From Deltaproteobacteria bacterium (GTDB lineage: Bacteria; Desulfobacterota; Desulfobacteria; Desulfobacterales; Desulfosalsimonadaceae), in the NCBI GenBank assembly GCA_013151835.1, contig JAADHK010000125.1:1-64000 (forward strand): 64,000 nucleotides of DNA, read 5' to 3'. The notes below the pieces were generated by a model, which was not told the origin of the DNA, searched no databases, and worked only from the letters and a program-made list of their open reading frames with translations. Made by a program: the position numbers and the translations under genes. How positions within the stretch are numbered: position 1 is the first letter of the stretch; each line of letters opens with the position of its first letter. Below, one piece after another: positions 1 to 64,000 of the stretch.

Positions 1-18
1 TTAACCCAAGTTCGACAA
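1..18 (+). repeat. IS1634 left terminal inverted repeat
   Basis: These 18 bases are the exact reverse complement of 2072-2089. Similarity stops immediately inside the element (base 19 onward), so 18-19 bp is the full length of the repeat. Confidence 0.92.
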
Positions 19-163
19 AATCTGCGTGAAAACTGATAAAACCAAGAGGTTTTTCATTATAACTATTTGAAAACATTATATGCGATACCTAAAGAAGTCA
101 ATGTAGTGTCTGAAAATAATTTATATGTTTGACACCTTCGTTCCCGTACTATATATTGGTTCC

Positions 164-2023
164 ATGTTTATTCGAGAAACAGTCAAATCAAAAAAGGGCA
201 AAAAATATGTCCAACATCAACTGGTAGAATCCGTCCGTACCCCCAATGGCCCAAGGCAAAGGCTATTGCTGAATATGGGACTCCTTGACCTTGCCAGGGA
301 TCAGTGGAAAGAATTGGCAAACACCATTGAATCTGAACTCCACGGGCAAAACAGCTTATTTTCTACTAATCCGGAAATCGAAAAACTCGCCAAACATTAT
401 GCCAGGGTGCTCATTAAAGAAAGGTTCAATAAAGAATCAGAAAAAATTGAGCGGGAATCCGGTAAAGAAAAACCTGAGTATGAAACAGTTGATATCAACT
501 CTGTTTCAACGTCAGACAGCAGAACAATCGGGGTTGAGCATGTCGTAACGAGCAGTATGCGGGAATATAATTTAGACAAGGTTCTTAAAAAGCTTAAATT
601 CGCTGACCACCAGATCGATTATTCAAAAATGTTGATTGCCGGAAGGCTTACTCACCCGGCAAGTGAACGAGAAACAGCCAGATGGATTAATGAAAACAGT
701 GCGATATGCGAACTATTAAAAACAGATTCAAAAGTATATGATAACGCACTGCACAGAACGTCCTGTTTGTTGTTGGAAAACCATGAAGAAATAGAACAGA
801 GTTTGTCAGAAAAGGCACGGGAAATTTTTGATTTAGAAGAAACCCTTATTCTGTATGATCTTACCAATACCTATTTTGAAGGGAGTAAGCGAAACAGCAA
901 AATAGCGAAACCGGGAAGATCAAAAGAACGGCGCAATGACAGGCCATTGGTTACGCTGGCATTAACCCTTGATTCCGATGGATTTCCTAAACAAAGCAGA
1001 ATTCTTGAAGGTAATGTGTCAGAGCCTGGAACATTAGAAGACATATTAAATGAGCTATCCGGAGTTAATGATGGTTTTGGTATTGAGAAAACGATAGCCC
1101 TTGATGCCGGTATTGCTTCAGATGAAAACATCGAAATAATAAAAAAGAAGAAATTTAAATATGTCGCCGTATCAAGAAGGCGATCATACCCTGAAGATTT
1201 TTGGGCTGGTTGTACAGAAAAAGCTCTCAAGCTTTATGACAAAAAGACCGAGTTGAAAGTGAAACTGGTGAAGAAAGATGGAGAAGCTTGGCTTCATTGC
1301 CACAGTGGATTAAAAGAAGCCAAAGAGAAAGCTATTCTTGAGAAGAAAATTTATAAATTTGAGCAGGAATTAAAGAAAATTCGGGATGGACTCATGAAAA
1401 AGGGAACCCGGAAAAAATATAGAGTTATTGTTGAAAGAATTGGAAGAATCAAAGAACGATATGGTGTTGGCAATTTGTATGATATTGAAATCAAACAAGT
1501 TGAAGGTAAAGTGACAACAATTGAATATCACAAAAATCCCAAAGGAAAGGCAAGGCAGCAAAAGGTTGGGGATTATATTCTGAGAACCAATCGTCTTGAT
1601 CTGACAGAAGAAGCGATATCCAAAATTCATCGATCTCTGACTACTGTTGAAGACAGCTTCAGGAGTATGAAGTCACATTTAGGTTTAAGGCCGATTCATC
1701 ATAAGAGAGATGATACAACAACCGCGCACATTTTCATCACCGTTATTGCGTATCATATTCTTGCCGGTATTTTAAAAAAATTACACCGAAATGGTATCAA
1801 TTCCAATTGGAATACAATCAGAAACATATTGTCAACACATGTTAGAGTGACGACTACATTCAAAACGGAAGATGAGTCCACAATAAATGTGAGAAACAGT
1901 ACAACTCCTACAATAAAACAGCAGGAGATTTATGACGCGCTGGCAATAAATAAACAACCATTAAGAAAAATAAAGATCAGGACACCGTTGAGAAAAGATA
2001 GAAAATGTAGTGAGGAAAAATAA
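164..2023 (+). CDS. IS1634-family DDE transposase
   Basis: Transposase that cuts and joins the ends of its own element. The likely catalytic triad, numbered from the ATG at 164, is Asp232 (in YDLTNTYFEG), Asp314 (in ALDAGI) and Glu496 (in TVEDSFRSMK, the IS4-type YREK-like region). A long Lys/Glu-rich insertion lies between the second Asp and the Glu, as in this family. The frame is open from 125, but the family starts with a sequence like MFIRETVKSKKGKKY, so the ATG at 164 (619 aa) is preferred; neither start has a clear Shine-Dalgarno sequence. It looks intact, with no frameshift, so the element may still be active. Confidence 0.93.
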   Translation: MFIRETVKSKKGKKYVQHQLVESVRTPNGPRQRLLLNMGLLDLARDQWKELANTIESELHGQNSLFSTNPEIEKLAKHYARVLIKERFNKESEKIERESGKEKPEYETVDINSVSTSDSRTIGVEHVVTSSMREYNLDKVLKKLKFADHQIDYSKMLIAGRLTHPASERETARWINENSAICELLKTDSKVYDNALHRTSCLLLENHEEIEQSLSEKAREIFDLEETLILYDLTNTYFEGSKRNSKIAKPGRSKERRNDRPLVTLALTLDSDGFPKQSRILEGNVSEPGTLEDILNELSGVNDGFGIEKTIALDAGIASDENIEIIKKKKFKYVAVSRRRSYPEDFWAGCTEKALKLYDKKTELKVKLVKKDGEAWLHCHSGLKEAKEKAILEKKIYKFEQELKKIRDGLMKKGTRKKYRVIVERIGRIKERYGVGNLYDIEIKQVEGKVTTIEYHKNPKGKARQQKVGDYILRTNRLDLTEEAISKIHRSLTTVEDSFRSMKSHLGLRPIHHKRDDTTTAHIFITVIAYHILAGILKKLHRNGINSNWNTIRNILSTHVRVTTTFKTEDESTINVRNSTTPTIKQQEIYDALAINKQPLRKIKIRTPLRKDRKCSEEK

Positions 2024-2071
2024 CCCCAAAATTCTACATCTTATAGATATTACTATATATTTAAAAATTGG

Positions 2072-2089
2072 TTGTCGAACTTGGGTTAA
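2072..2089 (-). repeat. IS1634 right terminal inverted repeat
   Basis: Exact reverse complement of bases 1-18. It lies about 50 bp after the transposase stop codon and marks the junction with the interrupted RAYT remnant. Confidence 0.92.
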
Positions 2090-2090
2090 C

Positions 2091-2303
2091 ATCAAGCCTG
2101 CTCTCAAAGTGATAATTTTGGGCATCAGTCAGTATGCGGCAATGCGGATATTCAACATCCACATGCTCTCTCTGAGCGAGCCCAACAAATGTCTCATAAT
2201 CACTCGTGCCGTTGAAAATCTCCTCGGAGCTGCTGCCCCGGTTCAGGATGTGGCGCCAAGCTCCCGGGCATTGAATTCTTAGAATTAAGATTAACGGAAA
2301 CAC
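2091..2303 (-). pseudogene. RAYT / IS200-like (Y1_Tnp) transposase remnant, cut by the IS
   Basis: The minus-strand reading from 2303 begins with a sequence typical of REP-associated tyrosine transposases: RIQCPGAWRHILNRG, then EEIFNGTSDYETFV. Near 2160 the family motif moves to another frame (NIRIAAY, then LMP), which carries an in-frame TGA where Cys is expected, so the copy has both a frameshift and a nonsense change. The NHYH region containing the metal-binding histidines is also damaged. The remaining two thirds of the gene are gone, because the IS1634 element begins at 2090. What is left cannot encode a working enzyme. Confidence 0.75.
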
Positions 2304-2436
2304 AGGTAAAAGTCAAGCGTAGACTTGACCCTATCTCGAGCATTTCGGCTCATGGGAATAAAGCTGGCTTGCACGGTAATGGAAAAAATCTCAATTTCTT
2401 GAATTTAAATCAGATTATAAAACAAATCGCTACACG

Positions 2437-2484
2437 ACAAAAATGCCGCACTGTCCGCGCGCGTGGACAGTGCGGCATTTTTGT
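2437..2484. terminator. Strong bidirectional hairpin terminator
   Basis: A perfect 20-bp stem (2437-2456 with 2465-2484) closes an 8-base GC loop. The stem has a GC-rich core and is flanked by A5 on one side and T5 on the other, so it would act as an intrinsic terminator in both directions. It lies downstream of the minus-strand CheC/GGDEF pair and probably ends that transcript. Confidence 0.85.
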
Positions 2485-2508
2485 AAACCAGTGGCTTAAT
2501 GCCCTGCC

Positions 2509-2637
2509 TGACGGCTTCGTAAAAAGCTTCGTATGCAAGGCGTCGCGAGTCGGGAAAAGGCGAAGGCGTACTTTTCGTACGGTAGCACTTTCCCGAGGAA
2601 GTGCAACGCAGCAGACGGACTTTTTACGGAGTCGTCA
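2509..2637. repeat. Long palindromic intergenic repeat, copy A
   Basis: Imperfect palindrome of about 129 bp. The left arm starts TGACGGCTTCGTAAAAAG; the right arm, read on the other strand, starts TGACGACTCCGTAAAAAG. The centre holds GTACTTTTCGTAC. The same two arm types and centre occur at 41168-41293, and related sequence at 23967-24094 and 47211-47337. The right end (TCA, 2635-2637) is the stop codon of the GGDEF gene. Confidence 0.85.
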
Positions 2638-3537
2638 GTTCATGGCAACGATCTTGTTCCGCCCGGATTCCTTGGCAATATACAATGCCTTGTCGGCCTT
2701 TTCCAGAAGCCCGTCTACTGATCCGAGCTCTTTTTTCACCTCGGACACGCCGCCGCTCACGGTTATATGTATATCGTTATCATTGTAGGTAAAGACCGAG
2801 CCTTCTATTTTTTTACGGATCCGATCCGCCAGTTCCCGGGCCGGGCCCGATATAGTTTCGGGCAGAAGGCAACAGAATTCCTCTCCACCATATCTGGCCA
2901 TCAGATCGCTGCTCCGGATAGTTTCCTTGCAAATATCCGAAAACGATTTTAATATGTGATCTCCGGCCTGATGGCCGTATGTATCGTTTATGAGCTTGAA
3001 AAAGTCGATATCAAACATGATAAGGGAAAACGGCTTTTCATACCGCTTGAACGTTTCGAATTCCTCTTTTAACCGGGTGATCAGGTAGCGGCGGTTATAG
3101 ATTCCGGTCAGGGCGTCCGTGATATTCATCTCCGTCAGCTTCTGCTCGTAGACCGCCATGGAGGTCACGTCTTCCACAGTGATAAAAACGTGCGTCACGC
3201 GGTCGTTATTTTCCCGCAACGGCCCCATGGTGCAGTTCTGCTGCATATTTTCAAAACACGCCCCGGTCAGCCCACATGCCTTGAACGGGAACAGAAATCC
3301 ATGCAGCTTTTGAGAAAAAAAAGAAAACGAGCCGAATGCGAACACGGCTTTGATATTCCTGCGAAAACGGGGGAAGTCGAGATCCGGGAAAAACGAAAAT
3401 AAGGGTTGCCCGATAATTGTTTCCGGATCTATACCGCTGTGCGTGGACATCCACCGGTTCCACATGACCACCTTCAGCTCGGCATCGAAAATTACGATAC
3501 CGACATTGAGCATCTCGAACATCTGATCGTAAATCAT
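2635..3537 (-). CDS. PAS-GGDEF diguanylate cyclase
   Basis: Predicted to make cyclic di-GMP from two GTP. An N-terminal PAS domain (about the first 120 residues, including VGIVIFDAELKVVMWN) is followed by a GGDEF domain with the active-site motif GGEEF, the upstream ITDALTGIYNRRYL signature and the FDIDFFKLIND metal-binding segment. No transmembrane segment is seen, so it should be cytoplasmic. The open frame extends to a GTG at 3579. The ATG at 3537 overlaps the upstream stop by four bases (ATGA) and has a CTGGAG ribosome-binding site 8 bases upstream, so it is preferred (300 aa). Translation is probably coupled to the REC-CheC protein. The stop codon lies at the end of repeat copy A. Confidence 0.9.
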   Translation of the reverse strand: MIYDQMFEMLNVGIVIFDAELKVVMWNRWMSTHSGIDPETIIGQPLFSFFPDLDFPRFRRNIKAVFAFGSFSFFSQKLHGFLFPFKACGLTGACFENMQQNCTMGPLRENNDRVTHVFITVEDVTSMAVYEQKLTEMNITDALTGIYNRRYLITRLKEEFETFKRYEKPFSLIMFDIDFFKLINDTYGHQAGDHILKSFSDICKETIRSSDLMARYGGEEFCCLLPETISGPARELADRIRKKIEGSVFTYNDNDIHITVSGGVSEVKKELGSVDGLLEKADKALYIAKESGRNKIVAMN

Positions 3538-4559
3538 CTGTAAGACTCCAGAAACGTATTCAGGGACCGGTTCAGCCACTGGATCGAATCCTGCTGGGTC
3601 AACAGCATGAGCAGGCCGCTCAAATCGCTTTGTTCAAACTGGAACACCGTCTTCATGATGATGGCGGACTGAAAGGTGGAAAAGGACTGGATAAAGGCTT
3701 CCGGATCCGTGATGTATTCATTTATTACCTGGGGCGGGGAATAGGTGGTGATGGTCTTTAACAGCTCGGATATCTTTCCCACGCACGCGCTGATCAAAAG
3801 GTTTCCGATCTCGATCAGGGATTCGGTCTCCAGGGCCGCGATCGGCTTGTTCAGCGCCTCGTCTTTATGCCCGTCCATGAGCAGGGTGATTAACTCACTA
3901 GCTGCCCGGTTCGGTAGCACAAGGAGGCCCGATCCGGAAAAATCACCCCAGAAATTCTGAACGATAATGCTGGTCTCATCCAGGGATACAATTGTTTCTT
4001 TCATATAGTCGGGAACCTGACCCATCTCCACTACCTGGATATCCGGCACGGAAAGGCGTACGTAAATATCTATAATTTCGGCCAGATCAGCGGTTGCGTT
4101 GCCGAATCCGATATTCATGATCTCCTGGAGGATATCTTTTTCCTGGTTGCAAAACACTGGGCTTGCGTCGCACGACCCATCGGCCCTGGCCGTCTTCATT
4201 GTCTCCGCCTCCGACAGGACCTCCCTGACAATCTCCGGTTTCGCCGGCTTCGCAATCACGGTAAAGGCGCCCACTTCCTTTATCCTGGAGACAGATTTGG
4301 GCTGGATATCGGCGGTCAGTGCCACGACAAGGGCGTTGGGGTCGTGCTCCAATATCTTCTGAGTGGCCGAATACCCGTCAAGCTCCGGCATGGTAAGATC
4401 CATGAAGACGAGGTCCGGTTTGAATTCCAAAAATTTTTCAAAACCCTGCCTCCCGTTCACAGCTTTTTCTATTTCATATCCCATGTTCGGGGGGAGGCTG
4501 TTTTCGATCATCATGCGGGCAACCAGGGAGTCATCAACAATGAGGATTTTCTTGATCAT
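3534..4559 (-). CDS. Response-regulator receiver fused to a CheC/CheX-type phosphatase
   Basis: Residues 1 to about 120 are a receiver domain (VDD at 8-10, phospho-acceptor Asp54 in FMDLTMPE, later Lys in IAKPAKP). Residues from about 135 form a CheC-like domain with both halves of the phosphatase signature: EIMNIGFGN and, further on, EIGNLLISA. CheC-family proteins remove phosphate from CheY. Here the phosphatase is tied to its own receiver, so its activity may be set by phosphorylation. It is encoded directly before, and overlaps, the PAS-GGDEF gene, which suggests one signalling unit linking phosphorelay to c-di-GMP. No flagellar or che genes are nearby. Confidence 0.88.
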   Translation of the reverse strand: MIKKILIVDDSLVARMMIENSLPPNMGYEIEKAVNGRQGFEKFLEFKPDLVFMDLTMPELDGYSATQKILEHDPNALVVALTADIQPKSVSRIKEVGAFTVIAKPAKPEIVREVLSEAETMKTARADGSCDASPVFCNQEKDILQEIMNIGFGNATADLAEIIDIYVRLSVPDIQVVEMGQVPDYMKETIVSLDETSIIVQNFWGDFSGSGLLVLPNRAASELITLLMDGHKDEALNKPIAALETESLIEIGNLLISACVGKISELLKTITTYSPPQVINEYITDPEAFIQSFSTFQSAIIMKTVFQFEQSDLSGLLMLLTQQDSIQWLNRSLNTFLESYR

Positions 4560-4709
4560 GGCACCACCGTCAGGGTTCGGGTTCTTGTTTAGTGATGTTC
4601 AAAAAACACGGGGCCGCCGGGCGAGGGGAAGGATGGAAGAGTATGGGAAAGCATGGCCCTGCATTAAATGTATTGATTATGTCTGAAAAAACTTGAATTG
4701 TCAACCGGT

Positions 4710-5819
4710 TCACAGATCCGTTCGCAGATCTGGGCCCGTCAATTCCTCAAACAGCGCCCGGTGTTCGTTCACCGTACGGGCCACGTTAAAATGCGTTCGG
4801 ATACGCTCACGTGCGCCAACACCGAGCCGGGCCCTTTCTTTTGGGTGGCAATAGAGTGAAAAGATGGCGTCCGCAAGGGCTGCCGGATTTTTCTGTGGAA
4901 TGATATATCCTGAAACGCCATGTTCCACCAGCTCAAGCAGGCCGCCCACGTTTGTTGCCACCGGGGGGACGCCGTGGGCCATGGCCTCGATGACGGTCTT
5001 TGCAAGGCCCTCCCGTCCGATTGAAGGAGCCGCAAATATGTCACAGGCCGCTATAATCGACGGTGCGTCCGTGCGGAATCCGGTGAGATGAATTCTTCTG
5101 GCGCAGGGGCTCTGGGCAATCCGCTCGACAAGCTTTTTATTTTCCGCCAGACGTCCGAGGAGCAGAAAGAAAATAGGCGCATCAGCCGGCAGCAAGCTTG
5201 CTGCGTCGACCAGATCAAAAAAACCCTTTTGAGCGCGGTTTCTGCCGGCAAAGCCCACCACAAAACTCTTTTCGGAAATGCCGAACTCCGACAGGTCGGC
5301 CGGTTTTTCATTGTACCACGACAGATCGTGGCCCTTGTATATTGTGACGGCCCTTTTTTCCCGCCGCGTGAATCCCGCAAAAGAAAGCCCGTTCACATAA
5401 TCCCGGACCGCATTGCACACGCAGATGATCTTTTTTACGCGGGGATGGAGATGAGTTGTAAGGGATGCCGGAGAGACAAGGCTCAGATTGACGTCAACCC
5501 CCCTGTATGTGATGACGGTAATATCACGGTTCCGGGTTGCAAAAAGTGCGTTTGCAGCGGCCTTGTTGTTAAAGCAATAAACGATATCATAGGGCTTCCG
5601 GTCGAGAATTGAAGATATGGTTCGGAATGCGGACACGGAAAAACGGCTCTTTATGACAAGCTCGATGGTATTGACGCAGGCCTTGACAAGCCTGTGATAA
5701 TGACGGCCGGTTGGATTGCAGCAAACGGTTATATCCACCCCGGACCGTGCCAGGCCGATGAAAAGCTCAGTTTCGGGCAGGTCGCTGCGGTCGGTTATGC
5801 ATAAAAGGCTGTAAGTCAT
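4710..5819 (-). CDS. Glycosyltransferase family 4
   Basis: 369-residue GT-B fold glycosyltransferase, expected to move a sugar from a nucleotide donor to a lipid or polysaccharide acceptor on the inner face of the membrane. Visible family features are the donor-site segment VVGFAGRNRAQKGF near residue 210, followed by IHLTGFRTDAP and then EGLAKTVIEAMAHGVPPVATNVGG, the retaining GT4 EX7E signature. A good ribosome-binding site (AGGGGAG) precedes the ATG. It stands alone, about 210 bp from the divergent aminotransferase, with no other polysaccharide genes nearby, so the acceptor is unknown. Confidence 0.88.
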   Translation of the reverse strand: MTYSLLCITDRSDLPETELFIGLARSGVDITVCCNPTGRHYHRLVKACVNTIELVIKSRFSVSAFRTISSILDRKPYDIVYCFNNKAAANALFATRNRDITVITYRGVDVNLSLVSPASLTTHLHPRVKKIICVCNAVRDYVNGLSFAGFTRREKRAVTIYKGHDLSWYNEKPADLSEFGISEKSFVVGFAGRNRAQKGFFDLVDAASLLPADAPIFFLLLGRLAENKKLVERIAQSPCARRIHLTGFRTDAPSIIAACDIFAAPSIGREGLAKTVIEAMAHGVPPVATNVGGLLELVEHGVSGYIIPQKNPAALADAIFSLYCHPKERARLGVGARERIRTHFNVARTVNEHRALFEELTGPDLRTDL

Positions 5820-6029
5820 TCAGGCTCCCCTGATTTTGATGACGTTAAGGAATCAATCGGAATTTTGATGTTACCGTGTGCGCCCTTGATTTTCAATCCC
5901 CTTTTCCCCGTACGGCCGGATAATCCTTGACTTTCAGGGGGAAAAAGTAAAGAAAATGGATAAAGTTTCGGCCGGGTAAACCGGCATGCATAGATATCAT
6001 TACAACCATGAAACCACGAAAGGCCGGAA

Positions 6030-7349
6030 ATGAATCCACTCGCTAGAGAATTGAACAAGGTGATCGTTGAGGGCAACCCCTACCTGATGGAGATGCTGTC
6101 TGAAATCGGAAAAAACCTTTTTTTCCCAAAAGGGATATTGTCCCAGAGCGCAGAAGCAAAGCAAAAGGCCCACAGGTTAAACGGCACCATAGGAATAGCA
6201 AAGGAAGAGGGACACGCCATGGTCCTGCCGAACATCATGGCATCCATTTCCGGGCTCGCCCCCGAAGAGTCCGTGACTTACGCCCCGTCATTCGGCATTC
6301 CCGCTTTACGCCGCCAGTGGCGCATTGCCATGTATGAAAAAAACCCATCCCTTGCCGGACGTGAAGTCAGCCTGCCTGTCGTGACCAATGGAATCACTCA
6401 CGGGCTCTCCACGTTCGCGGACGTGTGGCTCGATCCGGACGACGTGGTGATTTTACCGGAAATGATGTGGGGCAATTACAATATGATCTTTTCCGTGCGC
6501 AAGCACGCGCAATTGAGCAAATATGAATTATTTAATGAAACCGGTGGATTCAACCTCGAAGCGTTTGAAGCGCAAGTAAGGGCCGAAGCCGAAAAACGCG
6601 ACAAGATCTGCGTGCTTTTGAATTTCCCCCAAAATCCGTCTGGCTACACGATTACGGAAACCGAAGCCATGCGGATCATTGATATTCTCCTGTCCGTGGC
6701 GGAAACGGGCACCAATATTATCACGGTAAGCGACGATGCCTATTTCGGACTCTTTTACGAACCGGAAATCCTGACGGAATCTCTTTTTTCAAGGATTTGC
6801 TCCATTCATCCCAGGCTGCTTGCCGTAAAACTCGATGGCGCAACCAAGGAGGATTACGTCTGGGGACTGCGCGTCGGGTTCATCACGTACGGGTGCCCGC
6901 TAAAGGGCGACGACGCGATTATATATGATGCGCTGGAAAGGAAGACCGCAGGCTGCATCAGGGGAAATATCTCCAATTGCAGCCACTTGAGTCAGTCCAT
7001 TGTATTCAAATCGATGAAGAGCCCTGGATACAGTGAGCAGAAAGCGGCCAAGAGCGCTATCCTCATGGAGCGGGCACGCGAGGTCCGGTCTGTTTTATCG
7101 GATCCGAAATACAACGACGCCTGGGATGTCTATCCATTCAATTCAGGGTATTTCATGTGCATCCGCCTGAAAACGATTGAATCCGAAAAATTACGTCTCC
7201 ATATCTTAGATGAGTACGGGGTTGGCCTCATATCCCTGGGCGCGCATGATCTAAGGGTGGCCTTTTCATGCATTGAAAAAGAGAATATCCGGGAACTGTT
7301 CGATATTGTCTTAAAGGGCGTGAAAGACCTGGAGCAGGCGACTGTGTGA
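6030..7349 (+). CDS. Class I/II PLP-dependent aminotransferase
   Basis: 439-residue fold-type I aminotransferase. Visible motifs are the substrate/PLP segment NFPQNPSGYT, the PLP-ring Asp in VSDDAYFGLFYEP, and a lysine in KLDGATKEDYVWGLRVGF that is the likely Schiff-base residue. The conserved Arg for the substrate carboxylate is probably in LRVAFSC near the C terminus. The family usually works on aromatic or branched amino acids, but specificity cannot be read here. It is preceded by a divergent intergenic region shared with the glycosyltransferase and followed after 90 bp by the ClC gene, probably not as a tight operon. Confidence 0.88.
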   Translation: MNPLARELNKVIVEGNPYLMEMLSEIGKNLFFPKGILSQSAEAKQKAHRLNGTIGIAKEEGHAMVLPNIMASISGLAPEESVTYAPSFGIPALRRQWRIAMYEKNPSLAGREVSLPVVTNGITHGLSTFADVWLDPDDVVILPEMMWGNYNMIFSVRKHAQLSKYELFNETGGFNLEAFEAQVRAEAEKRDKICVLLNFPQNPSGYTITETEAMRIIDILLSVAETGTNIITVSDDAYFGLFYEPEILTESLFSRICSIHPRLLAVKLDGATKEDYVWGLRVGFITYGCPLKGDDAIIYDALERKTAGCIRGNISNCSHLSQSIVFKSMKSPGYSEQKAAKSAILMERAREVRSVLSDPKYNDAWDVYPFNSGYFMCIRLKTIESEKLRLHILDEYGVGLISLGAHDLRVAFSCIEKENIRELFDIVLKGVKDLEQATV

Positions 7350-7439
7350 CAAGTCCGTCGGGCGTGTCTTTAAGACGGGCTGCGATCTGCCTTTTATGAC
7401 AAAAATTGGTAATATTCCGGAACTCCGAAAAAAGGGGAT

Positions 7440-9305
7440 ATGCGGGAGCAATCCCGACAGAAAATGGCATATGCGGACCGCATAAAAAATTTCTTTTGGC
7501 GCAAACGCCACGGGTTTGGAGCTGCCCGCCTGGCCCGGGCCGGGAAATGGAGCATCATCTTTGTGCTCATAGGGGTAATCGCAGGCCTGGGGTCCGTGGT
7601 CTTCCAATATTTATGCGAGGTCGGCAGTCATTTTTTCATGGGGAGATTCGCCGGGTATTACCCTCCCCTGGCAGGCGGAGAGACGCCTTTCCTGCCGCCC
7701 CAGGCAACGTCCCTGCAACGATGGGCGCTACTCATACTCCCGGCAATCGGCGGAATATTTTCCGGTTGGCTGATCTACACCTTCGCGCCCGAGGCCGAGG
7801 GACACGGCACGGACGCCGCCATTGACGCGTATCACAACAAGGGCGGCTACATCCGGGGCCGGGTCCCGTTCATAAAGACCATCGCCTCGGTCATAACACT
7901 TACGACCGGCGGCTCCGGGGGCCGCGAGGGGCCCATCGCCCAGATCGGGGCAGGGTTCGGCTCCTTTCTGGCAACAAGGCTCAAACTCTCCAACAGGGAA
8001 AGAAGGATCATGCTTGCAGCCGGAATCGGCGCCGGAGTGGGAAGCATCTTCCGGGCGCCCCTGGCTGGTGCGCTCTTTGCATCCGAAGTTCTTTACAGTG
8101 ATCCCGACTTTGAATCAGAGGTAATCATCCCGGCCGGTATTTCATCGGTTGTGGCCTACTGCCTGCTCTCCCTTTTCTTTGGATGGGGCTCCCTGTTCCA
8201 TTCACCTGAATTCATGTTCAAAAGCCCTCTTGAGCTGGGTCCGTATATTGTCCTTGCCGTGGTGCTGGTGGGCTTGAGCTTTGTGTATGTGAAATCGTTT
8301 TATGGGGTCACTAAAATATTCAAGGTCTTAAAGATTCCAAACCATGTAAAACCCGCCATAGGAGGCCTTCTGACCGGCATGGTAGGGTTCTATTTCCCCT
8401 ATACCCTCGCATTCGGATACGGCTACGCCCAGCAGGCCATCTACAGCCAGCTTACCATTCCCTTTCTGCTGACACTTGCATTCGGCAAAATCCTGACCAC
8501 TTCATTTACAATCGGATCGGGCGGCTCGGGCGGGGTGTTCGGGCCGTCAATCGTGATCGGCGGGGCCATGGGCGGTGTCGTGGGGCTTATCTTTCACGGG
8601 CTTGCGCCCGGCCTGGTGAGCGATCCCGGAGCCTTTGTCGTGGTCGGCATGGCGGGCTTTTTCGCGGCCGCATCCTCGGCCCCGATATCCACGATCATCT
8701 TTGTCAGTGAAATGACGAACTCCTATGAACTGCTGCTTCCCAGCCTCTTTGTCTGCTCGCTGTCCTATATGGCGTCTAAACGATGGGGGATATACATCAA
8801 GCAGGTAAAAAGCAGGGTTCTTTCTCCCGCCCATGCAGGTGAATTTTTAGTCGACGTTTTACAGACGATGAAGGTGAGCGACCTCATGCACCTTGTGCGC
8901 AAGGTCGAGACCATCCCGGAAGGTATGCCTTTTTCCGAGTTCAAGCGGTTTTTTTCCAGGACAAAGCAGCATCATTTCCCGGTTATGGGTGAAAACAACC
9001 GCCTTATTGGCATCTTTTCCGGGACCGACGTGCGCGGGGTCCTCTTCTCCCCGGAGATAGAACACCTGGTCGTCATGCGCGACATCGCCACGACAGAGGT
9101 AATCTGCACCACGGCTTCCGAGGATTTGAACTCCGTTTTGCGCAAGCTTACGACCAAAAACATTGACGCCCTCCCCGTGGTGGCCGAGGATGATCCCGGC
9201 ATTCTCCTGGGAATGCTGAACCGCCGGGACCTGATCGCGTTTTACAACCGCCAGATCCACCGCCTCAGGGAGGGAGACGAGGCTGCTGAAACCGCTGCGG
9301 CATAA
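7440..9305 (+). CDS. ClC chloride channel/antiporter with tandem CBS domains
   Basis: 621-residue integral membrane protein. The transport core (about residues 35-440) carries the ClC signatures GSGGREGPIAQIG and GSGGSGGVFGPSI, which line the anion path. The first contains the Glu (in GREGP) that serves as the gating glutamate. The C-terminal part (about 475-600) holds two CBS domains (MKVSDLMHLV... and MRDIATTEVICT...), which usually bind adenine nucleotides and regulate transport. The ATG at 7440 has a GGGG only two bases upstream; a second in-frame ATG at 7464 is possible. It may act in acid resistance or fluoride/chloride balance. Confidence 0.93.
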   Translation: MREQSRQKMAYADRIKNFFWRKRHGFGAARLARAGKWSIIFVLIGVIAGLGSVVFQYLCEVGSHFFMGRFAGYYPPLAGGETPFLPPQATSLQRWALLILPAIGGIFSGWLIYTFAPEAEGHGTDAAIDAYHNKGGYIRGRVPFIKTIASVITLTTGGSGGREGPIAQIGAGFGSFLATRLKLSNRERRIMLAAGIGAGVGSIFRAPLAGALFASEVLYSDPDFESEVIIPAGISSVVAYCLLSLFFGWGSLFHSPEFMFKSPLELGPYIVLAVVLVGLSFVYVKSFYGVTKIFKVLKIPNHVKPAIGGLLTGMVGFYFPYTLAFGYGYAQQAIYSQLTIPFLLTLAFGKILTTSFTIGSGGSGGVFGPSIVIGGAMGGVVGLIFHGLAPGLVSDPGAFVVVGMAGFFAAASSAPISTIIFVSEMTNSYELLLPSLFVCSLSYMASKRWGIYIKQVKSRVLSPAHAGEFLVDVLQTMKVSDLMHLVRKVETIPEGMPFSEFKRFFSRTKQHHFPVMGENNRLIGIFSGTDVRGVLFSPEIEHLVVMRDIATTEVICTTASEDLNSVLRKLTTKNIDALPVVAEDDPGILLGMLNRRDLIAFYNRQIHRLREGDEAAETAAA

Positions 9306-9367
9306 GCAAAGCCGCAGCTCCGGCACCGTATTCAAAATATCCAATTAAACCTGCAATGAAGAAATGG

Positions 9368-9386
9368 GGCTATATAAGCCTTTTTT
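9368..9386 (+). terminator. Weak intrinsic terminator after the ClC gene
   Basis: A short stem (GGCT, five-base loop, AGCC) is followed directly by six T residues, 60 bases after the ClC stop codon, between convergent genes. The four-pair stem is short, so confidence is low. Confidence 0.35.
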
Positions 9387-9514
9387 CGCGGCTCAATGTA
9401 AAAGAAAGGCGAAGTAAAACAACCGGAGCAATCTTTCTATCTCAAAGGACCGGACAGAAATCCTTCATCATGAACCAAGAGCTTTTTCCGGGAGTCGCCA
9501 GTCCTGTTATGCGC

Positions 9515-12160
9515 CTATTGCGATTCGGCCATCTTCTTTATCATCCCGGCCGCATTGCCGATTGCATCATCAAGCTTCACGGCATCGGGCCCTCCTGCCT
9601 GGGCCATGTCCGGACGGCCCCCGCCTTTTCCGCCCACGACTGCGGCAAGTTCCTTTACGATCTTTCCTGCATTAAACTTTGCGACAAGGTCTTTTGTGAC
9701 CGAGGTAACGAACATGGCCTTGCCGTCCGCTTCAGCGCCGAGGATCACGATCCCGGAGTCTAGCCTGTCCTTAAACCTGTCCGCCATGTTGCGCAGCGCC
9801 CCGGGGTTATCGGCTTCCACCCGTTTTGCAATCAGGCGAATACCTGAAACAATAAATTCATCTTTGTTTCCGCCGCTGTCCGACGGGCCCACGGCAAGCT
9901 TTAACGTAAGCTTTTCAATGGTCTTTTCCTGCTCCTTTATGGTTGAAATCAGCGCTTTTATCCGGGCATCTAGGGATTCGGGCTTCTCCTTGAGTAGCCG
10001 GGCCGCCCGAAGCAGGCAATGCCTGTCCATTTGTATGGCGGCCAGAGCGGCATCTCCGGTAAGTGCCTCGATGCGCCTGACCCCGGATGCCACCGATGAT
10101 TCGGATACAATGACAAAAATACCGATATCGCCTGTTTTTACCGTGTGCGTGCCGCCGCAGAGTTCCCGGCTGAAATCATCAATATGAACCACACGGACGG
10201 AGTCCCCGTATTTTTCCTCGAAAAGGGCCATGGCCCCGCTTTTAAGGGCGGCATCAGCATCCATCTCATCGGTCGCCACCGGCCGGTTCGCGCGGATCAT
10301 CCCATTTACGATCCGCTCTGTTTTTTCGATGTGTTCGGATTCGAGCCGGGAAAAATGGGTAAAATCAAACCTGAGCCTGTCTGCGGCAACATGGGAGCCG
10401 GCCTGGCGCACATGATCCCCCAGGACTTGCCGCAGGGCGGCATGGAGGAGATGTGTTGCCGTGTGATTGCAGGCAGTCTCAGCCCGTTTTGCAAGATCCA
10501 CGGATAAATTTACGGGCTCGCCGGTTTTTGCAGTGCCCGAAACCATTTTCCCCTTGTGTATGATCAGCCCCGCCGGGTCCTTGACCGTGTCGTCCACCTG
10601 TATGATAAAATTATGGCCGGAAATAATGCCACAGTCTCCGGCCTGACCGCCTGATTCAGCATAAAACGGAGTCGGGTCAGCCACAAGTTCAATTGCCTGG
10701 CCGGACATAGCGGTTTCAATCCGTTCATTTCCGGCAACCATGAGCAGTATTTTTCCCTCGCACTCCATCCGGTCATACCCCACAAACTTGGGAAGCCCGG
10801 ACAATGAAGCCGCAAATTCCTGGTAAGCCTCGGCCATGTCTGAAAATTGTGTCCTTGTGCGGGACTGCTCTCGCTGACGCTCCATGGACATGTTAAACCC
10901 GTCCATGTCAAGCACAAAATCACGGCCCGCAACCACGTCTTTTACGATGTCCACCGGAAACCCGTAAGTATCATAGAGCTTGAAAATGACCTCCCCGGAA
11001 ATCGTCTTTTCGCCATGGGCGAAAAGACGGTCCAGCGTCTCGGCAAGAAGCTTGAGGCCGTTGTCAAGAGTTTCGGAAAAGCGCTCTTCCTCGTTTTGAA
11101 TCACGCTCGTGATAAACGTTTTTTCCCGCTTCAGGCCGGGATATGCAGTGCTCATGATGTCGAACACCGGCTCGACGGTTTCATGGAGAAACGGCCGGGT
11201 GAGCCCTATGTTCCGGCCATAGCGGATGGCCCTTCGCATTATCCTGCGCAAAACATAGCCCCGCCCCTCGTTTGAAGGGAGCACGCCGTCTGAAACCAGA
11301 AAAGCCGCAGCACGGCTATGATCGGCAATCACCTTCATGGCGATGTCTGCATCCTTATCCTCGCCGGATGCCCTGTTGCAGAGAGATGAGATTTTTGAGA
11401 TAATCGGCGCAAAAAGGTCGGTTTCAAAATTATTTGATACATCCTGGACAACTGCGGCTATTCGTTCAAGCCCCATGCCAGTGTCTATGCTCGGTTTTGG
11501 AAGCGGAGTCATCGAGCCTTTTGCGTCCCGGTTGTACTGCATGAATACGAGGTTCCATATCTCAAGATACCGGTCGCAGTCACAGCCGGGCTTACAATCG
11601 GGGCTGGCGCAGCCAAGAGCGGGCCCCCGGTCGATGAGTATTTCGGAGCACGGCCCGCAAGGGCCGGTCTCTCCCATTGACCAGAAATTATCCGCATCAC
11701 CCAGGCGCACGATCCTGTCTTCGGAAAGTCCCACCTCATTTTTCCAGATTTCATATGCCTCGTCATCGTCTTTGTAAACCGATACCCAGAGGTCGTTCGG
11801 ATTAAGCCCGATCTCATCTACGAGAAACGTCCACGCGTATTTAATGGCGTCGTTTTTAAAATAATCGCCAAATGAAAAATTGCCCAGCATTTCAAAAAAG
11901 GTATGATGCCGGGCCGTATGGCCCACGTTTTCAAGGTCGTTATGCTTTCCCCCGGCTCTCACGCATTTCTGGGAGGTGGATGCCCTGGTGTAATCCCGTT
12001 TTTCCTCACCCAGAAATACCCGTTTGAACTGCACCATGCCCGCGTTTGTAAAAAGCAGGGTCGGATCATCGGCGGGCACGAGAGAAGAACTCCTGACGAC
12101 CCGGTGACCATGTTCGGCGAAAAAATCCAAAAATTTTTTGCGAATTTCATTTCCAGTCAT
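9515..12160 (-). CDS. alaS: Alanyl-tRNA synthetase
   Basis: Charges tRNA-Ala with alanine and edits mischarged Ser/Gly. The N-terminal class II catalytic domain has motif 1-type sequence (KKFLDFFAEHGH, TNAGMVQFK) and motif 2 (CVRAGGKHNDLENVG). The editing domain has HTATHLLH and CGGTH, which supply the zinc ligands. The C-terminal C-Ala domain ends with GGKGGGRPDMAQAGG. A GTG at 12172 is in frame, but the ATG at 12160 has GGAG six bases upstream and fits the family start MTGNEIRKKFLDFF, giving 881 aa, the usual length. It follows recA in the same direction by about 40 bp. Confidence 0.97.
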   Translation of the reverse strand: MTGNEIRKKFLDFFAEHGHRVVRSSSLVPADDPTLLFTNAGMVQFKRVFLGEEKRDYTRASTSQKCVRAGGKHNDLENVGHTARHHTFFEMLGNFSFGDYFKNDAIKYAWTFLVDEIGLNPNDLWVSVYKDDDEAYEIWKNEVGLSEDRIVRLGDADNFWSMGETGPCGPCSEILIDRGPALGCASPDCKPGCDCDRYLEIWNLVFMQYNRDAKGSMTPLPKPSIDTGMGLERIAAVVQDVSNNFETDLFAPIISKISSLCNRASGEDKDADIAMKVIADHSRAAAFLVSDGVLPSNEGRGYVLRRIMRRAIRYGRNIGLTRPFLHETVEPVFDIMSTAYPGLKREKTFITSVIQNEEERFSETLDNGLKLLAETLDRLFAHGEKTISGEVIFKLYDTYGFPVDIVKDVVAGRDFVLDMDGFNMSMERQREQSRTRTQFSDMAEAYQEFAASLSGLPKFVGYDRMECEGKILLMVAGNERIETAMSGQAIELVADPTPFYAESGGQAGDCGIISGHNFIIQVDDTVKDPAGLIIHKGKMVSGTAKTGEPVNLSVDLAKRAETACNHTATHLLHAALRQVLGDHVRQAGSHVAADRLRFDFTHFSRLESEHIEKTERIVNGMIRANRPVATDEMDADAALKSGAMALFEEKYGDSVRVVHIDDFSRELCGGTHTVKTGDIGIFVIVSESSVASGVRRIEALTGDAALAAIQMDRHCLLRAARLLKEKPESLDARIKALISTIKEQEKTIEKLTLKLAVGPSDSGGNKDEFIVSGIRLIAKRVEADNPGALRNMADRFKDRLDSGIVILGAEADGKAMFVTSVTKDLVAKFNAGKIVKELAAVVGGKGGGRPDMAQAGGPDAVKLDDAIGNAAGMIKKMAESQ

Positions 12161-12202
12161 TAACGGCTCCACAATGGTTGTAATCGGCCAAGCTGCGCAC
12201 CT

Positions 12203-13249
12203 CTATTTTTCAGCAGCCGGAGCTTCCACTTTGGTTTTCGGCGGCGCATCGCCGACCTTCAGTCCCAGAGCGGACTTAACCTTGCTTATCAATGAGTCAA
12301 ACAAATCAGGGTGTTCATGAAAATAGCGCTTGATGTTTTCCCTGCCCTGGCCCAGTCGTTCACCATCATAGGAGTACCAGGAACCGCTCTTTTCGATCAC
12401 CTCGGCACGCACCCCCATATCAAGCAAATCACCCGTGGCCGATATCCCTTCCCCGTACATGATGTCAAACTCGGCTTCCTTGAAAGGAGGGGCGAGCTTA
12501 TTCTTTACGACCTTGGCACGGGTCCGGTTCCCAATGGCATCCTGCCCGTCCTTGATGGCCCCGATCCTGCGGATATCGATCCTGGTGGAGGCGTAAAACT
12601 TAAGGGCGTTTCCGCCGGTTGTTGTCTCGGGGTTGCCGAATACAACACCGATCTTCATCCGTATCTGGTTTATGAAAATCACCGACGTCATGGTCTTGCT
12701 GATGCTTGAGGTCAGCTTTCGCAACGCCTGGGACATGAGCCTGGCCTGGAGGCCCATGTGCGAATCGCCCATTTCACCCTCGATCTCGGCCCGGGGAACC
12801 AGGGCCGCAACCGAGTCGATAACCAGAACATCAATGGCGCCACTCCGGACCAGCATGTCGGTGATCTCCAGGGCCTGCTCTCCCGTATCGGGCTGGGAGA
12901 CCAGGAGTTCATCGCAATTAACACCGAGCTTTCTGGCATAGGAAATATCGAGCGCGTGTTCAGCGTCTATGAAGGCGGCTATTCCTCCCTGTCTCTGGGC
13001 CTCGGCCACGGCGTGAAGGGCAAGTGTGGTTTTACCCGAGGACTCGGGGCCGTAAATCTCGATCACCCTCCCCCGGGGAAGGCCCCCGATGCCGAGGGCA
13101 AGGTCTAAGGCGATCGACCCGGTGGGAATCACCGGTACATCGATAATGGCATTGCTTCCAAGCTTCATGATCGAGCCCTTGCCGAATTGTTTTTCTATCT
13201 GGCTGATGGCGCTTGAAACAGCCTTTTCTCTGTCCATTGACTTGTCCAT
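12203..13249 (-). CDS. recA: RecA recombinase
   Basis: DNA-strand-exchange ATPase for recombination and SOS induction. Visible are Walker [14 protein letters not shown] near residue 65, Walker [23 protein letters not shown], the DNA-binding loop region ([30 protein letters not shown]) and the C-terminal domain. Length is 348 aa, typical. A strong GGAGG ribosome-binding site precedes the ATG. Only 30 bp separate it from thpR, so it is probably transcribed with thpR and pgpA; no LexA-type box was recognised immediately upstream. recX, often found between recA and alaS, is absent. Confidence 0.98.
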
Positions 13250-13279
13250 ATAGTTCCTCCATATTGAAAATTTACCATA

Positions 13280-13864
13280 TCAACTGCAAAACTCGACAAA
13301 ATCCAAATCTGTGTAAATGGGCCCGTTTTTCGTCAATCTGCTTTCAATGAGATAAATCAGTTGCGCCGTAAACGGCACGGGAGAAAACACGGCTTTTTCT
13401 CCCAGAGCATCGGCTAAAGCTTCCGGACTCACCGGTTTTTTTATCCTGCCAAGGGTAAGATGAGGAGCAAAGCGCCTCTTTTCAGGTGCGAATCCGATTT
13501 TATCCAGTTCACTTTCCAACCGCCTGTTCAGGTCTGCAAGCAGGCCGCTCTCATCGCCAAGACCCACCCAGATCACTTGAGCTCGTTTAATGTTCGGAAA
13601 AACACCCATCCCGCAAACCGAAAGATTTATGGGCTTGATTCCATCGGCTGCGATCTTCATGCGTGTAAGGACCGGAGCAACGGAGTCGGCCGGAATATCT
13701 CCAAGAAACCGGAGCGTAAGATGGATATTTTCCGGTCTCACCCACCTTGCGGCAATGCCGTAATCCACAAGCTTTTTCTTAAGTCTCGCAAGTTCTTCGA
13801 TAATATGTATGGGAAGTTTTATTGCGACAAAAGCCCGGAGAGGTTTTTTGCCATCCATGCTCAC
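13280..13864 (-). CDS. thpR: RNA 2',3'-cyclic phosphodiesterase (LigT-like)
   Basis: 194-residue 2H-phosphoesterase. The two catalytic HxTx motifs are IHLTLRFLG (about residue 46) and PHLTLGRIK (about residue 134), in the spacing expected for ThpR/LigT. Members hydrolyse 2',3'-cyclic phosphate ends of RNA and can join tRNA halves in vitro. The frame opens with a GTG at 13864 that overlaps the pgpA stop (GTGA); an ATG two codons later (13858) is an equally possible start. It lies in the pgpA-thpR-recA order common in Desulfobacterota and Firmicutes, here without cinA. Confidence 0.9.
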   Translation of the reverse strand: MSMDGKKPLRAFVAIKLPIHIIEELARLKKKLVDYGIAARWVRPENIHLTLRFLGDIPADSVAPVLTRMKIAADGIKPINLSVCGMGVFPNIKRAQVIWVGLGDESGLLADLNRRLESELDKIGFAPEKRRFAPHLTLGRIKKPVSPEALADALGEKAVFSPVPFTAQLIYLIESRLTKNGPIYTDLDFVEFCS

Positions 13865-14310
13865 ACCAGAATTCCCAGGATAATACGGCAGATCAAACCC
13901 GCAAAAACATCGTCTATTACGACCCCTAAACCGCCGGAAAAGCGCTGTTCAAGCCAGTTGATGGGAAACGGCTTTAAGATATCGAACAGCCTGAAAAGAA
14001 TAAAAGCGCAAACTGCCACAGGAAGCGAAAACGGCAGGCCCATGCAGGTTACCGCCATGCCCGCGACCTCGTCTATCACGATGGCTCCGGGATCGGTTTC
14101 ACCCATTATCTCTTCAGCCTTGTGTGCGGAAACAACCGCAAGGACAATCAGACACAAAAGGGTTACCATCTGCCATGCGGGCGCAAGGCCGGAAGTAAAA
14201 TAAAAAAAAAGAATCCCCGCAAGGGAGCCGAACGTACCGGGGGCAAAGGGAATTCTTCCCATGTACCCTGCGGTCGCAATGATATTCATTATTTTCGCGT
14301 AAGAATTCAT
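13861..14310 (-). CDS. pgpA: Phosphatidylglycerophosphatase A
   Basis: 149-residue membrane enzyme that dephosphorylates phosphatidylglycerol phosphate in phospholipid synthesis. The family N-terminal signature IPFAPGTFGSLAG is present, followed by hydrophobic segments, a DPGAIVIDEVAGM motif (acidic active-site residues) and PFPINWLEQRFSGGLGVVIDDVFAG. It overlaps thpR by four bases and starts 44 bases after larC, so the three are probably one transcript. Confidence 0.93.
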   Translation of the reverse strand: MNSYAKIMNIIATAGYMGRIPFAPGTFGSLAGILFFYFTSGLAPAWQMVTLLCLIVLAVVSAHKAEEIMGETDPGAIVIDEVAGMAVTCMGLPFSLPVAVCAFILFRLFDILKPFPINWLEQRFSGGLGVVIDDVFAGLICRIILGILV

Positions 14311-14353
14311 AACCCGTTTCTATAACCCGGCCTCTTGCGTGTCAAGGCAGTTT

Positions 14354-15532
14354 TCAGCGTATTTTCGTCATATCCTGATCTTCGGCGGCCGCAAGGGCCG
14401 CCTGGTAAACAACCGGCAGAGGCAAATGCCTGCTTTCGGCTGTTTTTCGGCAGGAAGCATATTCCGGGCTGATTCTGACCCGTCCGTCCGGGGTCTTCAC
14501 GGCCTTGGCCATAATCGGCCCATGGGGGGTCTTAAGGGTCACGGCGACCCTGTCAAGAACCGTGCGCATTACCGGGTAAAATCTTACACCTATGGAACTC
14601 GATTCCGACAATATCGTATAAACTATTTTTTCCCGGACGGCATCCGGACAGAGGGCCTGGACAAGGGTTCCGGGCCTCCCCTTTTTCATATATGCCGGAA
14701 TAAGAGTCACGTCGGCAGCCCCGTTTTCAAAGAGCCGCTCACCAAGATAACCGAAAAGCTCGGGATTCATGTCATCTATGGTGGTCTCGACCATGACCAT
14801 GGAAACATTTTTCCCCACGGCCTCATGCCCGAGGATTATCCGGAGCAGATTCGGGTTAGGGCCGCCGTCACGTTGACCGGCGCCATAACCCGTTTTTTCC
14901 ACGATCATGTCCGGCACAGCGCCGAATTCCCCGGCAAGGGTGGTCACAATTGCCGCGCCCGTAGGCGTGACAGCCTCGCCTTCAATAACGCCGCCATAAA
15001 CGGGTACGCCCGTTAAAATCGCCATGGTGGCGGGGGCCGGAACCGGTATCATACCGTGGCTGCATTCAACCATGCCGGAACCAAGAGGGATTTTCGAGGC
15101 AAACAACCGGTCAATACCAAGAAAATCAACACAAATGGCAGCTCCCACCATGTCGACAATCGCATCCACACCACCGAGTTCATGGAAATGGACCTTATCC
15201 ACGGGGCATGCGTGTATGGCGGCCTCGGCCCTGGCGACCCGGCCGAACATTTCAAGGCTTGCGGTTTTCACACGGCCTGGCAGAAGGCTTTCCTCTATGA
15301 GCCCCCGGATCTGGGCGTAATTCCGGGGAATCTTGTCTGAAGCCTCGACAATCACCCTGCATGCCGAAATCCCGGACCGCTTAACCCATGAGCTCCGGAT
15401 ATCAAACTCGACTTTCGGAAGGCATGAACAAAGCGCGTCTGAAAGCCGGTTCGGATCAACCCCGAGATCAATGAACGCGCCCAGGGTCATGTCACCGCTT
15501 ATTCCTGAGAAACAATCAAAATATGCGATCAC
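14354..15532 (-). CDS. larC: Nickel-pincer cofactor biosynthesis protein LarC
   Basis: 392-residue protein of the LarC (TIGR00299) family, which inserts nickel into the pyridinium bis-thiocarboxylate cofactor used by lactate racemase and relatives. The family start AYFDCFSGISGDM is visible, followed by HFHELGGVDAIVDMVG and a C-terminal ferredoxin-like domain (ETTIDDMNPELFGYL). In lactobacilli LarC is made by programmed frameshift from two reading frames; here it is a single uninterrupted frame. larB and larE are not in the window, so the cofactor's client enzyme is unknown. The start codon lies about 80 bp from the divergent tRNA-Sec gene. Confidence 0.92.
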   Translation of the reverse strand: MIAYFDCFSGISGDMTLGAFIDLGVDPNRLSDALCSCLPKVEFDIRSSWVKRSGISACRVIVEASDKIPRNYAQIRGLIEESLLPGRVKTASLEMFGRVARAEAAIHACPVDKVHFHELGGVDAIVDMVGAAICVDFLGIDRLFASKIPLGSGMVECSHGMIPVPAPATMAILTGVPVYGGVIEGEAVTPTGAAIVTTLAGEFGAVPDMIVEKTGYGAGQRDGGPNPNLLRIILGHEAVGKNVSMVMVETTIDDMNPELFGYLGERLFENGAADVTLIPAYMKKGRPGTLVQALCPDAVREKIVYTILSESSSIGVRFYPVMRTVLDRVAVTLKTPHGPIMAKAVKTPDGRVRISPEYASCRKTAESRHLPLPVVYQAALAAAEDQDMTKIR

Positions 15533-15558
15533 GGCCTATCCTCTGTCGAAAAAAGCAG

Positions 15559-15586
15559 TTGACAAAAAACGCCAAACAGCTATGTT
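15559..15586 (+). promoter_or_regulatory. Sigma-70 promoter for tRNA-Sec
   Basis: A perfect -35 box TTGACA (15559-15564) is followed after 16 bases by TATGTT (15581-15586). Transcription should start near 15593, about 20 bases before the mature tRNA. Confidence 0.65.
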
Positions 15587-15613
15587 TTTAATTTTAGAGC
15601 ATAAAAAAAATAC

Positions 15614-15711
15614 GGAAGTGCGCAGCTCACTGGTGGGGCTCCCGGACTTCAAATCCGGTGTGGGGCGTTAAAACCGTCCCGGGTGGGTTCGATTCCCATG
15701 CACTTCCGCCA
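15614..15711 (+). tRNA. selC: tRNA-Sec (anticodon TCA)
   Basis: Selenocysteine tRNA, 98 bases with encoded CCA. The acceptor stem has eight pairs (GGAAGTGC with GCACTTCC), the discriminator is G, the anticodon stem CCGGA/TCCGG carries loop CTTCAAA with anticodon TCA at 15649-15651, and a long variable arm (about 15659-15681) precedes the T loop GTTCGATTC. The eight-pair acceptor and long variable arm are diagnostic. It implies that the genome recodes UGA as selenocysteine, as many sulfate reducers do for formate dehydrogenase and hydrogenase. No selenoprotein was recognised in this window. Confidence 0.96.
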
Positions 15712-15763
15712 CCATATGGAGATGGGGACGTTCACGTATTTATTCATGGACGCCCCCTCTCCT

Positions 15764-16843
15764 TTACACTCCATCCCACAGAACATTATAACAAACCACG
15801 GGCTCCAGCTTATTCTTAATGGATATCTCTCCTTTGCTTTCAAAATCAAACAGCCGGTCATTTTCAAGATATGTCTGTTCGCCAATGAGGACTTCCCCGC
15901 CGGCAGCCATCTGCTCAAGGCGTGCGGCCACGTTGACGCAGTCCCCTATGACCGTGTAATCCATCCGGTTGGCCGATCCGATATTTCCTATGATTGCAAC
16001 TCCTGTGTTGATCCCTATTCCTATCTCAAAGGTCGACTCGCCGGCTGCCTTTTTCCCGCGCATCATTTCATAAGTGGCGGCCTGCATCTCGATACCTGTC
16101 TGAATGGCCTTTGCTGCCATGTTCTCATCAGTCTCCACAAGTCCGAAGACGGCGATGAGCTGATCGCCCACAAATTTGTCAAGGAGGCCGCCGTTTTTAA
16201 AAATAATATCCACCATTACACTGAAATACTGGTTTAGCATTAAAACCACGTCTTCTGCGGCCATCTTCTCTGCCAGGGCGGTAAACGACCTGATATCGGC
16301 AAAAAGGACCGTGACGCCCCGCCGTTCCGTTTCAAGGAAAACACCCTCCTTAAGATTCATAAGCCTTTCCACAAGGTTGTTTCCCACATAACGACTCAGA
16401 CGATTTCTCAGTTCCGCCTCCTGCCTGGTCTTCTGGTATGAAATGGCCAGGTCGTGGGCGTAAACCATGAGCTGGGTCGCCTGTTCCTGGTTTTTGCGAT
16501 TCATTTCATCGAGTTTATTGTAAAGCGAATTGAAATGGTTGGCAATCTCCACAAGCTCCCTGTCAGCATCAAGACGGATCGGTTCCCGCATGGCGCCTGA
16601 CTCAATCATTGAGGTCTCCCGGCGCAGTGTATCGATCTGGCTGGACGATTTCCTGAGGAGGGCGAACCCTGAAAAAACGGAGAGAAGGATAAGAGGAGCA
16701 AACAGGAGCATTACAAACGAAAGATCAATACGTTCAAATAAGATGAGGTAAATAATGAACAGGTAGGGAATCACCGACATCATCGCCAGCGCAACAACGA
16801 CTTTTCCGGCAAAGGTATTGTAATCCCGTCTTTTTACTCCCAT
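15764..16843 (-). CDS. Membrane-anchored class III adenylate/guanylate cyclase
   Basis: 359 residues. Two N-terminal transmembrane segments (about 12-32 and 40-62) are followed by a HAMP-like linker and coiled coil (about 65-150) and a C-terminal class III cyclase domain. Metal-binding aspartates are in VLFADIRSF and FVGDQLIAVFG, and the ribose/transition-state region is YTVIGDCVNVAARLE. It is expected to make cAMP; guanylate specificity cannot be excluded by eye. It is the last gene of a long minus-strand signalling cluster and starts 5 bp after the PilZ gene. Confidence 0.9.
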   Translation of the reverse strand: MGVKRRDYNTFAGKVVVALAMMSVIPYLFIIYLILFERIDLSFVMLLFAPLILLSVFSGFALLRKSSSQIDTLRRETSMIESGAMREPIRLDADRELVEIANHFNSLYNKLDEMNRKNQEQATQLMVYAHDLAISYQKTRQEAELRNRLSRYVGNNLVERLMNLKEGVFLETERRGVTVLFADIRSFTALAEKMAAEDVVLMLNQYFSVMVDIIFKNGGLLDKFVGDQLIAVFGLVETDENMAAKAIQTGIEMQAATYEMMRGKKAAGESTFEIGIGINTGVAIIGNIGSANRMDYTVIGDCVNVAARLEQMAAGGEVLIGEQTYLENDRLFDFESKGEISIKNKLEPVVCYNVLWDGV

Positions 16844-16848
16844 CCACC

Positions 16849-17289
16849 CTACCTGTATTCACTTTCGTCAATCCGTTCAAACTCGAACGACCGATCAAAG
16901 GTAACGGCGACACCGGCATGTTGCGGACGGCCGTCACCTTTTTCATCCATGGGGTGAATCCGTACAACAACAGCCTCGGTGCGGATACGTGCGCGAACAT
17001 CATTGGTACCGGAAAGAAATATCGATATCTTAAGCAGTTGTCCGGGTGAATATTTCTCTGGAGCGGCCGTTACAAACATCGCGCCACCGCCTGAAATATC
17101 GTGTAAAAAAGACTTCTCCCGGTAAATGCCCTCCCCCTCGTCCCGGCCCGATACCATAACAGCAAACTTTACGGAATAGCGGTCAAACCCCCGCTGGTCC
17201 AGCGACAATTTCTTCTTTAACACCCTTGCCGGGGCATCCTTTTTAAAAAAGCTTGCAATCAATTGAAAAAAATTCATGCCCGAACCCAT
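16849..17289 (-). CDS. PilZ-domain c-di-GMP-binding protein
   Basis: 146 residues. The c-di-GMP binding signature is present: RxxxR as RGFDR (about residues 33-37) and, some 30 residues later, the D-x-S-x-x-G loop as HDISGGGAMF. The protein should bind cyclic di-GMP and pass the signal to a partner. It is encoded 7 bp after the PilB-type ATPase, the same pairing seen in many type IV pilus systems, so pilus control is a reasonable inference. A second ATG four codons in is a possible alternative start. Confidence 0.85.
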   Translation of the reverse strand: MGSGMNFFQLIASFFKKDAPARVLKKKLSLDQRGFDRYSVKFAVMVSGRDEGEGIYREKSFLHDISGGGAMFVTAAPEKYSPGQLLKISIFLSGTNDVRARIRTEAVVVRIHPMDEKGDGRPQHAGVAVTFDRSFEFERIDESEYR

Positions 17290-17296
17290 AAACTAA

Positions 17297-19669
17297 TTAA
17301 ATGCATACACGCCTCACCTCGGCCATATCGGTCATTCCCTGAAACATCTTTACTATAGCATCCTGCATGAGGGTGCTCATCCCTTCTTGCTTGGCCTGTA
17401 TGAACAATTCATCCGCGCCTGCCTGTCTTTTTATCATCTTCTTGATTGCAGGCGTACCTTCCATGAGTTCGTGGATACCCATCCTGCCCTTGTAACCATT
17501 ACCGCTGCACTGGTCACATCCGGCCGGCCTGTACAGTTTGAGGTCGGAAGTATATTTAATTCCGGTTTTTTTAAAATCTTCTTCCCCGAAATCCTTTACG
17601 ATATCATCAAACTCCTCTTGATCGGGATGATATTCCTCCCTGCAGTTTTTGCAAACCCGCCTGATGAGGCGCTGTGCGAGTACGACGACAAACGCATCCG
17701 AAAAATTCAAAGGATTCAAACCCATATCCAGCAGACGGGTGACTGTTTCAGGCGCGCTGTTGGTATGAAGTGTCGAAAAAACCAGATGCCCGGTAAGCGA
17801 TGCCTCCACGCCTATGGAAGCGGTCTCGTGATCACGCATCTCACCCACCATGATAATATCCGGGTCGGCCCGGAGAAATGCCCGCATGATCCTGGAGAAA
17901 TCAAGCCCGATCTTATTTTTGGCCTCCACCTGCCTTAAGCCTTCCTGGGTGATTTCAACCGGGTCTTCTGCGGTCCATATTTTACGCTCCGGTGTATTTA
18001 TATGGCCAAGGGCTGAATGAAGGGTCGTGGTCTTACCGGAACCGGTCGGCCCCACCACGAGGATCAGGCCGTACGGCTTGGAGATCGCTTTTTTCAATAC
18101 AGTCAGGTTCCGCTCGGACAGACCCATGTCATCGAGCTTCATGGCCCCGGCCGAAGCCAGGATACGCATGACAACATCTTCAAAGCCCCCGGCCGTGGGG
18201 AGGGTGGCAACCCGGAGCTCGAACGTGGGTATGCCTCTACGCTTGAATTTTATCTTGCCGTCCTGGGGCATCCGACGCTCAGCAATATCTAGATTCGCCA
18301 GAATCTTGATCCTGGACAGCAATGCCGTTGCAAATGAGTTGGGAACCTCCAGAAAATCCTGGCAGACACCGTCGATGCGGAACCTGATCTTGGTCCGTTT
18401 GGTAATCGCCGACGGCTCGATGTGGATATCCGAAACATTTTTCCGATAAGCGGTGATCAGGGTCTGGTCCACCAGCCTGACGACCTTGCTTGATGATTCG
18501 CTGACGGCATCTACAGCCTCTTCCTCTTCCTCTTCCTCTTCTTCAAATGCGATTTCCGGAAGATCCTCGAAACTCTGGGTGGCCTCGCCCTGCACGGGCT
18601 TGGTCTTTTTTACGGAAAAAAAGTGATTGATAACGGCGAGGACATCTTCTTTTATGGCCACAGAAAAGGTAAATTTGTTCGTGTTGAACAGCGCCTTGGC
18701 GTGGTCTAATTTGCGCAAATCCCTTGGATCGTCCAAAAGCAGTTCAATATGATCTATTTCCCAGTGGAGCGGCACCCACATGTCCTGGATTAAAAAGGGC
18801 CTTTTAAGGTTGGTCAGCAACTCATAGGGGACCTCCATCTTGGAATCAAATTCCTTAAACGGACAATTATAATATGCGGACAACGATTTTCCGATCTGTT
18901 CCTTCGGAACCTTAAACTGATCCATCAGCACATATTCAACGCTCTTTTTCGTCTTTTTGGATATGGCGAGCGCCTTCGGGAGCTGGTCGGTTGTGACAAC
19001 ATTGTTCTGCAACAAAAAATCATAGCGAGACTCAAAGCCCTTGCCGGGGGCCACGGTATCAATTTTCTCTTTTATCTTCGGATAGATGGGATCGATATTC
19101 TGTACTGATTTGTAGCATTCTATTGCAAGCTCTTTCTGATCCCTCTGTTCCAGTTCCACACCAAATTGATACATGATGGCTGCCTGTATCTTTTCGGGAG
19201 GAGCGTATTGTACGATTATCCGCCTTATATCGGCCAGGGATTCTCCGGGATTCTTTACGGCAAGAAGGCAGTCCATCATGTCGGGGAAAAAATCATCCAC
19301 CGGATAATCGGTGGCAAAGAGTTTCTCGTATTCCGCCACAGCTTCCTTGTACAACCCCAGTTCCTTGAATGCCGTTGCACTGTCACATATCTCGGGTGCG
19401 CTCTCGCCTATGGCAAGGCCGGTCTTGATATGGGTCACTTCTTCAATAGACAGGTTATCCGGAATTTCAATATCAACGTCCTCGGCTTGACCGGCGAACT
19501 CGTCAACCTTGTCACTGATCGACTGCCGGGTCGCCTCGTCCATATTCGGACAGGTTGACAAAAGTTCCTGGTATATCTCAACCGCTTCGTCATAGAGCCC
19601 CATGGACCCATAGGTATCTGCCGTTTTAAGTCTTGCTGCGAGGTCTGATTTTGCCTGGACGTTTTCCAT
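17297..19669 (-). CDS. PilB/GspE-type secretion ATPase with TPR-like N terminus
   Basis: 790-residue hexameric ATPase of the type II secretion/type IV pilus family. The C-terminal half has Walker A GPTGSGKT (540-547), an Asp box around WTAEDPVE, a Walker B region DPDIIMVGEMRD (602-613), a His box (TGHLVFSTLHTN) and a tetracysteine zinc motif (C673, C676, C718, C721). A GspE N-terminal (MshEN-like) domain covers about 215-350. Unusually, the first 200 residues look like TPR helices (YDEAVEIYQELL, YKEAVAEYEKLF), and a Glu-rich stretch (about 376-384) precedes the motor. The TPR part probably recruits signalling partners. No pilin or PilC-like genes are nearby. Confidence 0.92.
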   Translation of the reverse strand: MENVQAKSDLAARLKTADTYGSMGLYDEAVEIYQELLSTCPNMDEATRQSISDKVDEFAGQAEDVDIEIPDNLSIEEVTHIKTGLAIGESAPEICDSATAFKELGLYKEAVAEYEKLFATDYPVDDFFPDMMDCLLAVKNPGESLADIRRIIVQYAPPEKIQAAIMYQFGVELEQRDQKELAIECYKSVQNIDPIYPKIKEKIDTVAPGKGFESRYDFLLQNNVVTTDQLPKALAISKKTKKSVEYVLMDQFKVPKEQIGKSLSAYYNCPFKEFDSKMEVPYELLTNLKRPFLIQDMWVPLHWEIDHIELLLDDPRDLRKLDHAKALFNTNKFTFSVAIKEDVLAVINHFFSVKKTKPVQGEATQSFEDLPEIAFEEEEEEEEEAVDAVSESSSKVVRLVDQTLITAYRKNVSDIHIEPSAITKRTKIRFRIDGVCQDFLEVPNSFATALLSRIKILANLDIAERRMPQDGKIKFKRRGIPTFELRVATLPTAGGFEDVVMRILASAGAMKLDDMGLSERNLTVLKKAISKPYGLILVVGPTGSGKTTTLHSALGHINTPERKIWTAEDPVEITQEGLRQVEAKNKIGLDFSRIMRAFLRADPDIIMVGEMRDHETASIGVEASLTGHLVFSTLHTNSAPETVTRLLDMGLNPLNFSDAFVVVLAQRLIRRVCKNCREEYHPDQEEFDDIVKDFGEEDFKKTGIKYTSDLKLYRPAGCDQCSGNGYKGRMGIHELMEGTPAIKKMIKRQAGADELFIQAKQEGMSTLMQDAIVKMFQGMTDMAEVRRVCI

Positions 19670-19910
19670 TCTCGTAACACCTTGGTTTGGAAATTAATAC
19701 CCCGATATCGGGAATGCCATATGCGGGAAGAGTTCAGATGTAACCGGCCGGCGCATCTTTCACGATTAAACCCTTGCATGGGCTCTAACCAACCGTCTTT
19801 GTTTTATGTACCGGTTTCGGATATTCTTTGGGTCTGCAAGACAGCCGGAAATACTATAGGTGTGTGATACCCGATCGACCCGGCGTGAAAAGAGGGGCTT
19901 AAAACGGCGA

Positions 19911-20279
19911 TCAAAAAATCTTTTTACGAAATATCTGGCTTAAGCGTCCGGTCCCCGGCTTCATTCGGTCAAGCATCGGCAGGATAATCTCGCAATTTAA
20001 GCGAATCATTGAAACCGGCGCAATATCTTCCAGAACAACAAGGAGAAAGCCCGACCGGCTTTTACGAATATAAAACCTGTTCCGTTCAAAGACAAATTCC
20101 GTTTCCGCCAGGTCCTGCAGTTCAATGGCAAAGGCGTCCCAGTTAATATTTTCGATACGGGACTCTTCCTGTCTGGAATTTTCGGAAAACTTGCTCAGCA
20201 AAAGCTTTCCTTCCGCCGAGAACATGACCACCCCTTTGACGCCATCTATCCCTAGAATATCTTTAAAAATATCCTTCAT
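19911..20279 (-). CDS. Roadblock/LC7-like small protein (MglB-like)
   Basis: 122 residues. The opening helix (MKDIFKDILGIDGVKGVVMFSAEGKLLLSKF) followed by strands and a second amphipathic stretch fits the roadblock/LC7 fold that in MglB regulates the GTPase MglA. The match is by pattern, not by a strict motif, so the assignment is tentative. It lies in the same transcription direction as an MglA-like GTPase and a second roadblock protein at the head of the cluster. The 240-bp gap before the PilB gene holds no recognised feature. Confidence 0.6.
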   Translation of the reverse strand: MKDIFKDILGIDGVKGVVMFSAEGKLLLSKFSENSRQEESRIENINWDAFAIELQDLAETEFVFERNRFYIRKSRSGFLLVVLEDIAPVSMIRLNCEIILPMLDRMKPGTGRLSQIFRKKIF

Positions 20280-20331
20280 TTATGTTTCCATTTGTTTTTT
20301 AGAAAAGCAACCAATGGCTGCGTAAAAAAGC

Positions 20332-21408
20332 TCATAAGAGTGCATCAATAACCCTGTCCCGCGGGGTCTCTTTTTCTATTCCAACCACAACGAGTTCAGC
20401 ACCGGGCACCACAGCCATTTGGCTGTTATTTTCCCCGTTAACATAAACGATGTTCAGCTCGCCCGAATCAAAAGCATCCCCGAGTGCCCTTGCCTGGTAA
20501 ACCAGACCGGAAAATTTGGGGTCGGTGTAAACATCTACGATCCCCCCTCGGTTGCCGAGGCTGTTTTCAAGCCGGGCACGTACGGTATCCACAGTCAGCT
20601 GGCCGGTTGCAACAGGCACTGGAGCCTGCCTTATACGCGAAACGGGCTTTGCGGGCGCCGAAGAAACCGGCTCGGCCGGGGGGGGCGGGGCCGGAGGAGC
20701 TGCTGCCGCCGCTGCCGCCGCTGCCTCATCTTCTTCGTCCTTGACGCGCATAGCTTCCAGCAATATGGACTGTAGCCCGCTTTTAATGATTCTTTCCGTG
20801 GCTCCGCAGGAATACTCGATTAAAATCGACACACCCGACCAGGAGAGAATTTGATAGGCGGCATCCTCCCCCTGTTGGTCACCGATGCGGGCGTTTATCA
20901 GCTCCCCGTCCTTGAAAAAAAGGACTCCCATCTTACTGCCTTTTTTCTGGGAAACTCTGAGAGTACAGGTCTGCTGCTCCATTTCAACAAGTTGGAGATA
21001 GGTCTCCAGAGAAACGTTGTGAAGGCTTCCGCCTTCCGCCTTTTTCTTTAACGTGCGTATGATCTTTTCCGCCAGGTACGCCCCGGTAAACGGTTTGGTG
21101 ATATAATCGGTCGCACCGCTTTTCAACACAACCGCCTTTGTCTTTGGCCGGTTGAATGCGGTGGAAACAATCACGGGAATATCCGGATAATTCTTGAACA
21201 CGTGACTTGAAAGCTGGAACCCGTCGATCTCGGGCATCCGAAGGTCCGTAACCATCATGGTTATATGATGCTGACGCAGGGCTTCAAGGGCATCCCTACC
21301 GGTATCCACGGCGATGATCGAAAAGGAATCCGCATACGCTTCCAGTTCTTTTTTCAACAGCAGGAGCCACGCCTTATCATCATCTACAAGCAATATATTG
21401 GGAGTCAT
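20332..21408 (-). CDS. Response regulator with PATAN (DUF4388) domain
   Basis: 358 residues. Receiver domain 1-120 (VDDD at 8-11, Asp55 in VTDLRMPE, Lys in YITKPF). A PATAN/DUF4388-type domain follows (about 130-215: GSLHNVSLETYLQLVEMEQ... GVLFFKDGELINARIGD). A low-complexity Ala/Pro linker (about 230-260) leads to an unrecognised C-terminal domain of about 90 residues. PATAN domains are frequent in proteins that work with Ras-like GTPases and pili. The stop codon abuts a half-copy of the palindromic repeat family. The linker is encoded partly by a run of eight G residues near 20678. Confidence 0.85.
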   Translation of the reverse strand: MTPNILLVDDDKAWLLLLKKELEAYADSFSIIAVDTGRDALEALRQHHITMMVTDLRMPEIDGFQLSSHVFKNYPDIPVIVSTAFNRPKTKAVVLKSGATDYITKPFTGAYLAEKIIRTLKKKAEGGSLHNVSLETYLQLVEMEQQTCTLRVSQKKGSKMGVLFFKDGELINARIGDQQGEDAAYQILSWSGVSILIEYSCGATERIIKSGLQSILLEAMRVKDEEDEAAAAAAAAAPPAPPPPAEPVSSAPAKPVSRIRQAPVPVATGQLTVDTVRARLENSLGNRGGIVDVYTDPKFSGLVYQARALGDAFDSGELNIVYVNGENNSQMAVVPGAELVVVGIEKETPRDRVIDALL

Positions 21409-21489
21409 TGCAATATCCCTGCTAAGTAACTTCTTATAAATTTATTTAAACAAAATATATTCAAGGCCGTCTCAAACCCGCACACGGTA

Positions 21490-22554
21490 TCAGAGTTCAA
21501 TATCAAACACATTGATTTCGGATGAAAACGCATTGCGCCAGGCCGAAAGCCCGGTCCTGAAAAGGATCAGTATTCCCAGATCACCCGCTATTGCGGTTAC
21601 ACACTCAACAATGGAGGATACCAGTGCGCTTGGCTTGGCCTTTCCGGTAAATATGATTTTTCCTGATGCATACTTAAATTCAGCGGCAAAGGGGTCTAAA
21701 AATGGATAGGCGTCTGCCTTTTCGGATAATTTACGGTTTAACAGCGTATTGAAATCAGTTTTTAGCCTCTTGTCCGACGTAATTGTCTTTTCAAGGACGT
21801 TAAGCAGTTCCTGAAGCATTGCGATAATCCGCTCGGGATCGGCCTTCGGTTTTTTGACCCGCCTGGGTTGGGGTTCTTTTTTTATTGGAGCAGCGGGTGT
21901 GCGAACCTTTGCGGGCTTTTCCGTTTCTGCGCCTGATCCCGGCCCGGTAAAAGATATCTTACGGACAGTAAATTTCCCTCCGTCTTTACGGGACATTTCA
22001 ATAAGACTGTTCTTATAATCATCCGACCGGTCCAGCCCGTCCGACTCATCGCCCAATGCTCCGCCGGACGCACCGCCAATAGCCTCTCCATTATAAAAGA
22101 AAAGAAACCCGCTCTTTTCACCGTCGCCTATCTTCACATCAATATAGCCTGAAAGTTTTTCGTCCGTCATCTTTTTGATCAGGCCTTCGAGGTCTGTAAA
22201 CTCTGTGCTCAGATCACGATAGATGGCCTTTGAATTGGACAGATTGGCCCAAAAATATATCCGTTCCGGCGGTATCTGGAAAACCGAAACACTGAAGTTA
22301 TTTCGGGAAGCCACCTTTTTTATCTGCTCTATTGCGGCCTTTCCCCTGAGCCTTCCTTTTTTTTCCTCAATATAATAACCGTTTATCAGGTTGTCCTCAT
22401 CAAAAAAAAGGGCTCCTTCAGCAATAGGGGATTTAAAATAAACGGCGCCGGTCGCAAGATCTCCCTGGTAATGCTCGATGAGACGGTCAACGTTAAGATA
22501 ATAAGAGTTTAAATCCCTGACTACCGGTTTTTCTCTTGGGATAATAATGCTCAT
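21490..22554 (-). CDS. PATAN-like (DUF4388-related) protein of unknown function
   Basis: 354 residues, soluble, no signal peptide. Two segments resemble PATAN effector domains: about 20-110 (YQGDLATGAVYFKSPIAEGALFFDEDNLINGYY) and about 145-205 (KMTDEKLSGYIDVKIGDGEKSGFLFFYNGEAIGG), joined by a Lys/Pro-rich linker (about 220-245) to a C-terminal helical region of about 110 residues. The doublet 'effect on substrate group, then FFxxGxxI' is characteristic of this domain class. Function is unknown; position between a PATAN response regulator and a membrane sensor suggests a signalling adaptor. Confidence 0.6.
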   Translation of the reverse strand: MSIIIPREKPVVRDLNSYYLNVDRLIEHYQGDLATGAVYFKSPIAEGALFFDEDNLINGYYIEEKKGRLRGKAAIEQIKKVASRNNFSVSVFQIPPERIYFWANLSNSKAIYRDLSTEFTDLEGLIKKMTDEKLSGYIDVKIGDGEKSGFLFFYNGEAIGGASGGALGDESDGLDRSDDYKNSLIEMSRKDGGKFTVRKISFTGPGSGAETEKPAKVRTPAAPIKKEPQPRRVKKPKADPERIIAMLQELLNVLEKTITSDKRLKTDFNTLLNRKLSEKADAYPFLDPFAAEFKYASGKIIFTGKAKPSALVSSIVECVTAIAGDLGILILFRTGLSAWRNAFSSEINVFDIEL

Positions 22555-22680
22555 TTCATAAAGCCTTTCGGGAAAACGAATACACGTTAGACGTTTCTAC
22601 GAAAAAACAGCCGGAACGAAACAAGCAATACAACGAAAAATCCGCCATATTGCTTGTTTCATACAGTTCATACAAAAAGC

Positions 22681-23850
22681 CTATCGCCGGCGGCGCAGTC
22701 TTTCGATTGAGAACCTCAGGCTGTCCTGCATCCGGGAAATCGCATCGGCAAGGCTTCCGATCTCATCTTTTGACTTTATTTCGATTTCGGCCTCGAGATC
22801 GCCGACGCTGATCCTGTCAGCGGCTTCGGTGAGATACTGGATACTCCGCGTCAGGCGGTACCCGTAAATAATGATGATCAAACCGATGATCAGGATAAAG
22901 GCCCCGAGCATTGCCAGGTTGAGGTTACGGGTATCTATGGCCCGCTTGGCTGCGTCCTTGCGCAGGCCATCTGTTTTTTGTGTAAATTCATCAATATACG
23001 ATGTGGCCATCAGGGAAAATGGTTTTCCCTCTATATGAATCGGCGCGATGGCCATGTACTTCGCGCGGATTTTGCCGTCCGGGTCCTTCCACATGTAAGG
23101 TCCGGTCGCTTCACGCCTGCCCTGGCAGCTCGTAATGGTCTTCCAGAAATCTTCAAAATATGGTCCCAGGGCCTTTTTAATCAAATCAATATCGTCGATG
23201 CCGATGATGTTCGGGTTGGGATGTGCCCAGATGGCCCAGCCCATACCCTGGACCGGATCCGGCTCCTGGACCAAACAGGTATACCCGGACTTGCCCACGT
23301 TCTGCACGGCTATCTGGTTGAATTCCGGGTCATAACTGAAGTCCTCGCGCTCAAGATCAGGGTGGGCCTTCAGATAAATTTCACATTGGAGCGCCACGTC
23401 GCGCGCCTTCTGCAGGAGTTGCTCCTTTCCCGCTTCGGTCACCAGTTTGGTGCTCTCATTTGTGATGTCGGTGGCCAGACTTTGGATCTGCGTCAAGGTA
23501 AAATACCCGGAAATAAGCATGAGAGTGACAGGTATGATCAGAAAGAGGATAAACATCTTTCCCCTCAGGCCCAGGAGTCCACCCCGGGTCGTTTGCGACG
23601 GGGCGGCTGCAGGAGCCGACGGGGCGGGCGCGGACGGTTCTTCCTCAGGGCCCGCCTCCCCTGAAGGCATTGACTCGGCAATCGCCTCGGAAAAGGCATC
23701 GGCAACCGGTTCCTCCTCCATGAGGTGTGACAACCGGGTGACATGTCCGCATTCACCACACTTTACCTTGATCTTCTTCCCCTTGTACTTTTCGAGTTTT
23801 TCGGGATCAATATGGTAGACTTTACCACACTCCTCACAAATCACCGTCAT
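22681..23850 (-). CDS. Zinc-ribbon, Cache-type sensor and HAMP membrane protein without output domain
   Basis: 389 residues. An N-terminal MJ0042-type zinc ribbon (C5, C8, C31, C34) is followed by a Pro/Ala-rich linker, a first transmembrane helix (about 97-120), a periplasmic Cache-like sensor (about 122-310, with IAVQNVGKSGYTCLVQ and ATGPYMWKDPDGKIRAKYMAIAPI), a second transmembrane helix (about 316-335) and a HAMP domain that ends the protein. No kinase, cyclase or MCP signalling domain follows. The output must therefore be a protein-protein contact, perhaps with other cluster members. A strong AAGGAGG ribosome-binding site precedes the ATG. Confidence 0.8.
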   Translation of the reverse strand: MTVICEECGKVYHIDPEKLEKYKGKKIKVKCGECGHVTRLSHLMEEEPVADAFSEAIAESMPSGEAGPEEEPSAPAPSAPAAAPSQTTRGGLLGLRGKMFILFLIIPVTLMLISGYFTLTQIQSLATDITNESTKLVTEAGKEQLLQKARDVALQCEIYLKAHPDLEREDFSYDPEFNQIAVQNVGKSGYTCLVQEPDPVQGMGWAIWAHPNPNIIGIDDIDLIKKALGPYFEDFWKTITSCQGRREATGPYMWKDPDGKIRAKYMAIAPIHIEGKPFSLMATSYIDEFTQKTDGLRKDAAKRAIDTRNLNLAMLGAFILIIGLIIIIYGYRLTRSIQYLTEAADRISVGDLEAEIEIKSKDEIGSLADAISRMQDSLRFSIERLRRRR

Positions 23851-23966
23851 GACCAGACCTCCTTATAATTGATGGGCGCACTGAACAAACGTAATATCTA
23901 CCTTTTTGATTATTATGGGCATACAAACAACGGCCCTGACAATAAAAGCTCCATCGGACCGCCAAG

Positions 23967-24094
23967 GATGGCTAAGTTAAACGTTCCATATACAAGGCGT
24001 GAGATTTTTTCAGGCACGAAGGCATACGTACAGTATTTAGAGTGACTGAAAAAATACCGCAACGCAGTAGATGGAACATTTAACGACGCCATCA
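23967..24094. repeat. Long palindromic intergenic repeat, copy B
   Basis: Imperfect palindrome with the same two arm types as the other copies: the left arm has GATGGCTAAGTTAAACG, the right arm on the other strand TGATGGCGTCGTTAAATG. It fills most of the gap between the zinc-ribbon sensor and the next gene. The right end (TCA, 24092-24094) is the stop codon of the adjacent minus-strand gene. Confidence 0.75.
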
Positions 24095-24565
24095 CGTTTT
24101 GAGTTCCCGTAACTTCTTTACCATGGCCTGCTGGAAGGCGACTTTTCTCTCCTCCCTTAGAATCTGCCGTGCCAGGACATCCACAAGTTCAGCGGCACGG
24201 TGAGCCGGGAAATGGGCCTGGCTTTCGCCCATATCGCTGATCTCGTCTTCGATCACGACATCCGCGATGGGGCCCATAGCCCTGGCAAGCTCGGCGGACA
24301 TAAACCTGAAAAATTCCTTTCCTAAAGAGGGTATGGCATTTCTCGCAATCTCACAGAGTCTGAGCTGATAGAGCCGGCCAAGGATGGCCCGGAGGTTCTT
24401 CATCGTCATGTTCAAAGATTGCGCGATCTGGCCGATTGTCTTCCTGCCGTCAAGCTCCATCAGCACTTGCAGCATCTGGCTGTCAAGCGAGACTTCCCCC
24501 AGGTCGGCACGGACTGTTCGCTTGAGTACTATTTTTGAAATATCACCTGAAAACGCGTTCGCCAT
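24092..24565 (-). CDS. Unknown protein with winged-helix-like N terminus
   Basis: 157 residues, soluble, not recognised as a named family. Residues 20-85 read like a winged helix (MLQVLMELDGRKTIGQIAQSL, then LRAILGRLYQLRLCEI). The C-terminal half (about 105-157) is helical and acidic, with ADVVIEDEISDMG and AAELVDVLARQI. A good GGAGG ribosome-binding site precedes the ATG at 24565. It sits in the signalling cluster, so a regulatory or scaffolding role is a guess from context. Its TGA stop is the first codon of repeat copy B. Confidence 0.7.
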   Translation of the reverse strand: MANAFSGDISKIVLKRTVRADLGEVSLDSQMLQVLMELDGRKTIGQIAQSLNMTMKNLRAILGRLYQLRLCEIARNAIPSLGKEFFRFMSAELARAMGPIADVVIEDEISDMGESQAHFPAHRAAELVDVLARQILREERKVAFQQAMVKKLRELKT

Positions 24566-24700
24566 GTAATCGCCTCCGATAGTACGCCATACGGTCAGAC
24601 GGGCAGTTTTTCAAATAACGCATGCCCGTCTCATAAGCTACATTATTAAAACACTGCCGCTCGGATTAAAAAAGCTATACCGTCAATCTTAGGTTACTCA

Positions 24701-25414
24701 CTATTTTTTCAATAACTGCCGCAGTGTTTGAAACTCTTCCCTGATGGTCTTTTTAATTTCTCCCACAATATAATCAATGGTCGCCTGCGACTCTCCGGAC
24801 AGGGCTGGACGGGCTGCCGTCGGCTTGCCGGTGGATGCAGCCGGTGCCATCGGTGCACCCATGGCCTGCTCGCGGGAAATTACGCGTTCCTTGAAGTCCT
24901 TGAACTTCTTCACCTCTCCGGAAAGAAGTCGTTTTTTCTGAATCTCGGACATACCGGAAGTCATCAGCACCTTTTCAAAGTTCGTAAATACCGATGCCAC
25001 GAATTTTAAGGCATCCGGATGGGCATTTACCTTCCTTGCCCTTATATATTTGCCTATGGATTCATGCAGCTTCAAAAACAAAAGGTGGATCTTGTTCCCT
25101 TGGTATTTTTTCTGAAGCTTCTTTACCTCTTTCAGAAACGAAACCATGGACTCATCGGTGATCTCCCAGTCGATCCCAAAAACCAGGGCCTTTAGTTCCT
25201 TGATCGGTGAGTCCTCGCCGCTTACACCGGAAGCCCGCCCGGTGGCCTTTTCCCGTGAGGACGCGTCACCTGATGAAACCTTTGTTTTCTGCGGTGAACT
25301 AGCAGACGCTCCAAAGCCTGCATCACTTTCCGGGCCGTCGTCCTCGCCGAACAATTCATCCAAGCGATCTGATACCTCCGCCCCGATACCCCCATCTTCA
25401 TCCATCGTAGCCAA
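24701..25414 (-). CDS. Unknown helical protein in the MglA cluster
   Basis: 237 residues. The first 75 are acidic and of low complexity (DELFGEDDGPESD, then Ser/Ala-rich). The rest is predicted helical with a conserved-looking core (KELKALVFGIDWEITDESM, KKLQKKYQGNKIHLLF). Start is a TTG at 25414, chosen because AGGAGG lies eight bases upstream; the next ATG (25405) would be too far from it. It ends 12 bp upstream of nothing else in its own direction but follows the MglA-like gene by 12 bp, so the two are very likely co-expressed and may interact. No enzyme motif is visible. Confidence 0.7.
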   Translation of the reverse strand: MATMDEDGGIGAEVSDRLDELFGEDDGPESDAGFGASASSPQKTKVSSGDASSREKATGRASGVSGEDSPIKELKALVFGIDWEITDESMVSFLKEVKKLQKKYQGNKIHLLFLKLHESIGKYIRARKVNAHPDALKFVASVFTNFEKVLMTSGMSEIQKKRLLSGEVKKFKDFKERVISREQAMGAPMAPAASTGKPTAARPALSGESQATIDYIVGEIKKTIREEFQTLRQLLKK

Positions 25415-25426
25415 TGACCTGTCCTC

Positions 25427-26032
25427 CTATTCCAGTTTTTTTCTTAATGAACCGACCGTTAGTGCAATGATTTTTTTCATGGTCGCCGCGACATTATCGC
25501 CACTGACTGCGCTTGCCGGAAAAAATGGCGCCCGCAATCTACTGTTCAAATCTTTTTGCATTGTCTCCATGGGAAGGATCGGTATCCCCTCATCAGCGAG
25601 ATCCCGTTTATTATACTGCATGACCAGGGGGATATGAAAAATATTTTTATTAAATGTCTCGAGGTTCTCCTTGAGGTTCTGGAGAGAACGGATATTCATC
25701 TCCCGCCGAAGGTCCATTGAATCGGCCACGAACACAATACCGTCCACCCCCCGCAGAACCAGCCTCCGGGTTGCATTGTACTTGACCTGGCCCGGAACGG
25801 TGTAGAGTTGTATTTTTATGCTGTGCCCCTTGATTTTGCCAATATCAATCGGGAGAAAATCAAAAAAAAGCGTACGGTCACCATAGGTCTTGACCGTAAC
25901 CATTTCATTTAGAATCCGCTTTCTAAATTTTTGATTAACATATTCGAGATTAGTGGTTTTACCACCCCGGCCGGGTCCGTAATAAACAACCTTGACCTGA
26001 ACCTCCCGTTTTTTTGGATTTATCAACGCCAA
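25427..26032 (-). CDS. MglA-like Ras-family GTPase
   Basis: 201 residues, a bacterial small GTPase. G1/P-loop GPGRGGKTT (19-27), switch II-type VPGQVKYNATRRLVLRG, and the guanine-specificity motif NKRD (in MQYNKRDLADEG) are visible. In Myxococcus MglA sets cell polarity and motor localisation; this protein belongs to the same broad group. The start is a TTG at 26032 with GGAGG eight bases upstream; the ATG seen just before it is out of frame. A roadblock-domain protein, the expected GTPase-activating partner, is encoded 146 bp upstream. Confidence 0.9.
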   Translation of the reverse strand: MALINPKKREVQVKVVYYGPGRGGKTTNLEYVNQKFRKRILNEMVTVKTYGDRTLFFDFLPIDIGKIKGHSIKIQLYTVPGQVKYNATRRLVLRGVDGIVFVADSMDLRREMNIRSLQNLKENLETFNKNIFHIPLVMQYNKRDLADEGIPILPMETMQKDLNSRLRAPFFPASAVSGDNVAATMKKIIALTVGSLRKKLE

Positions 26033-26178
26033 ACCATTTTCCTCCGGAACAAATGAAGTTTTTCCACCGGGTGCCTGTACACGCCTGTTTTACAACTACC
26101 GCCATAGACAGCAGAAGAAGGGCCTAAGCTGCATGCCGATCCGTCCCGCCTTGATAGGGAATGGACCGGAAAAGGCTG

Positions 26179-26571
26179 TCATATCAGCATCTGAATCCGC
26201 TTTATGGCTTCCGCGACTTTGAGTCGTAGAAATCCTAGAGAGACATTTTTATTAAAAATGGTCAAAAGGAGCAGGTCCTCCACGACCTTGGAAAAATGAA
26301 TGCTCTCTTCTTCGCCCTTGTGGAACAGCAACGAAAATTCCTGCTCTCCGATGATGTTGGCCATGGCGCTGACAGCACCGTAATTCCCTGCGGCAAGAGC
26401 AGCCAGGGAAAAAACGTCATGGCTTGAATCACCGCTGTCAAGGTTGACAATAACATTTCCGGCCAGATCCATTAAAATAACGCTTTGAACCCCCAGATCG
26501 ATCAATTCATCCTGAAGAATATCCTCAATCGACTCGATCTGCTCCTTTGTGAAATCAATCGTGAAATCCAT
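26179..26571 (-). CDS. Roadblock/LC7-domain protein (MglB-like GAP candidate)
   Basis: 130 residues in one roadblock/LC7 domain: an N-terminal helix (TKEQIESIEDILQDELIDLG), then VQSVILMDLAGNVIVNLDSG, a helix with FSLAALAAGNYGAVSAMANIIG, and the typical LLFHKGEEESIHFSKV strand pair. Such proteins pair with MglA-like GTPases as activators or scaffolds. It is the first gene of the minus-strand signalling cluster and has a clear GGGGTG ribosome-binding site. Confidence 0.88.
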   Translation of the reverse strand: MDFTIDFTKEQIESIEDILQDELIDLGVQSVILMDLAGNVIVNLDSGDSSHDVFSLAALAAGNYGAVSAMANIIGEQEFSLLFHKGEEESIHFSKVVEDLLLLTIFNKNVSLGFLRLKVAEAIKRIQMLI

Positions 26572-26915
26572 TAATTTTCACCCCTTTACTAATCCAGATG
26601 TAAGAATGCCGCGGATGCCGAACCCCTGGGCGAAAAATATCGCAAATGCCCGCATCACCCGGTGACCACCGTTTATTTATACAAATACGATTTCTTTCTA
26701 TCGCATCCGTTCAATTTAATCAATTAAAAAAATTATTTGGATAAACTTATATAGATGTTTCCCCCGGATGTGCGGTTTCGGGCCGGGGCGGAACCGGTTG
26801 CCCCCTTTTTATGAGTTACTTTTTAAAAAAAATAATGTCAATAAAGAAAAGGAGTTGAGGTGCTTGCCTTTTATCCAATCATAGGGGCGCAAAAAAATAA
26901 TGCGCTCGTAAAAAG
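26572..26915. other. 344-bp intergenic region between purB and the roadblock gene
   Basis: No gene fits here. The part nearer the roadblock gene (about 26670-26750) is A+T-rich and probably contains the promoter of the signalling cluster, although no confident -35/-10 pair was found. A very G+C-rich block (about 26760-26805) with a short CGGTT/AACCG stem and a T5 tail lies in the middle. At 26906-26918 a short derivative of the palindromic repeat family (TGACTTTTTACGAG on the minus strand) starts exactly at the purB stop codon. Confidence 0.5.
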
Positions 26916-28277
26916 TCATCTTTTAGAGAAATAATTATCCACCAGTGCCTCAGCCAGGCCTGTGTAATCCGCCGCGCCAAGGGCCTTCATCCGGGCGCGA
27001 ACCGCCTCGGGAAGCCCATCTAAACCATCGATGAACCGACCGATCGTTTCACGCTTAAGCTCACGGCCCCGGGTAAGCGCCTTTAGTTTCTCGTAAGCAT
27101 TTTCCACGCCGTAAACCCTCATTACAGTCTGGATCGGCTCGGCCACAAGAGCGGGGTTAGCAACGAGATCTCCTGCGATCACATCTTCGTTAACCTCTAT
27201 TTTATCAAGCCCCTTAAGGGTGCTTTTAAACCCGACCAGCAGATATCCGAAGATAACCCCGAGGTTCCTCAAGACCGTAGAATCGCTTAAGTCCCGCTGA
27301 AAACGTGACTGCAAAAGCTTTACCGCAATATGATTCATCAGGCAAACTGCAAGTCCCATGTTTCCCTCGCTGTTTTCAAAATCAATGGGATTGACCTTAT
27401 GGGGCATTGTGGATGAACCCACCTCACCGGCACGTATCTTCTGCCGGAAATAGCCCATGGAAATATATCCCCACGCGTCTCTGTTCAGATCCAGAAGAGT
27501 CGCCGCAATCCGGGTCAATACATGGAGAAGTTCCGCGATATAATGGTATGGATTTATCTGGGTCGTGTAAAGAAGCGGTGCCAATCCCAGATCACGGCTG
27601 ATAAATTTTTGACAAGCCCCGATCCAGTCTATATTCGGAAAGGCAAAGACATGGGCGTTAAAATTACCGCTCGCCCCGTTCATCTTGCAGGAAAGGGTGG
27701 CTGATCGGAACTTTTCCGCCTCCATCGAAAGCCGCCAGGCGAAATTGACAAACTCTTTTCCAAGCGTCGTGGGGGTGGCTGGCTGACCATGCGTCCGGGC
27801 CATCATGGGAAGCGACTTGTACTTTTTCGCCATATCTTCAAGCCGGACAATTACGGCCGACAAGGCATCGTTGATGACCAGCCTCCCCTTTTCAAGCATA
27901 AGGGCATAGGAGCAGTTGTTGATATCTTCCGACGTACAAGCAAAATGGACCCACTCCCTTAACTGCAAAAGGCCTGTTTCTTCAAGCCGCTGCCTGATAT
28001 AATATTCAACGGCCTTTACATCGTGATTAGTCTTTTTTTCGATCTCTTTAACACTTCGTGCCTGCTCGGGGCCGAATTTTTCGTAAATTGCGTCAATCCT
28101 TGCAATTTCAGAGTCATTCACATGGCAAAGCGCCAGATCATGAGCAAGAAACTTGAGCCATTTTATCTCGACAAAAACACGATGCCGTATCAGGCCGTAT
28201 TCTGAAAAAATGTCCGCAACGGGGGCAACAGCCCCCTGGTAACGCCCGTCAAGCGCGGAGAGTGATGTTATACTCAT
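26916..28277 (-). CDS. purB: Adenylosuccinate lyase
   Basis: 453-residue fumarase/aspartase-superfamily enzyme that releases fumarate in two steps of purine synthesis. The family signature GSSTMPHKVNPIDFENSEGN is present near residue 290, with the catalytic His region TRTHGQPATPTTLGKE near 165 and CTSEDINN near 115. The N terminus (MSITSLSALDGRYQ) matches the long E. coli-type PurB group. It starts nine bases after the amidase gene, so it is probably the last gene of that operon. Its TGA stop directly abuts a short repeat derivative. Confidence 0.96.
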   Translation of the reverse strand: MSITSLSALDGRYQGAVAPVADIFSEYGLIRHRVFVEIKWLKFLAHDLALCHVNDSEIARIDAIYEKFGPEQARSVKEIEKKTNHDVKAVEYYIRQRLEETGLLQLREWVHFACTSEDINNCSYALMLEKGRLVINDALSAVIVRLEDMAKKYKSLPMMARTHGQPATPTTLGKEFVNFAWRLSMEAEKFRSATLSCKMNGASGNFNAHVFAFPNIDWIGACQKFISRDLGLAPLLYTTQINPYHYIAELLHVLTRIAATLLDLNRDAWGYISMGYFRQKIRAGEVGSSTMPHKVNPIDFENSEGNMGLAVCLMNHIAVKLLQSRFQRDLSDSTVLRNLGVIFGYLLVGFKSTLKGLDKIEVNEDVIAGDLVANPALVAEPIQTVMRVYGVENAYEKLKALTRGRELKRETIGRFIDGLDGLPEAVRARMKALGAADYTGLAEALVDNYFSKR

Positions 28278-28286
28278 GGTTATCCT

Positions 28287-29975
28287 TTAGTTAGGTTTAT
28301 TAAAGGCTGTGGGGCGGATTTCGCGCATATACTTTTTAACCCCATCCACAATACCGTCACACAACTCATCCTGGTACGCTTTCGATGTCAAGCGCCTGCA
28401 TTCACGTTTATTGCTGATAAACGATGTTTCTATGAGAATGGACGGCATCTGTGCTCCCAGAAGCACATAAAAAGGCGCTCTCTTGATCCCCTTGTCCTTA
28501 ATTTTACTGTAATCCTTTTTAAGGCGGCGATACAGACAATGCTGCACATAGTTGGCGAACCGGCTCGACTCGTTGATCTTCGCATTGCGCATGAGGTCGT
28601 TTAAAATTGTCTGGAGTTCGCTGATGTTCTTCTCCGAAGTCGCGTTTTCCCGGGCAGCCACGGCAATGGATTCATTATCAGTGGTCAGGTTCAGGTAGTA
28701 GGTTTCGATCCCGTGGGCATTATGGTTCGTGGAGGCATTGGCATGAATGGAGATAAAAAGATCCGCCCGCCTGGTATTTGCAATGGCCGTCCGCTCCTCC
28801 AAGGTCAGATATCTATCTGTTTTTCTGGTCATAATCACATCTACTCCGAGATCCTTTTTTATCTTTTTGGCAAGCCGCTTTGCAATTGCCAGAACCACAT
28901 TCTTTTCATGAACCCCGCGAATAACGCCCGGAGCGCCGTAATCCTTACCCCCGTGCCCGGCATCGATCACGATGCGGTGGACCCCGAGGGCAAGCTGTCT
29001 TGCAATCGATACCGCCCCTTTGGCAACGTTTGTATTCTTTGCGCCCTCTGACACGCTTGATCCAACGGGTCGGCCTCTCACATCGATTACGATCCTGAAC
29101 GGATTATTTAAGGAAAAAATATTGTAATTCTCAAAGGACTTTATATCGACAACCACACGAACCGTGTTCGGGGTGAACTGACCTGCCCGGACATCTTTTA
29201 ACAGACTGTCGTCAATAGGTATTTTTTCTTTTATCCCTCCGCCCAGACGGCAATTTTTCAAATCAACATAAAGTCTTTTGTGGAGCTTGTTGATCCGGGG
29301 GTCCCGCTTGAGGAGGTTGTTTGAAAAATCGGTGGGGCCGTCGGCATCGATAACGATCCGGGTATATTCCGGGTTGGACCAGTACCTGATCTCCTTTACG
29401 GTAACCGGATTCACGGTCCCGGTATTCTTCGCCGCGACCGACGATTTTGCGATTTTTATGCCAACCTTATCACGGTTTTTTTCGCTCTGGTCCCGGCTCG
29501 CCATGATCACGGCATTCATGTCGGCCTTTTGCCCCTGACCGGCGGCTCCCTTTTTTCCCCTGGACCGCGCCTGAAAAACATCAATCTTCTCAAGCTCGTT
29601 TTTCGCCCGGCCCGCATAGGCGCTGTTTGGATATTTTTCGATTACCTTGCGGTAAATTCCCCTGGCGGAATCAAGGTCTTTTCCCGCGAATGAATGATGA
29701 TACAGCTCAAAATACATCCGACCGGCCATATAAAGGCCCGCCGCCGCCCAGGGCCCACCGGGCTCGGCCTTGTATACCGCCTCAAAGCCGTAAACACACT
29801 CCATCCATGGCGATCGGTACTTCTGTTTTTGAGCATCCTTTTTAAGGGCATTATACCGTGTCTCGGCCCTGAAATAGAGCCGGTTGGCCGGTATCCCGCC
29901 CATGGCACAGGAACAAAACGCCGCGACGCAAAAAACGGTTACACATAAAAATACAATGCCTCTGTTGGTTATCAT
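28287..29975 (-). CDS. N-acetylmuramoyl-L-alanine amidase with AMIN domain (AmiC-type)
   Basis: 562-residue exported cell-wall hydrolase. An N-terminal hydrophobic segment ending in AAFCSCAMGG is a signal peptide, possibly a lipoprotein type. It is followed by a tetratricopeptide-like region (about 40-130), an AMIN domain (about 195-305: YWSNPEYTRIVIDADGPT), and the zinc amidase domain (about 340-550). Zinc/catalytic residues appear in VIDAGHGGKDYGAPG, HEKNV, SIHANAS and ETSFISNKRE. AMIN domains target the enzyme to peptidoglycan or the division site. It lies between mutS and purB in one operon. Confidence 0.94.
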   Translation of the reverse strand: MITNRGIVFLCVTVFCVAAFCSCAMGGIPANRLYFRAETRYNALKKDAQKQKYRSPWMECVYGFEAVYKAEPGGPWAAAGLYMAGRMYFELYHHSFAGKDLDSARGIYRKVIEKYPNSAYAGRAKNELEKIDVFQARSRGKKGAAGQGQKADMNAVIMASRDQSEKNRDKVGIKIAKSSVAAKNTGTVNPVTVKEIRYWSNPEYTRIVIDADGPTDFSNNLLKRDPRINKLHKRLYVDLKNCRLGGGIKEKIPIDDSLLKDVRAGQFTPNTVRVVVDIKSFENYNIFSLNNPFRIVIDVRGRPVGSSVSEGAKNTNVAKGAVSIARQLALGVHRIVIDAGHGGKDYGAPGVIRGVHEKNVVLAIAKRLAKKIKKDLGVDVIMTRKTDRYLTLEERTAIANTRRADLFISIHANASTNHNAHGIETYYLNLTTDNESIAVAARENATSEKNISELQTILNDLMRNAKINESSRFANYVQHCLYRRLKKDYSKIKDKGIKRAPFYVLLGAQMPSILIETSFISNKRECRRLTSKAYQDELCDGIVDGVKKYMREIRPTAFNKPN

Positions 29976-30026
29976 CTCAATATCTTATCCCCGCAGCAGA
30001 TTTCATTGAACTATTCCTGACAGGTA

Positions 30027-32681
30027 CTACCCTAAACGTCCCTGTTGCTTACCATACCCCCGGTCAACCTCCCTTTTAAGCAGATTCAGAAAATTGAGCG
30101 CATCTATGGGCGTTATGGTTGAAACGTCCAGTTTCATCAATTTTTCCATAATGATCTCTTCGGGCGGACGAAACAGGGGAAGTTGTACGAAAACATTGCC
30201 CAATGGCCGCTCCTTTTTCCCGCAGCCCCGTTTTTTCAGGACATGGCCTTCTTTTTCGATATTGGCGAGCACGGATCGGGCGGTACGGATGACTTGATCC
30301 GGGATGCCGGCCAGCCGGGCCACCTGGATTCCGTAGCTTTTATTCGTTCCTCCTTCAACAAGCCTGTGCAGAAAAATAATCTCTTCATTCCATTCCCTGA
30401 CCGCAATACTGAAATTTTTTACCCTCGATTTTATCTTTGAAAGATCCATCAGCTCGTGGTAGTGAGTGGCAAAAAGGGACTTCACGCCTTTCCCGGCAAG
30501 ATCGTGGAGGTATTGGGCAACGGCCCAGGCAATGGAAAGCCCGTCAAAAGTACTGGTCCCCCTGCCGATCTCGTCCATGATAACAAGGCTGTCCGGCCCG
30601 GCATTATTCAGGATATTGGCCGTCTCCTCCATCTCAACCATGAAAGTACTCTGGCCCTGGGAAAGATTATCCAAGGCACCCACACGGGTAAAAATCCTGT
30701 CGACGATTGTCATGTTGGCGCGATGAGCAGATACGAAAGACCCCATCTGGGCCATCAGGGCCGTCAAGGCCACTTGGCGGAGAACCGTCGATTTACCTGC
30801 CATATTAGGACCGGTGACGATCAGGACCTGATTTTCCTCATTATCCATCCTTATCGTGTTTGGCACAAATCGTCCGGCCGGGATGAGTCTTTCGATCACG
30901 GGATGACGGCCGTCCTCGATTTCAATTATTCCGCCTGTGTTGATTCGTGGACGGTGATAATCATTCACGGCCGCAACTTCCGCCAGGGCGAACAAGGCAT
31001 CCGCACGGGCGACAAATGCCGCAGCCGCCTGGAGGTCGGCAATTTTTTCCAGAACAGCCAACCGGATATCCGAAAACAGATCGTATTCCATGGCCACCCG
31101 TTTTTCCCGGGCGTTTATAACCTTTGTTTCAAAAATTTTGAGTTCGTCTGTAATGTACCGTTCCGCATTGACAAGGGTTTGTTTCCTCACGTAATGGGCC
31201 GGAACATTTGCGGCTGCGGCCTTTGATGTTTCTATAAAATAACCGAACACCTTGTTGTACCGGATTTTAAGGGTATTTATCCCGGTCTTTTCCCGCTCAC
31301 TTGTCTCCAGGCCGGCCAGATATTTTTTCCCATCCCTGGCAATGGCGATCAGCTCATCTAAGGGGGGATGATGACCGGCACGGATCATCCCCCCTTCATG
31401 AACCGATAACGGGGGATCGTCGGCAATGGCGGACCCTATGATATCGGCGAGTTCATAGAGGCTTAAAAATTCGGAAGGATCGGCGGAGAGGAGGGCTACA
31501 TTCAAGGGCAAAAGTATATCCATGATATCCGGCAGGGCGAGAATCGAATCCTTCACCGCAACCAGATCCCGGGCGTTCGCCTGGCCCATTGAAATACGAG
31601 CGCACAACCGTTCCAGGTCGGAAACCCGCTTCAATGTCTCCCTGACGGCTTTCCGCTCTCCGGAATTTATAGTTCCGGCCTCAACGGCATCAAGCCTCAT
31701 GCCGATCTGCCCTTCATCCGTGAGCGGATACCTCATCCATTGTCTGATTAACCGGCTTCCCATGGCGGTGACGGACATATCCATGACATTAATAAGGCTC
31801 CCCTGGCGGGAACCGGTGGAAAGGTTTTTGAGCAGTTCCAGGTTCCGGCAGCTCACGGAATCCACCAGCAGGTATTGATCCAGACTGTAAGTCTCAATTC
31901 CGTGAATGTGGGGCGCCGCCTGCTTCTGGGTCTCGGATACGTAAGCAAGAAGCGCTCCTGCGGCGCCGATGCCGGCCACGAGGCCCTCGCATCCGAAACC
32001 TTCGAGGCTTCGTGTCTTAAACTGACCAATCAGCCGCTGGCGGGCCATGTCCGGGGCATAGGCATCGTCGGAAAAATAAGTTGCCGCCTTTGTTGAAAAG
32101 GCATTCACAAACGGGGAGTATGCCTCGTCTTGTGCCGCCGATTCAGGAAGGACCACCTCAGCTGGGGCAATACGCATGACTTCTTCAGTCAAAGAGCCGC
32201 TGTCGTGGGTTTCACAGAGCCGAAATGTTCCCGTTGAAAGATCCAGGCAGGAAAGTCCGTACCGGTTGCGCTGAACAAAAACCGAAAGGACAAAATTATT
32301 GGCACGCCTGTCAAGAAGGCTCTCATTTACAACCATTCCGGGAGTAACGACCCGTACCACCTCACGCCGGACCAGCCCCTTCGCCGCAGAAGGGTCTTCG
32401 GTCTGGTCACAGATGGCGACCCTGTAGCCCTTTTCCACAAGACGGGCCAGGTATGTATCTGCGGCCTTTACGGGCACGCCGCACATGGGAACAGGCGCCT
32501 GTTCGTTCTTGTTCCTGGATGTCAGTGTTATTTCCAGTGCACGCGACGCAGTCTTTGCATCTTCGAAAAACATTTCAAAAAAATCGCCCATGCGGTAAAA
32601 TAGGATATAATCCGCATATTCTTTTTTGATCTCTAGATACTGCCGGATCATCGGCGTGATTTTTGTGTCGCTCGTGGGCAT
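30027..32681 (-). CDS. mutS: DNA mismatch repair protein MutS
   Basis: 884-residue mismatch-recognition ATPase. The N-terminal mismatch-binding domain has the Phe-x-Glu motif in YRMGDFFEMFFEDA (about residue 36). The C-terminal ATPase has Walker A GPNMAGKSTVLRQ, Walker B LVIMDEIGRGTSTFDG and the FATHYHEL segment. Length is typical of MutS1. It starts 20 bases after the LapA gene. Confidence 0.98.
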   Translation of the reverse strand: MPTSDTKITPMIRQYLEIKKEYADYILFYRMGDFFEMFFEDAKTASRALEITLTSRNKNEQAPVPMCGVPVKAADTYLARLVEKGYRVAICDQTEDPSAAKGLVRREVVRVVTPGMVVNESLLDRRANNFVLSVFVQRNRYGLSCLDLSTGTFRLCETHDSGSLTEEVMRIAPAEVVLPESAAQDEAYSPFVNAFSTKAATYFSDDAYAPDMARQRLIGQFKTRSLEGFGCEGLVAGIGAAGALLAYVSETQKQAAPHIHGIETYSLDQYLLVDSVSCRNLELLKNLSTGSRQGSLINVMDMSVTAMGSRLIRQWMRYPLTDEGQIGMRLDAVEAGTINSGERKAVRETLKRVSDLERLCARISMGQANARDLVAVKDSILALPDIMDILLPLNVALLSADPSEFLSLYELADIIGSAIADDPPLSVHEGGMIRAGHHPPLDELIAIARDGKKYLAGLETSEREKTGINTLKIRYNKVFGYFIETSKAAAANVPAHYVRKQTLVNAERYITDELKIFETKVINAREKRVAMEYDLFSDIRLAVLEKIADLQAAAAFVARADALFALAEVAAVNDYHRPRINTGGIIEIEDGRHPVIERLIPAGRFVPNTIRMDNEENQVLIVTGPNMAGKSTVLRQVALTALMAQMGSFVSAHRANMTIVDRIFTRVGALDNLSQGQSTFMVEMEETANILNNAGPDSLVIMDEIGRGTSTFDGLSIAWAVAQYLHDLAGKGVKSLFATHYHELMDLSKIKSRVKNFSIAVREWNEEIIFLHRLVEGGTNKSYGIQVARLAGIPDQVIRTARSVLANIEKEGHVLKKRGCGKKERPLGNVFVQLPLFRPPEEIIMEKLMKLDVSTITPIDALNFLNLLKREVDRGYGKQQGRLG

Positions 32682-32701
32682 TTACCGTACCTGTAAAAAA
32701 A

Positions 32702-33085
32702 TCATGAGGATGGTCCGGACTGGGCATCACCGGTGGCGGCACCCGGAGCCGGTGCCCGGGACGTTTTGCCGGATGCGCCTGTTTCCTGATCCGATTTCGG
32801 AGCCAAGGCCTCTTTTTCTAACACGGCAAGTTGTTTTTCAAGGCGGCGTATGTTCCGTCTGAACCTGTACTGGTCCATGAGGCCCGAAAAGTAAGCAATA
32901 AGAAAGCCCATGAGGAATACTGCTATAAAATAAACCCCGACAACCACCTCCGGTGCCCGATATTTATAAAAAATAAAATTAAAGTCAAAGGCATACCATT
33001 GACCGAAAAGCGTCCGGTTTTCAAATATCAGAAGTCCGAAGACGCCCAAAAAGACTATTGCCAGAAAAAGCTTCAGTTTGCGCAT
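32702..33085 (-). CDS. lapA: LapA-domain (DUF1049) membrane protein
   Basis: 127 residues with two transmembrane helices (about 5-22 and 45-66) followed by a coiled-coil helix (YRFRRNIRRLEKQLAVLEKE) and a low-complexity Ala/Pro/Ser tail. This is the layout of LapA, which in E. coli works with LapB in control of lipopolysaccharide synthesis. The name is by family resemblance only; no LapB is beside it, although a large TPR lipoprotein is encoded three genes upstream. Confidence 0.7.
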   Translation of the reverse strand: MRKLKLFLAIVFLGVFGLLIFENRTLFGQWYAFDFNFIFYKYRAPEVVVGVYFIAVFLMGFLIAYFSGLMDQYRFRRNIRRLEKQLAVLEKEALAPKSDQETGASGKTSRAPAPGAATGDAQSGPSS

Positions 33086-33201
33086 TTAACCCCCCTTGCC
33101 TGAATTTTATTTCGGGTGATGCCAGTTTCGATGATTTTGTAAAAAGTCCGTCCATCTTGACATTTTCAGGTATAAAAACTCAACCGTTTTTTTGCTGCGG
33201 A

Positions 33202-34371
33202 TCAGGCGGCCTCAAACCCTGGGCGCATCGATTCCGGGGCCTGATTTAAAAAATACTGGTCCGTCATGCCGGCGATAAAATCACGAACGATCTCGGCGTC
33301 ATTATGGGATGAAATATATTCCTCCGACATACCGTCGATAAAGCGTGCATAAATGGGAGAATCATGGTCGGGTCGGCTGATATCCTCCAAAAATCGTAAA
33401 AACAGGATTTCAAAAAGTTTCTCTATCACGGGCGTAGACTTCTTGATGGCCGGATTTGAATATATCCGTTTATAGTTGAATCCCTTTAATAAGCGGAGCG
33501 CCTCGGACACTTCCGGGCTGAAAGCCACATACTCACGGTTGAGGCTGTTTGTGATCACATCCGTTACCAGTGCATAAACGATTTTTCCGTTTGTATTACC
33601 CAGGACACTTGCGGGCAAATCCGGGATATCGGAACGTGACACCAGGCCCAGGCGGATGGCATCCTCGATATCACGGCCAATATAGCTGATCGTATCCGCG
33701 AACCTGACGACACACCCCTCCATTGTCATGGGAACCAGCCTGACGTCCCTTTCCAACCGCTTTTTATCCATATCGAGCCGGAGAGTTTCAAAGGTCTTGC
33801 CCGGTCGCGGGGCAAGCCTGGGGTCATGGACTTCACCGTCATGGCACAGGATGCCGTCCAGGGTCTGGAGACAGAGGTTCCACCCCGCACCCTTCCGCTC
33901 GACACGGTCAAGAAACTCAACACTCTGGATATTATGGTGGAACCCGCCGATGCCGTGCCTGCGGCATAAAGATGAAAGGAATCGCTCTCCGTCATGGCCA
34001 AAAGGAGTATGTCCGATATCATGGCCTATGGCTATTGCTTCTATCAGGTCTTCGTTTAACCCCAGAAAACGGCCGATCGTGCGGGCCACCTTGGAAACGA
34101 GCTGAACGTGAAGCATCCGGTGGGTGATATGATCATTGCGGATAAGATAAAAGACCTGGGTTTTATCTATGTAACGGCTGTAGGCCATGGAGTGGAGAAT
34201 CCTGTCAACGTCAACGGCATAATTCTGCCGGTAGTCCGCATCCATGCGCTCTTCCGCATGACGCCGGCTACCTTCCGAACTCCTTGAAGCAATCGGTGAC
34301 AGGAGTTTTCCCTCGCGCAGGTCCAGGATCCCGCGTAATTGGTTTAAGGGGCGGGGTTTGGTTGTATTCAT
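33202..34371 (-). CDS. dGTPase-like HD-domain nucleotide triphosphohydrolase
   Basis: 389 residues. The metal-binding HD signature is in AIAIGHDIGHTPFGHDGE (about residue 120), preceded by the substrate-binding R..HxxRV-type region (DVDRILHSMAYSRYIDKTQV, with THRMLHVQLV) and followed by HHNIQSVEF and RFADTISYIGRDIEDAI. These proteins cleave dNTPs to nucleosides and triphosphate. It sits between the LolB-like lipoprotein and the LapA gene; the 116-bp gap after it contains a half-copy of the palindromic repeat family (33130-33152). Confidence 0.88.
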   Translation of the reverse strand: MNTTKPRPLNQLRGILDLREGKLLSPIASRSSEGSRRHAEERMDADYRQNYAVDVDRILHSMAYSRYIDKTQVFYLIRNDHITHRMLHVQLVSKVARTIGRFLGLNEDLIEAIAIGHDIGHTPFGHDGERFLSSLCRRHGIGGFHHNIQSVEFLDRVERKGAGWNLCLQTLDGILCHDGEVHDPRLAPRPGKTFETLRLDMDKKRLERDVRLVPMTMEGCVVRFADTISYIGRDIEDAIRLGLVSRSDIPDLPASVLGNTNGKIVYALVTDVITNSLNREYVAFSPEVSEALRLLKGFNYKRIYSNPAIKKSTPVIEKLFEILFLRFLEDISRPDHDSPIYARFIDGMSEEYISSHNDAEIVRDFIAGMTDQYFLNQAPESMRPGFEAA

Positions 34372-34380
34372 ATCAATCCT

Positions 34381-35130
34381 TTATTCCGGCCGGGGCATAT
34401 CAAACGCGCCCGCAGGGATGCTTATATCCCGCCATTGCCTTTCAGGTTCAATACGGACGCTCACATCGCCGTGGGAAAATATCATAACGGGAAGTGCGGT
34501 CTCCGTTTCCGGGGGCGTTACCATATCAACCCGGAAACGGCTGCCGAACCATCCATAAACCTCGACATCCGTGACCACTGATTTGCCGGGAATAAAACCG
34601 ATCTTTTCCACAATGCCGTGCCATTTTTTTTTCAAAAACACAACCTGCCGGTCCGAATTGACGGTACAACGGACCAAAAAATCATCATAGGGCTGTACCG
34701 GGATACTTCCAGCGAGAAAAAGAATAAACTCATTCACTTTAATGGGAATATGAACCAGGGAATTAAGGCTTCTTTCGCTTAACCGACGACTGAACAAAGA
34801 ACCATGATCATACCGGGAAAAAAAGGCCATGGAACCGTTTGCTACCAGCCGGGCCGCCGGCCGGCCGCCGGGCCCCATGATTTCAATCCTGAGCCGGAGG
34901 CCCTGTGGGTCCGCAATCCATGCGGACCGGGCGGACAGGATGGTTTCACCGTATCTTATACGGATATTGCCGAGCCCTTTAAACGGACCCAAATCCCTGT
35001 TGGCGGCAATGATTTCCGATAGCATGCGACCGGCAAAAACCCTGTTTCCATCCGCCGGGCCCCGAACTCCCGGCCAGGAGCATGCCGATATTACCATGAG
35101 GACGGAAAAAATGCCCGCAAACCGCAGCAA
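34381..35130 (-). CDS. LolB/DUF4292-like outer-membrane lipoprotein
   Basis: 249 residues. A lipoprotein signal peptide ends in VISAC (Cys17). The mature part (about 50-215) alternates beta-strands (NIRIRYGETILSARSAWIADPQGLRLRIEIMGPGG) in the pattern of the LolB/DUF4292 fold, an unclosed barrel that binds lipoprotein acyl chains in LolB. A specific transport role cannot be shown from sequence. It starts three bases after the TPR lipoprotein gene, and the two are likely functional partners at the outer membrane. Confidence 0.72.
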   Translation of the reverse strand: MLRFAGIFSVLMVISACSWPGVRGPADGNRVFAGRMLSEIIAANRDLGPFKGLGNIRIRYGETILSARSAWIADPQGLRLRIEIMGPGGRPAARLVANGSMAFFSRYDHGSLFSRRLSERSLNSLVHIPIKVNEFILFLAGSIPVQPYDDFLVRCTVNSDRQVVFLKKKWHGIVEKIGFIPGKSVVTDVEVYGWFGSRFRVDMVTPPETETALPVMIFSHGDVSVRIEPERQWRDISIPAGAFDMPRPE

Positions 35131-35133
35131 GGG

Positions 35134-36918
35134 CTATTCTCCCCCTTTTTTCAGGGCTTCGATCTTCTTTTCAAGTCCTTCGGTATCCGCATCCTTTTTC
35201 CTTGACAAGGCCCGCTCATAGGTTTCAAGTGCCTTGTCCGCTTGATTTAAGGCCACGTAAACATCCCCGAGATGTTCGAGAATGATCGCGTCATCGGGGA
35301 CCTTTTCAACCGCTTTAATCATATAGGTCAATGCATTTTCAAAATCGCCCTTTTTAAAATAGACCCAGCCAATGCTGTCTAAGATATAGCCGTTGTCAGG
35401 CTTTAAGGATAATGCTTTTTTTACAAGGGCCTCTGCCTTATCGAGGTGCTCCCCCTTATCGGCATAGGTATAGCCGAGATAATTTAATGCATCGGCATGA
35501 TCCGGGGCAAGGCGGATCACGGTTTCCATCTCTTTTACCGCCGCTCCGGGATCACCCTTCTTGTCAAGGACGATTCCTAAAGAATAGTACAGGTCCGGGT
35601 TTTCGGGATCAATGGCAAGCCCCTTTTTAAGGACCGTTTCCGCCATGTCATAATCCTTTTTTTTCTCGTAAAACGCCGCAAGGAAGCCCGACAGCCTGAC
35701 CTTGTCTTCCTCCCCTGCAACGGAAAACGCCGAATCGAGAAGGGCGATGGCCGCATCTATCCTGTTGGATGAGTCATATATGGTTGCGGCATGCAGAACT
35801 GCATCGATGTAAAAGCGTGAGCCGTCCTCAACCGAAAGAAGACGGGGAAGAGCCTTGTCAAAATCATCCTTAATATAAAAGGTGACGCCGAAAAGATAAT
35901 TGATATCGTCCGACCCGGGGGCGCCGGGTTCCATCCCCGTAAGAACGGTGAGTGCGTCATCAAACCGTTTTGGTGCGATCAGGTTCTTTAACACTATATC
36001 TATCACCCTCGCATCGCTTATGCTTTTTTCACCCAAAGCATCGAATATCGAAGCCGCTTTGTCCTTTTTCCCTGTTTTCATATATAAGAGTCCCAGATCA
36101 ACGGCGGCAACATCGTTGTCGGGATACGCCTTCAAAACCGCTTCGTATTGGTCTCTTTCGGACTTGATCTCCCCTGTTTTTTTATACAAACGGATCAGCT
36201 CCACCCTGGGTTCCATAAGAGAAGGTTCGATCTCAAGGGCCTTTAAAAAAGAGGCCTCGCCTTTTTTAAGCTCCTTTTTACCGGCATACGCCTTGCCCAG
36301 ATAATAATATCCCGTATAGGAATCGGCAAACCTTTTCACCATACCGGAAAACAGGTCAACAGCTAAGTCAAAATCACCTTTTGAAATATAAAGCCGGCCC
36401 AGCACCACATATATATTCTTGCGCCCGGGATCTATCCTGATCACCTTTTCATAGGCTTTTTCGGCAGCAGGTGAATCTCCCATGGACTGCCTTATGGACC
36501 CGGCTATGATAAGGGCGTCAACATCGTCCGGTTCCTTGTCCAGAATATCCTCGGCCAGGAAAAGGGCGTCCTTTTTCCGGTCCTGCTGCACATATAAAAC
36601 AGACAATTCCTTTTTGATCCGCAACGAATCCGGGTCTTTTTTTACGGCATCTTCAAGGAAATGCACGGCTTTTTTCGTGTCACCCTTTTTCAGGCTTATC
36701 TCCGCCATCATATAATCATAATATGAACCCGCCGGTTTCTGCCTTTGCGCGGCCAATAGCGCCGCTTCCGGCTTTGGGGGGGGAGGGGAAGAAATTATAC
36801 CGCGTCCCGCGCAGCCGGCAAATACCACAAGAAGCACAAACAAAGCCATGGGAAAGACACGGATGCAATACCAGCGGCAAGCTGTTTCAAACCGGCAAGC
36901 GTGTCTTCTAATCGTCAT
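35134..36918 (-). CDS. TPR-repeat lipoprotein
   Basis: About 594 residues. A positively charged N terminus leads to a lipobox (VVFAGCAGRG). A short Pro-rich spacer follows, and then roughly 14 tetratricopeptide repeats, for example KEALAIDPENPDLYYSLGIVLD and KALSLKPDNGYILDSIGWVYF. TPR proteins of this kind act as scaffolds for envelope or secretion complexes. The frame is open to 36960, well inside rpoH. The start at 36918 gives an 11-base overlap; a start at 36849 is also possible, so the N terminus is uncertain. The spacer is encoded by a run of eight G residues (36776-36783) on the plus strand. Confidence 0.85.
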   Translation of the reverse strand: MTIRRHACRFETACRWYCIRVFPMALFVLLVVFAGCAGRGIISSPPPPKPEAALLAAQRQKPAGSYYDYMMAEISLKKGDTKKAVHFLEDAVKKDPDSLRIKKELSVLYVQQDRKKDALFLAEDILDKEPDDVDALIIAGSIRQSMGDSPAAEKAYEKVIRIDPGRKNIYVVLGRLYISKGDFDLAVDLFSGMVKRFADSYTGYYYLGKAYAGKKELKKGEASFLKALEIEPSLMEPRVELIRLYKKTGEIKSERDQYEAVLKAYPDNDVAAVDLGLLYMKTGKKDKAASIFDALGEKSISDARVIDIVLKNLIAPKRFDDALTVLTGMEPGAPGSDDINYLFGVTFYIKDDFDKALPRLLSVEDGSRFYIDAVLHAATIYDSSNRIDAAIALLDSAFSVAGEEDKVRLSGFLAAFYEKKKDYDMAETVLKKGLAIDPENPDLYYSLGIVLDKKGDPGAAVKEMETVIRLAPDHADALNYLGYTYADKGEHLDKAEALVKKALSLKPDNGYILDSIGWVYFKKGDFENALTYMIKAVEKVPDDAIILEHLGDVYVALNQADKALETYERALSRKKDADTEGLEKKIEALKKGGE

Positions 36919-37909
36919 CCCCGGCATAAAAAGTTTTGAAATCCGGAATCTCTTTTTCAAAAAAAACCCTCATTTTTTTTATGATATTTTTTTCAACCTG
37001 GCGGACACGTTCCCGGCTGATATTGTATTGATCGCCGATTTCCTGAAGGGTTCCTGGCGAATCGGTAAAAATTCGTTTTTCAAAAATTACGCGTTCGCGT
37101 TCCGTGAGCTGTTCTTTAAATTCAACAATCTTGTCTTTTAATATGCTTTCAACTTCTTTTTTGGCGACCTGGCTTTCCACCGATGGGGCATCAGAGCTGA
37201 AAAAATCGCCCCGTTCAGTACCCGATCCGTCTTTAATCGGTTCATCCATGGAAACATCCCATCCGTCGAGGCGCTGGTCCATTTCCCTGACCTCCCGCTC
37301 CGAGACCCCGAGACGATCCGAAAGCAGGCGTGTTTCAGGGACAAAGCCCTCATCGATCAGGAGCTGTTTTTCTTTTTTCAATTTAAAAAAGAGCTTCCGC
37401 TGGCCCTGGGTGGTCCCGATCTTAACAAGACGCCAGTTATCCATTATAAATTTCAGGATATAAGCCTTGATCCAGAATGCCGCATAATAGGAAAACTTCA
37501 CATTCTTGTATGGATCAAACTTCCGGACCGCGTGCATCAGCCCGATATTTCCCTCCTGGATAAGATCCATGAGGTTTTGCATCCATGTCCGCTGGAACTC
37601 CAGGGCGATCTTGACCACCAGCCTGAGATTAGAGGTGGCCAGGACAAAGGCAGCCTCGGTATCGCCTTCCTCCTGTATCCGGCGCCCAAGGTCTATTTCC
37701 TCTTCCCTTGTCAGAAGAGAATAATGGCTGACCTCGGCCAGATAACGCCGGAGTGGATCATAGGGTACCAGATTGCCCCCGGAAGCCTTTTCCCCTCCGG
37801 CAGGCAACTTCCCACCCGTTTCCTTTATTTCCGCTACTTTCCGGGAAGGAATTGCTTCTTTATTCTCAGGCACTGCTAAAACAGGTTTTTTTCCCTTTTT
37901 CACACCCAT
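36908..37909 (-). CDS. rpoH: RNA polymerase sigma-32-type factor (heat shock)
   Basis: 333-residue sigma-70-family protein with regions 1.2 (DPLRRYLAEVSHYSLLTREEE), 2.1-2.4 (ATSNLRLVVKIALEF, NLMDLIQEGNIGLMHAVRKFDP, FSYYAAFWIKAYILKFI), 3 and 4.2 (LQEIGDQYNISRERVRQVEK). The sequence TTQGQRKLFFKLKKEK corresponds to the RpoH box, which distinguishes heat-shock sigma factors from RpoD and RpoS. The first 40 residues are a Lys/Glu-rich extension. It is the first gene of a minus-strand run that ends with purB. Confidence 0.88.
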   Translation of the reverse strand: MGVKKGKKPVLAVPENKEAIPSRKVAEIKETGGKLPAGGEKASGGNLVPYDPLRRYLAEVSHYSLLTREEEIDLGRRIQEEGDTEAAFVLATSNLRLVVKIALEFQRTWMQNLMDLIQEGNIGLMHAVRKFDPYKNVKFSYYAAFWIKAYILKFIMDNWRLVKIGTTQGQRKLFFKLKKEKQLLIDEGFVPETRLLSDRLGVSEREVREMDQRLDGWDVSMDEPIKDGSGTERGDFFSSDAPSVESQVAKKEVESILKDKIVEFKEQLTERERVIFEKRIFTDSPGTLQEIGDQYNISRERVRQVEKNIIKKMRVFFEKEIPDFKTFYAGDDD

Positions 37910-37980
37910 TGGATTTCTTCTATTTTATATGGACAAAAAAAACAATTCCTGTTAATGGAAGCTGTTTGCGGGGACAAATT

Positions 37981-38057
<77 letters not shown>

Positions 38058-38081
38058 TTGTGAGAAAAGAAAAACCGGGCC

Positions 38082-38735
38082 TTATGCGGAAAGCCGTTGA
38101 CGGAATTCACGACTGGCGCACCCCGTGTTTTTCGCATGGATCAGGGTCCAGAAGCCGAAAAGATTCACAGGGCAGGTTTCCACCACTTCCAGGCCGGCTT
38201 CCTCAAGAAAACTATCCAAAGCGAACCGGGGCTTGAAACCGATGAACTTCTCAAATGGAACCATGGCTGTTTCCACCACTCTCGGGATAAAATTCTGGTT
38301 GCTGAAGTGATTTAAGATAAAGATATCACCTCCCGGCCTGCATACCCTCCTGATCTCCGACATCATCTTCGACGGCTGCGGGACAACCGAGACAATATAC
38401 ATGGCCGCAACCTTATCAAAACAATTATCGGCAAAAGACATCCGCTGCGCATCCATACGAAGCAATGCCCGCCGATGTCCCGACGACCCGTTTAAGCGCC
38501 GCCTGGCAACCCCCAGCATATGAGGCGAGAGATCGATTCCGGCAACCGACACGGAATCCGGATAAATGGGAAGTGAAAGCCCCGTCCCCACGCCGACCTC
38601 GAGAATATTCTCCCCGCCGCGGCAATCCATCTTATCGATCAAAAGCCTTCGGCCGTGTTCAAAAACTTTCCCGAAAAGCAGGTCGTATTTCCGGGCATAG
38701 CGTTTATACGCCTTCAATACCGCAGCATCATTCAT
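38082..38735 (-). CDS. SAM-dependent methyltransferase (PmtA-like)
   Basis: 217 residues from the chosen start. Motif I of class I methyltransferases is ILEVGVGTGLSLPIYP, followed by VAGIDLSPHMLGVARRRL and the motif II/III region FDKVAAMYIVSVVPQP. The opening sequence (LKAYKRYARKYDLLFG) and overall pattern resemble bacterial phosphatidylethanolamine N-methyltransferases (PmtA), which make phosphatidylcholine, but related ubiquinone/menaquinone methyltransferases cannot be excluded. The frame is open to 38780; the ATG at 38735 has AAGGAGA nine bases upstream and is preferred. Confidence 0.82.
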   Translation of the reverse strand: MNDAAVLKAYKRYARKYDLLFGKVFEHGRRLLIDKMDCRGGENILEVGVGTGLSLPIYPDSVSVAGIDLSPHMLGVARRRLNGSSGHRRALLRMDAQRMSFADNCFDKVAAMYIVSVVPQPSKMMSEIRRVCRPGGDIFILNHFSNQNFIPRVVETAMVPFEKFIGFKPRFALDSFLEEAGLEVVETCPVNLFGFWTLIHAKNTGCASREFRQRLSA

Positions 38736-38878
38736 GTCGTTTTCTCTCCTTATTCCTGCCGGACAATGACGGACCGGCACGGCTCCTCATTTCACTGCGG
38801 GATATAACTTACCTACCATTGACAAAACCGGTGGATTGAATTATTCGATTTTATTCGGCTCCCGTTTATCAGAATCAG

Positions 38879-38923
38879 GGCTGCGTGAAAAGACTTTTTC
38901 TCATAAAGACTTTTTACACAGCC
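38879..38923. repeat. Short derivative of the palindromic repeat family
   Basis: A 45-base near-perfect palindrome, GGCTGCGTGAAAAGACTTT on the left and AGACTTTTTACACAGCC on the right, around a five-base loop. The ends match the GGC-x-x-CGTAAAAAG tips of the long repeats with the inner part deleted. It lies 41 bases before the crotonase start codon. Confidence 0.6.
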
Positions 38924-38964
38924 GTCATCAATATCTTAACCTTTATTATATAGCGGAGGATACC

Positions 38965-39756
38965 ATGGCATATCAAGACATTCTTTTCAATACCCAAGAC
39001 CGGATTGCACAAATCACCATAAACCGGCCGAAATCATTAAACGCATTAAACCTCAGCCTCCTTTCAGAGCTGGCCTGCGCCATAAAAGATGTGGGTTCAA
39101 ACGATGAAATCCGGGTGCTTGTCATCACAGGCACCGGCGAAAAGGCCTTTGTGGCCGGGGCGGACATCTCCGAGCTTGCCGGGCTTTCCCCCCTTGGCGC
39201 AAAACTTTTTTCGGAAACCGGGCACAGGGTCATGGCCGGACTTCAGGAACTGCCCATACCGGTAATCGCGGCGGTTAACGGATTTGCGCTTGGCGGCGGG
39301 CTGGAACTCGCACTTTCATGTGATTTTATCTACGCGTCGGAAACCGCCCGTTTCGGCCTGCCCGAGATCACGCTCGGCCTTATCCCGGGATTCGGGGGGA
39401 CCCAGCGCCTTTCCCGACTCATAGGTAAAAACATGGCCAAGGAAATGATTTTTACGGGAAAAATGATTTCCGCAACCGAGGCTGCAAAACTCGGGATCAT
39501 CAACAAAATCTGCGAGCCCGACAAATTGCCGGAAACCGTTAATAAACTGGCAGGGCAGATCTCAAAAAAGGGCATGGTTTCACTTTATGCCGCCAAACAT
39601 GCCGTTAATTCAGGGTTTGAAACCGACCTTGTCACCGGTTGCGGCATAGAGATTAACGACTTTGCTCTATGTTTCACCTCAGACGACGCAGCGGAGGGGA
39701 CCGGAGCTTTTTTAGAAAAACGGAAACCGGAATTCAAATCAAGGCTTTCGGGTTGA
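38965..39756 (+). CDS. Enoyl-CoA hydratase/isomerase (crotonase family)
   Basis: 263 residues. Crotonase signatures: TINRPKSLNALN near residue 19, oxyanion-hole segments KAFVAGADISEL and NGFALGGGLELALSCD, and the catalytic glutamates expected in CDF-x-YASETARFGLPEITLG (Glu of PEITLG). Likely hydrates short enoyl-CoA such as crotonyl-CoA. The frame is open to 38836, but the ATG at 38965 has GGAGGA four bases upstream and matches the family start. It precedes a phenylacetate-CoA ligase, which suggests a carboxylic acid or amino acid oxidation pathway. Confidence 0.92.
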   Translation: MAYQDILFNTQDRIAQITINRPKSLNALNLSLLSELACAIKDVGSNDEIRVLVITGTGEKAFVAGADISELAGLSPLGAKLFSETGHRVMAGLQELPIPVIAAVNGFALGGGLELALSCDFIYASETARFGLPEITLGLIPGFGGTQRLSRLIGKNMAKEMIFTGKMISATEAAKLGIINKICEPDKLPETVNKLAGQISKKGMVSLYAAKHAVNSGFETDLVTGCGIEINDFALCFTSDDAAEGTGAFLEKRKPEFKSRLSG

Positions 39757-39868
39757 CAATAATAAATCAATACAGATAACTTAGAGCCGCTTGATTGTAA
39801 ATATACAGGCTGAAAGGCCGCCCGATTAACCATATGCTACAGCGTATCATATAAGGAGGGGAATAAGA

Positions 39869-41170
39869 ATGATTTTTGATATCGAGCATGAAACCATGCC
39901 CAGGGAGGCGCTTGAATCGATACAGCTAATGCGCCTCCGCGCAACGCTTGACCGTGTATACGCCACTGTCCCTTTTTACCGGAAGAGCTTTGACGAAGCC
40001 GGTATCAAGCCGGGCGATATAGGCTCTCTGGATGATTTAAAACGGATCCCGTTCACCACCAAGCAGGACCTGCGCGATAACTATCCTTTCGGCATGTTCA
40101 CCGTTCCCATGGATAATATCGTCAGGATACATGCGTCTTCCGGCACTACCGGCAAACCGACGGTAGTGGGGTATACAGCCAGGGACATCGACACCTGGTC
40201 TACGCTTATGGCCCGGGCACTTGCGGCAGCCGGGGCCCGTCGTTCAGATATAATCCACAACGCTTACGGCTATGGCCTTTTCACCGGCGGGCTCGGCATC
40301 CACTACGGTGCGGAAAAACTAGGGGCATCGGTGATACCGGTGTCAGGGGGCAACACCAAACGCCAGATCGTTATTATGAAAGACTTCGGGCCCACCATCC
40401 TCACCGCCACACCATCATATACCCTGCATCTGGCGGAGGCCGCCGAAGAAATGGGGGTCTCCTTTAAGGACTTGAAATTTAAAGTCGGAATCTTCGGGGC
40501 AGAGCCATGGTCCGAAAACATGCGTGCGGATATAGAAGAAAAACTCAACCTCAAAGCGATCGATATCTACGGCCTGAGCGAAGTAATAGGCCCCGGCGTT
40601 TCCATCGAGTGCCGGGAGGCCCAGAAGGGGCTCCATATTTTCGAAGACCATTTTATTCCCGAAATCATCAACCCGGAAACGGGGGAAGTCCTGCCCTATG
40701 GTGAAACAGGCGAACTCGTCATAACCACCATCACCAAGGAGGCCTTCCCGGTGATCCGTTACAGGACCCGCGACATCACCACGTTAAACCCGGAGCCGTG
40801 CGCATGTGGAAGGACCATAGTACGCATGAACAAGGTTTCCGGCCGATCCGACGACATGCTTATAATCAGGGGAGTTAATGTCTTCCCGTCCCAGATAGAA
40901 AGCGTGCTAATGACAATCGAGGGGGTCGAGCCCCATTACCAGCTCGAGGTCGACCGGAAGGACAATCTCGACACGCTGACCGTGCGTGTGGAAGTAAACG
41001 AAAAACTCTTTTCAGACGAGGTAAAAGGTCTCCAGCGGCTTGAAGATAAAATTGCAAAGGATATAAAAGAATACCTCGGCGTGTCGGCCATAGTGAAACT
41101 GGCCGAACCGAAAAGCATCGAACGGAGCCAGGGGAAGGCCATACGTGTAATCGACAAGCGCAAAATCTAA
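39869..41170 (+). CDS. paaK: Phenylacetate-CoA ligase
   Basis: 433-residue adenylate-forming ligase that activates phenylacetate (or another aryl acetate) with ATP and CoA. The AMP-binding loop is [11 protein letters not shown] (90-100), with [15 protein letters not shown] near 235 and the C-terminal hinge [23 protein letters not shown] near 330. Lys in the last catalytic segment ([11 protein letters not shown]) is visible. In anaerobes this enzyme often sits beside an ACT protein and indolepyruvate oxidoreductase in aromatic amino acid breakdown, and here the ACT protein follows. The TAA stop lies at the edge of repeat copy C. Confidence 0.95.
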
Positions 41171-41293
41171 TGGCTCCGTAAAAAATCCGTCTGCGGCGTT
41201 GCGCTTCACCGGGAAATGCTCGACGTACAAAAAGTACGCCTCCGCTTTCCCGGCTCGTGCGCCTTGCATACAGAGCTTTTTACGAAGCCATCG
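41168..41293. repeat. Long palindromic intergenic repeat, copy C
   Basis: Imperfect palindrome: left arm TAATGGCTCCGTAAAAAAT, right arm on the other strand TCGATGGCTTCGTAAAAAG, and centre GTACAAAAAGTAC flanked by CGCCTCCGCTTTCCCGG and its partner. It is the closest relative of copy A in opposite orientation. Its first three bases are the paaK stop codon. Confidence 0.85.
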
Positions 41294-41337
41294 ACTGTTG
41301 TAAAATCAAAAGAAGCTAACTAAGGAGGGAAGGAATC

Positions 41338-41769
41338 ATGCAAGCCGAACAAATATCGATATTCCTGGAAAACAAGGCCGGACGCATTTCAGAGGTCACC
41401 GGCATTTTATCGGGCGCGGGCGTGAACATAAGAGCGCTCTCCCTGGCGGACACCTCCGACTTCGGAGTGCTGCGACTTATCGTCGATGACAACCAGAAGG
41501 CCGAAACCACTCTCAAAGACACGGGATTCACCGTCAGAAAAACGAAGGTCATCGCCGTGGAGGTCTCCGACCGGCCGGGCGGACTCCACAATATCCTTGC
41601 AATGCTCTTTGACTCCGGCATAAACGTCGAATATATGTATGCGTTTGTACGTCAGAGCGGGGACAATGCGGTGATGATATTCCGGTTCGACAATCCCGAA
41701 GGGGCGGTTGAAGTGCTGACTGAAAAAAATGTTACCATAATCAGCGGCGCCAGGCTCTGCACCATGTAG
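41338..41769 (+). CDS. Tandem ACT-domain protein
   Basis: 143 residues made of two ACT domains (about 4-70, ISIFLENKAGRISEVTGILS; about 72-140, VIAVEVSDRPGGLHNILAML). ACT domains bind amino acids or related ligands. Stand-alone tandem ACT proteins are commonly encoded beside PaaK-type ligases in anaerobes, where they probably sense an aromatic amino acid and adjust the ligase or its gene. GGAGG precedes the ATG. It is separated from paaK by repeat copy C. Confidence 0.92.
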   Translation: MQAEQISIFLENKAGRISEVTGILSGAGVNIRALSLADTSDFGVLRLIVDDNQKAETTLKDTGFTVRKTKVIAVEVSDRPGGLHNILAMLFDSGINVEYMYAFVRQSGDNAVMIFRFDNPEGAVEVLTEKNVTIISGARLCTM

Positions 41770-41819
41770 TTGAACGGATACATGATCCAAGAAGCCGGTA
41801 TATACCGGGGGGAGACAAA

Positions 41820-41933
41820 ATATTTTCGGATAAAACCTTTTCAGATGAAACAGGGGAACCGGAAAAACGACTTTCCGAGTCCATGGAAATACCGGTAAAA
41901 ATGTGCCTGAAGGAACATCTCGGCAAATTCTAA
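41820..41933 (+). other. Possible small ORF with non-standard start (37 aa)
   Basis: After the ACT gene a strong GGGGGGAG sequence sits five bases before an ATA codon that opens a 37-codon frame to TAA at 41933 (product contains SDKTFSDETGEPEK and ends CLKEHLGKF). The mix of charged and polar residues looks protein-like. ATA starts are very rare, so this may instead be the 3' end of a decayed gene. No family was recognised. Confidence 0.2.
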
Positions 41934-41985
41934 TTTCTTATTTTACAGGCGGGAGATAACCCCCAGTCCGTTCCCCGATGTGCCC

Positions 41986-42426
41986 CTATTGCTGGACCGT
42001 CTCAAAGGAGACAATCTTCACCTCCATGCTGTCCGGCATTTTTTCCGGTTTCATTCCGCTCTGTTGCATCATGAAGGCAACACCCTTAAACTTAAAAGGC
42101 TCTTCGGCCCCGGGCGTGAGGTAGCTTATCACGGCCTTCTGTTCCGGCATTTTTTCTACATCGCTGATAAACCATTGGCCGTTGATCATCATCTTGCCAC
42201 ACGAATTGCAATAACCGGTGATTATAATGTTTTTAACGTCAACGGAACCCACGTTCTTAACCGTTCCCTTGGCATCAATCGCATAGGAATGGGGCCCATC
42301 CTGGCGGGTCACAAATTGATAGTCCTTGACGGTCACCCGCCCCTGCTTTTGCTCCTTCTTGCATCCGGTCAGGCTCATAAACGCAACCAAAAAACACGTT
42401 ATTACAATTGTCAAACGGACTTTCAT
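41986..42426 (-). CDS. Predicted lipoprotein of unknown function
   Basis: 146 residues. Lipoprotein signal peptide with lipobox MSLTGC. The mature part reads as a small beta-sandwich resembling FxLYD-type domains (YAIDAKGTVKNVGSVDVKNIIITGYC), with a CNSCGK motif that could hold a metal or a disulfide. The frame opens at 42450, but the ATG at 42426 has GGGGAGGGG four bases upstream and begins the signal peptide, so it is preferred. Convergent with the paaK/ACT genes; no functional link visible. Confidence 0.75.
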   Translation of the reverse strand: MKVRLTIVITCFLVAFMSLTGCKKEQKQGRVTVKDYQFVTRQDGPHSYAIDAKGTVKNVGSVDVKNIIITGYCNSCGKMMINGQWFISDVEKMPEQKAVISYLTPGAEEPFKFKGVAFMMQQSGMKPEKMPDSMEVKIVSFETVQQ

Positions 42427-42450
42427 CTTTCCCCTCCCCTTAATTTCCAA

Positions 42451-42802
42451 AAGATATATCTGAAAAAATAAAACGCCACACGTCGCACTTCCGATCTGAT
42501 TTTATAGCAGGGATATGAAAAAAATCAAGCCTTATGCAGGGCAATGCCGGTTTTCTTTCACATTTTTTTGCGCAATACGCCCGCTTACAGGCTAAGTCGC
42601 CTGGGCAAAGGGCATTTACGAAATAAAAACCCCGTGAGTTATGGCTTTTCCGCCGAAGAGACTGACGTTGAATACATTTTTTCCTTGCATTTAAGGCGGT
42701 TCTTGAATTAATATGGATAATAATAACGGCCCGACACGCCCGTCCATACCTGAGTACGGGAATCAAGGGAAGTAGTGTCTGAACAAAATAAAAGGGGGTG
42801 TA
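42451..42802. other. 350-bp divergent intergenic region, no gene recognised
   Basis: Lies between a minus-strand lipoprotein gene and a plus-strand exported protein. It holds several short complementary stretches and a GCCTGGGCA 9-mer (42599-42607), but no promoter, known riboswitch or tRNA could be supported. Some frames look mildly protein-like around 42600-42710 with no start, so decayed coding DNA is possible. Confidence 0.35.
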
Positions 42803-43369
42803 ATGAAAAAGAATTTTATCGCCTGCTGTATTGCAGCCGGCCTGATCATCGTCGCGGCTCCCGGGATCGGGATCTGCGCAAATCTTGTTACAAACGGCGG
42901 GTTTGAACAAAAAGGAACGGAGAAGGCCCCGGCCGGCTGGAAAATCCTGATCTCCAGGGGCACCAAAGCAGATATCACGTTTGACAACACCCAAAAGCAC
43001 GAAGGCACCTATTCCTACCGCGTTTCCATCGCCCCGCCGGGAGGACGTGTGGCCCTGTATCCGAAACCCGGTTCATTAAAAAATATTACAGCCGGTAAAA
43101 CGTATGAAGCAAGTTTCTGGATCAAGACCAAGGATTTGGATTATAACCGCTTCTTCCTGGCGCCGGCGGCCCGTTTCAACTTCAAACCCAGACGGATCGG
43201 CCCTGGTTCTACTCTGGATCTCATGAACAAGCTGAAGGGGGTTACCGGGTGGAAAAAACTTACCATCAAGGCCACCGCGCCGGCGGGAACGAAAAAAATG
43301 AGCTTTAATTTTATCCTGACAAAAGGAACCGTGTGGATAGACGACATTGTTATCAAAGAAGTTCAATAG
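42803..43369 (+). CDS. Exported protein with carbohydrate-binding (CBM4/9-like) fold
   Basis: 188 residues. A cleavable signal peptide (about 1-27, cut near IGICA) is followed by one beta-sandwich domain beginning NLVTNGGFEQKGTEKAPAGW, with the HEGTYSYRVSI, GKTYEASFWIKTKDL and VWIDDIVIKEV segments typical of the CBM_4_9 family. No catalytic domain is attached. It may bind polysaccharide or peptidoglycan sugars outside the cytoplasm. AGGGGGTG precedes the ATG. It is followed by a bidirectional terminator. Confidence 0.82.
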   Translation: MKKNFIACCIAAGLIIVAAPGIGICANLVTNGGFEQKGTEKAPAGWKILISRGTKADITFDNTQKHEGTYSYRVSIAPPGGRVALYPKPGSLKNITAGKTYEASFWIKTKDLDYNRFFLAPAARFNFKPRRIGPGSTLDLMNKLKGVTGWKKLTIKATAPAGTKKMSFNFILTKGTVWIDDIVIKEVQ

Positions 43370-43373
43370 TTTA

Positions 43374-43415
43374 GCTGTTAAGCCATCAACTGTTAGCTGC
43401 TGATGGCTTAACAGC
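43374..43415. terminator. Bidirectional hairpin between convergent genes
   Basis: A perfect 15-bp stem (GCTGTTAAGCCATCA at 43374-43388 with its complement at 43401-43415) closes a 12-base loop between the convergent CBM and phosphatase genes. No T tract follows, so it may act by hairpin alone or be a repeat remnant. Confidence 0.6.
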
Positions 43416-43432
43416 AGTACATTTAATCCGAT

Positions 43433-44428
43433 TCATTTTTCCAGCAACCCCTGCTTTATGCGCTCTATTTCCTCCGGGATCATCCCCCCCCTTTCCACCA
43501 GGTAACCCGTTGCAGACCCGTAATTTTTCCTGATATGTTCGAGCAAAGCTTCGACACACTCACGGGGTGCGGTGAGATATGGAAAAAGGATTTCCGGATC
43601 TATTCCATAAGAGGCCATCATCTCATATATCTGTGGAAGGAGCTGCCTGATATAGATATTTGAAAGCTGATGGTCGTAAATCACCGTTTCTTCATCAACA
43701 CCTAAGGCAAGAAGCAGCAACGCCGCGCATGTTCCGGTCCGGTCCTTGCCGCCGGTGCAATGAAAAACCAGCGGCCCTTTACCGGCATCGGCCGCCTCCC
43801 CTATGATCCTACCCCAGGCCAGGGGAAATGATTCGATATTGTTGATATATCCCTTGACCATGAAATCATCGGTCAGCCATGAGGTGTCGCCTGCCTTAAT
43901 CCTTTTCATGGCCTCTACAAAATCAAAATCTCCGTGGGTCACAGGCACGTGGACGTGTTTGATTGAGCGGTTATCCGGCAGCCGGTCCGGGGCATCCGCC
44001 ATCTCTGCCGCGCTACGCAGGTCAAAGACACGGGTGATTTTCATGCGAACCATTCTTTTGAGATCAACGTCTGAAAGCCGGGCCAGCCCGTCGGCCCTGA
44101 ATACCCTCCCCCACTTGACCTGCCTGCCGTCCTTGGTGGCATAGCCGCCCAGGTCCCTGAAATTTACTGCTCCATCCATGATAACCCGACGCGGCGCTGC
44201 AATGACACCGGCTTTACCATCTACCGAGATTTCAAAATAATAACGATTAAGCGGATCAAGCCCGGTGATACGAGTATGCCCGGATGTGGAAACCGCAACC
44301 GGATTTTTACGGTCAATTGTCGACTGAGATGTGCCAAGGAACACGAAAACCTGCCTGCCCGGCTCAATGCCGCTCCATTCGACCTTAATAGAGGTTTTGT
44401 CTATTGCTTCCACATCGATCTTTATCAT
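43433..44428 (-). CDS. Tyrosine-protein phosphatase (IphP/DSP-like) with fibronectin-like N terminus
   Basis: 331 residues from the chosen start. The N-terminal 85 residues look like a fibronectin type III domain (IDKTSIKVEWSG, RITGLDPLNRYYFEISVDG). The C-terminal part is a protein tyrosine phosphatase of the IphP/SIW14 type, with NFRDLGGYATKDGR and the P-loop HCTGGKDRTG (Cys-x5-Arg), which holds the catalytic cysteine. No signal peptide is seen, so it should be cytoplasmic. The ATG at 44428 has AAGG seven bases upstream and is preferred over 44452. It lies 33 bases after the penicillin acylase gene. Confidence 0.88.
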   Translation of the reverse strand: MIKIDVEAIDKTSIKVEWSGIEPGRQVFVFLGTSQSTIDRKNPVAVSTSGHTRITGLDPLNRYYFEISVDGKAGVIAAPRRVIMDGAVNFRDLGGYATKDGRQVKWGRVFRADGLARLSDVDLKRMVRMKITRVFDLRSAAEMADAPDRLPDNRSIKHVHVPVTHGDFDFVEAMKRIKAGDTSWLTDDFMVKGYINNIESFPLAWGRIIGEAADAGKGPLVFHCTGGKDRTGTCAALLLLALGVDEETVIYDHQLSNIYIRQLLPQIYEMMASYGIDPEILFPYLTAPRECVEALLEHIRKNYGSATGYLVERGGMIPEEIERIKQGLLEK

Positions 44429-44461
44429 CAAGTCGCCTTTTTTATTATTCAAAACTTTACT

Positions 44462-46990
44462 TCACCTGGGCTTAAGCAGCATCACCTGTTTGTAATGGGA
44501 AGATATCCCGGTGTCGGTAAAGGGCATTTGCCGGTTTTTGGCCGAAAGCCAGACTGCGATACCGTCATCGTAATGGGAACTTGCGGGATTTGCCGACTGA
44601 CCGCCGGAATTGACTAAAAAAAGCGGCTCTTTGCGGGAAAAATCGACAATCATCCGCATGGCCGGAATCAGCCACACATCAAAGTCGGTCGTCTTGTGAA
44701 AGCCAGCGACATTCACGGTGTCAAAATCGCCACCGGCCGGATACGGCCCCCGGTCCGTGTACTTTGATATCAACCATGCCCCGCATTTCTGGAAAAACGG
44801 GAGAAACGGCATCATCTGGGTGGTGGTGGTTCGCCATTCATAGGTGTGGATATTGCCCCATTGCCATTTTTCAGGGTCACTGCCCATGCGATTGCGGGCA
44901 TGTTTAACGGCATCGGCAAGCGAATCGGCGATGATATCCGCCTTTGTCTCGATCTTTTTTGTCCGCACATTATCCCAGAAGGGGCTATGTTGTCTTCCCA
45001 AAAGATGGTCTTCATCCGGTCCGTAAATCCCGGAAAAAAGCCCTGAGAAATTCTTCCACAACTCCCCTTTTTCAGGCCCCAGCTCATCTCCGAAAAGATC
45101 ATGGATGAAAGTCTTCTGGAATATCCCCCACAGGGCCGCGCCGGATGAATCGGTTTGCATGTTTCCGTCAAACACGGAAAAGATCGAAAGGGCAAGTTTT
45201 GCATCCGCCCTTTTATCTTCATCTGTCCAGCCTGAAATTTGCTTTTGGATATCCCCGCCCAGAGGAGAGTCAAAAAGGAGCGACTTGAATTTTAGAAAAA
45301 ATATGTCAAGCCGGTCTGCCTGCAGCGCCTCGCTGTCTTTCCAGGCATGGTCGCTTTTGGCTGACAAAACCGATGATATCCGCTCGACCCGCCACGGGGC
45401 ATACCAGGAGGAACCTAAGATACGCGGATCATCCGACCCTATGGTCCTGTTGTTGGCCGTGCAGAGAAACCCGGATCCGGGATTTTCGACATGTGGATAA
45501 TCCGCAACCGGCAGTAGCCCGTCCCAGTCATATTCCCCGGTCCATCCGGGCGATGGGAGATGCCCCCTCCCCTTTTTGCGCAGCGGGTAAGTCCCTGACA
45601 CCTGCCATCCAATATTATCCGCATCACCGTACACGAAATTCAGATCCATGAACTTCACCTTGAGGATGGCGTTTCTGGCCTCATCCATGGTGACTGCCCG
45701 GTTTAATCCATACATCCCTTCAAAGCTTCTGGTTGGAACATCGTAGACGGTACTGACGGCAAGCCCGTATCCGCTTTTTATCTTCTGCGGAATTGCAAAA
45801 TGCTTCGGCCCGGCGGCAAGGGCGGTATTTAAAAGAGTTCCGTGACGGGTGGATTGCAGGACAACGCTCCGGTCCTTTTCGCCCTTAATATGAAATATCT
45901 CTTTTTTTTCAGTCACGGAGAACCACTTTCCCTTGTATAAATACTCGGTTTTCCCGCCCGACTTCCGCAAGTCTTCGATAAAAACATCCTGGCCGTCTCC
46001 CATGACCATGGTCTCGCCCCAGGCTATATGACCGTTGTACCCTGCCACGATCCCGGGAACACCGGCCATTGCGATCCCGGCGGCGTGATATTCCGGACAT
46101 TTCACCTGGAGCAACATCCAGATGGGCGGATGTTCCAAAGGAAGATGGGTATCGTTTGCCACGATCGTTTTCCCCGATGCTGTCAAAGACGGCCCGATAG
46201 CCCAGTTGTTTGACGCGGCAATGCCGGTGGGAAAAAAAATACGGGCCAGTTTTTCCGAAACCGCAGCCGTTTTTTCACTCTCTGTTCCGAAACGATTCCA
46301 GTCGATATCCTTTAACCCGGCCGCCTTGTCAAACGGGAGAGGTTCGTCCATGGAAACCGGAAAGAGCCAGGCCGCCTTTTGGGGCCCAATGGCAGCCGCT
46401 AGATTTAAAAATATGATCTCCTCTCGGATATTAAACGAAAGCCCGAGGTTTAACATGGAGGATATATAAAGACAATCCATGGGTTGCCACGGCTTCGGAA
46501 TATATCCGGAAATCTTAAAATCAAGGGAAAGCCGATCGGAGTGGGAATTTATATAGGCGTTCACCCCGTCCGCAAAATCGGACAAAAGGCCAGTAAGGTC
46601 TTCCGGCAATTGCCCGTACTGTATACGGGCGGCACGGGCCAGGCCCATGGTCCGCATGTAGATATCCATGTCAACCGCAACCGGGCCGACCATCTCGGAA
46701 AGCCTTCCTTGGGCCAGCAACGAAAAGGTAACCATCTGGACGAGCCGGTCCGAGGCCATCACGTATCCGGTGGCATAGGAAAGATCACGGGTATTTTGGG
46801 CCTCGATTACCGGTATCCCGAGGTTGTCCCGCGAAACCGTTACTTCCGACTTGAGGCCGGCAAGCAAAACAGACCCGGTTTCAGGATCGACCGTTTTCTT
46901 AAGCGAGCGGTCCATGAGGCCGCAGCCGGAAAGCAGCAGCAATACGACCGTGAAAATAATCAGGCGGTACAGTACACAGGTTCTCTTCAT
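44462..46990 (-). CDS. Penicillin-acylase family Ntn-hydrolase (lipoprotein)
   Basis: 842 residues. A lipoprotein signal peptide (MKRTCVLYRLIIFTVVLLLLS then Gly-Cys) is followed by an alpha chain, a spacer, and a beta chain whose N-terminal nucleophile is the Ser of ASNNWAIGPS near residue 245, exposed by self-cleavage. Family members hydrolyse amide bonds of acylated substrates such as beta-lactams or acyl-homoserine lactones; the natural substrate is unknown. The ATG at 46990 has GGGAGGG five bases upstream. Being lipid-anchored, it should face the periplasm. Confidence 0.92.
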   Translation of the reverse strand: MKRTCVLYRLIIFTVVLLLLSGCGLMDRSLKKTVDPETGSVLLAGLKSEVTVSRDNLGIPVIEAQNTRDLSYATGYVMASDRLVQMVTFSLLAQGRLSEMVGPVAVDMDIYMRTMGLARAARIQYGQLPEDLTGLLSDFADGVNAYINSHSDRLSLDFKISGYIPKPWQPMDCLYISSMLNLGLSFNIREEIIFLNLAAAIGPQKAAWLFPVSMDEPLPFDKAAGLKDIDWNRFGTESEKTAAVSEKLARIFFPTGIAASNNWAIGPSLTASGKTIVANDTHLPLEHPPIWMLLQVKCPEYHAAGIAMAGVPGIVAGYNGHIAWGETMVMGDGQDVFIEDLRKSGGKTEYLYKGKWFSVTEKKEIFHIKGEKDRSVVLQSTRHGTLLNTALAAGPKHFAIPQKIKSGYGLAVSTVYDVPTRSFEGMYGLNRAVTMDEARNAILKVKFMDLNFVYGDADNIGWQVSGTYPLRKKGRGHLPSPGWTGEYDWDGLLPVADYPHVENPGSGFLCTANNRTIGSDDPRILGSSWYAPWRVERISSVLSAKSDHAWKDSEALQADRLDIFFLKFKSLLFDSPLGGDIQKQISGWTDEDKRADAKLALSIFSVFDGNMQTDSSGAALWGIFQKTFIHDLFGDELGPEKGELWKNFSGLFSGIYGPDEDHLLGRQHSPFWDNVRTKKIETKADIIADSLADAVKHARNRMGSDPEKWQWGNIHTYEWRTTTTQMMPFLPFFQKCGAWLISKYTDRGPYPAGGDFDTVNVAGFHKTTDFDVWLIPAMRMIVDFSRKEPLFLVNSGGQSANPASSHYDDGIAVWLSAKNRQMPFTDTGISSHYKQVMLLKPR

Positions 46991-47174
46991 GTTGTCCCTC
47001 CCCATTTTGAAGAAAGTATAATTATCCACCGTTGTTTATAACGAGTAACAGATTGGCTTAGTATGAAAAAATTTGCAAGGTATAAGACCGATGCCATAGG
47101 GGATGGAATACCGGACTGCCGGTTTTAACCCGTGACTTTTGAGGGCAATATTGATAATGTTAAAACAATTATGC

Positions 47175-47203
47175 TACCCGTTAACGGTAACCGTGAACGG
47201 GTA
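47175..47203. repeat. Short inverted repeat upstream of the MFS gene
   Basis: TACCCGTT and AACGGGTA form an 8-bp perfect stem around a 13-base loop that itself contains ACGGTAACCGT. It lies just before repeat copy D in the 422-bp gap between the acylase and MFS genes. It may be an operator or a relic of a different repeat. Confidence 0.4.
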
Positions 47204-47210
47204 CCAATTA

Positions 47211-47337
47211 TGATGGCGTCGTAAAAAGTCCCATCTGCTGCGTTGTAGCGGGTCGCGAAATGCTCGGAATACTATATGTATGCCTCCGCTTTCGCAACAC
47301 CACTACGCCTTGTATATGGAACTTTCTATAGCCATCG
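47211..47337. repeat. Long palindromic intergenic repeat, copy D
   Basis: Imperfect palindrome: left arm TGATGGCGTCGTAAAAAG, right arm on the other strand GATGGCTATAGAAAGTTCC, with GCCTCCGCTTTCGC in the inner part. The same arm sequences occur in copies B and C. Unlike the other three copies it does not touch a stop codon. A truncated extra arm (GACTTTTTACGAGATCATC, 47352-47370) follows it, so two insertions may lie side by side. Confidence 0.8.
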
Positions 47338-47412
47338 TAACCGGGTTGCCCGACTTTTTACGAGATCATCAATTATGTATGTAACAAAAAGAATAGAAAA
47401 GACAGCTCATCG

Positions 47413-48615
47413 ATGAAAGCAATCCCGAAAGCAGATAATGAAAATCCATCCTTCTATCGGGCCTCAACCCTCGGCCCGATACTGCTCCTTTCCGGCATAT
47501 TCTTTCTCACCTTTATCGCAAGGGTTGCGTTCGGGCCGCTCATGCCGAGGATCGAAAAGCAGATGGACATCGATCATGCCCAGGCAGGATATATTTTTCT
47601 CTGTCTTTCGGCCGGGTATTTTACCTCCCTGCTCTGTTCGGGATTTGTTTCCTTGCGTATCTGCCATAGAAAAACCATCGCCGTATCGGTATCCGGAGCC
47701 GGAATTGCGCTCTTTTGCGTCTCGGCGTCAAACAGCCTGCCCGTGCTTGCGGCATCGGTCTTTTTGCTGGGTCTGTTCACCGGGCTCTACCTCCCGTCCG
47801 GAATCAGCACACTCACCTCGATGGTCGATCCCGGCAACTGGGGAAAAGCCCTTTCCATCCATGAACTTGCGCCCAATCTCGGATTTGTGGCCGCCCCGGT
47901 CCTTGTGGAAGTCGGGCTTGCCTTTTTTTCATGGCGCGCGATTCCCGCAACCATCGGCATATTATCCATCTGCGCCGGGATAGCCGTATTTTTCACCCCA
48001 ACCGCCTCTGATTGTCCGGGCTCGCCCCCTGATTTTACCGCAATCCGGAAATTTATCTCAAACACTCATCACCTGAAAATGATCGTCCTGTTCGGCCTCG
48101 GCATCGGGAGTACCGTAGGAATATACAGCATGCTCCCCCTGTACCTGACAACCGGCATGGGGATTTCCCGCGAGGCGGCCAACTACTGGATCGCTGCGGC
48201 AAGGGGGGCCGGGCTGATCTCGGCCCTGGCCTCCGGATGGGCGGCGGACAGATTCGGTCCAGGCCTGACAATGAGTATCCTTCTCGGGCTAACGGGCTTG
48301 GCCACCATTGGACTTGGCGTCGCATCCTCTCCTTTTACCGCTATCAGCCTTGTATTTGCGCAGGCGTTTTTATCGACCGGCTTTTTTCCCCCGGCCTTTG
48401 CGGTCCTCTCCGCCACGGTATCCCCTGAATACCGGAACCTTGCGGTATCCTTTACCATACCGTTTGCTTTCATATTCGGTTCCGGAATCGTACCTGCCGC
48501 AATAGGTGTCTGCGGAAAATCCGGCTCATTCGGTGCGGGAATAAGCATGGTTGGAGCAATAATCGCCCTTGGCGGATTCGCCTCTCTTTTGCACGAAAGG
48601 AAAAAACATGAATAA
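47413..48615 (+). CDS. Major facilitator superfamily transporter
   Basis: 400 residues with about 12 hydrophobic segments in two halves. The first begins GPILLLSGIFFLTFIARVAFGPLMP; the second begins MIVLFGLGIGSTVGIYSMLPLYL, with the inter-helix-2/3 type motif GWAADRFGPG in the C-terminal half. Substrate is unknown. The last codons overlap the M20 peptidase start by 8 bases, so an organic acid, amino acid or peptide substrate linked to that enzyme is a reasonable guess. Confidence 0.88.
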   Translation: MKAIPKADNENPSFYRASTLGPILLLSGIFFLTFIARVAFGPLMPRIEKQMDIDHAQAGYIFLCLSAGYFTSLLCSGFVSLRICHRKTIAVSVSGAGIALFCVSASNSLPVLAASVFLLGLFTGLYLPSGISTLTSMVDPGNWGKALSIHELAPNLGFVAAPVLVEVGLAFFSWRAIPATIGILSICAGIAVFFTPTASDCPGSPPDFTAIRKFISNTHHLKMIVLFGLGIGSTVGIYSMLPLYLTTGMGISREAANYWIAAARGAGLISALASGWAADRFGPGLTMSILLGLTGLATIGLGVASSPFTAISLVFAQAFLSTGFFPPAFAVLSATVSPEYRNLAVSFTIPFAFIFGSGIVPAAIGVCGKSGSFGAGISMVGAIIALGGFASLLHERKKHE

Positions 48616-49945
48616 CACATGCCACCCGGTGGAAATACTGAAAAAACTCATCCGCTTTAACACAACCAACCCACCGGGAAACGAGGGCGAATGCATCGGT
48701 TACATCAAGGACCTGATGGAGGATATCGGAATTGAGGCCTCCATTTACGCGGGCGTAAAAAACCGGCCGAACCTGGTCTGCCGCATGCCGGGAAAGGGCG
48801 ACGCCCCTCCGTTGATGTTTTACGGCCACACGGATGTTGTCACGACCGAAAAACAGGACTGGAAACATCCTCCGTTTGATGGCCGCGAGCTTGATGGTTA
48901 TGTCTGGGGTCGAGGGGCGCTGGACATGAAAGGCGGGCTTGCCATGATGATCTCAGCCATTCTCGCAATCAAGAAACAGGGGACCGTTCCTGCGGGCGAC
49001 ATCATCTTCGCGGCCCTCTCGGACGAGGAGGCCGGGGGTGATCTGGGGGCGAAATTCCTCGTGGAAAATCACGCGAACCTGTTTGACGGCGTACGTCATG
49101 CCATAGGAGAATTCGGCGGATTTTCCATGTATGCACAGGGCCGCACCTTCTACCCAGTGCAGGTGGCGGAAAAACAGGCGTGCTGGCTGAGAGCAAAAAT
49201 TACCGGGCCCGCGGGTCACGGCGCCATGCCCATGAAAGGCGGGGCCATGGGGAAACTGGGACGAATTCTCACCTGCCTGGATAAAAAACGACTGCCAGTC
49301 AGAATAACCCCGGTTGCCCGGGAAATGATCGAAACCTTTGCCGGGGCCATGAGTTTTCCCGCCAATGCCATACTCAAACAGCTTTTAAACCCAAAGCTCA
49401 CCGATGCCGTGCTCGCGCTCATGGGCGCAAAAGGACAGCCCTTTGAACCGCTGTTGAGAAACACGGTAAACGCCACGATTGTTACCGGCGGGGACAAGGT
49501 CAACGTCATCCCGCCTGAGATAATATTAAGCCTCGACGGCCGCCTGGTCCCCGGGGCCACGCCCGAAACTTTCATAAATGAGCTTGCGCCGCTTCTGGGC
49601 CGGGACACAAAAATCGAGATCATCCGGTACGACCCGCCCCCCCCTGATTCAAAAACGGATCCGGATACGGGATTCATGGACCTGATCTCACGGGTGATAA
49701 AACAGGCGGACCCCAACGGCATACCCATGCCCATGCTACTTCCAGGGGTAACCGATGCGCGTTTTTTCTCACGCCTGTCAATTCGCACATATGGGTTTCT
49801 GCCCATGAAACTTCCGGAAGATTTCGACTTTTTTTCGACCATTCACGCGGCAGACGAGCGGGTGCCAATATCGGCATTGGAATTCGGGACTGAAGTGCTG
49901 ACGGATTTGCTGAGACGGTATGGGGATAAAACGGTTGGCGGTTGA
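48608..49945 (+). CDS. M20-family metallopeptidase (ArgE/DapE-like)
   Basis: 445 residues from the chosen start. Zinc-binding and catalytic residues appear in YGHTDVV (His, Asp), RGALDMKGG (Asp) and SDEEAGGDLGAKF (Glu-Glu); the dimerisation domain is inserted at about residues 185-310. The family removes acyl groups from, or cleaves, N-acylated amino acids and dipeptides. The ATG at 48608 has AAAGG eight bases upstream; the frame extends to 48569 within the MFS gene. Translation is probably coupled to that gene. Confidence 0.92.
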   Translation: MNNTCHPVEILKKLIRFNTTNPPGNEGECIGYIKDLMEDIGIEASIYAGVKNRPNLVCRMPGKGDAPPLMFYGHTDVVTTEKQDWKHPPFDGRELDGYVWGRGALDMKGGLAMMISAILAIKKQGTVPAGDIIFAALSDEEAGGDLGAKFLVENHANLFDGVRHAIGEFGGFSMYAQGRTFYPVQVAEKQACWLRAKITGPAGHGAMPMKGGAMGKLGRILTCLDKKRLPVRITPVAREMIETFAGAMSFPANAILKQLLNPKLTDAVLALMGAKGQPFEPLLRNTVNATIVTGGDKVNVIPPEIILSLDGRLVPGATPETFINELAPLLGRDTKIEIIRYDPPPPDSKTDPDTGFMDLISRVIKQADPNGIPMPMLLPGVTDARFFSRLSIRTYGFLPMKLPEDFDFFSTIHAADERVPISALEFGTEVLTDLLRRYGDKTVGG

Positions 49946-50007
49946 CGGTTACCAGTTGACTGTTTCCAGCCATATAAGGGCGGCCACAGGGGGCCGCTCC
50001 TACCGAT

Positions 50008-50361
50008 TTATTCTACAAACGAGACTTGCTGGACTGTGTGTTTTTTCCGGATAAAGGCTGCAATCCGCTCCCGGCCCGCCTTTTGGGTAACCGGCCGGAC
50101 CCGGGAAACCGGGCGGCCGTTGTCGTCGGTTCCGTACTTCCACTCCCGCACGAATCCCGCGACCATGGCATAGGCGCAACCGCCGGTGCCGCAGCACGAC
50201 GTGTCGACGACCATGGCCCCGACATAATATAGCAGGTCATCTTCCTCAAATTCCCGCCGAAACTCAGCGGTATAATAATAACTCCCGCCAATGGCGGTTA
50301 TCGGCTCATTTAAGGCCGGATGAGTAAAGTTCTTAAGGTCTTCCGGTATGATGTTGTCCAT
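50008..50361 (-). CDS. Unknown protein with CC-x3-GC motif
   Basis: 117 residues from the chosen ATG, which has GAGGTG nine bases upstream and lies 13 bases after the ICMT stop; the frame extends to 50445. The central segment VDTSCCGTGGCAYAMVAGFV has three close cysteines, and the C-terminal part is basic (RPVTQKAGRERIAAFIRKKH). No family was recognised. It ends the kdtA-kdsB-ICMT run and could bind a metal, but that is a guess. Confidence 0.65.
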   Translation of the reverse strand: MDNIIPEDLKNFTHPALNEPITAIGGSYYYTAEFRREFEEDDLLYYVGAMVVDTSCCGTGGCAYAMVAGFVREWKYGTDDNGRPVSRVRPVTQKAGRERIAAFIRKKHTVQQVSFVE

Positions 50362-50374
50362 CCCCGGAGGCACC

Positions 50375-50959
50375 TCAAATCCGCCATACAAAGGCGAATA
50401 TATAGAGCACCACATACCCGCAAAAAACCACGGCCAGATTTTCAAGAACGTGGTTTTCCCGGATGCTTTCTCGGTTTAAAGACACAAGCTTTAATGCGTC
50501 AAAACGCACAAATCCCGGGATATAGGGGTGGACATCCGCACAGTACGAGGCGTAGTCGGCCCCGAAAAGCTCGGACAGAATCTTTTCCTCCCTTTTGACC
50601 CGGTTGACCATATAAAAATAATAGACCCCCACGTAGACAACAATCAGCCATATGCAACCGGTCATGAGAATGATGCCCAGAACCAGGAGAAAACGGCTTA
50701 AATACATGGGATTTCTCACAAACATATATGGGCCGGTGGTCGTCAGCTTCTTTTTGGTCCTGATGGTCGACATGCACCATGCCTGGAGAAACGCGCCGCA
50801 GATTGAAACCGCGAGTCCCGGATAAAACCAGGCCGGGTCAAGAAGAAACAGGAGCCAGACCGAAAAGATTATTCCAAGGGGCAGGCGGGACTTTAAAAAA
50901 AGGCCGCGCAGCCTGGGGTTGTTGAACACCGAGTTTATACGGTCCATTATATCAGACAT
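50375..50959 (-). CDS. Isoprenylcysteine carboxyl methyltransferase-like (ICMT/PEMT) membrane protein
   Basis: 194 residues with four to five transmembrane segments. The signature [20 protein letters not shown] is the SAM-binding/entry motif of the ICMT/PEMT family, and [25 protein letters not shown] is the C-terminal family segment. Members methylate lipids or isoprenoid-linked substrates; bacterial targets are often unknown. The ATG at 50959 overlaps kdsB by 8 bases and has GGAG eight bases upstream; the longer frame to 51121 is rejected. Location in a Kdo operon hints at an envelope lipid substrate. Confidence 0.87.
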
Positions 50960-51707
50960 TTTTCTTCTCCTGTTCCATGGCCGCGATAACACGGCTGATA
51001 TCTTCGGGCCGGTCCACGCCGATCGATTCATACGCGGTTTCCACCACCCGGATGGGAATATTATTTTCAAGAAGCCGGAGCTGTTCAAGCTTTTCGATTC
51101 TTTCAAGCCGGCCGGGCGCAAGATTTACAAACCGGTCCAGCACTGACTTGCGAAAAGCATAAAGCCCCACGTGGCCCAGGTATTCCACCGGAAATTCATC
51201 TCTTGCAAACGGAATAACGGACCGTGAAAAATATAGTGCGTTGCCGTTTTGTCCAACCACAACCTTGACCAGATCCGGCCTTTGGGCATCCGCCGGACTG
51301 ATGTGCCTTGTGAGGGTTGAAACAGATACGTTTGCGTCTGAAAACGGGGCCACCAGTTCTTCCAGCATTTTTGGATCAAGCAATGGCTCATCACCCTGGA
51401 TGTTCACCACCACGGCATCAGGCTCAACCCCTATGCTCTCCGCTGCCTCCCGGACCCTGTCCGTGCCCGACACATGGTCCGCTGCGGTCATCACGGCCGG
51501 CACGTTCAGTTTGTGTGCGGCATCCATTATCCTGTTATCGTCAGTGGCGATTACCACCCGGACCAGGGCCGCAGTCATGGCCGCCCGGGTATAAACATGC
51601 CAGAACATGGGTTTGCCCCGGATATCAGCCAGGGGTTTTCCGGGAAACCGGGAAGAATCGTACCGGGCCGGTATTATACCATAGCATGGAGGCAAATCCT
51701 TATTCAA
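50952..51707 (-). CDS. kdsB: CMP-Kdo synthetase (3-deoxy-manno-octulosonate cytidylyltransferase)
   Basis: 251 residues. Nucleotidyltransferase signature [23 protein letters not shown] at the N terminus, [13 protein letters not shown] for metal/CTP binding near residue 95, and HVGLYAFRK near 180. It activates Kdo with CTP for lipid A-core assembly. It overlaps the kdtA stop by four bases (ATGA), so the two steps are translationally coupled. Confidence 0.97.
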
Positions 51708-52957
51708 CTTTGGTCCTCCTTTTTGATTGCCGCAAGTATGATCTTACAGGCCATATGGGTTCCTCCCTGGCGTACGCGGATGTATTCCATGGCGGCCCTG
51801 CGAACCACATCCCGGTCGGCAGGTGCCTGTAATTGTTTTATGAGGGTTTCAGCCACCGCTTTCCATCCATCGGCCCGGATAACAAGGCCTTGTTTAAAAA
51901 CCGCTTCGCCCACCCACAAAAAATTGTCCCAAAACGGCCCGATGACGGGCACGACGCCAAATACCAGGGGTTCTAAAAAATTCTGCCCCCCGAGAGGCGC
52001 AAGGCTTCCGCCCACAAATACGCTGTCTGCCGCCGCATAGGCCGCCGCGAGCTCTCCAAACACGTCCCAGACAAGAACGGTGCCCGGTTCAACCCTGCCG
52101 GATACTTTTGATTTTAATGCCCAGCGCACACCCATTTTATCTAAAACACCCCGCCAGTGATCGATCCGGTGCATGTGACGGGGGAAAAGACCAATCACGG
52201 AATCCGGACAGCAATTCCGGACAGCGGAGATCACCTCGGCCACATCATCCTCTTCCTCCTGTCTAACCGAACCAAGGACAAGAAAGGGATGCGGCCCGAC
52301 CTCTGCCCCCTGAAGAGCCTCGCCCGAATCGTTCCCGGCCGAGGCCACGCCGTCAAACTTGATATTCGGTATGACAGAGACGATATCCTCGCCGAAAAGC
52401 GCTGCAAACCTGCCCGCATCTTCGGCAGTTATTGCAAGTACCCTTTCAGGTGCAAGGGTTTGCAGCAGGTGCTTAAATCTCCGGTAACCGCGCAGGCTCT
52501 TTTCCGTAATCCTGCCGTTTACGATTGCAATCGGTCGGCCGGACATCTTCGCGGCATAGAGAAATCCCGGCCATATCTCGGTCTCAAGAAGCACGGTCAG
52601 TTTCGGGGCCACCTGCTCAAGGGCTGTGGCCATGAGCGACGGACGGTCAAACGGGAAATAAGCGGCAAAAACGGCCCGCCTGTTTTCGCGTGAATTTATC
52701 TTTTGTGAAAACTTTTCGATTATCTCCATGCCCTGGCGCGTGTTGGTGGTAACCAGGAGCCGAACCGGAGCTAACGGCACAAGATATTCAACGATTGCAC
52801 GGGCAAGATATGCCTCACCGCCCGAAGCCGCCTGGATCCAGACATCGGCTGCCGGGAGGGGAATAACCAGCCTGCGCTGGTCAAAACCGTCTTTTAACCG
52901 CTCGTTTTTCCTTAAAAACGGGATCAACATCCGGCCGGCCATATCATAGAGCGCCAT
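51704..52957 (-). CDS. waaA: Kdo transferase (lipid A core)
   Basis: About 417 residues from the chosen ATG. GT-B fold transferase that moves Kdo from CMP-Kdo to lipid A precursor. An N-terminal membrane-anchor helix ([15 protein letters not shown]) is followed by the acceptor domain with [14 protein letters not shown]-like and [15 protein letters not shown] segments, and the donor domain with [20 protein letters not shown] and GGQNFLEP. The open frame reaches 53125, but that extension has no family match; the ATG at 52957 fits the usual N terminus, although no clear ribosome-binding site precedes it. First gene of kdtA-kdsB-ICMT-unknown. Confidence 0.93.
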
Positions 52958-53107
52958 TATTACGCGCAGGTATCGTAAATTCTTCCGGGTATACATATAA
53001 CAGAAAACTATCCCAGAACATGGCCGATTGTCAACACGGGCGTGAAAATTGACGGACATTTCCCGGCTTGTTTTTTTTATTCTTTGAAGATAATAAGTGG
53101 AGTGGCT

Positions 53108-53180
53108 ATGAAAAGGCTTTTTCATGGTGAAACATATTGCATCGGCTTTAAATAACCCGCCCGGATAGCGATAGCCGATG
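53108..53180 (+). promoter_or_regulatory. Two hairpins upstream of the DUF2141 gene
   Basis: ATGAAAA (53108-53114) pairs with TTTTCAT (53119-53125) around a four-base loop. CATCGGCT (53140-53147) pairs perfectly with AGCCGATG (53173-53180) around 25 bases. Both lie between the divergent waaA and DUF2141 genes, ending 57 bases before the latter's start. They may form a structured leader; no known riboswitch class was matched. Confidence 0.35.
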
Positions 53181-53237
53181 AGACCGGATTTTTCAGAAGA
53201 TGATTTCAGAATCGATTATCCGAAAACAGAGGTTTTG

Positions 53238-53675
53238 ATGCGTAAAATGATCATATTTTCAATATGGTGTTTGTTATTACTGTCCTCCGTTGCCCATGCC
53301 CGGTCCGGGAAGTACACCATTGCGGGACAGATTCATTTTGAAAAGACAGGGATGATCTATATAAAGATTGTTACCCGGACACAATTTGAGGATAAGGAAA
53401 AATCCCCTTTTCGGTTGACAATTCGGATCGACAAAAACGGCTTGAATACGAAAAAGGTTCCGTTTATGTTCCAAAATGTCCCCAAAGGGACCTATGGCAT
53501 TATGGTTTTTGAGGATACGAATGAAAACAAGAAATTTGATATGGGGATGTTTGGCCCCAAGGAGCCGTGGGGCATGTATCGTCCGGTTCGCCCGATGTTC
53601 AGAAAGCCCGGATTCGATGAATTTGCGTTTTCGTTGAAAAAAGATATCACTAATATCAACATTAAATTGAAATGA
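53238..53675 (+). CDS. Exported DUF2141-family protein
   Basis: 145 residues from the ATG at 53238 (AGAGG five bases upstream; the frame opens at 53178). A signal peptide (cut near SVAHA) precedes one beta-sandwich domain. It shows DUF2141 family features: FQNVPKGTYGIMVFEDTNENKKFDMGMFGPKEPWG, a calcium-loop-like stretch, and a C-terminal strand. Function is unknown; family members are secreted or periplasmic. It lies 108 bp before the cytochrome c gene in the same direction and may share its regulation. Confidence 0.8.
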   Translation: MRKMIIFSIWCLLLLSSVAHARSGKYTIAGQIHFEKTGMIYIKIVTRTQFEDKEKSPFRLTIRIDKNGLNTKKVPFMFQNVPKGTYGIMVFEDTNENKKFDMGMFGPKEPWGMYRPVRPMFRKPGFDEFAFSLKKDITNINIKLK

Positions 53676-53694
53676 ATGAAAAATTTTTTCTTTA

Positions 53695-53721
53695 TTGACA
53701 CATAACGCCAACATGTATTAA
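53695..53721 (+). promoter_or_regulatory. Possible sigma-70 promoter for the cytochrome/MetV/MetF operon
   Basis: TTGACA (53695-53700) followed after 15 bases by TATTAA (53716-53721). The -35 box is perfect and the spacing short. It would start transcription about 55 bases before the cytochrome c ATG. Confidence 0.4.
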
Positions 53722-53783
53722 CTACTTTTTTTTTAATTCTTCCCGGTTTTAAAATTTTTATTTTTCCAAATAGGAGTTGGGCA

Positions 53784-54233
53784 ATGCCCTGTTGCAAAAA
53801 GAAATGGGGATTTATATTTTCGGTATGCCTGATTGTGGTGGCAACGTCTGTTATATTCATCATAAGTTATGCTGACACTGGTGATTGCGGAATTTGGTTA
53901 AACAATCGTCCCCCTGTCGATTTTCTTGATAATTATCATGATACCCATATGGAAAATCTTGACTGCCTGGACTGCCACCATAAATACCTTAATGGGAAAA
54001 ACGTACTTGACGAAGATGACCTTGAAGAGGGGAATCCGGATATCCTCTGCTCTTCCTGCCATAAGGATAATTCTAAACTGAATCTTCGCCGGGCTTTTCA
54101 CAAGCAATGCATCGGTTGTCATGACAAACTCAGCGCAAAAGGCGAAAGAAGAGGCCCCAGCCTTTGCGGAGAATGCCATTCACGGCATAAGGTTGAATCC
54201 GGCAGCCTGACCCATGGAGGTAAAAATGGTTAA
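53784..54233 (+). CDS. Tetraheme cytochrome c, membrane-anchored or exported
   Basis: 149 residues. Residues 10-30 form a hydrophobic signal or anchor helix. Four CxxCH heme-binding motifs follow at 61-65 (CLDCH), 89-93 (CSSCH), 109-113 (CIGCH) and 128-132 (CGECH), with several extra histidines (H52, H55, H66, H106, H135) available as distal ligands. The size and heme number match class III/TmcA-type cytochromes c3 of sulfate reducers. It should face the periplasm and exchange electrons with the membrane cytochrome b encoded two genes later. AGGAG precedes the ATG. Overlaps metV by 8 bases. Confidence 0.92.
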   Translation: MPCCKKKWGFIFSVCLIVVATSVIFIISYADTGDCGIWLNNRPPVDFLDNYHDTHMENLDCLDCHHKYLNGKNVLDEDDLEEGNPDILCSSCHKDNSKLNLRRAFHKQCIGCHDKLSAKGERRGPSLCGECHSRHKVESGSLTHGGKNG

Positions 54234-54888
54234 GGGAAAAAGAAAACCTGTTGAAGAAATATATTCCGTCATTTCAAAATATTCAAAAATATTGATAGTG
54301 GGATGCGGGGGATGTGTCTCCGTCTGCCTCGCCGGCGGTCAAAAAGAAGTATTCGAACTCATAGAAGACCTCAAAGCGTCCGGTGGAAGCGCCAAGCAAA
54401 TGGATAGCTACACTGTGGAGCGGCAGTGCAACATGACTTTTCTTGCAGAACTGGATGATATGGCAGACGCTTATGACTGCATTGTTTCCATGGCCTGTGG
54501 CGCCGGAGTTCAATATCTTGCGGAAAGGTTTGCAAATATACCGGTATTCCCCGCCATAAACACAATCGCCATAGGCGTGGACAGGGAAATAGGCGTCTAT
54601 GAAGAAAAATGCCGGGCTTGCGGCCAATGCGTCCTTTCATATACAGGGGGTATCTGCCCTGTGACAAAATGCGCAAAAGGCCTTTTTAATGGGCCTTGCG
54701 GAGGCACGAACAGCGGAATGTGCGAAATAAACAACCAGACACCCTGCGCCTGGCATGATATCTATACCCGGTTAAAAGACCAGGGGCGGCTTGATGATAT
54801 TTTAAAAATTCAGGCGCCCATGCAATGGCAAAATCAGGTTCAGAGAACCATTGTTCAGGATGCCTACGCAGAAAGGTATGCGAAATAA
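54226..54888 (+). CDS. metV: MetV: methylenetetrahydrofolate reductase C-terminal/zinc-iron-sulfur subunit (copy 1)
   Basis: 220 residues. N-terminal Rossmann-like part with GCGGCVSVC (C27, C30, C34). The C-terminal cysteine-rich part has CRACGQC, GICPVTKCAKG and NGPCGGTNSGMCEI, the MTHFR_C (MetV) pattern, which binds iron-sulfur clusters and, in acetogens, forms the electron-entry subunit of MetF. The ATG at 54226 follows GGAGG by four bases. It overlaps the tetraheme cytochrome gene, so the cytochrome is very likely co-expressed with MetF/MetV. Partner MetF lies at 56150, after a cytochrome b and an HdrC-like gene. A paralogue is at 62928-63596. Confidence 0.93.
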   Translation: MVKGKRKPVEEIYSVISKYSKILIVGCGGCVSVCLAGGQKEVFELIEDLKASGGSAKQMDSYTVERQCNMTFLAELDDMADAYDCIVSMACGAGVQYLAERFANIPVFPAINTIAIGVDREIGVYEEKCRACGQCVLSYTGGICPVTKCAKGLFNGPCGGTNSGMCEINNQTPCAWHDIYTRLKDQGRLDDILKIQAPMQWQNQVQRTIVQDAYAERYAK

Positions 54889-54946
54889 TAATTGAAATTT
54901 ATATGTTAATGTTTGCCCTAATGTATAACAGGTAAAAGCGATTCAT

Positions 54947-55636
54947 ATGCAAATCCTCAACTTTCTTACACCAGATATTCTCTATGACCTTGCAAGGGGT
55001 CCTTTTGTATGGGCTTCTTTTGTCGTGTTTATTGCAGGATGCTTAATCCGTACAATCCGTATCTTGTCCCTGACAAAAAAATGGGAGCCAACCTGGAATA
55101 TTCCTAAGCCCGACAAAAAAGACTTAAGTAAAATTAAAAAATGCCCGCTTGCGCGCATCAAATTGTCTGTTTTTGGTACGAGCCCTGTCACCATGGTTAT
55201 AAGTGTTGTTTTTCATTTATTGATATTTGTCATACCCTTATTCCTCCTTGGACACAATATCCTGCTTCAGGAGGAAACAGGCATTAGCCTCTTCTCTTTT
55301 TCACAGGGGGCGACAAACGTCCTGACACTGATTTTTCTTTTCTGCGCGCTGTTTTTCTTTTTAAGAAGAATATTACTGGCAAGGATGAGAGCTATATCCA
55401 CTTGTTATGACTATATAATTTTTTTTATCGCGATTGCTCCTTTCCTGACGGGGATACTGGCCTTTTACCAGCCATTTAATAATTATCAGACTATGATAAT
55501 TTTGCATATGCTGTCAGGTGAGCTTATGCTCATCGCAATCCCATTTACAAAAATTTTCCATATGGTCTTTTTTTTCATGGGAAGATTCATGTTGGTCGGT
55601 CAGCACACCCTTGGAAGAGGCACAAGAACCTGGTAA
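54947..55636 (+). CDS. NarI/DsrM-like membrane cytochrome b
   Basis: 229 residues with about five transmembrane helices (approximate centres 27, 97, 132, 163, 195). The pattern resembles the nitrate reductase gamma/HdrE/DsrM/TmcC family of diheme cytochromes b. Candidate heme ligands are His in VVFHLLIF, LHMLSGE and FHMVFFF plus one more, and a cytoplasmic loop (PKPDKKDLSKIKKCPL) follows helix 1. Such subunits move electrons between a cytoplasmic iron-sulfur protein and menaquinone or a periplasmic cytochrome c. Its place between metV and an HdrC-like gene points to methyl-THF oxidation. Confidence 0.88.
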   Translation: MQILNFLTPDILYDLARGPFVWASFVVFIAGCLIRTIRILSLTKKWEPTWNIPKPDKKDLSKIKKCPLARIKLSVFGTSPVTMVISVVFHLLIFVIPLFLLGHNILLQEETGISLFSFSQGATNVLTLIFLFCALFFFLRRILLARMRAISTCYDYIIFFIAIAPFLTGILAFYQPFNNYQTMIILHMLSGELMLIAIPFTKIFHMVFFFMGRFMLVGQHTLGRGTRTW

Positions 55637-55669
55637 AATATATTATAATGGAAGTGAGTCGTAGAGCTA

Positions 55670-56065
55670 ATGGAAAACTTAGAACTTGACACAACCCAGG
55701 TAAAAAAGATGCTTGGAAAGCATAAGGCTAAAATGAAGTTTTATCTTGGCATGTGCGCTCACTGCAGTCTATGTGCCGAGAGTTGTTTTCTTTTCAATTC
55801 GCATGACAACGATCCAAAATATATGCCTTCTTATAAATTTATCAATTCCCTGGGGACCCTTTACAAAAAAAAGGGAAGGATAAAGCAGGAAACGGTTGAG
55901 GAAATAAAAGCGAATATCTGGGAAAGATGCGCACTCTGCACAAGGTGCTATTGCCCCTTTGGCATCGACATCCCATCCATGATAGCCCTTGCAAGAAGTA
56001 TTATGAGGTCCCAAGGCGTTTATCCGCAATATGATGAAGAGAAAGCTCATCCTCTTGCTGAATAG
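55670..56065 (+). CDS. HdrC-like iron-sulfur protein
   Basis: 131 residues, soluble. Two cluster motifs: C29, C32, C35, C39 (CAHCSLCAESC) and C87, C90, C93, C95 (CALCTRCYCP). The first is regular; the second ends CxC rather than the usual CxxxC. The rest matches the HdrC/HdrD N-terminal ferredoxin fold. The CCG domain of HdrB/HdrD, which holds the disulfide-reducing site, is missing, so this is only an electron carrier. Likely wire from MetV to the membrane cytochrome b encoded just upstream. Confidence 0.88.
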   Translation: MENLELDTTQVKKMLGKHKAKMKFYLGMCAHCSLCAESCFLFNSHDNDPKYMPSYKFINSLGTLYKKKGRIKQETVEEIKANIWERCALCTRCYCPFGIDIPSMIALARSIMRSQGVYPQYDEEKAHPLAE

Positions 56066-56149
56066 CCATAAAAAAGGCAAAGGCCATTTGATTTTCCTGT
56101 TAATGAGTTTATGGTCGAATAAATAGATTAAAAGATAGGACAAGGAAAT

Positions 56150-57079
56150 ATGGAGATGAAATCCGGAAGCAATCTTGAAAAAATGCTAAGAGCAGGTCAT
56201 TTTGCATTCACAGGCGAACTTGGACCGCCAAGGGGTACGAATGTAGAAGCGGTAAGGGAAAAAGCCGCCTTTTTAAAGGGCAATGTGGATATGGTAAATA
56301 TCACAGACAACCAGACCGCCATGGTCCGGATGTCTAGTTGGGCCGCCGCGATTATAGCTATTGAAGAGGGCCTCGAACCCAACTACCAGATGGTCTGCAG
56401 GGATCGGAACCGCCTTGCCATGCAGGCCGATATCCTTGGCGCATATGCCCATGGCATGCGTAATATTCTTTGCCTTTCCGGAGACCACCAGCAATTTGGA
56501 GACCATCCCAATGCCAAAGGTGTTTACGACATTGATTCCATTCAGCTTATCGGCCTTGTAAAAAAAATGCGTGACGAAGGAAAATTCTTAGGCGGAGCCG
56601 AAATTGACACGCCTCCAAAATTTTTCATAGGCGGCGCGGCAAATCCTTTTGCCGAGCCTCTTGAGTGGCGTGTTTATCGTCTGGCAAAAAAAATCACTGC
56701 CGGCGTTGACTTTATTCAGACCCAGTGCATTTACAATATGGACATAATGAGGAAATGGGTTAAGCAAGCCAACGAAATGGGGTTGACCGACAAAGTTTTC
56801 ATCCTCGCGGGTGTCACACCCATGAAGAGCCTTGGTATGGCAAGATACATGAAGGCAAAGGTCCCCGGCATGGACGTGCCCGATGAAATAATCAAACGCC
56901 TCCAGGGGGTTGACAGAAAGAAACAGGCTGACGAGGGCATCAATATAGCATGTGAACAGATTGAAGAGTTCAAGGAAATGAAGGGGGTCGCCGGCGTTCA
57001 TCTCATGGCCATTGAATGGGAGCACAAAGTGCCGGAAATCGCCGAACGCGCCAAGGTGCTCCCGAGGCCGGAAGTGTAA
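56150..57079 (+). CDS. metF: Methylenetetrahydrofolate reductase, MetF (copy 1)
   Basis: 309-residue flavin TIM-barrel enzyme that interconverts methylene-THF and methyl-THF. Typical segments are GELGPPRGTNVEAV near the N terminus, VNITDNQTAMVRMSS, MVCRDRNRLAMQADILGA, NILCLSGDH and FIQTQCIYNMDIM. In the reductive acetyl-CoA pathway run backwards (acetate oxidation) it oxidises methyl-THF. It is the last gene of the cytochrome c-MetV-cytochrome b-HdrC-MetF run. The second copy (61990-62931) is clearly homologous but divergent. Confidence 0.95.
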   Translation: MEMKSGSNLEKMLRAGHFAFTGELGPPRGTNVEAVREKAAFLKGNVDMVNITDNQTAMVRMSSWAAAIIAIEEGLEPNYQMVCRDRNRLAMQADILGAYAHGMRNILCLSGDHQQFGDHPNAKGVYDIDSIQLIGLVKKMRDEGKFLGGAEIDTPPKFFIGGAANPFAEPLEWRVYRLAKKITAGVDFIQTQCIYNMDIMRKWVKQANEMGLTDKVFILAGVTPMKSLGMARYMKAKVPGMDVPDEIIKRLQGVDRKKQADEGINIACEQIEEFKEMKGVAGVHLMAIEWEHKVPEIAERAKVLPRPEV

Positions 57080-57270
57080 GGAAATAAAATATACAGATGG
57101 TTTAAATATCTTGCTCTAAAGCATGATTCCTGCATTTTGAAATATTGAATAAAATAATCACACAGCGCTTAAATGTCCCTGATAATGCCTGCCCATTGTA
57201 AAACCGCATGTTTTAGGGGCACGGCACGCACATCCCTGATCCAACAAGACTTTCCCTTGACTGCCTCAAT

Positions 57271-57312
57271 TTGATACGTTAAGTAATTTACTTACAATAC
57301 TGATAACTTAAC
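57271..57312 (+). promoter_or_regulatory. Promoter with overlapping palindromic operator
   Basis: TTGATA (57271-57276), 16 bases, TACAAT (57293-57298) form a good sigma-70 promoter 40 bases before the sensor kinase start. Between and over the boxes lies TAAGTAA-T-TTACTTA (57280-57294), a perfect 7-bp inverted repeat, and a second overlapping pair GTTAAGT (57278-57284) / ACTTAAC (57306-57312). This looks like a repressor or activator site controlling the kinase genes. Confidence 0.55.
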
Positions 57313-57336
57313 AATCAAAAATGATGCGGTAATCCA

Positions 57337-58827
57337 ATGAAAAAAATTAACCGTTCTGGAAAAGAGCAAGGGTATCTGATAGATGCCATCGATGCGTTTA
57401 ATCGGAAATTGCTGATTATATCACCGGACTTTAAAATCCTAGCCGCAAACAATACCGCCATGGAAGGGCATACCGAAAGCCTTATCGGAAAACCCTGCCA
57501 TGAAATAATTCTCGGGTGTAGCGATCCGTGCCCGAGCTGTCCGGCCCATGAAGTCATGAAAACCGGAATAGCATCTCTTCGGCATGATCAGTCGTATAAT
57601 AATAGCGGCACTGAGAATCGGCTTTGTTTATATTCTTATCCCGTTTACCGAAAGGATGGAATAAACGCCCTTGTTATGCTGGATTTTGATTTAAAAGCAT
57701 TGGAAAATATCAAGGAAAAACGGTTGCGCTCCAATGCGTTTTTAAGAAATCTAATCAATAACGCCGTGGATGGCGTGATCGCAGCCGACCCGACCGGGAA
57801 AATTCTTATTTTCAATGAAGCGGCGGCGGAATTCACCGGGTACACTGTTGAAGAGGCATTAAATGATATTACCATCCGGGATGTCTATCCCGGCGACGGC
57901 GCGCGGGAAGTGATGAAAATGCTTCTAAGCGAAGAATTTGGCGGAATAGGCAAGCTTAACTCATATTATATCGACGGCAAGCGTAAAAATGGAGATATTG
58001 TCCCTATCCGGTTAAATGCCTCCATTGTATATGAAGACGACGAAAAGGTAGCGACCATCGGGTTTTTCCATGATCGCCGGGAAAAAATAAAGATGCAGAA
58101 TGAACTGGAGCAAACCCATGTTCAACTGCTCCAGTCGGAAAAAATGGCGTCCTTAGGTAAAATGGCCGCCGGTGTGGCACATCAGTTAAACAATCCGTTG
58201 AGCGGCATCCTTTTGTTTACAAAACTGGTCATGGAAGAATATGAGTTGCCGAAGGAAGCTCTGGGCGATCTGCAGCGGGTGCTTGATGATACGCTGCGTG
58301 CCAAGGATATTGTGAAAGAGCTTCTTGAATTTGCACGCCAAACCAGCCACGAAATGAAACCCCAGGATGTTAATGCGATCATTTCCCGGACCATATTTTT
58401 GCTGGAAAACCAGTCGATTTTTCATAATATTGAAATCGAACAGAATCTGGGCGCGGATTTGCCCTTGATCAAGGGAGATGTCCAGCAATTATATCATGTG
58501 GTGATGAATATTATTTTAAATGCGGCTGACGCTCTTGAGAGCGGCGGGAAATTAATGTTAAAGACCTGTTTCTCGCCGGAAAAAAACAGGATATGTGTTG
58601 AAATATCAGATACCGGCACCGGTATCCCCGATGATGTTCTCCCCCATGTTTTTGAGCCGTTTTACACCACAAAGGAACAGGGCAAGGGAACCGGCCTGGG
58701 GTTAAGCATGGTGTATGGCATTGTAAAGAGCCATGGTGGTCATATTCGTGTTGAAAGCGAACCGGGCAGGGGAACGACTTTTTATATTGAGCTGCCTTTA
58801 GCCGAAAATATAAACGGAGGCGATTAA
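57337..58827 (+). CDS. PAS-PAS sensor histidine kinase with cysteine-rich sensor
   Basis: 496 residues, no transmembrane segment. PAS 1 (about 15-125) contains four cysteines in a tight cluster (C54, C61, C65, C68: CHEIILGCSDPCPSC), suited to bind a metal, an iron-sulfur cluster or to sense redox. PAS 2 spans about 133-250. The HisKA domain has phospho-acceptor His282 (GVAHQLNNPLSG) and the HATPase has NIILNAADAL, DTGTGIPDD and GKGTGLGLSMV. It is translationally adjacent to the next kinase (1-base gap). Position beside the two MetF/MetV sets suggests it senses their redox state. Confidence 0.93.
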   Translation: MKKINRSGKEQGYLIDAIDAFNRKLLIISPDFKILAANNTAMEGHTESLIGKPCHEIILGCSDPCPSCPAHEVMKTGIASLRHDQSYNNSGTENRLCLYSYPVYRKDGINALVMLDFDLKALENIKEKRLRSNAFLRNLINNAVDGVIAADPTGKILIFNEAAAEFTGYTVEEALNDITIRDVYPGDGAREVMKMLLSEEFGGIGKLNSYYIDGKRKNGDIVPIRLNASIVYEDDEKVATIGFFHDRREKIKMQNELEQTHVQLLQSEKMASLGKMAAGVAHQLNNPLSGILLFTKLVMEEYELPKEALGDLQRVLDDTLRAKDIVKELLEFARQTSHEMKPQDVNAIISRTIFLLENQSIFHNIEIEQNLGADLPLIKGDVQQLYHVVMNIILNAADALESGGKLMLKTCFSPEKNRICVEISDTGTGIPDDVLPHVFEPFYTTKEQGKGTGLGLSMVYGIVKSHGGHIRVESEPGRGTTFYIELPLAENINGGD

Positions 58828-58828
58828 A

Positions 58829-60313
58829 TTGGCGGATGCATCTGATGCGGTTAAAATCATCGTCGTTGATGATGAACGCGATATCCGTGAGGGTATTGAG
58901 CGTATTTTAAAGCGAATGGGGTTTACCGTTTTTATCGCAAGCCAGGGGCAAGAAGCCCTTGCAATTTTAGAAAAAGAAACCGTATCCATTGCGATTCTGG
59001 ATTTAAAGATGCCCGGCATGGACGGCATGGAACTTCATTCGCGGATCAGGGCAATTGATGACAATATCATTGTAATTATCATTACCGGATATGCCACAAT
59101 CGAGACCGCCATAGAAGCAATGAAGAATGGGGTGTATGACTTTATTCCAAAGCCGTTTGAGCCTGAACATTTAAGAATCGTGGTCAACAGGGCCCATGAA
59201 AAGTTACGCCTGACCCGGGAGGCTGAAAAGCTCCAGGCCGATCGGGAGCGCACTCTGATGGATCTGGATATGGAAAAAAGCCGCATCCGCACCATTATCG
59301 AATCACTGCCCACCGCAGTGGTTGTGACCAATACGGCGGGGGAAGTAGTGTTGATGAACCCGGCATTTTTACAAAGTCTGGACCTGGATCTCTCACTTAC
59401 GCCCGGGGAAAAACTGGGATCATATGTGTCTGATGACGGGCTTTGCAATATGGTCGAAAAGCTTTCAAGGGGGGAGTTTGATAAAGACGGCGAGGCGCCG
59501 ACCCATGAAATGAAGGTTTCGGATAACAAGTATTTAATGGCAAGAGGCCAGCCCGTATTAAATGAAAGGCAAGAGTGCATGGGAGCAGTGGTAACCCTTT
59601 CCAATATTACGAGTTTGAAAATGCTCGACCAGTTAAAGTCCGAATTTGTGGCAAAGGTTTCCCATGAGCTTCGTTCCCCGCTTTCCACCATCCATGAGCA
59701 GCTAGCCATGGTGTTAAATGATATGACGGAAGAAGAGGTCGATGTTGATCAAAATCTCATTGAACGGGCCAAGGAAAAAACACACGGTCTGATTTCACTC
59801 ATAGGGGACCTTCTGGATCTGTCGAGGATTGAAGCCGGCGGCATATCGCACAATATTCAATCCATTCAGGTTGTAGAATTATTGAAAAGTATTGTGGAAT
59901 TTCTCGGGATACGGGCCCGGTCCAAAAAACAGACCTTGGGGATTGAGCTTACTTCCGATGAATTTCCGTTGATTAATGCAGATCCCATGGCCCTTGAGAG
60001 CATATTCGGCAACCTGATCGCCAATGCCATCAATTATTCGCCAGATGGCGCAAACATTATGGTCAAAGCACGGATGGCGGAAAAATCAATCCAGGTTCAG
60101 GTCTCGGACAATGGATTTGGCATCCCGCAAAGACACCGGGAAAAAATATTTGAACGATTCTTCCGGGTAAAAGATGCCAATACACGATACATTACCGGCA
60201 CGGGACTCGGCCTGCCCATTGTGAAAGGCCTTGTGGATTCCCTAAACGGCAGTATTGAACTTGAAAGCGAAGAAGGGAAGGGGTCGACGTTTACAGTGAC
60301 TTTGCCGGTGTAA
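58829..60313 (+). CDS. Receiver-PAS-histidine kinase protein
   Basis: 494 residues, cytoplasmic. Receiver domain 1-125 (VDDE at 13-16, Asp58 in AILDLKMPG), PAS about 152-260, HisKA with His279 (KVSHELRSPLS), and HATPase (NLIANAINYSPDG, DNGFGIP, GTGLGLP). It probably takes a phosphate from the preceding kinase and passes the signal on, perhaps to the receiver-only protein at 61489. No DNA-binding domain is attached. The start is a TTG at 58829 with GGAGG eight bases upstream. Confidence 0.93.
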   Translation: MADASDAVKIIVVDDERDIREGIERILKRMGFTVFIASQGQEALAILEKETVSIAILDLKMPGMDGMELHSRIRAIDDNIIVIIITGYATIETAIEAMKNGVYDFIPKPFEPEHLRIVVNRAHEKLRLTREAEKLQADRERTLMDLDMEKSRIRTIIESLPTAVVVTNTAGEVVLMNPAFLQSLDLDLSLTPGEKLGSYVSDDGLCNMVEKLSRGEFDKDGEAPTHEMKVSDNKYLMARGQPVLNERQECMGAVVTLSNITSLKMLDQLKSEFVAKVSHELRSPLSTIHEQLAMVLNDMTEEEVDVDQNLIERAKEKTHGLISLIGDLLDLSRIEAGGISHNIQSIQVVELLKSIVEFLGIRARSKKQTLGIELTSDEFPLINADPMALESIFGNLIANAINYSPDGANIMVKARMAEKSIQVQVSDNGFGIPQRHREKIFERFFRVKDANTRYITGTGLGLPIVKGLVDSLNGSIELESEEGKGSTFTVTLPV

Positions 60314-60445
60314 ACTTCAAACATCGAACGTTGAACTTACGATTTGAATTCAGGTGATTAAGTTATTTATAAAAAGGTGTTTTGCGACTTTTTACGAGAT
60401 TATCATTTAATGGCGTAGGGCAAATATTTCGGCCTTGGCAGTTCG

Positions 60446-61318
60446 TTATAAATGAAACTCAAGGGCTTTTTTAAATTCTTCGGTTTTAATTTCGATCCCG
60501 GTCCACAAAGACAGGCTGTTTCTGGCCTGATGAATCAACGGCAAAAGGCCGTCCTGAAACAAGATGCCGGTCTTTTGGGCCTTGTCCTGCCAGAAATTTT
60601 GTATGCGGCCATAGTTCAGGTCTAAAATAAGCTCACATTCCGGCAATTTTAATTTTTCCGCTATTTCCGCAAGCTCGGGAGACTCCTCAGGGCTGGAAAC
60701 CGTCGTGGCATTGATGAGTATGTTGATCGGAATGTCACGATCAATCAGCTGGTCAGTGGTCAGGAAGTCACCCCTGACACGGGCAGCAACCTGACGGGCG
60801 TTTAGTTCATTCTGGCTTGCAACAAAAATATGGCCTGCTTTTAACCAGTTTAACACAAATACCGCCGCTTTGGCGGCCCCGCCGGCGCCTAGAACCAGGG
60901 CGGTTTTTCCGGCCGGATCACACTGAATCTCTTCTAATGTTTCCATTAAACCGATGGCATTGGTATTATAGCCTTTGAGTTTTTCACCGTTTCTGGCAAT
61001 GGTATTGATAGCCCCGATAATCTCGGCGCTCTCGGATACCGAATCCATATGGGGAGCAATTTTTTCTTTATAGGGGGCGGCTACATTGGCTCCGGCAATA
61101 TTCAGCGCTCTTAAGCTTTTTATGGCTTCGGCGATTTTATCCGGCTTTACCATAAACGGCACATAGGAACCGTTCATGCCAGCCCCTTTCATCACCTGGT
61201 TAAAGACGTCGGGTGATTTTGAAGTAAAAACCCGCTCATCGCTTAAGATACAGAACACCTGGTGCTGCTTGGCGTTTAAGGAATGCAGAAGCGTGAATTT
61301 ATCACTTTTTCCCGGCAA
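60446..61318 (-). CDS. aroE: Shikimate dehydrogenase-like protein
   Basis: 290 residues. Substrate loop ANVAAPYKEKIAPHMD (equivalent to NVTIPHK with the catalytic Lys), NAIGLMETL, NADPH-binding LGAGGAAKAAVFVL and ATTVSSPEESPE, and the C-terminal QDGLLPLIHQARNSLSLWTG. It reduces dehydroshikimate in aromatic amino acid synthesis, although quinate-type specificity cannot be excluded. Start is a TTG at 61318 with AAGGA ten bases upstream; no nearby ATG fits. Flanked by a hairpin on its promoter side. Confidence 0.87.
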   Translation of the reverse strand: MPGKSDKFTLLHSLNAKQHQVFCILSDERVFTSKSPDVFNQVMKGAGMNGSYVPFMVKPDKIAEAIKSLRALNIAGANVAAPYKEKIAPHMDSVSESAEIIGAINTIARNGEKLKGYNTNAIGLMETLEEIQCDPAGKTALVLGAGGAAKAAVFVLNWLKAGHIFVASQNELNARQVAARVRGDFLTTDQLIDRDIPINILINATTVSSPEESPELAEIAEKLKLPECELILDLNYGRIQNFWQDKAQKTGILFQDGLLPLIHQARNSLSLWTGIEIKTEEFKKALEFHL

Positions 61319-61410
61319 AATTTATCAATCCTTATTTGGGCCTTATTTGGGCTAATTTACATTTCCATGCAAAAAAACAAAGAAAACGCCCTTTGTCTTC
61401 AAACAACTGA

Positions 61411-61454
61411 ACCGCTGAAATTATTACCAAGGCATAAATTATAATTTCAGCGGT
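61411..61454. terminator. Long hairpin between the receiver protein and aroE
   Basis: A perfect 14-bp stem, ACCGCTGAAATTAT at 61411-61424 with its complement at 61441-61454, around a 16-base A/T-rich loop. It lies 35 bases after the receiver gene (minus strand) stop. No T tract, so it is either a factor-dependent stop or an operator. Confidence 0.55.
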
Positions 61455-61488
61455 CCAAAGGTGAAACGCTTCATTGTTTATGTGATCG

Positions 61489-61878
61489 CTACATGTCCAA
61501 AAAGCTTTTTATGGAATCTAAAATATCTTCCGCTGAGGCCGGTTTGGGGAGATAGTCGTCGGCCTCCGTACTCATGCCGTCATAGTGGGAGTACCGGGTT
61601 GAACTGACATGGTCCCCCACTGCGGTTAACAACAAGATCGGAATGTCAGCATATTTTTCATCTGCTTTAAGTTCTGCGCAGACCTTGTAGCCGTCTTTTT
61701 CAGGCATCATGACGTCCAAAACAATAGCGTCCGGGGGATTGGCCGTTACTTTTTCGATCCCTTCCACCCCGTCGTATGCCACTTCGACGTCAAATCCTGC
61801 TTTTTCAAGATTTTTTTTGACGATTGAGACAAAATCCGGTTCATCATCAACAATAAGAATTCTTTTCTTTTCGCCCAT
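61489..61878 (-). CDS. Single-domain response regulator
   Basis: 129 residues, receiver only: acidic pocket VDDEPD, phospho-acceptor Asp55 (AIVLDVMMPEKDG), Thr/Ser in LLTAVGD and Lys in DYLPKPAS. Output must be through protein contact. A tract SSTRYSHYDGMSTEADD lies on the beta4-alpha4-beta5 face where partners usually bind. It sits 111 bases after metF copy 2 in the same direction and is the natural partner for the two kinases on the other strand. Confidence 0.93.
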   Translation of the reverse strand: MGEKKRILIVDDEPDFVSIVKKNLEKAGFDVEVAYDGVEGIEKVTANPPDAIVLDVMMPEKDGYKVCAELKADEKYADIPILLLTAVGDHVSSTRYSHYDGMSTEADDYLPKPASAEDILDSIKSFLDM

Positions 61879-61989
61879 TTTTATCCTCCTTTTTTACTAC
61901 CAAACTCAGGTGCGTTGCGGCTAATTATCAAATTTTATAAAAATTCCAATTTATTAATTCATTTTATTTTACATAATTTATAAAATCAA

Positions 61990-62931
61990 TCAATTTTCGG
62001 CCCCAATTTCTGGCCTTGGATACAAACCGGCCCGCTCCACAATGCCGGGAACTTTTTCCTCCCATTCAATGGCCATGATATGGAATCCTTTAACGCCCTC
62101 AACGGATTTTAACCGTTCAATGGTTTCAACACAGATATTGATGCCTTCTTCAGGCTGTTTTTCCTTGGGCGTGTCCGCCATCCGCTTTACAATATCATCC
62201 GGCACATCCATGCCGGGCACTCTATTTTTCATAAATTTTGCCATGCCCACGGATTTTAAGGGTGTGACACCCGCGAGGATATAAACCTTCTCATGGAGCC
62301 CGCGGTCACAGACCTGCTTCATCCATTCTTCAAACTTATCTACATTATAAATGCACTGGGTCTGGATGAACTCCGCGCCGGAAGCAATTTTTTTGGCAAG
62401 CCGGGGAACCCTTATTTCAAATGGATCCGCAAAGGGATTTGCGGCAGCCCCCACAAACATTTGGGGTGGCCGCTTAATGTCGGCACCCCCTAAGAATTTA
62501 CCTTCATCTCTCATTAAATGAACGGTCTGGAGCAATTGCATGGAATCCAGATCATGGACATTCTGTCCCTGGGGACAGTCCCCGAAACTTTGATGGTCGC
62601 CTGACAAACAGAGCATGTTAAATATATCAAACGATGCGGCACCGAGGATGTCGCTCTGTATCGCAATCCGGTTTCTGTCCCGGGTTACCATCTGGAGGAT
62701 CGGTTCCACGCCCATCAGCTTTAAATGGATGCAGGCGGCCAGGCTGGACATCCGGGTGACGGATGTCTGATTATCGGTAATATTGACTGCATCGACATAA
62801 TCTTTGATCATTTCCGCTTTTTTGGTCACGGCTTTCGGATCACTGCCGCGCGGTGGGCCGCATTCAGAAGTTACGGCAAGGTTCCCCGAAGAAAGAATTT
62901 TTTCAAGCTTACTGGGTGTCTTCACGCTCAT
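61990..62931 (-). CDS. metF: Methylenetetrahydrofolate reductase, MetF (copy 2)
   Basis: 313 residues with the same core as copy 1: SECGPPRGSDPKAV, NITDNQTSVTRMSS, MVTRDRNRIAIQSDILGA, NMLCLSGDH, FIQTQCIYN. It overlaps the metV stop by four bases (ATGA), so the pair is translationally coupled. With MvhD next to it, this set fits the soluble MetF-MetV-HdrABC-MvhD enzyme of acetogens and sulfate reducers. Confidence 0.95.
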   Translation of the reverse strand: MSVKTPSKLEKILSSGNLAVTSECGPPRGSDPKAVTKKAEMIKDYVDAVNITDNQTSVTRMSSLAACIHLKLMGVEPILQMVTRDRNRIAIQSDILGAASFDIFNMLCLSGDHQSFGDCPQGQNVHDLDSMQLLQTVHLMRDEGKFLGGADIKRPPQMFVGAAANPFADPFEIRVPRLAKKIASGAEFIQTQCIYNVDKFEEWMKQVCDRGLHEKVYILAGVTPLKSVGMAKFMKNRVPGMDVPDDIVKRMADTPKEKQPEEGINICVETIERLKSVEGVKGFHIMAIEWEEKVPGIVERAGLYPRPEIGAEN

Positions 62932-63596
62932 GACTGTACATCCTCCCTGACCACTTTTCGGGGGCCGCCGGCGCGGTCCGTGGACCAGTCCTTTATTGAA
63001 CAGATTTTCTCATAGTCTTCAAGTCTGTCTAATGCTTTGAGCCGATCGATAATCAGCTGCCATGCACAGTCGAGGTCCTTGTTTATTTCGCATTTGCCGT
63101 TTGATGATCCGCCGCAAGGGCCGTTTAATATCCGTTTGGCGCATCGGGAAACCGGGCAGATACCGCCGGTAATTGCCAGCATACAGTTTCCGCAGGCCTG
63201 GCACCGTTCCGTCCACAGACCTCGCTTTTCGGTAGCCCCCAGAAAACAGGTGTTCACACCGGGATAGATGGGGACGGAATGGTATTTTTCAGCCATAAAC
63301 TGGACACCCACGCCGCATGCCAGGGAAATAATAGCATCATACCGGTCAGCCACATCTCTTATTTCTTCAAGATATTCATGATCACATTGTCTTTCCAGCG
63401 TGATCTCATCAATACTGACTTCGGTTCCCTGGTTTAAAAAACACATCCGAAGGGTGGATGCCAGCACTTCGACTTCTTTTTTACCGCCAGCTTCACAGAC
63501 TGTAACACATTCATTGCATCCCAAAACAAGGATGTTTTTGCAATCCGTTACATAATCGATAATTTCTTCCACCGGTTTTTTGTCAGCAACAATCAT
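62928..63596 (-). CDS. metV: MetV (copy 2)
   Basis: 222 residues with cysteines at the same places as copy 1: C27, C30, C34 (GCNECVTVC) and the C-terminal CQACGNC, GICPVSRCAKR and NGPCGGSSNGKCEI. AAAGG lies about nine bases before the ATG. It passes electrons between MetF and the adjacent MvhD/HdrA module. Confidence 0.94.
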   Translation of the reverse strand: MIVADKKPVEEIIDYVTDCKNILVLGCNECVTVCEAGGKKEVEVLASTLRMCFLNQGTEVSIDEITLERQCDHEYLEEIRDVADRYDAIISLACGVGVQFMAEKYHSVPIYPGVNTCFLGATEKRGLWTERCQACGNCMLAITGGICPVSRCAKRILNGPCGGSSNGKCEINKDLDCAWQLIIDRLKALDRLEDYEKICSIKDWSTDRAGGPRKVVREDVQS

Positions 63597-63729
63597 AAGA
63601 CACGACCTTTCTTAATATGAGCGTTCAAGATCGGGGAATCATCTAAAAACATTGTTTTAATATTTTCACCACATAGATGTTTGCAGGATAGCTCACAAAT
63701 TTATTGTTGAGTTGTATTTAACAGGCCCC

Positions 63730-64000
63730 CTATGCGGCGGCATCTTTTTTTAATTTAATGGGATTCGGGCCCAGTTCCAAAATCTTTTCATTCATCTCAA
63801 TGGCATATTGGACAAAAAGCGGCCCGTCGCTTGCCGAGAGATTATACATTTGTACCCGCTCTCCCCCGATGCCGGTGAGGTCGAGAATTTTCCGGGCCTG
63901 TTCAACACGTTTGCGCGCCCTGAGATTACCGCCGATATAATGGCAGCCGCCTTCCAAACATCCGACAACATATACACCATCAGCGCCTTTTTCAAAAGCC
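63730..64000 (-). CDS. mvhD: MvhD-like hydrogenase/heterodisulfide reductase delta subunit, partial
   Basis: The C-terminal 89 residues are visible; the start is beyond the window. The sequence AFEKGADGVYVVGCLEGGCHYIGGN followed by ARKRVEQARKILDLTGIGGERVQMYNLSAS is the MvhD/FlpD ferredoxin-like domain with its conserved cysteines. MvhD links an electron donor (hydrogenase, or MetF/MetV here) to HdrA, which can bifurcate or confurcate electrons. The apparent start inside the fragment (TTG-Glu-Gly) is not a real start. HdrA is expected just outside. Confidence 0.9.
   Translation of the reverse strand, partial: AFEKGADGVYVVGCLEGGCHYIGGNLRARKRVEQARKILDLTGIGGERVQMYNLSASDGPLFVQYAIEMNEKILELGPNPIKLKKDAAA

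Follow-up and report, generated by a model that had tools for sequence, protein, structure and literature searches.

The tie between methylenetetrahydrofolate reductase (MTHFR) and energy conservation has been debated since 1977, and a link of the enzyme to the membrane has been proposed since then. A 2021 review saw nothing in genome sequences to place MTHFR at the membrane (PMC8578096). The MetFV-HdrABC-MvhD enzyme of Moorella thermoacetica is soluble and carries a flavin HdrA and MvhD. In Acetobacterium woodii MetV and MetF are joined by the NADH-binding RnfC2 (PMC8578096).

Transmembrane electron transfer is the task of TmcABCD, the type II cytochrome c3 complex of sulfate reducers, which contains a tetrahaem cytochrome c3, a di-haem cytochrome b and a dicluster Fe-S domain; HmcABCDEF has a homologous cytochrome b (HmcE) and dicluster region (HmcF N-terminus). 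The C-terminal CCG part of TmcB and HmcF is thought to serve DsrC.

The locus described here, in a window of 64,000 nucleotides from a Desulfosalsimonadaceae genome (contig JAADHK010000125.1), shares the MetV/MetF catalytic pair with the Moorella and Acetobacterium enzymes, but a membrane cytochrome b and a cytochrome c stand where the former has HdrA and MvhD, its MetV is of a separate lineage, and a membrane wire replaces RnfC2. No hdrA, hdrB or mvhD was found within 53.1-57.3 kb, these genes occurring in a neighbouring minus-strand cluster, and no NADH-binding RnfC2 ORF was present in the module cluster. Its cytochromes and dicluster protein are homologous to those of Tmc, and transmembrane electron transfer is likewise predicted; however, the module lacks the TmcB C-terminal region, has a different second cluster motif and carries MetV and MetF at the cytoplasmic end, and its TmcA, TmcB and TmcC homologues all score below the Tmc cut-offs. 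Although one version of the module also includes HmcA, HmcB and HmcC homologues, it differs from Hmc in lacking the HmcF CCG region, in the attached MetVF, and in being tied to CODH/ACS instead of sulfate reduction. The NarI subunit of NarGHI shares the five-helix di-haem fold and ligand positions with the module cytochrome b, but its cytoplasmic partner is different.

The five-gene locus

All five ORFs of the original prediction were found on the plus strand, in the expected order and at the expected coordinates. They are listed here with two genes outside the module that lie at the end of the neighbouring HdrA-type cluster:

53784..54233, plus strand: cytochrome c, periplasmic tetrahaem class III (cytochrome c3/TmcA-like) with N-terminal signal/anchor segment (PF02085, 44.9 bits)
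54226..54888 (longest ORF from 54214), plus strand: MetV, Fe-S subunit of methylene-THF reductase (PF12225, 124.2 bits)
54947..55636, plus strand: cytochrome b, integral membrane, di-haem, TmcC/HmcE paralogue (TmcC 155.7, HmcE 142.3 bits)
55670..56065, plus strand: dicluster Fe-S "wire", 131 aa, TmcB/HmcF N-terminal domain (HmcF 112.5, TmcB 98.8 bits)
56150..57079, plus strand: MetF, catalytic flavoprotein subunit of methylene-THF reductase (PF02219, 134.8 bits)
61990-62931, minus strand: MetF2, outside the module
62928-63596, minus strand: MetV2, outside the module

With PF02219 and PF12225 in one cluster, the enzyme is of the MetVF type. MetF residues E23 and D112, which we take to be the catalytic Glu and the FAD-contacting Asp of MTHFR, align with E18 and D107 of the Thermus enzyme. 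The predicted 8-base overlap of the cytochrome c gene and metV holds if MetV begins at its second ATG (54226), but becomes 20 bases with the longest ORF; the second ATG, which has a GGAGG-like site upstream and agrees with the N-termini of relatives, is the likely start. The gaps after MetV are 58, 33 and 84 bases in order.

The neighbouring minus-strand cluster (MetF-HdrC-HdrB-HdrA-MvhD-MetV-MetF) extends to contig position 69759. The genome holds two such HdrA-type MetVF clusters in addition to the module, and therefore more than one answer to the acceptor question within the same cell.

The predicted membrane and electron-transfer subunits

The cytochrome b had been described as NarI-type, which proved apt for fold and ligands but not for family. 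Five transmembrane helices are predicted, with four His ligands in helices 2 and 5 (H90, H103, H187 and H205, invariant in 57 relatives), and the last two of these line up with H187 and H205, the haem ligands of NarI. NarI was also the top structural match of the AlphaFold2 model (pLDDT 88; Z 11.2, 164-168 residues, rmsd 4.3-4.5); DsrM was absent among the structural matches, which carries no weight either way. The Pfam NarI score, however, was weak (17.7 bits, cut-off 22.9), and the best families were TmcC and HmcE, whose curated cut-offs (240 and 275) the protein nonetheless missed. The predicted topology is N-out/C-in, and the loop between helices 1 and 2 holds 10 K/R. True TmcC (341.7 bits) and HmcE (322 bits) are encoded elsewhere in this genome.

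For the Fe-S protein the label HdrC-like also needs revision: an HdrC structure is among the structural matches, but by family the protein corresponds to the N-terminal dicluster part of HmcF/TmcB. The alignment with HmcF and with TmcB (cut-off 735) covers the N-terminus only; the C-terminal CCG region is absent, and at 131 aa against about 430 for TmcB the protein is not a full-length member of either family. It has eight invariant Cys, and its second motif reads CxxCxxCxC, where CxxCxxCxxxC was found in 30 of 30 long TmcB/HmcF-type ORFs. Foldseek returned no significant match for the model (pLDDT 86.7), and the matches to SdhB/FrdB (Z 8.5) and HdrC (7bkb_C, Z 6.2) came from re-alignment only. 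A sequence search of solved structures gave no relative of either the Fe-S protein or MetV. One genome fuses the cytochrome b and the Fe-S protein into a single 365-aa ORF beside metV.

A tetrahaem cytochrome c does stand at the head of the cluster, as predicted, with CxxCH at residues 61, 89, 109 and 128. Four further His (H52, H55, H66 and H106) are invariant in 24 relatives, and together these residues are consistent with bis-His ligation. Residues 9-27 are hydrophobic (KD 2.79). The protein scored 70.7 bits against the TmcA model, below the curated cut-off of 114 but in the same cytochrome class, and its family match among solved structures was cytochrome c3 (3cao). Over the whole genome the haem-motif DNA pattern was unspecific.

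Conservation and lineages

Far from never travelling with metF and metV, a finding named beforehand as fatal to the prediction, the cytochrome b and Fe-S genes keep close company with them. Among the best 80 named cytochrome b relatives, metV was nearby in 74, the Fe-S gene in 78 and a multihaem cytochrome c in 67; about a dozen loci had no cytochrome c nearby, and metF fell outside the fetched stretch in 28, some loci being cut by contig ends. Neither metV nor metF occurred in any of 20 genuine Tmc/Hmc loci examined as a control. The gene set is thus conserved across genomes, though in several permuted orders, which rules out chance adjacency; its presence in the complete genome of Desulfoluna limicola (L055) rules out an assembly artefact. 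The module occurs in about 26 of the order's 146 genomes, in about 62 of 291 in the class sample, where a clean gap in score and length separates it from TmcB/HmcF, and in about 30 of the 345 genomes sampled from the phylum. It was also seen in a Spirochaetes MAG.

CODH/ACS-type genes accompany the module in 17 of the 80 loci versus none of the 20 controls, and in several lineages, many without DsrA, it sits inside the acsABCE operon. At two loci, L231 and L104, the cytochrome b lies beside acs genes with no metV; the Fe-S gene is present at L231. In the Hmc-type version HmcA-HmcB-HmcC follow metF. CdhC was present in 21 of 22 sampled module genomes. Within the order, CODH/ACS was found in 25 of 26 module genomes versus 88 of 120 others (p 0.006, a comparison that ignores phylogeny), a modest association because most genomes there have CODH/ACS. 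The original framing around acetate-oxidising sulfate reducers is too narrow: of the 22 sampled module genomes, 12 have DsrA above the cut-off and 10 show none.

In a tree of 72 MetV sequences a single branch (SH-aLRT 100) parted those of the module (42) from those of HdrABC-MvhD clusters (30), the MetV2 of this genome falling in the HdrABC clade. The module Fe-S protein also forms its own lineage (SH-aLRT 98), and the MetF of the module branches separately from that of the HdrABC clusters (SH-aLRT 90).

Proposed function and alternatives

The permuted conservation, the dedicated MetV lineage, the fusion of cytochrome b with the Fe-S protein and the placement in CODH/ACS operons strongly support the core of the original prediction, a MetVF wired to the membrane through the Fe-S protein and cytochrome b, which on these comparative grounds we regard as quite probable; what has to be revised is the origin of the parts, which are derived from Tmc/Hmc and not from NarI and HdrC. 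In the cytoplasm MetF, with its flavin, would act on methyl-THF/methylene-THF; electrons would pass by way of MetV and the dicluster protein without CCG to the di-haem cytochrome b, and this would link to the tetrahaem cytochrome c in the periplasm. A Tmc/Hmc-type complex would be the source of the membrane half, with MetVF in place of the CCG part of TmcB/HmcF that faces DsrC. The docking of MetV on the Fe-S protein, the single physical complex, the electron path, its direction and any quinone contact are all putative. To the whole proposal, a membrane-spanning MTHFR that exchanges electrons with a periplasmic cytochrome c and runs oxidatively here toward Qrc and menaquinone, we assign a probability of roughly 0.66.

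Given that the cytochrome b, the Fe-S protein and the cytochrome c each have homologues in Tmc/Hmc, the locus might be read as an ordinary paralogue serving DsrC or another sulfur carrier, with MetV and MetF as soluble bystanders. This is very unlikely: besides the lost CCG region, the control loci and the separate MetV lineage, 10 of the 22 module genomes show no DsrA above the cut-off and the true TmcC and HmcE are encoded separately; an ordinary Tmc or Hmc cluster is rejected on these grounds (missing CCG region, neighbourhood controls, DsrA absence) and by the scores. It is just as hard to credit that the Fe-S protein is an exchangeable HdrC for soluble HdrAB, making the module MetVF an HdrABC-type bifurcating enzyme. 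HdrABC-MvhD-MetVF clusters do occur in the same genome, the HdrC structure is among the matches and Hdr genes come after the module in some loci (L049, L065 and L083), but one genome has the Fe-S and cytochrome b genes fused, the best families of the Fe-S protein are HmcF/TmcB rather than HdrC, and the window's module contains no Hdr gene.

The remaining alternatives concern the electron acceptor and the direction. Possibly, MetVF exchanges electrons with menaquinone by way of cytochrome b itself, with cytochrome c as a secondary branch. NarI, the closest solved fold, is a quinol-oxidising subunit, the Hmc-type version adds the NrfD-like HmcC, and the T. phaeum MTHFR can use AQDS, a quinone analogue, as electron acceptor (PMC6895022); by our calculation the step from methyl-THF to menaquinone runs downhill by about 126 mV (potentials from PMC8578096). 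The dozen or so loci without a nearby cytochrome c agree with this, but the multihaem cytochrome c of the other 67 would be superfluous for a pure quinone enzyme. A reductive, energy-conserving role, in which periplasmic electrons (from hydrogen, formate or extracellular donors via cytochrome c) reduce methylene-THF in autotrophy or acetogenesis, may be entertained tentatively. It would suit the DsrA-free genomes with the module inside acsABCE, and full-length NiFe hydrogenases are encoded in several module-bearing relatives; the step from H2 to methylene-THF is calculated at about -41 kJ per 2 e- under standard conditions, and cytochrome b mutant evidence from Sporomusa, as cited in PMC8578096, points the same way. 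Direction is, however, unreadable from sequence, and the standard potentials of methyl-THF and cytochrome c3 (both about -200 mV; PMC8578096) do not settle it on their own.

For the membrane-spanning MTHFR in this organism, oxidative flow is expected because DsrA, CODH/ACS and Qrc are present and no typical NiFe hydrogenase was found beyond one 41-bit fragment, in a search that covered NiFe enzymes only; we put this direction at about even odds. The genome has true Tmc and Hmc as well. Electrons would then pass from methyl-THF through cytochrome b and the periplasmic cytochrome c to Qrc and menaquinone. QrcD scored above the cut-off here and in seven further module genomes with DsrA but not in four others with DsrA, and Qrc is therefore not the general exit. 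For relatives that do not reduce sulfate, both directions of flow are conceivable: export of electrons from methyl-THF would be aided by the membrane potential, and reduction of methylene-THF by periplasmic donors would conserve energy.

Significance

As far as we found, the membrane link of MTHFR had no genes assigned in the open-access literature, whose full texts held no earlier description of the module; subscription journals, preprints or supplements could hold one. The module is a concrete candidate for a membrane-tied MTHFR in many anaerobes, and cultured carriers such as Desulfoluna spongiiphila, Desulfosarcina cetonica and Desulfocicer vacuolatum make the idea testable. With it, acetate-oxidising sulfate reducers would have a route from methyl-THF through the periplasm to Qrc, and where periplasmic hydrogenases are lacking it may be what supplies Qrc with electrons; syntrophic and acetogenic relatives could use it to draw on or build membrane potential. 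There is about an even chance that these loci represent a previously undescribed family of reversible transmembrane methylene-THF reductases, in four-haem Tmc-type and sixteen-haem Hmc-type versions, carried by about a tenth of the sampled phylum genomes and the Spirochaetes MAG and coupling the methyl branch of the Wood-Ljungdahl pathway directly to the membrane potential. If so, the family would explain in physical terms how energy is coupled at the MTHFR step.

A Tmc/Hmc-like gene set around metV and metF

All five plus-strand genes placed at 53784-57079 by the original prediction (cytochrome c, metV, cytochrome b, a short Fe-S gene and metF) were found in the window, which lies on contig C120 of a 3.3 Mb genome in 147 contigs; the cytochrome c gene and metV do overlap by 8 bases provided that MetV starts at 54226, a start favoured by its ribosome-binding site and by relatives. 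A DUF2141 protein (53178-53675) is encoded immediately upstream. Family searches identified class III cytochrome c, MetV (PF12225) and MetF (PF02219). The cytochrome b had been described as NarI-type, but its NarI family match is sub-threshold and it is clearly related instead to TmcC (155.7 bits) and HmcE (142.3 bits), while the 131-aa Fe-S protein aligns with the first third of HmcF (112.5 bits) and TmcB (98.8 bits).

The cytochrome b has five predicted helices, a positive cytoplasmic loop and four invariant histidines (H90, H103, H187 and H205). The top structural match of its model is NarI (Z 11.2 across 164-168 residues), and the NarI ligands H187 and H205 correspond in alignment to the third and fourth of these histidines. 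Eight cysteines are invariant in the Fe-S protein, the model of which resembles the SdhB/FrdB dicluster domain (Z 8.5), the part that in complex II docks on the membrane cytochrome. Its second Cys motif reads CxxCxxCxC throughout the module family, and CxxCxxCxxxC in 30/30 long TmcB/HmcF-type ORFs, the module side of this comparison including duplicates of the same loci. The cytochrome c carries four CxxCH motifs, four further invariant histidines and a hydrophobic N-terminus, and MetF retains the catalytic Glu and flavin-site Asp.

Conservation and separate ancestry

When the set was sought in other genomes, as originally proposed, it proved conserved, with varying gene order (c-V-b-FeS-F, F-b-FeS-c-V, b-FeS-V-F-HmcA and others among named loci). 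Some 26 of 146 genomes of the order hold a close cytochrome b relative (mostly 40-56% identity) beside a short Fe-S gene; genes for MetV and a four-haem cytochrome c adjoin in nearly all of these, frequently joined by MetF. These cytochrome b relatives outscore most Tmc/Hmc homologues in the order. An Fe-S profile gave 65 matches of at least about 158 bits in ~62/291 genomes, and almost every one of them lies in an open frame of 102-215 codons; below these come matches of 151 bits or less, mostly TmcB/HmcF in frames of ~430-550 codons. A sample of the phylum had the module in ~30/345 genomes, with MetV in 26 of the 27 loci read (L197-L223), the remaining one ending at a contig edge. Among 80 named loci, chosen by cytochrome b similarity with MetV playing no part, the Fe-S gene occurs in 78, MetV in 74, cytochrome c in 67 and MetF in 52. 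At 20 genuine Tmc/Hmc control loci neither metV nor metF was found (0/20), and the partner ORF, where present, has 440-490 aa.

In quick, unrooted trees without bootstraps, one branch (SH-aLRT 100) parts module MetV (n=42) from HdrA/MvhD-linked MetV (n=30). Module Fe-S proteins likewise split from TmcB/HmcF (SH-aLRT 98) and module MetF from HdrABC MetF (SH-aLRT 90), and the module cytochrome b stands apart from TmcC/HmcE with a single exception, L104, a locus where cytochrome b directly follows acsC-acsE with no metV nearby (4255-7663).

Six loci (L043, L045, L052, L078, L097, L107) have an Hmc-type module, with a 16-17-haem HmcA-like cytochrome beside metV/metF, plus HmcB and NrfD-like HmcC on those contigs that reach far enough and were read. 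Two others encode ~670-aa ORFs joining an MTHFR domain to the MetV C-terminal domain (L090 1465-3477 and L093 1705-3729, both minus strand).

Gene fusion and probable membrane wiring

In genome G100 a 365-aa ORF adjoining metV (L228 2393-3490, minus strand) fuses cytochrome b and Fe-S protein, which supports their direct contact. Gene order suggests that MetV would contact the Fe-S protein. We consider it likely that MetVF is wired into a membrane complex via the module.

The idea of a membrane-linked MTHFR dates from 1977 and gained support from a cytochrome b-deficient Sporomusa mutant, but genome evidence was stated as lacking (PMC8578096); in T. phaeum the activity is membrane-associated, no membrane subunit having been identified (PMC6895022). 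Passages retrieved from papers on D. autotrophicum, seep-SRB, Desulfococcus multivorans and Desulfobacteraceae mention Tmc, or HdrABC by metF, and not the module; two TmcBCA clusters have been reported for D. autotrophicum, and this module might be one of them.

Association with the Wood-Ljungdahl pathway

CODH/ACS-type genes lie within 7 kb of the module in 17/80 loci, frequently as acsA-acsB-acsC-acsE-(metF)-cytb-FeS-cytc-metV, and at 0/20 Tmc/Hmc control loci, where the stretches were shorter. CdhC is present in 21 of 22 module genomes, whereas DsrA exceeds the cut-off in 12, although some absences may reflect MAG incompleteness. It is therefore the Wood-Ljungdahl pathway, not sulfate reduction, that the module tracks. 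At L231 (964-4687) cytochrome b and the Fe-S gene directly follow acsC-acsE, with no metV nearby.

Electron routes and direction

The window's genome encodes CODH/ACS, DsrA, QrcD (683 bits), true TmcC and true HmcE; NiFe hydrogenase is represented by a 41-bit fragment only. It also holds two further MetV sets:

61990-63596 of the window, continuing on C120 to 69759 (L035), minus strand: complete known-type MetF-HdrC-HdrB-HdrA-MvhD-MetV-MetF cluster, directly adjoining the module on the opposite strand
L227 (contig C140 of the same genome), 111-8115: HdrB, 1499-aa HdrA, MetV, MvhD, MetF

Since module and HdrABC-type sets share one genome, a single reaction is served here by two or more electron routes. 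From potentials in the cited papers we compute that methyl-THF to menaquinone is ~126 mV downhill and methyl-THF to NAD+ 120 mV uphill; moving two charges across an assumed 150 mV membrane potential corresponds to ~29 kJ. For this organism we lean slightly towards the module operating in the oxidative direction.
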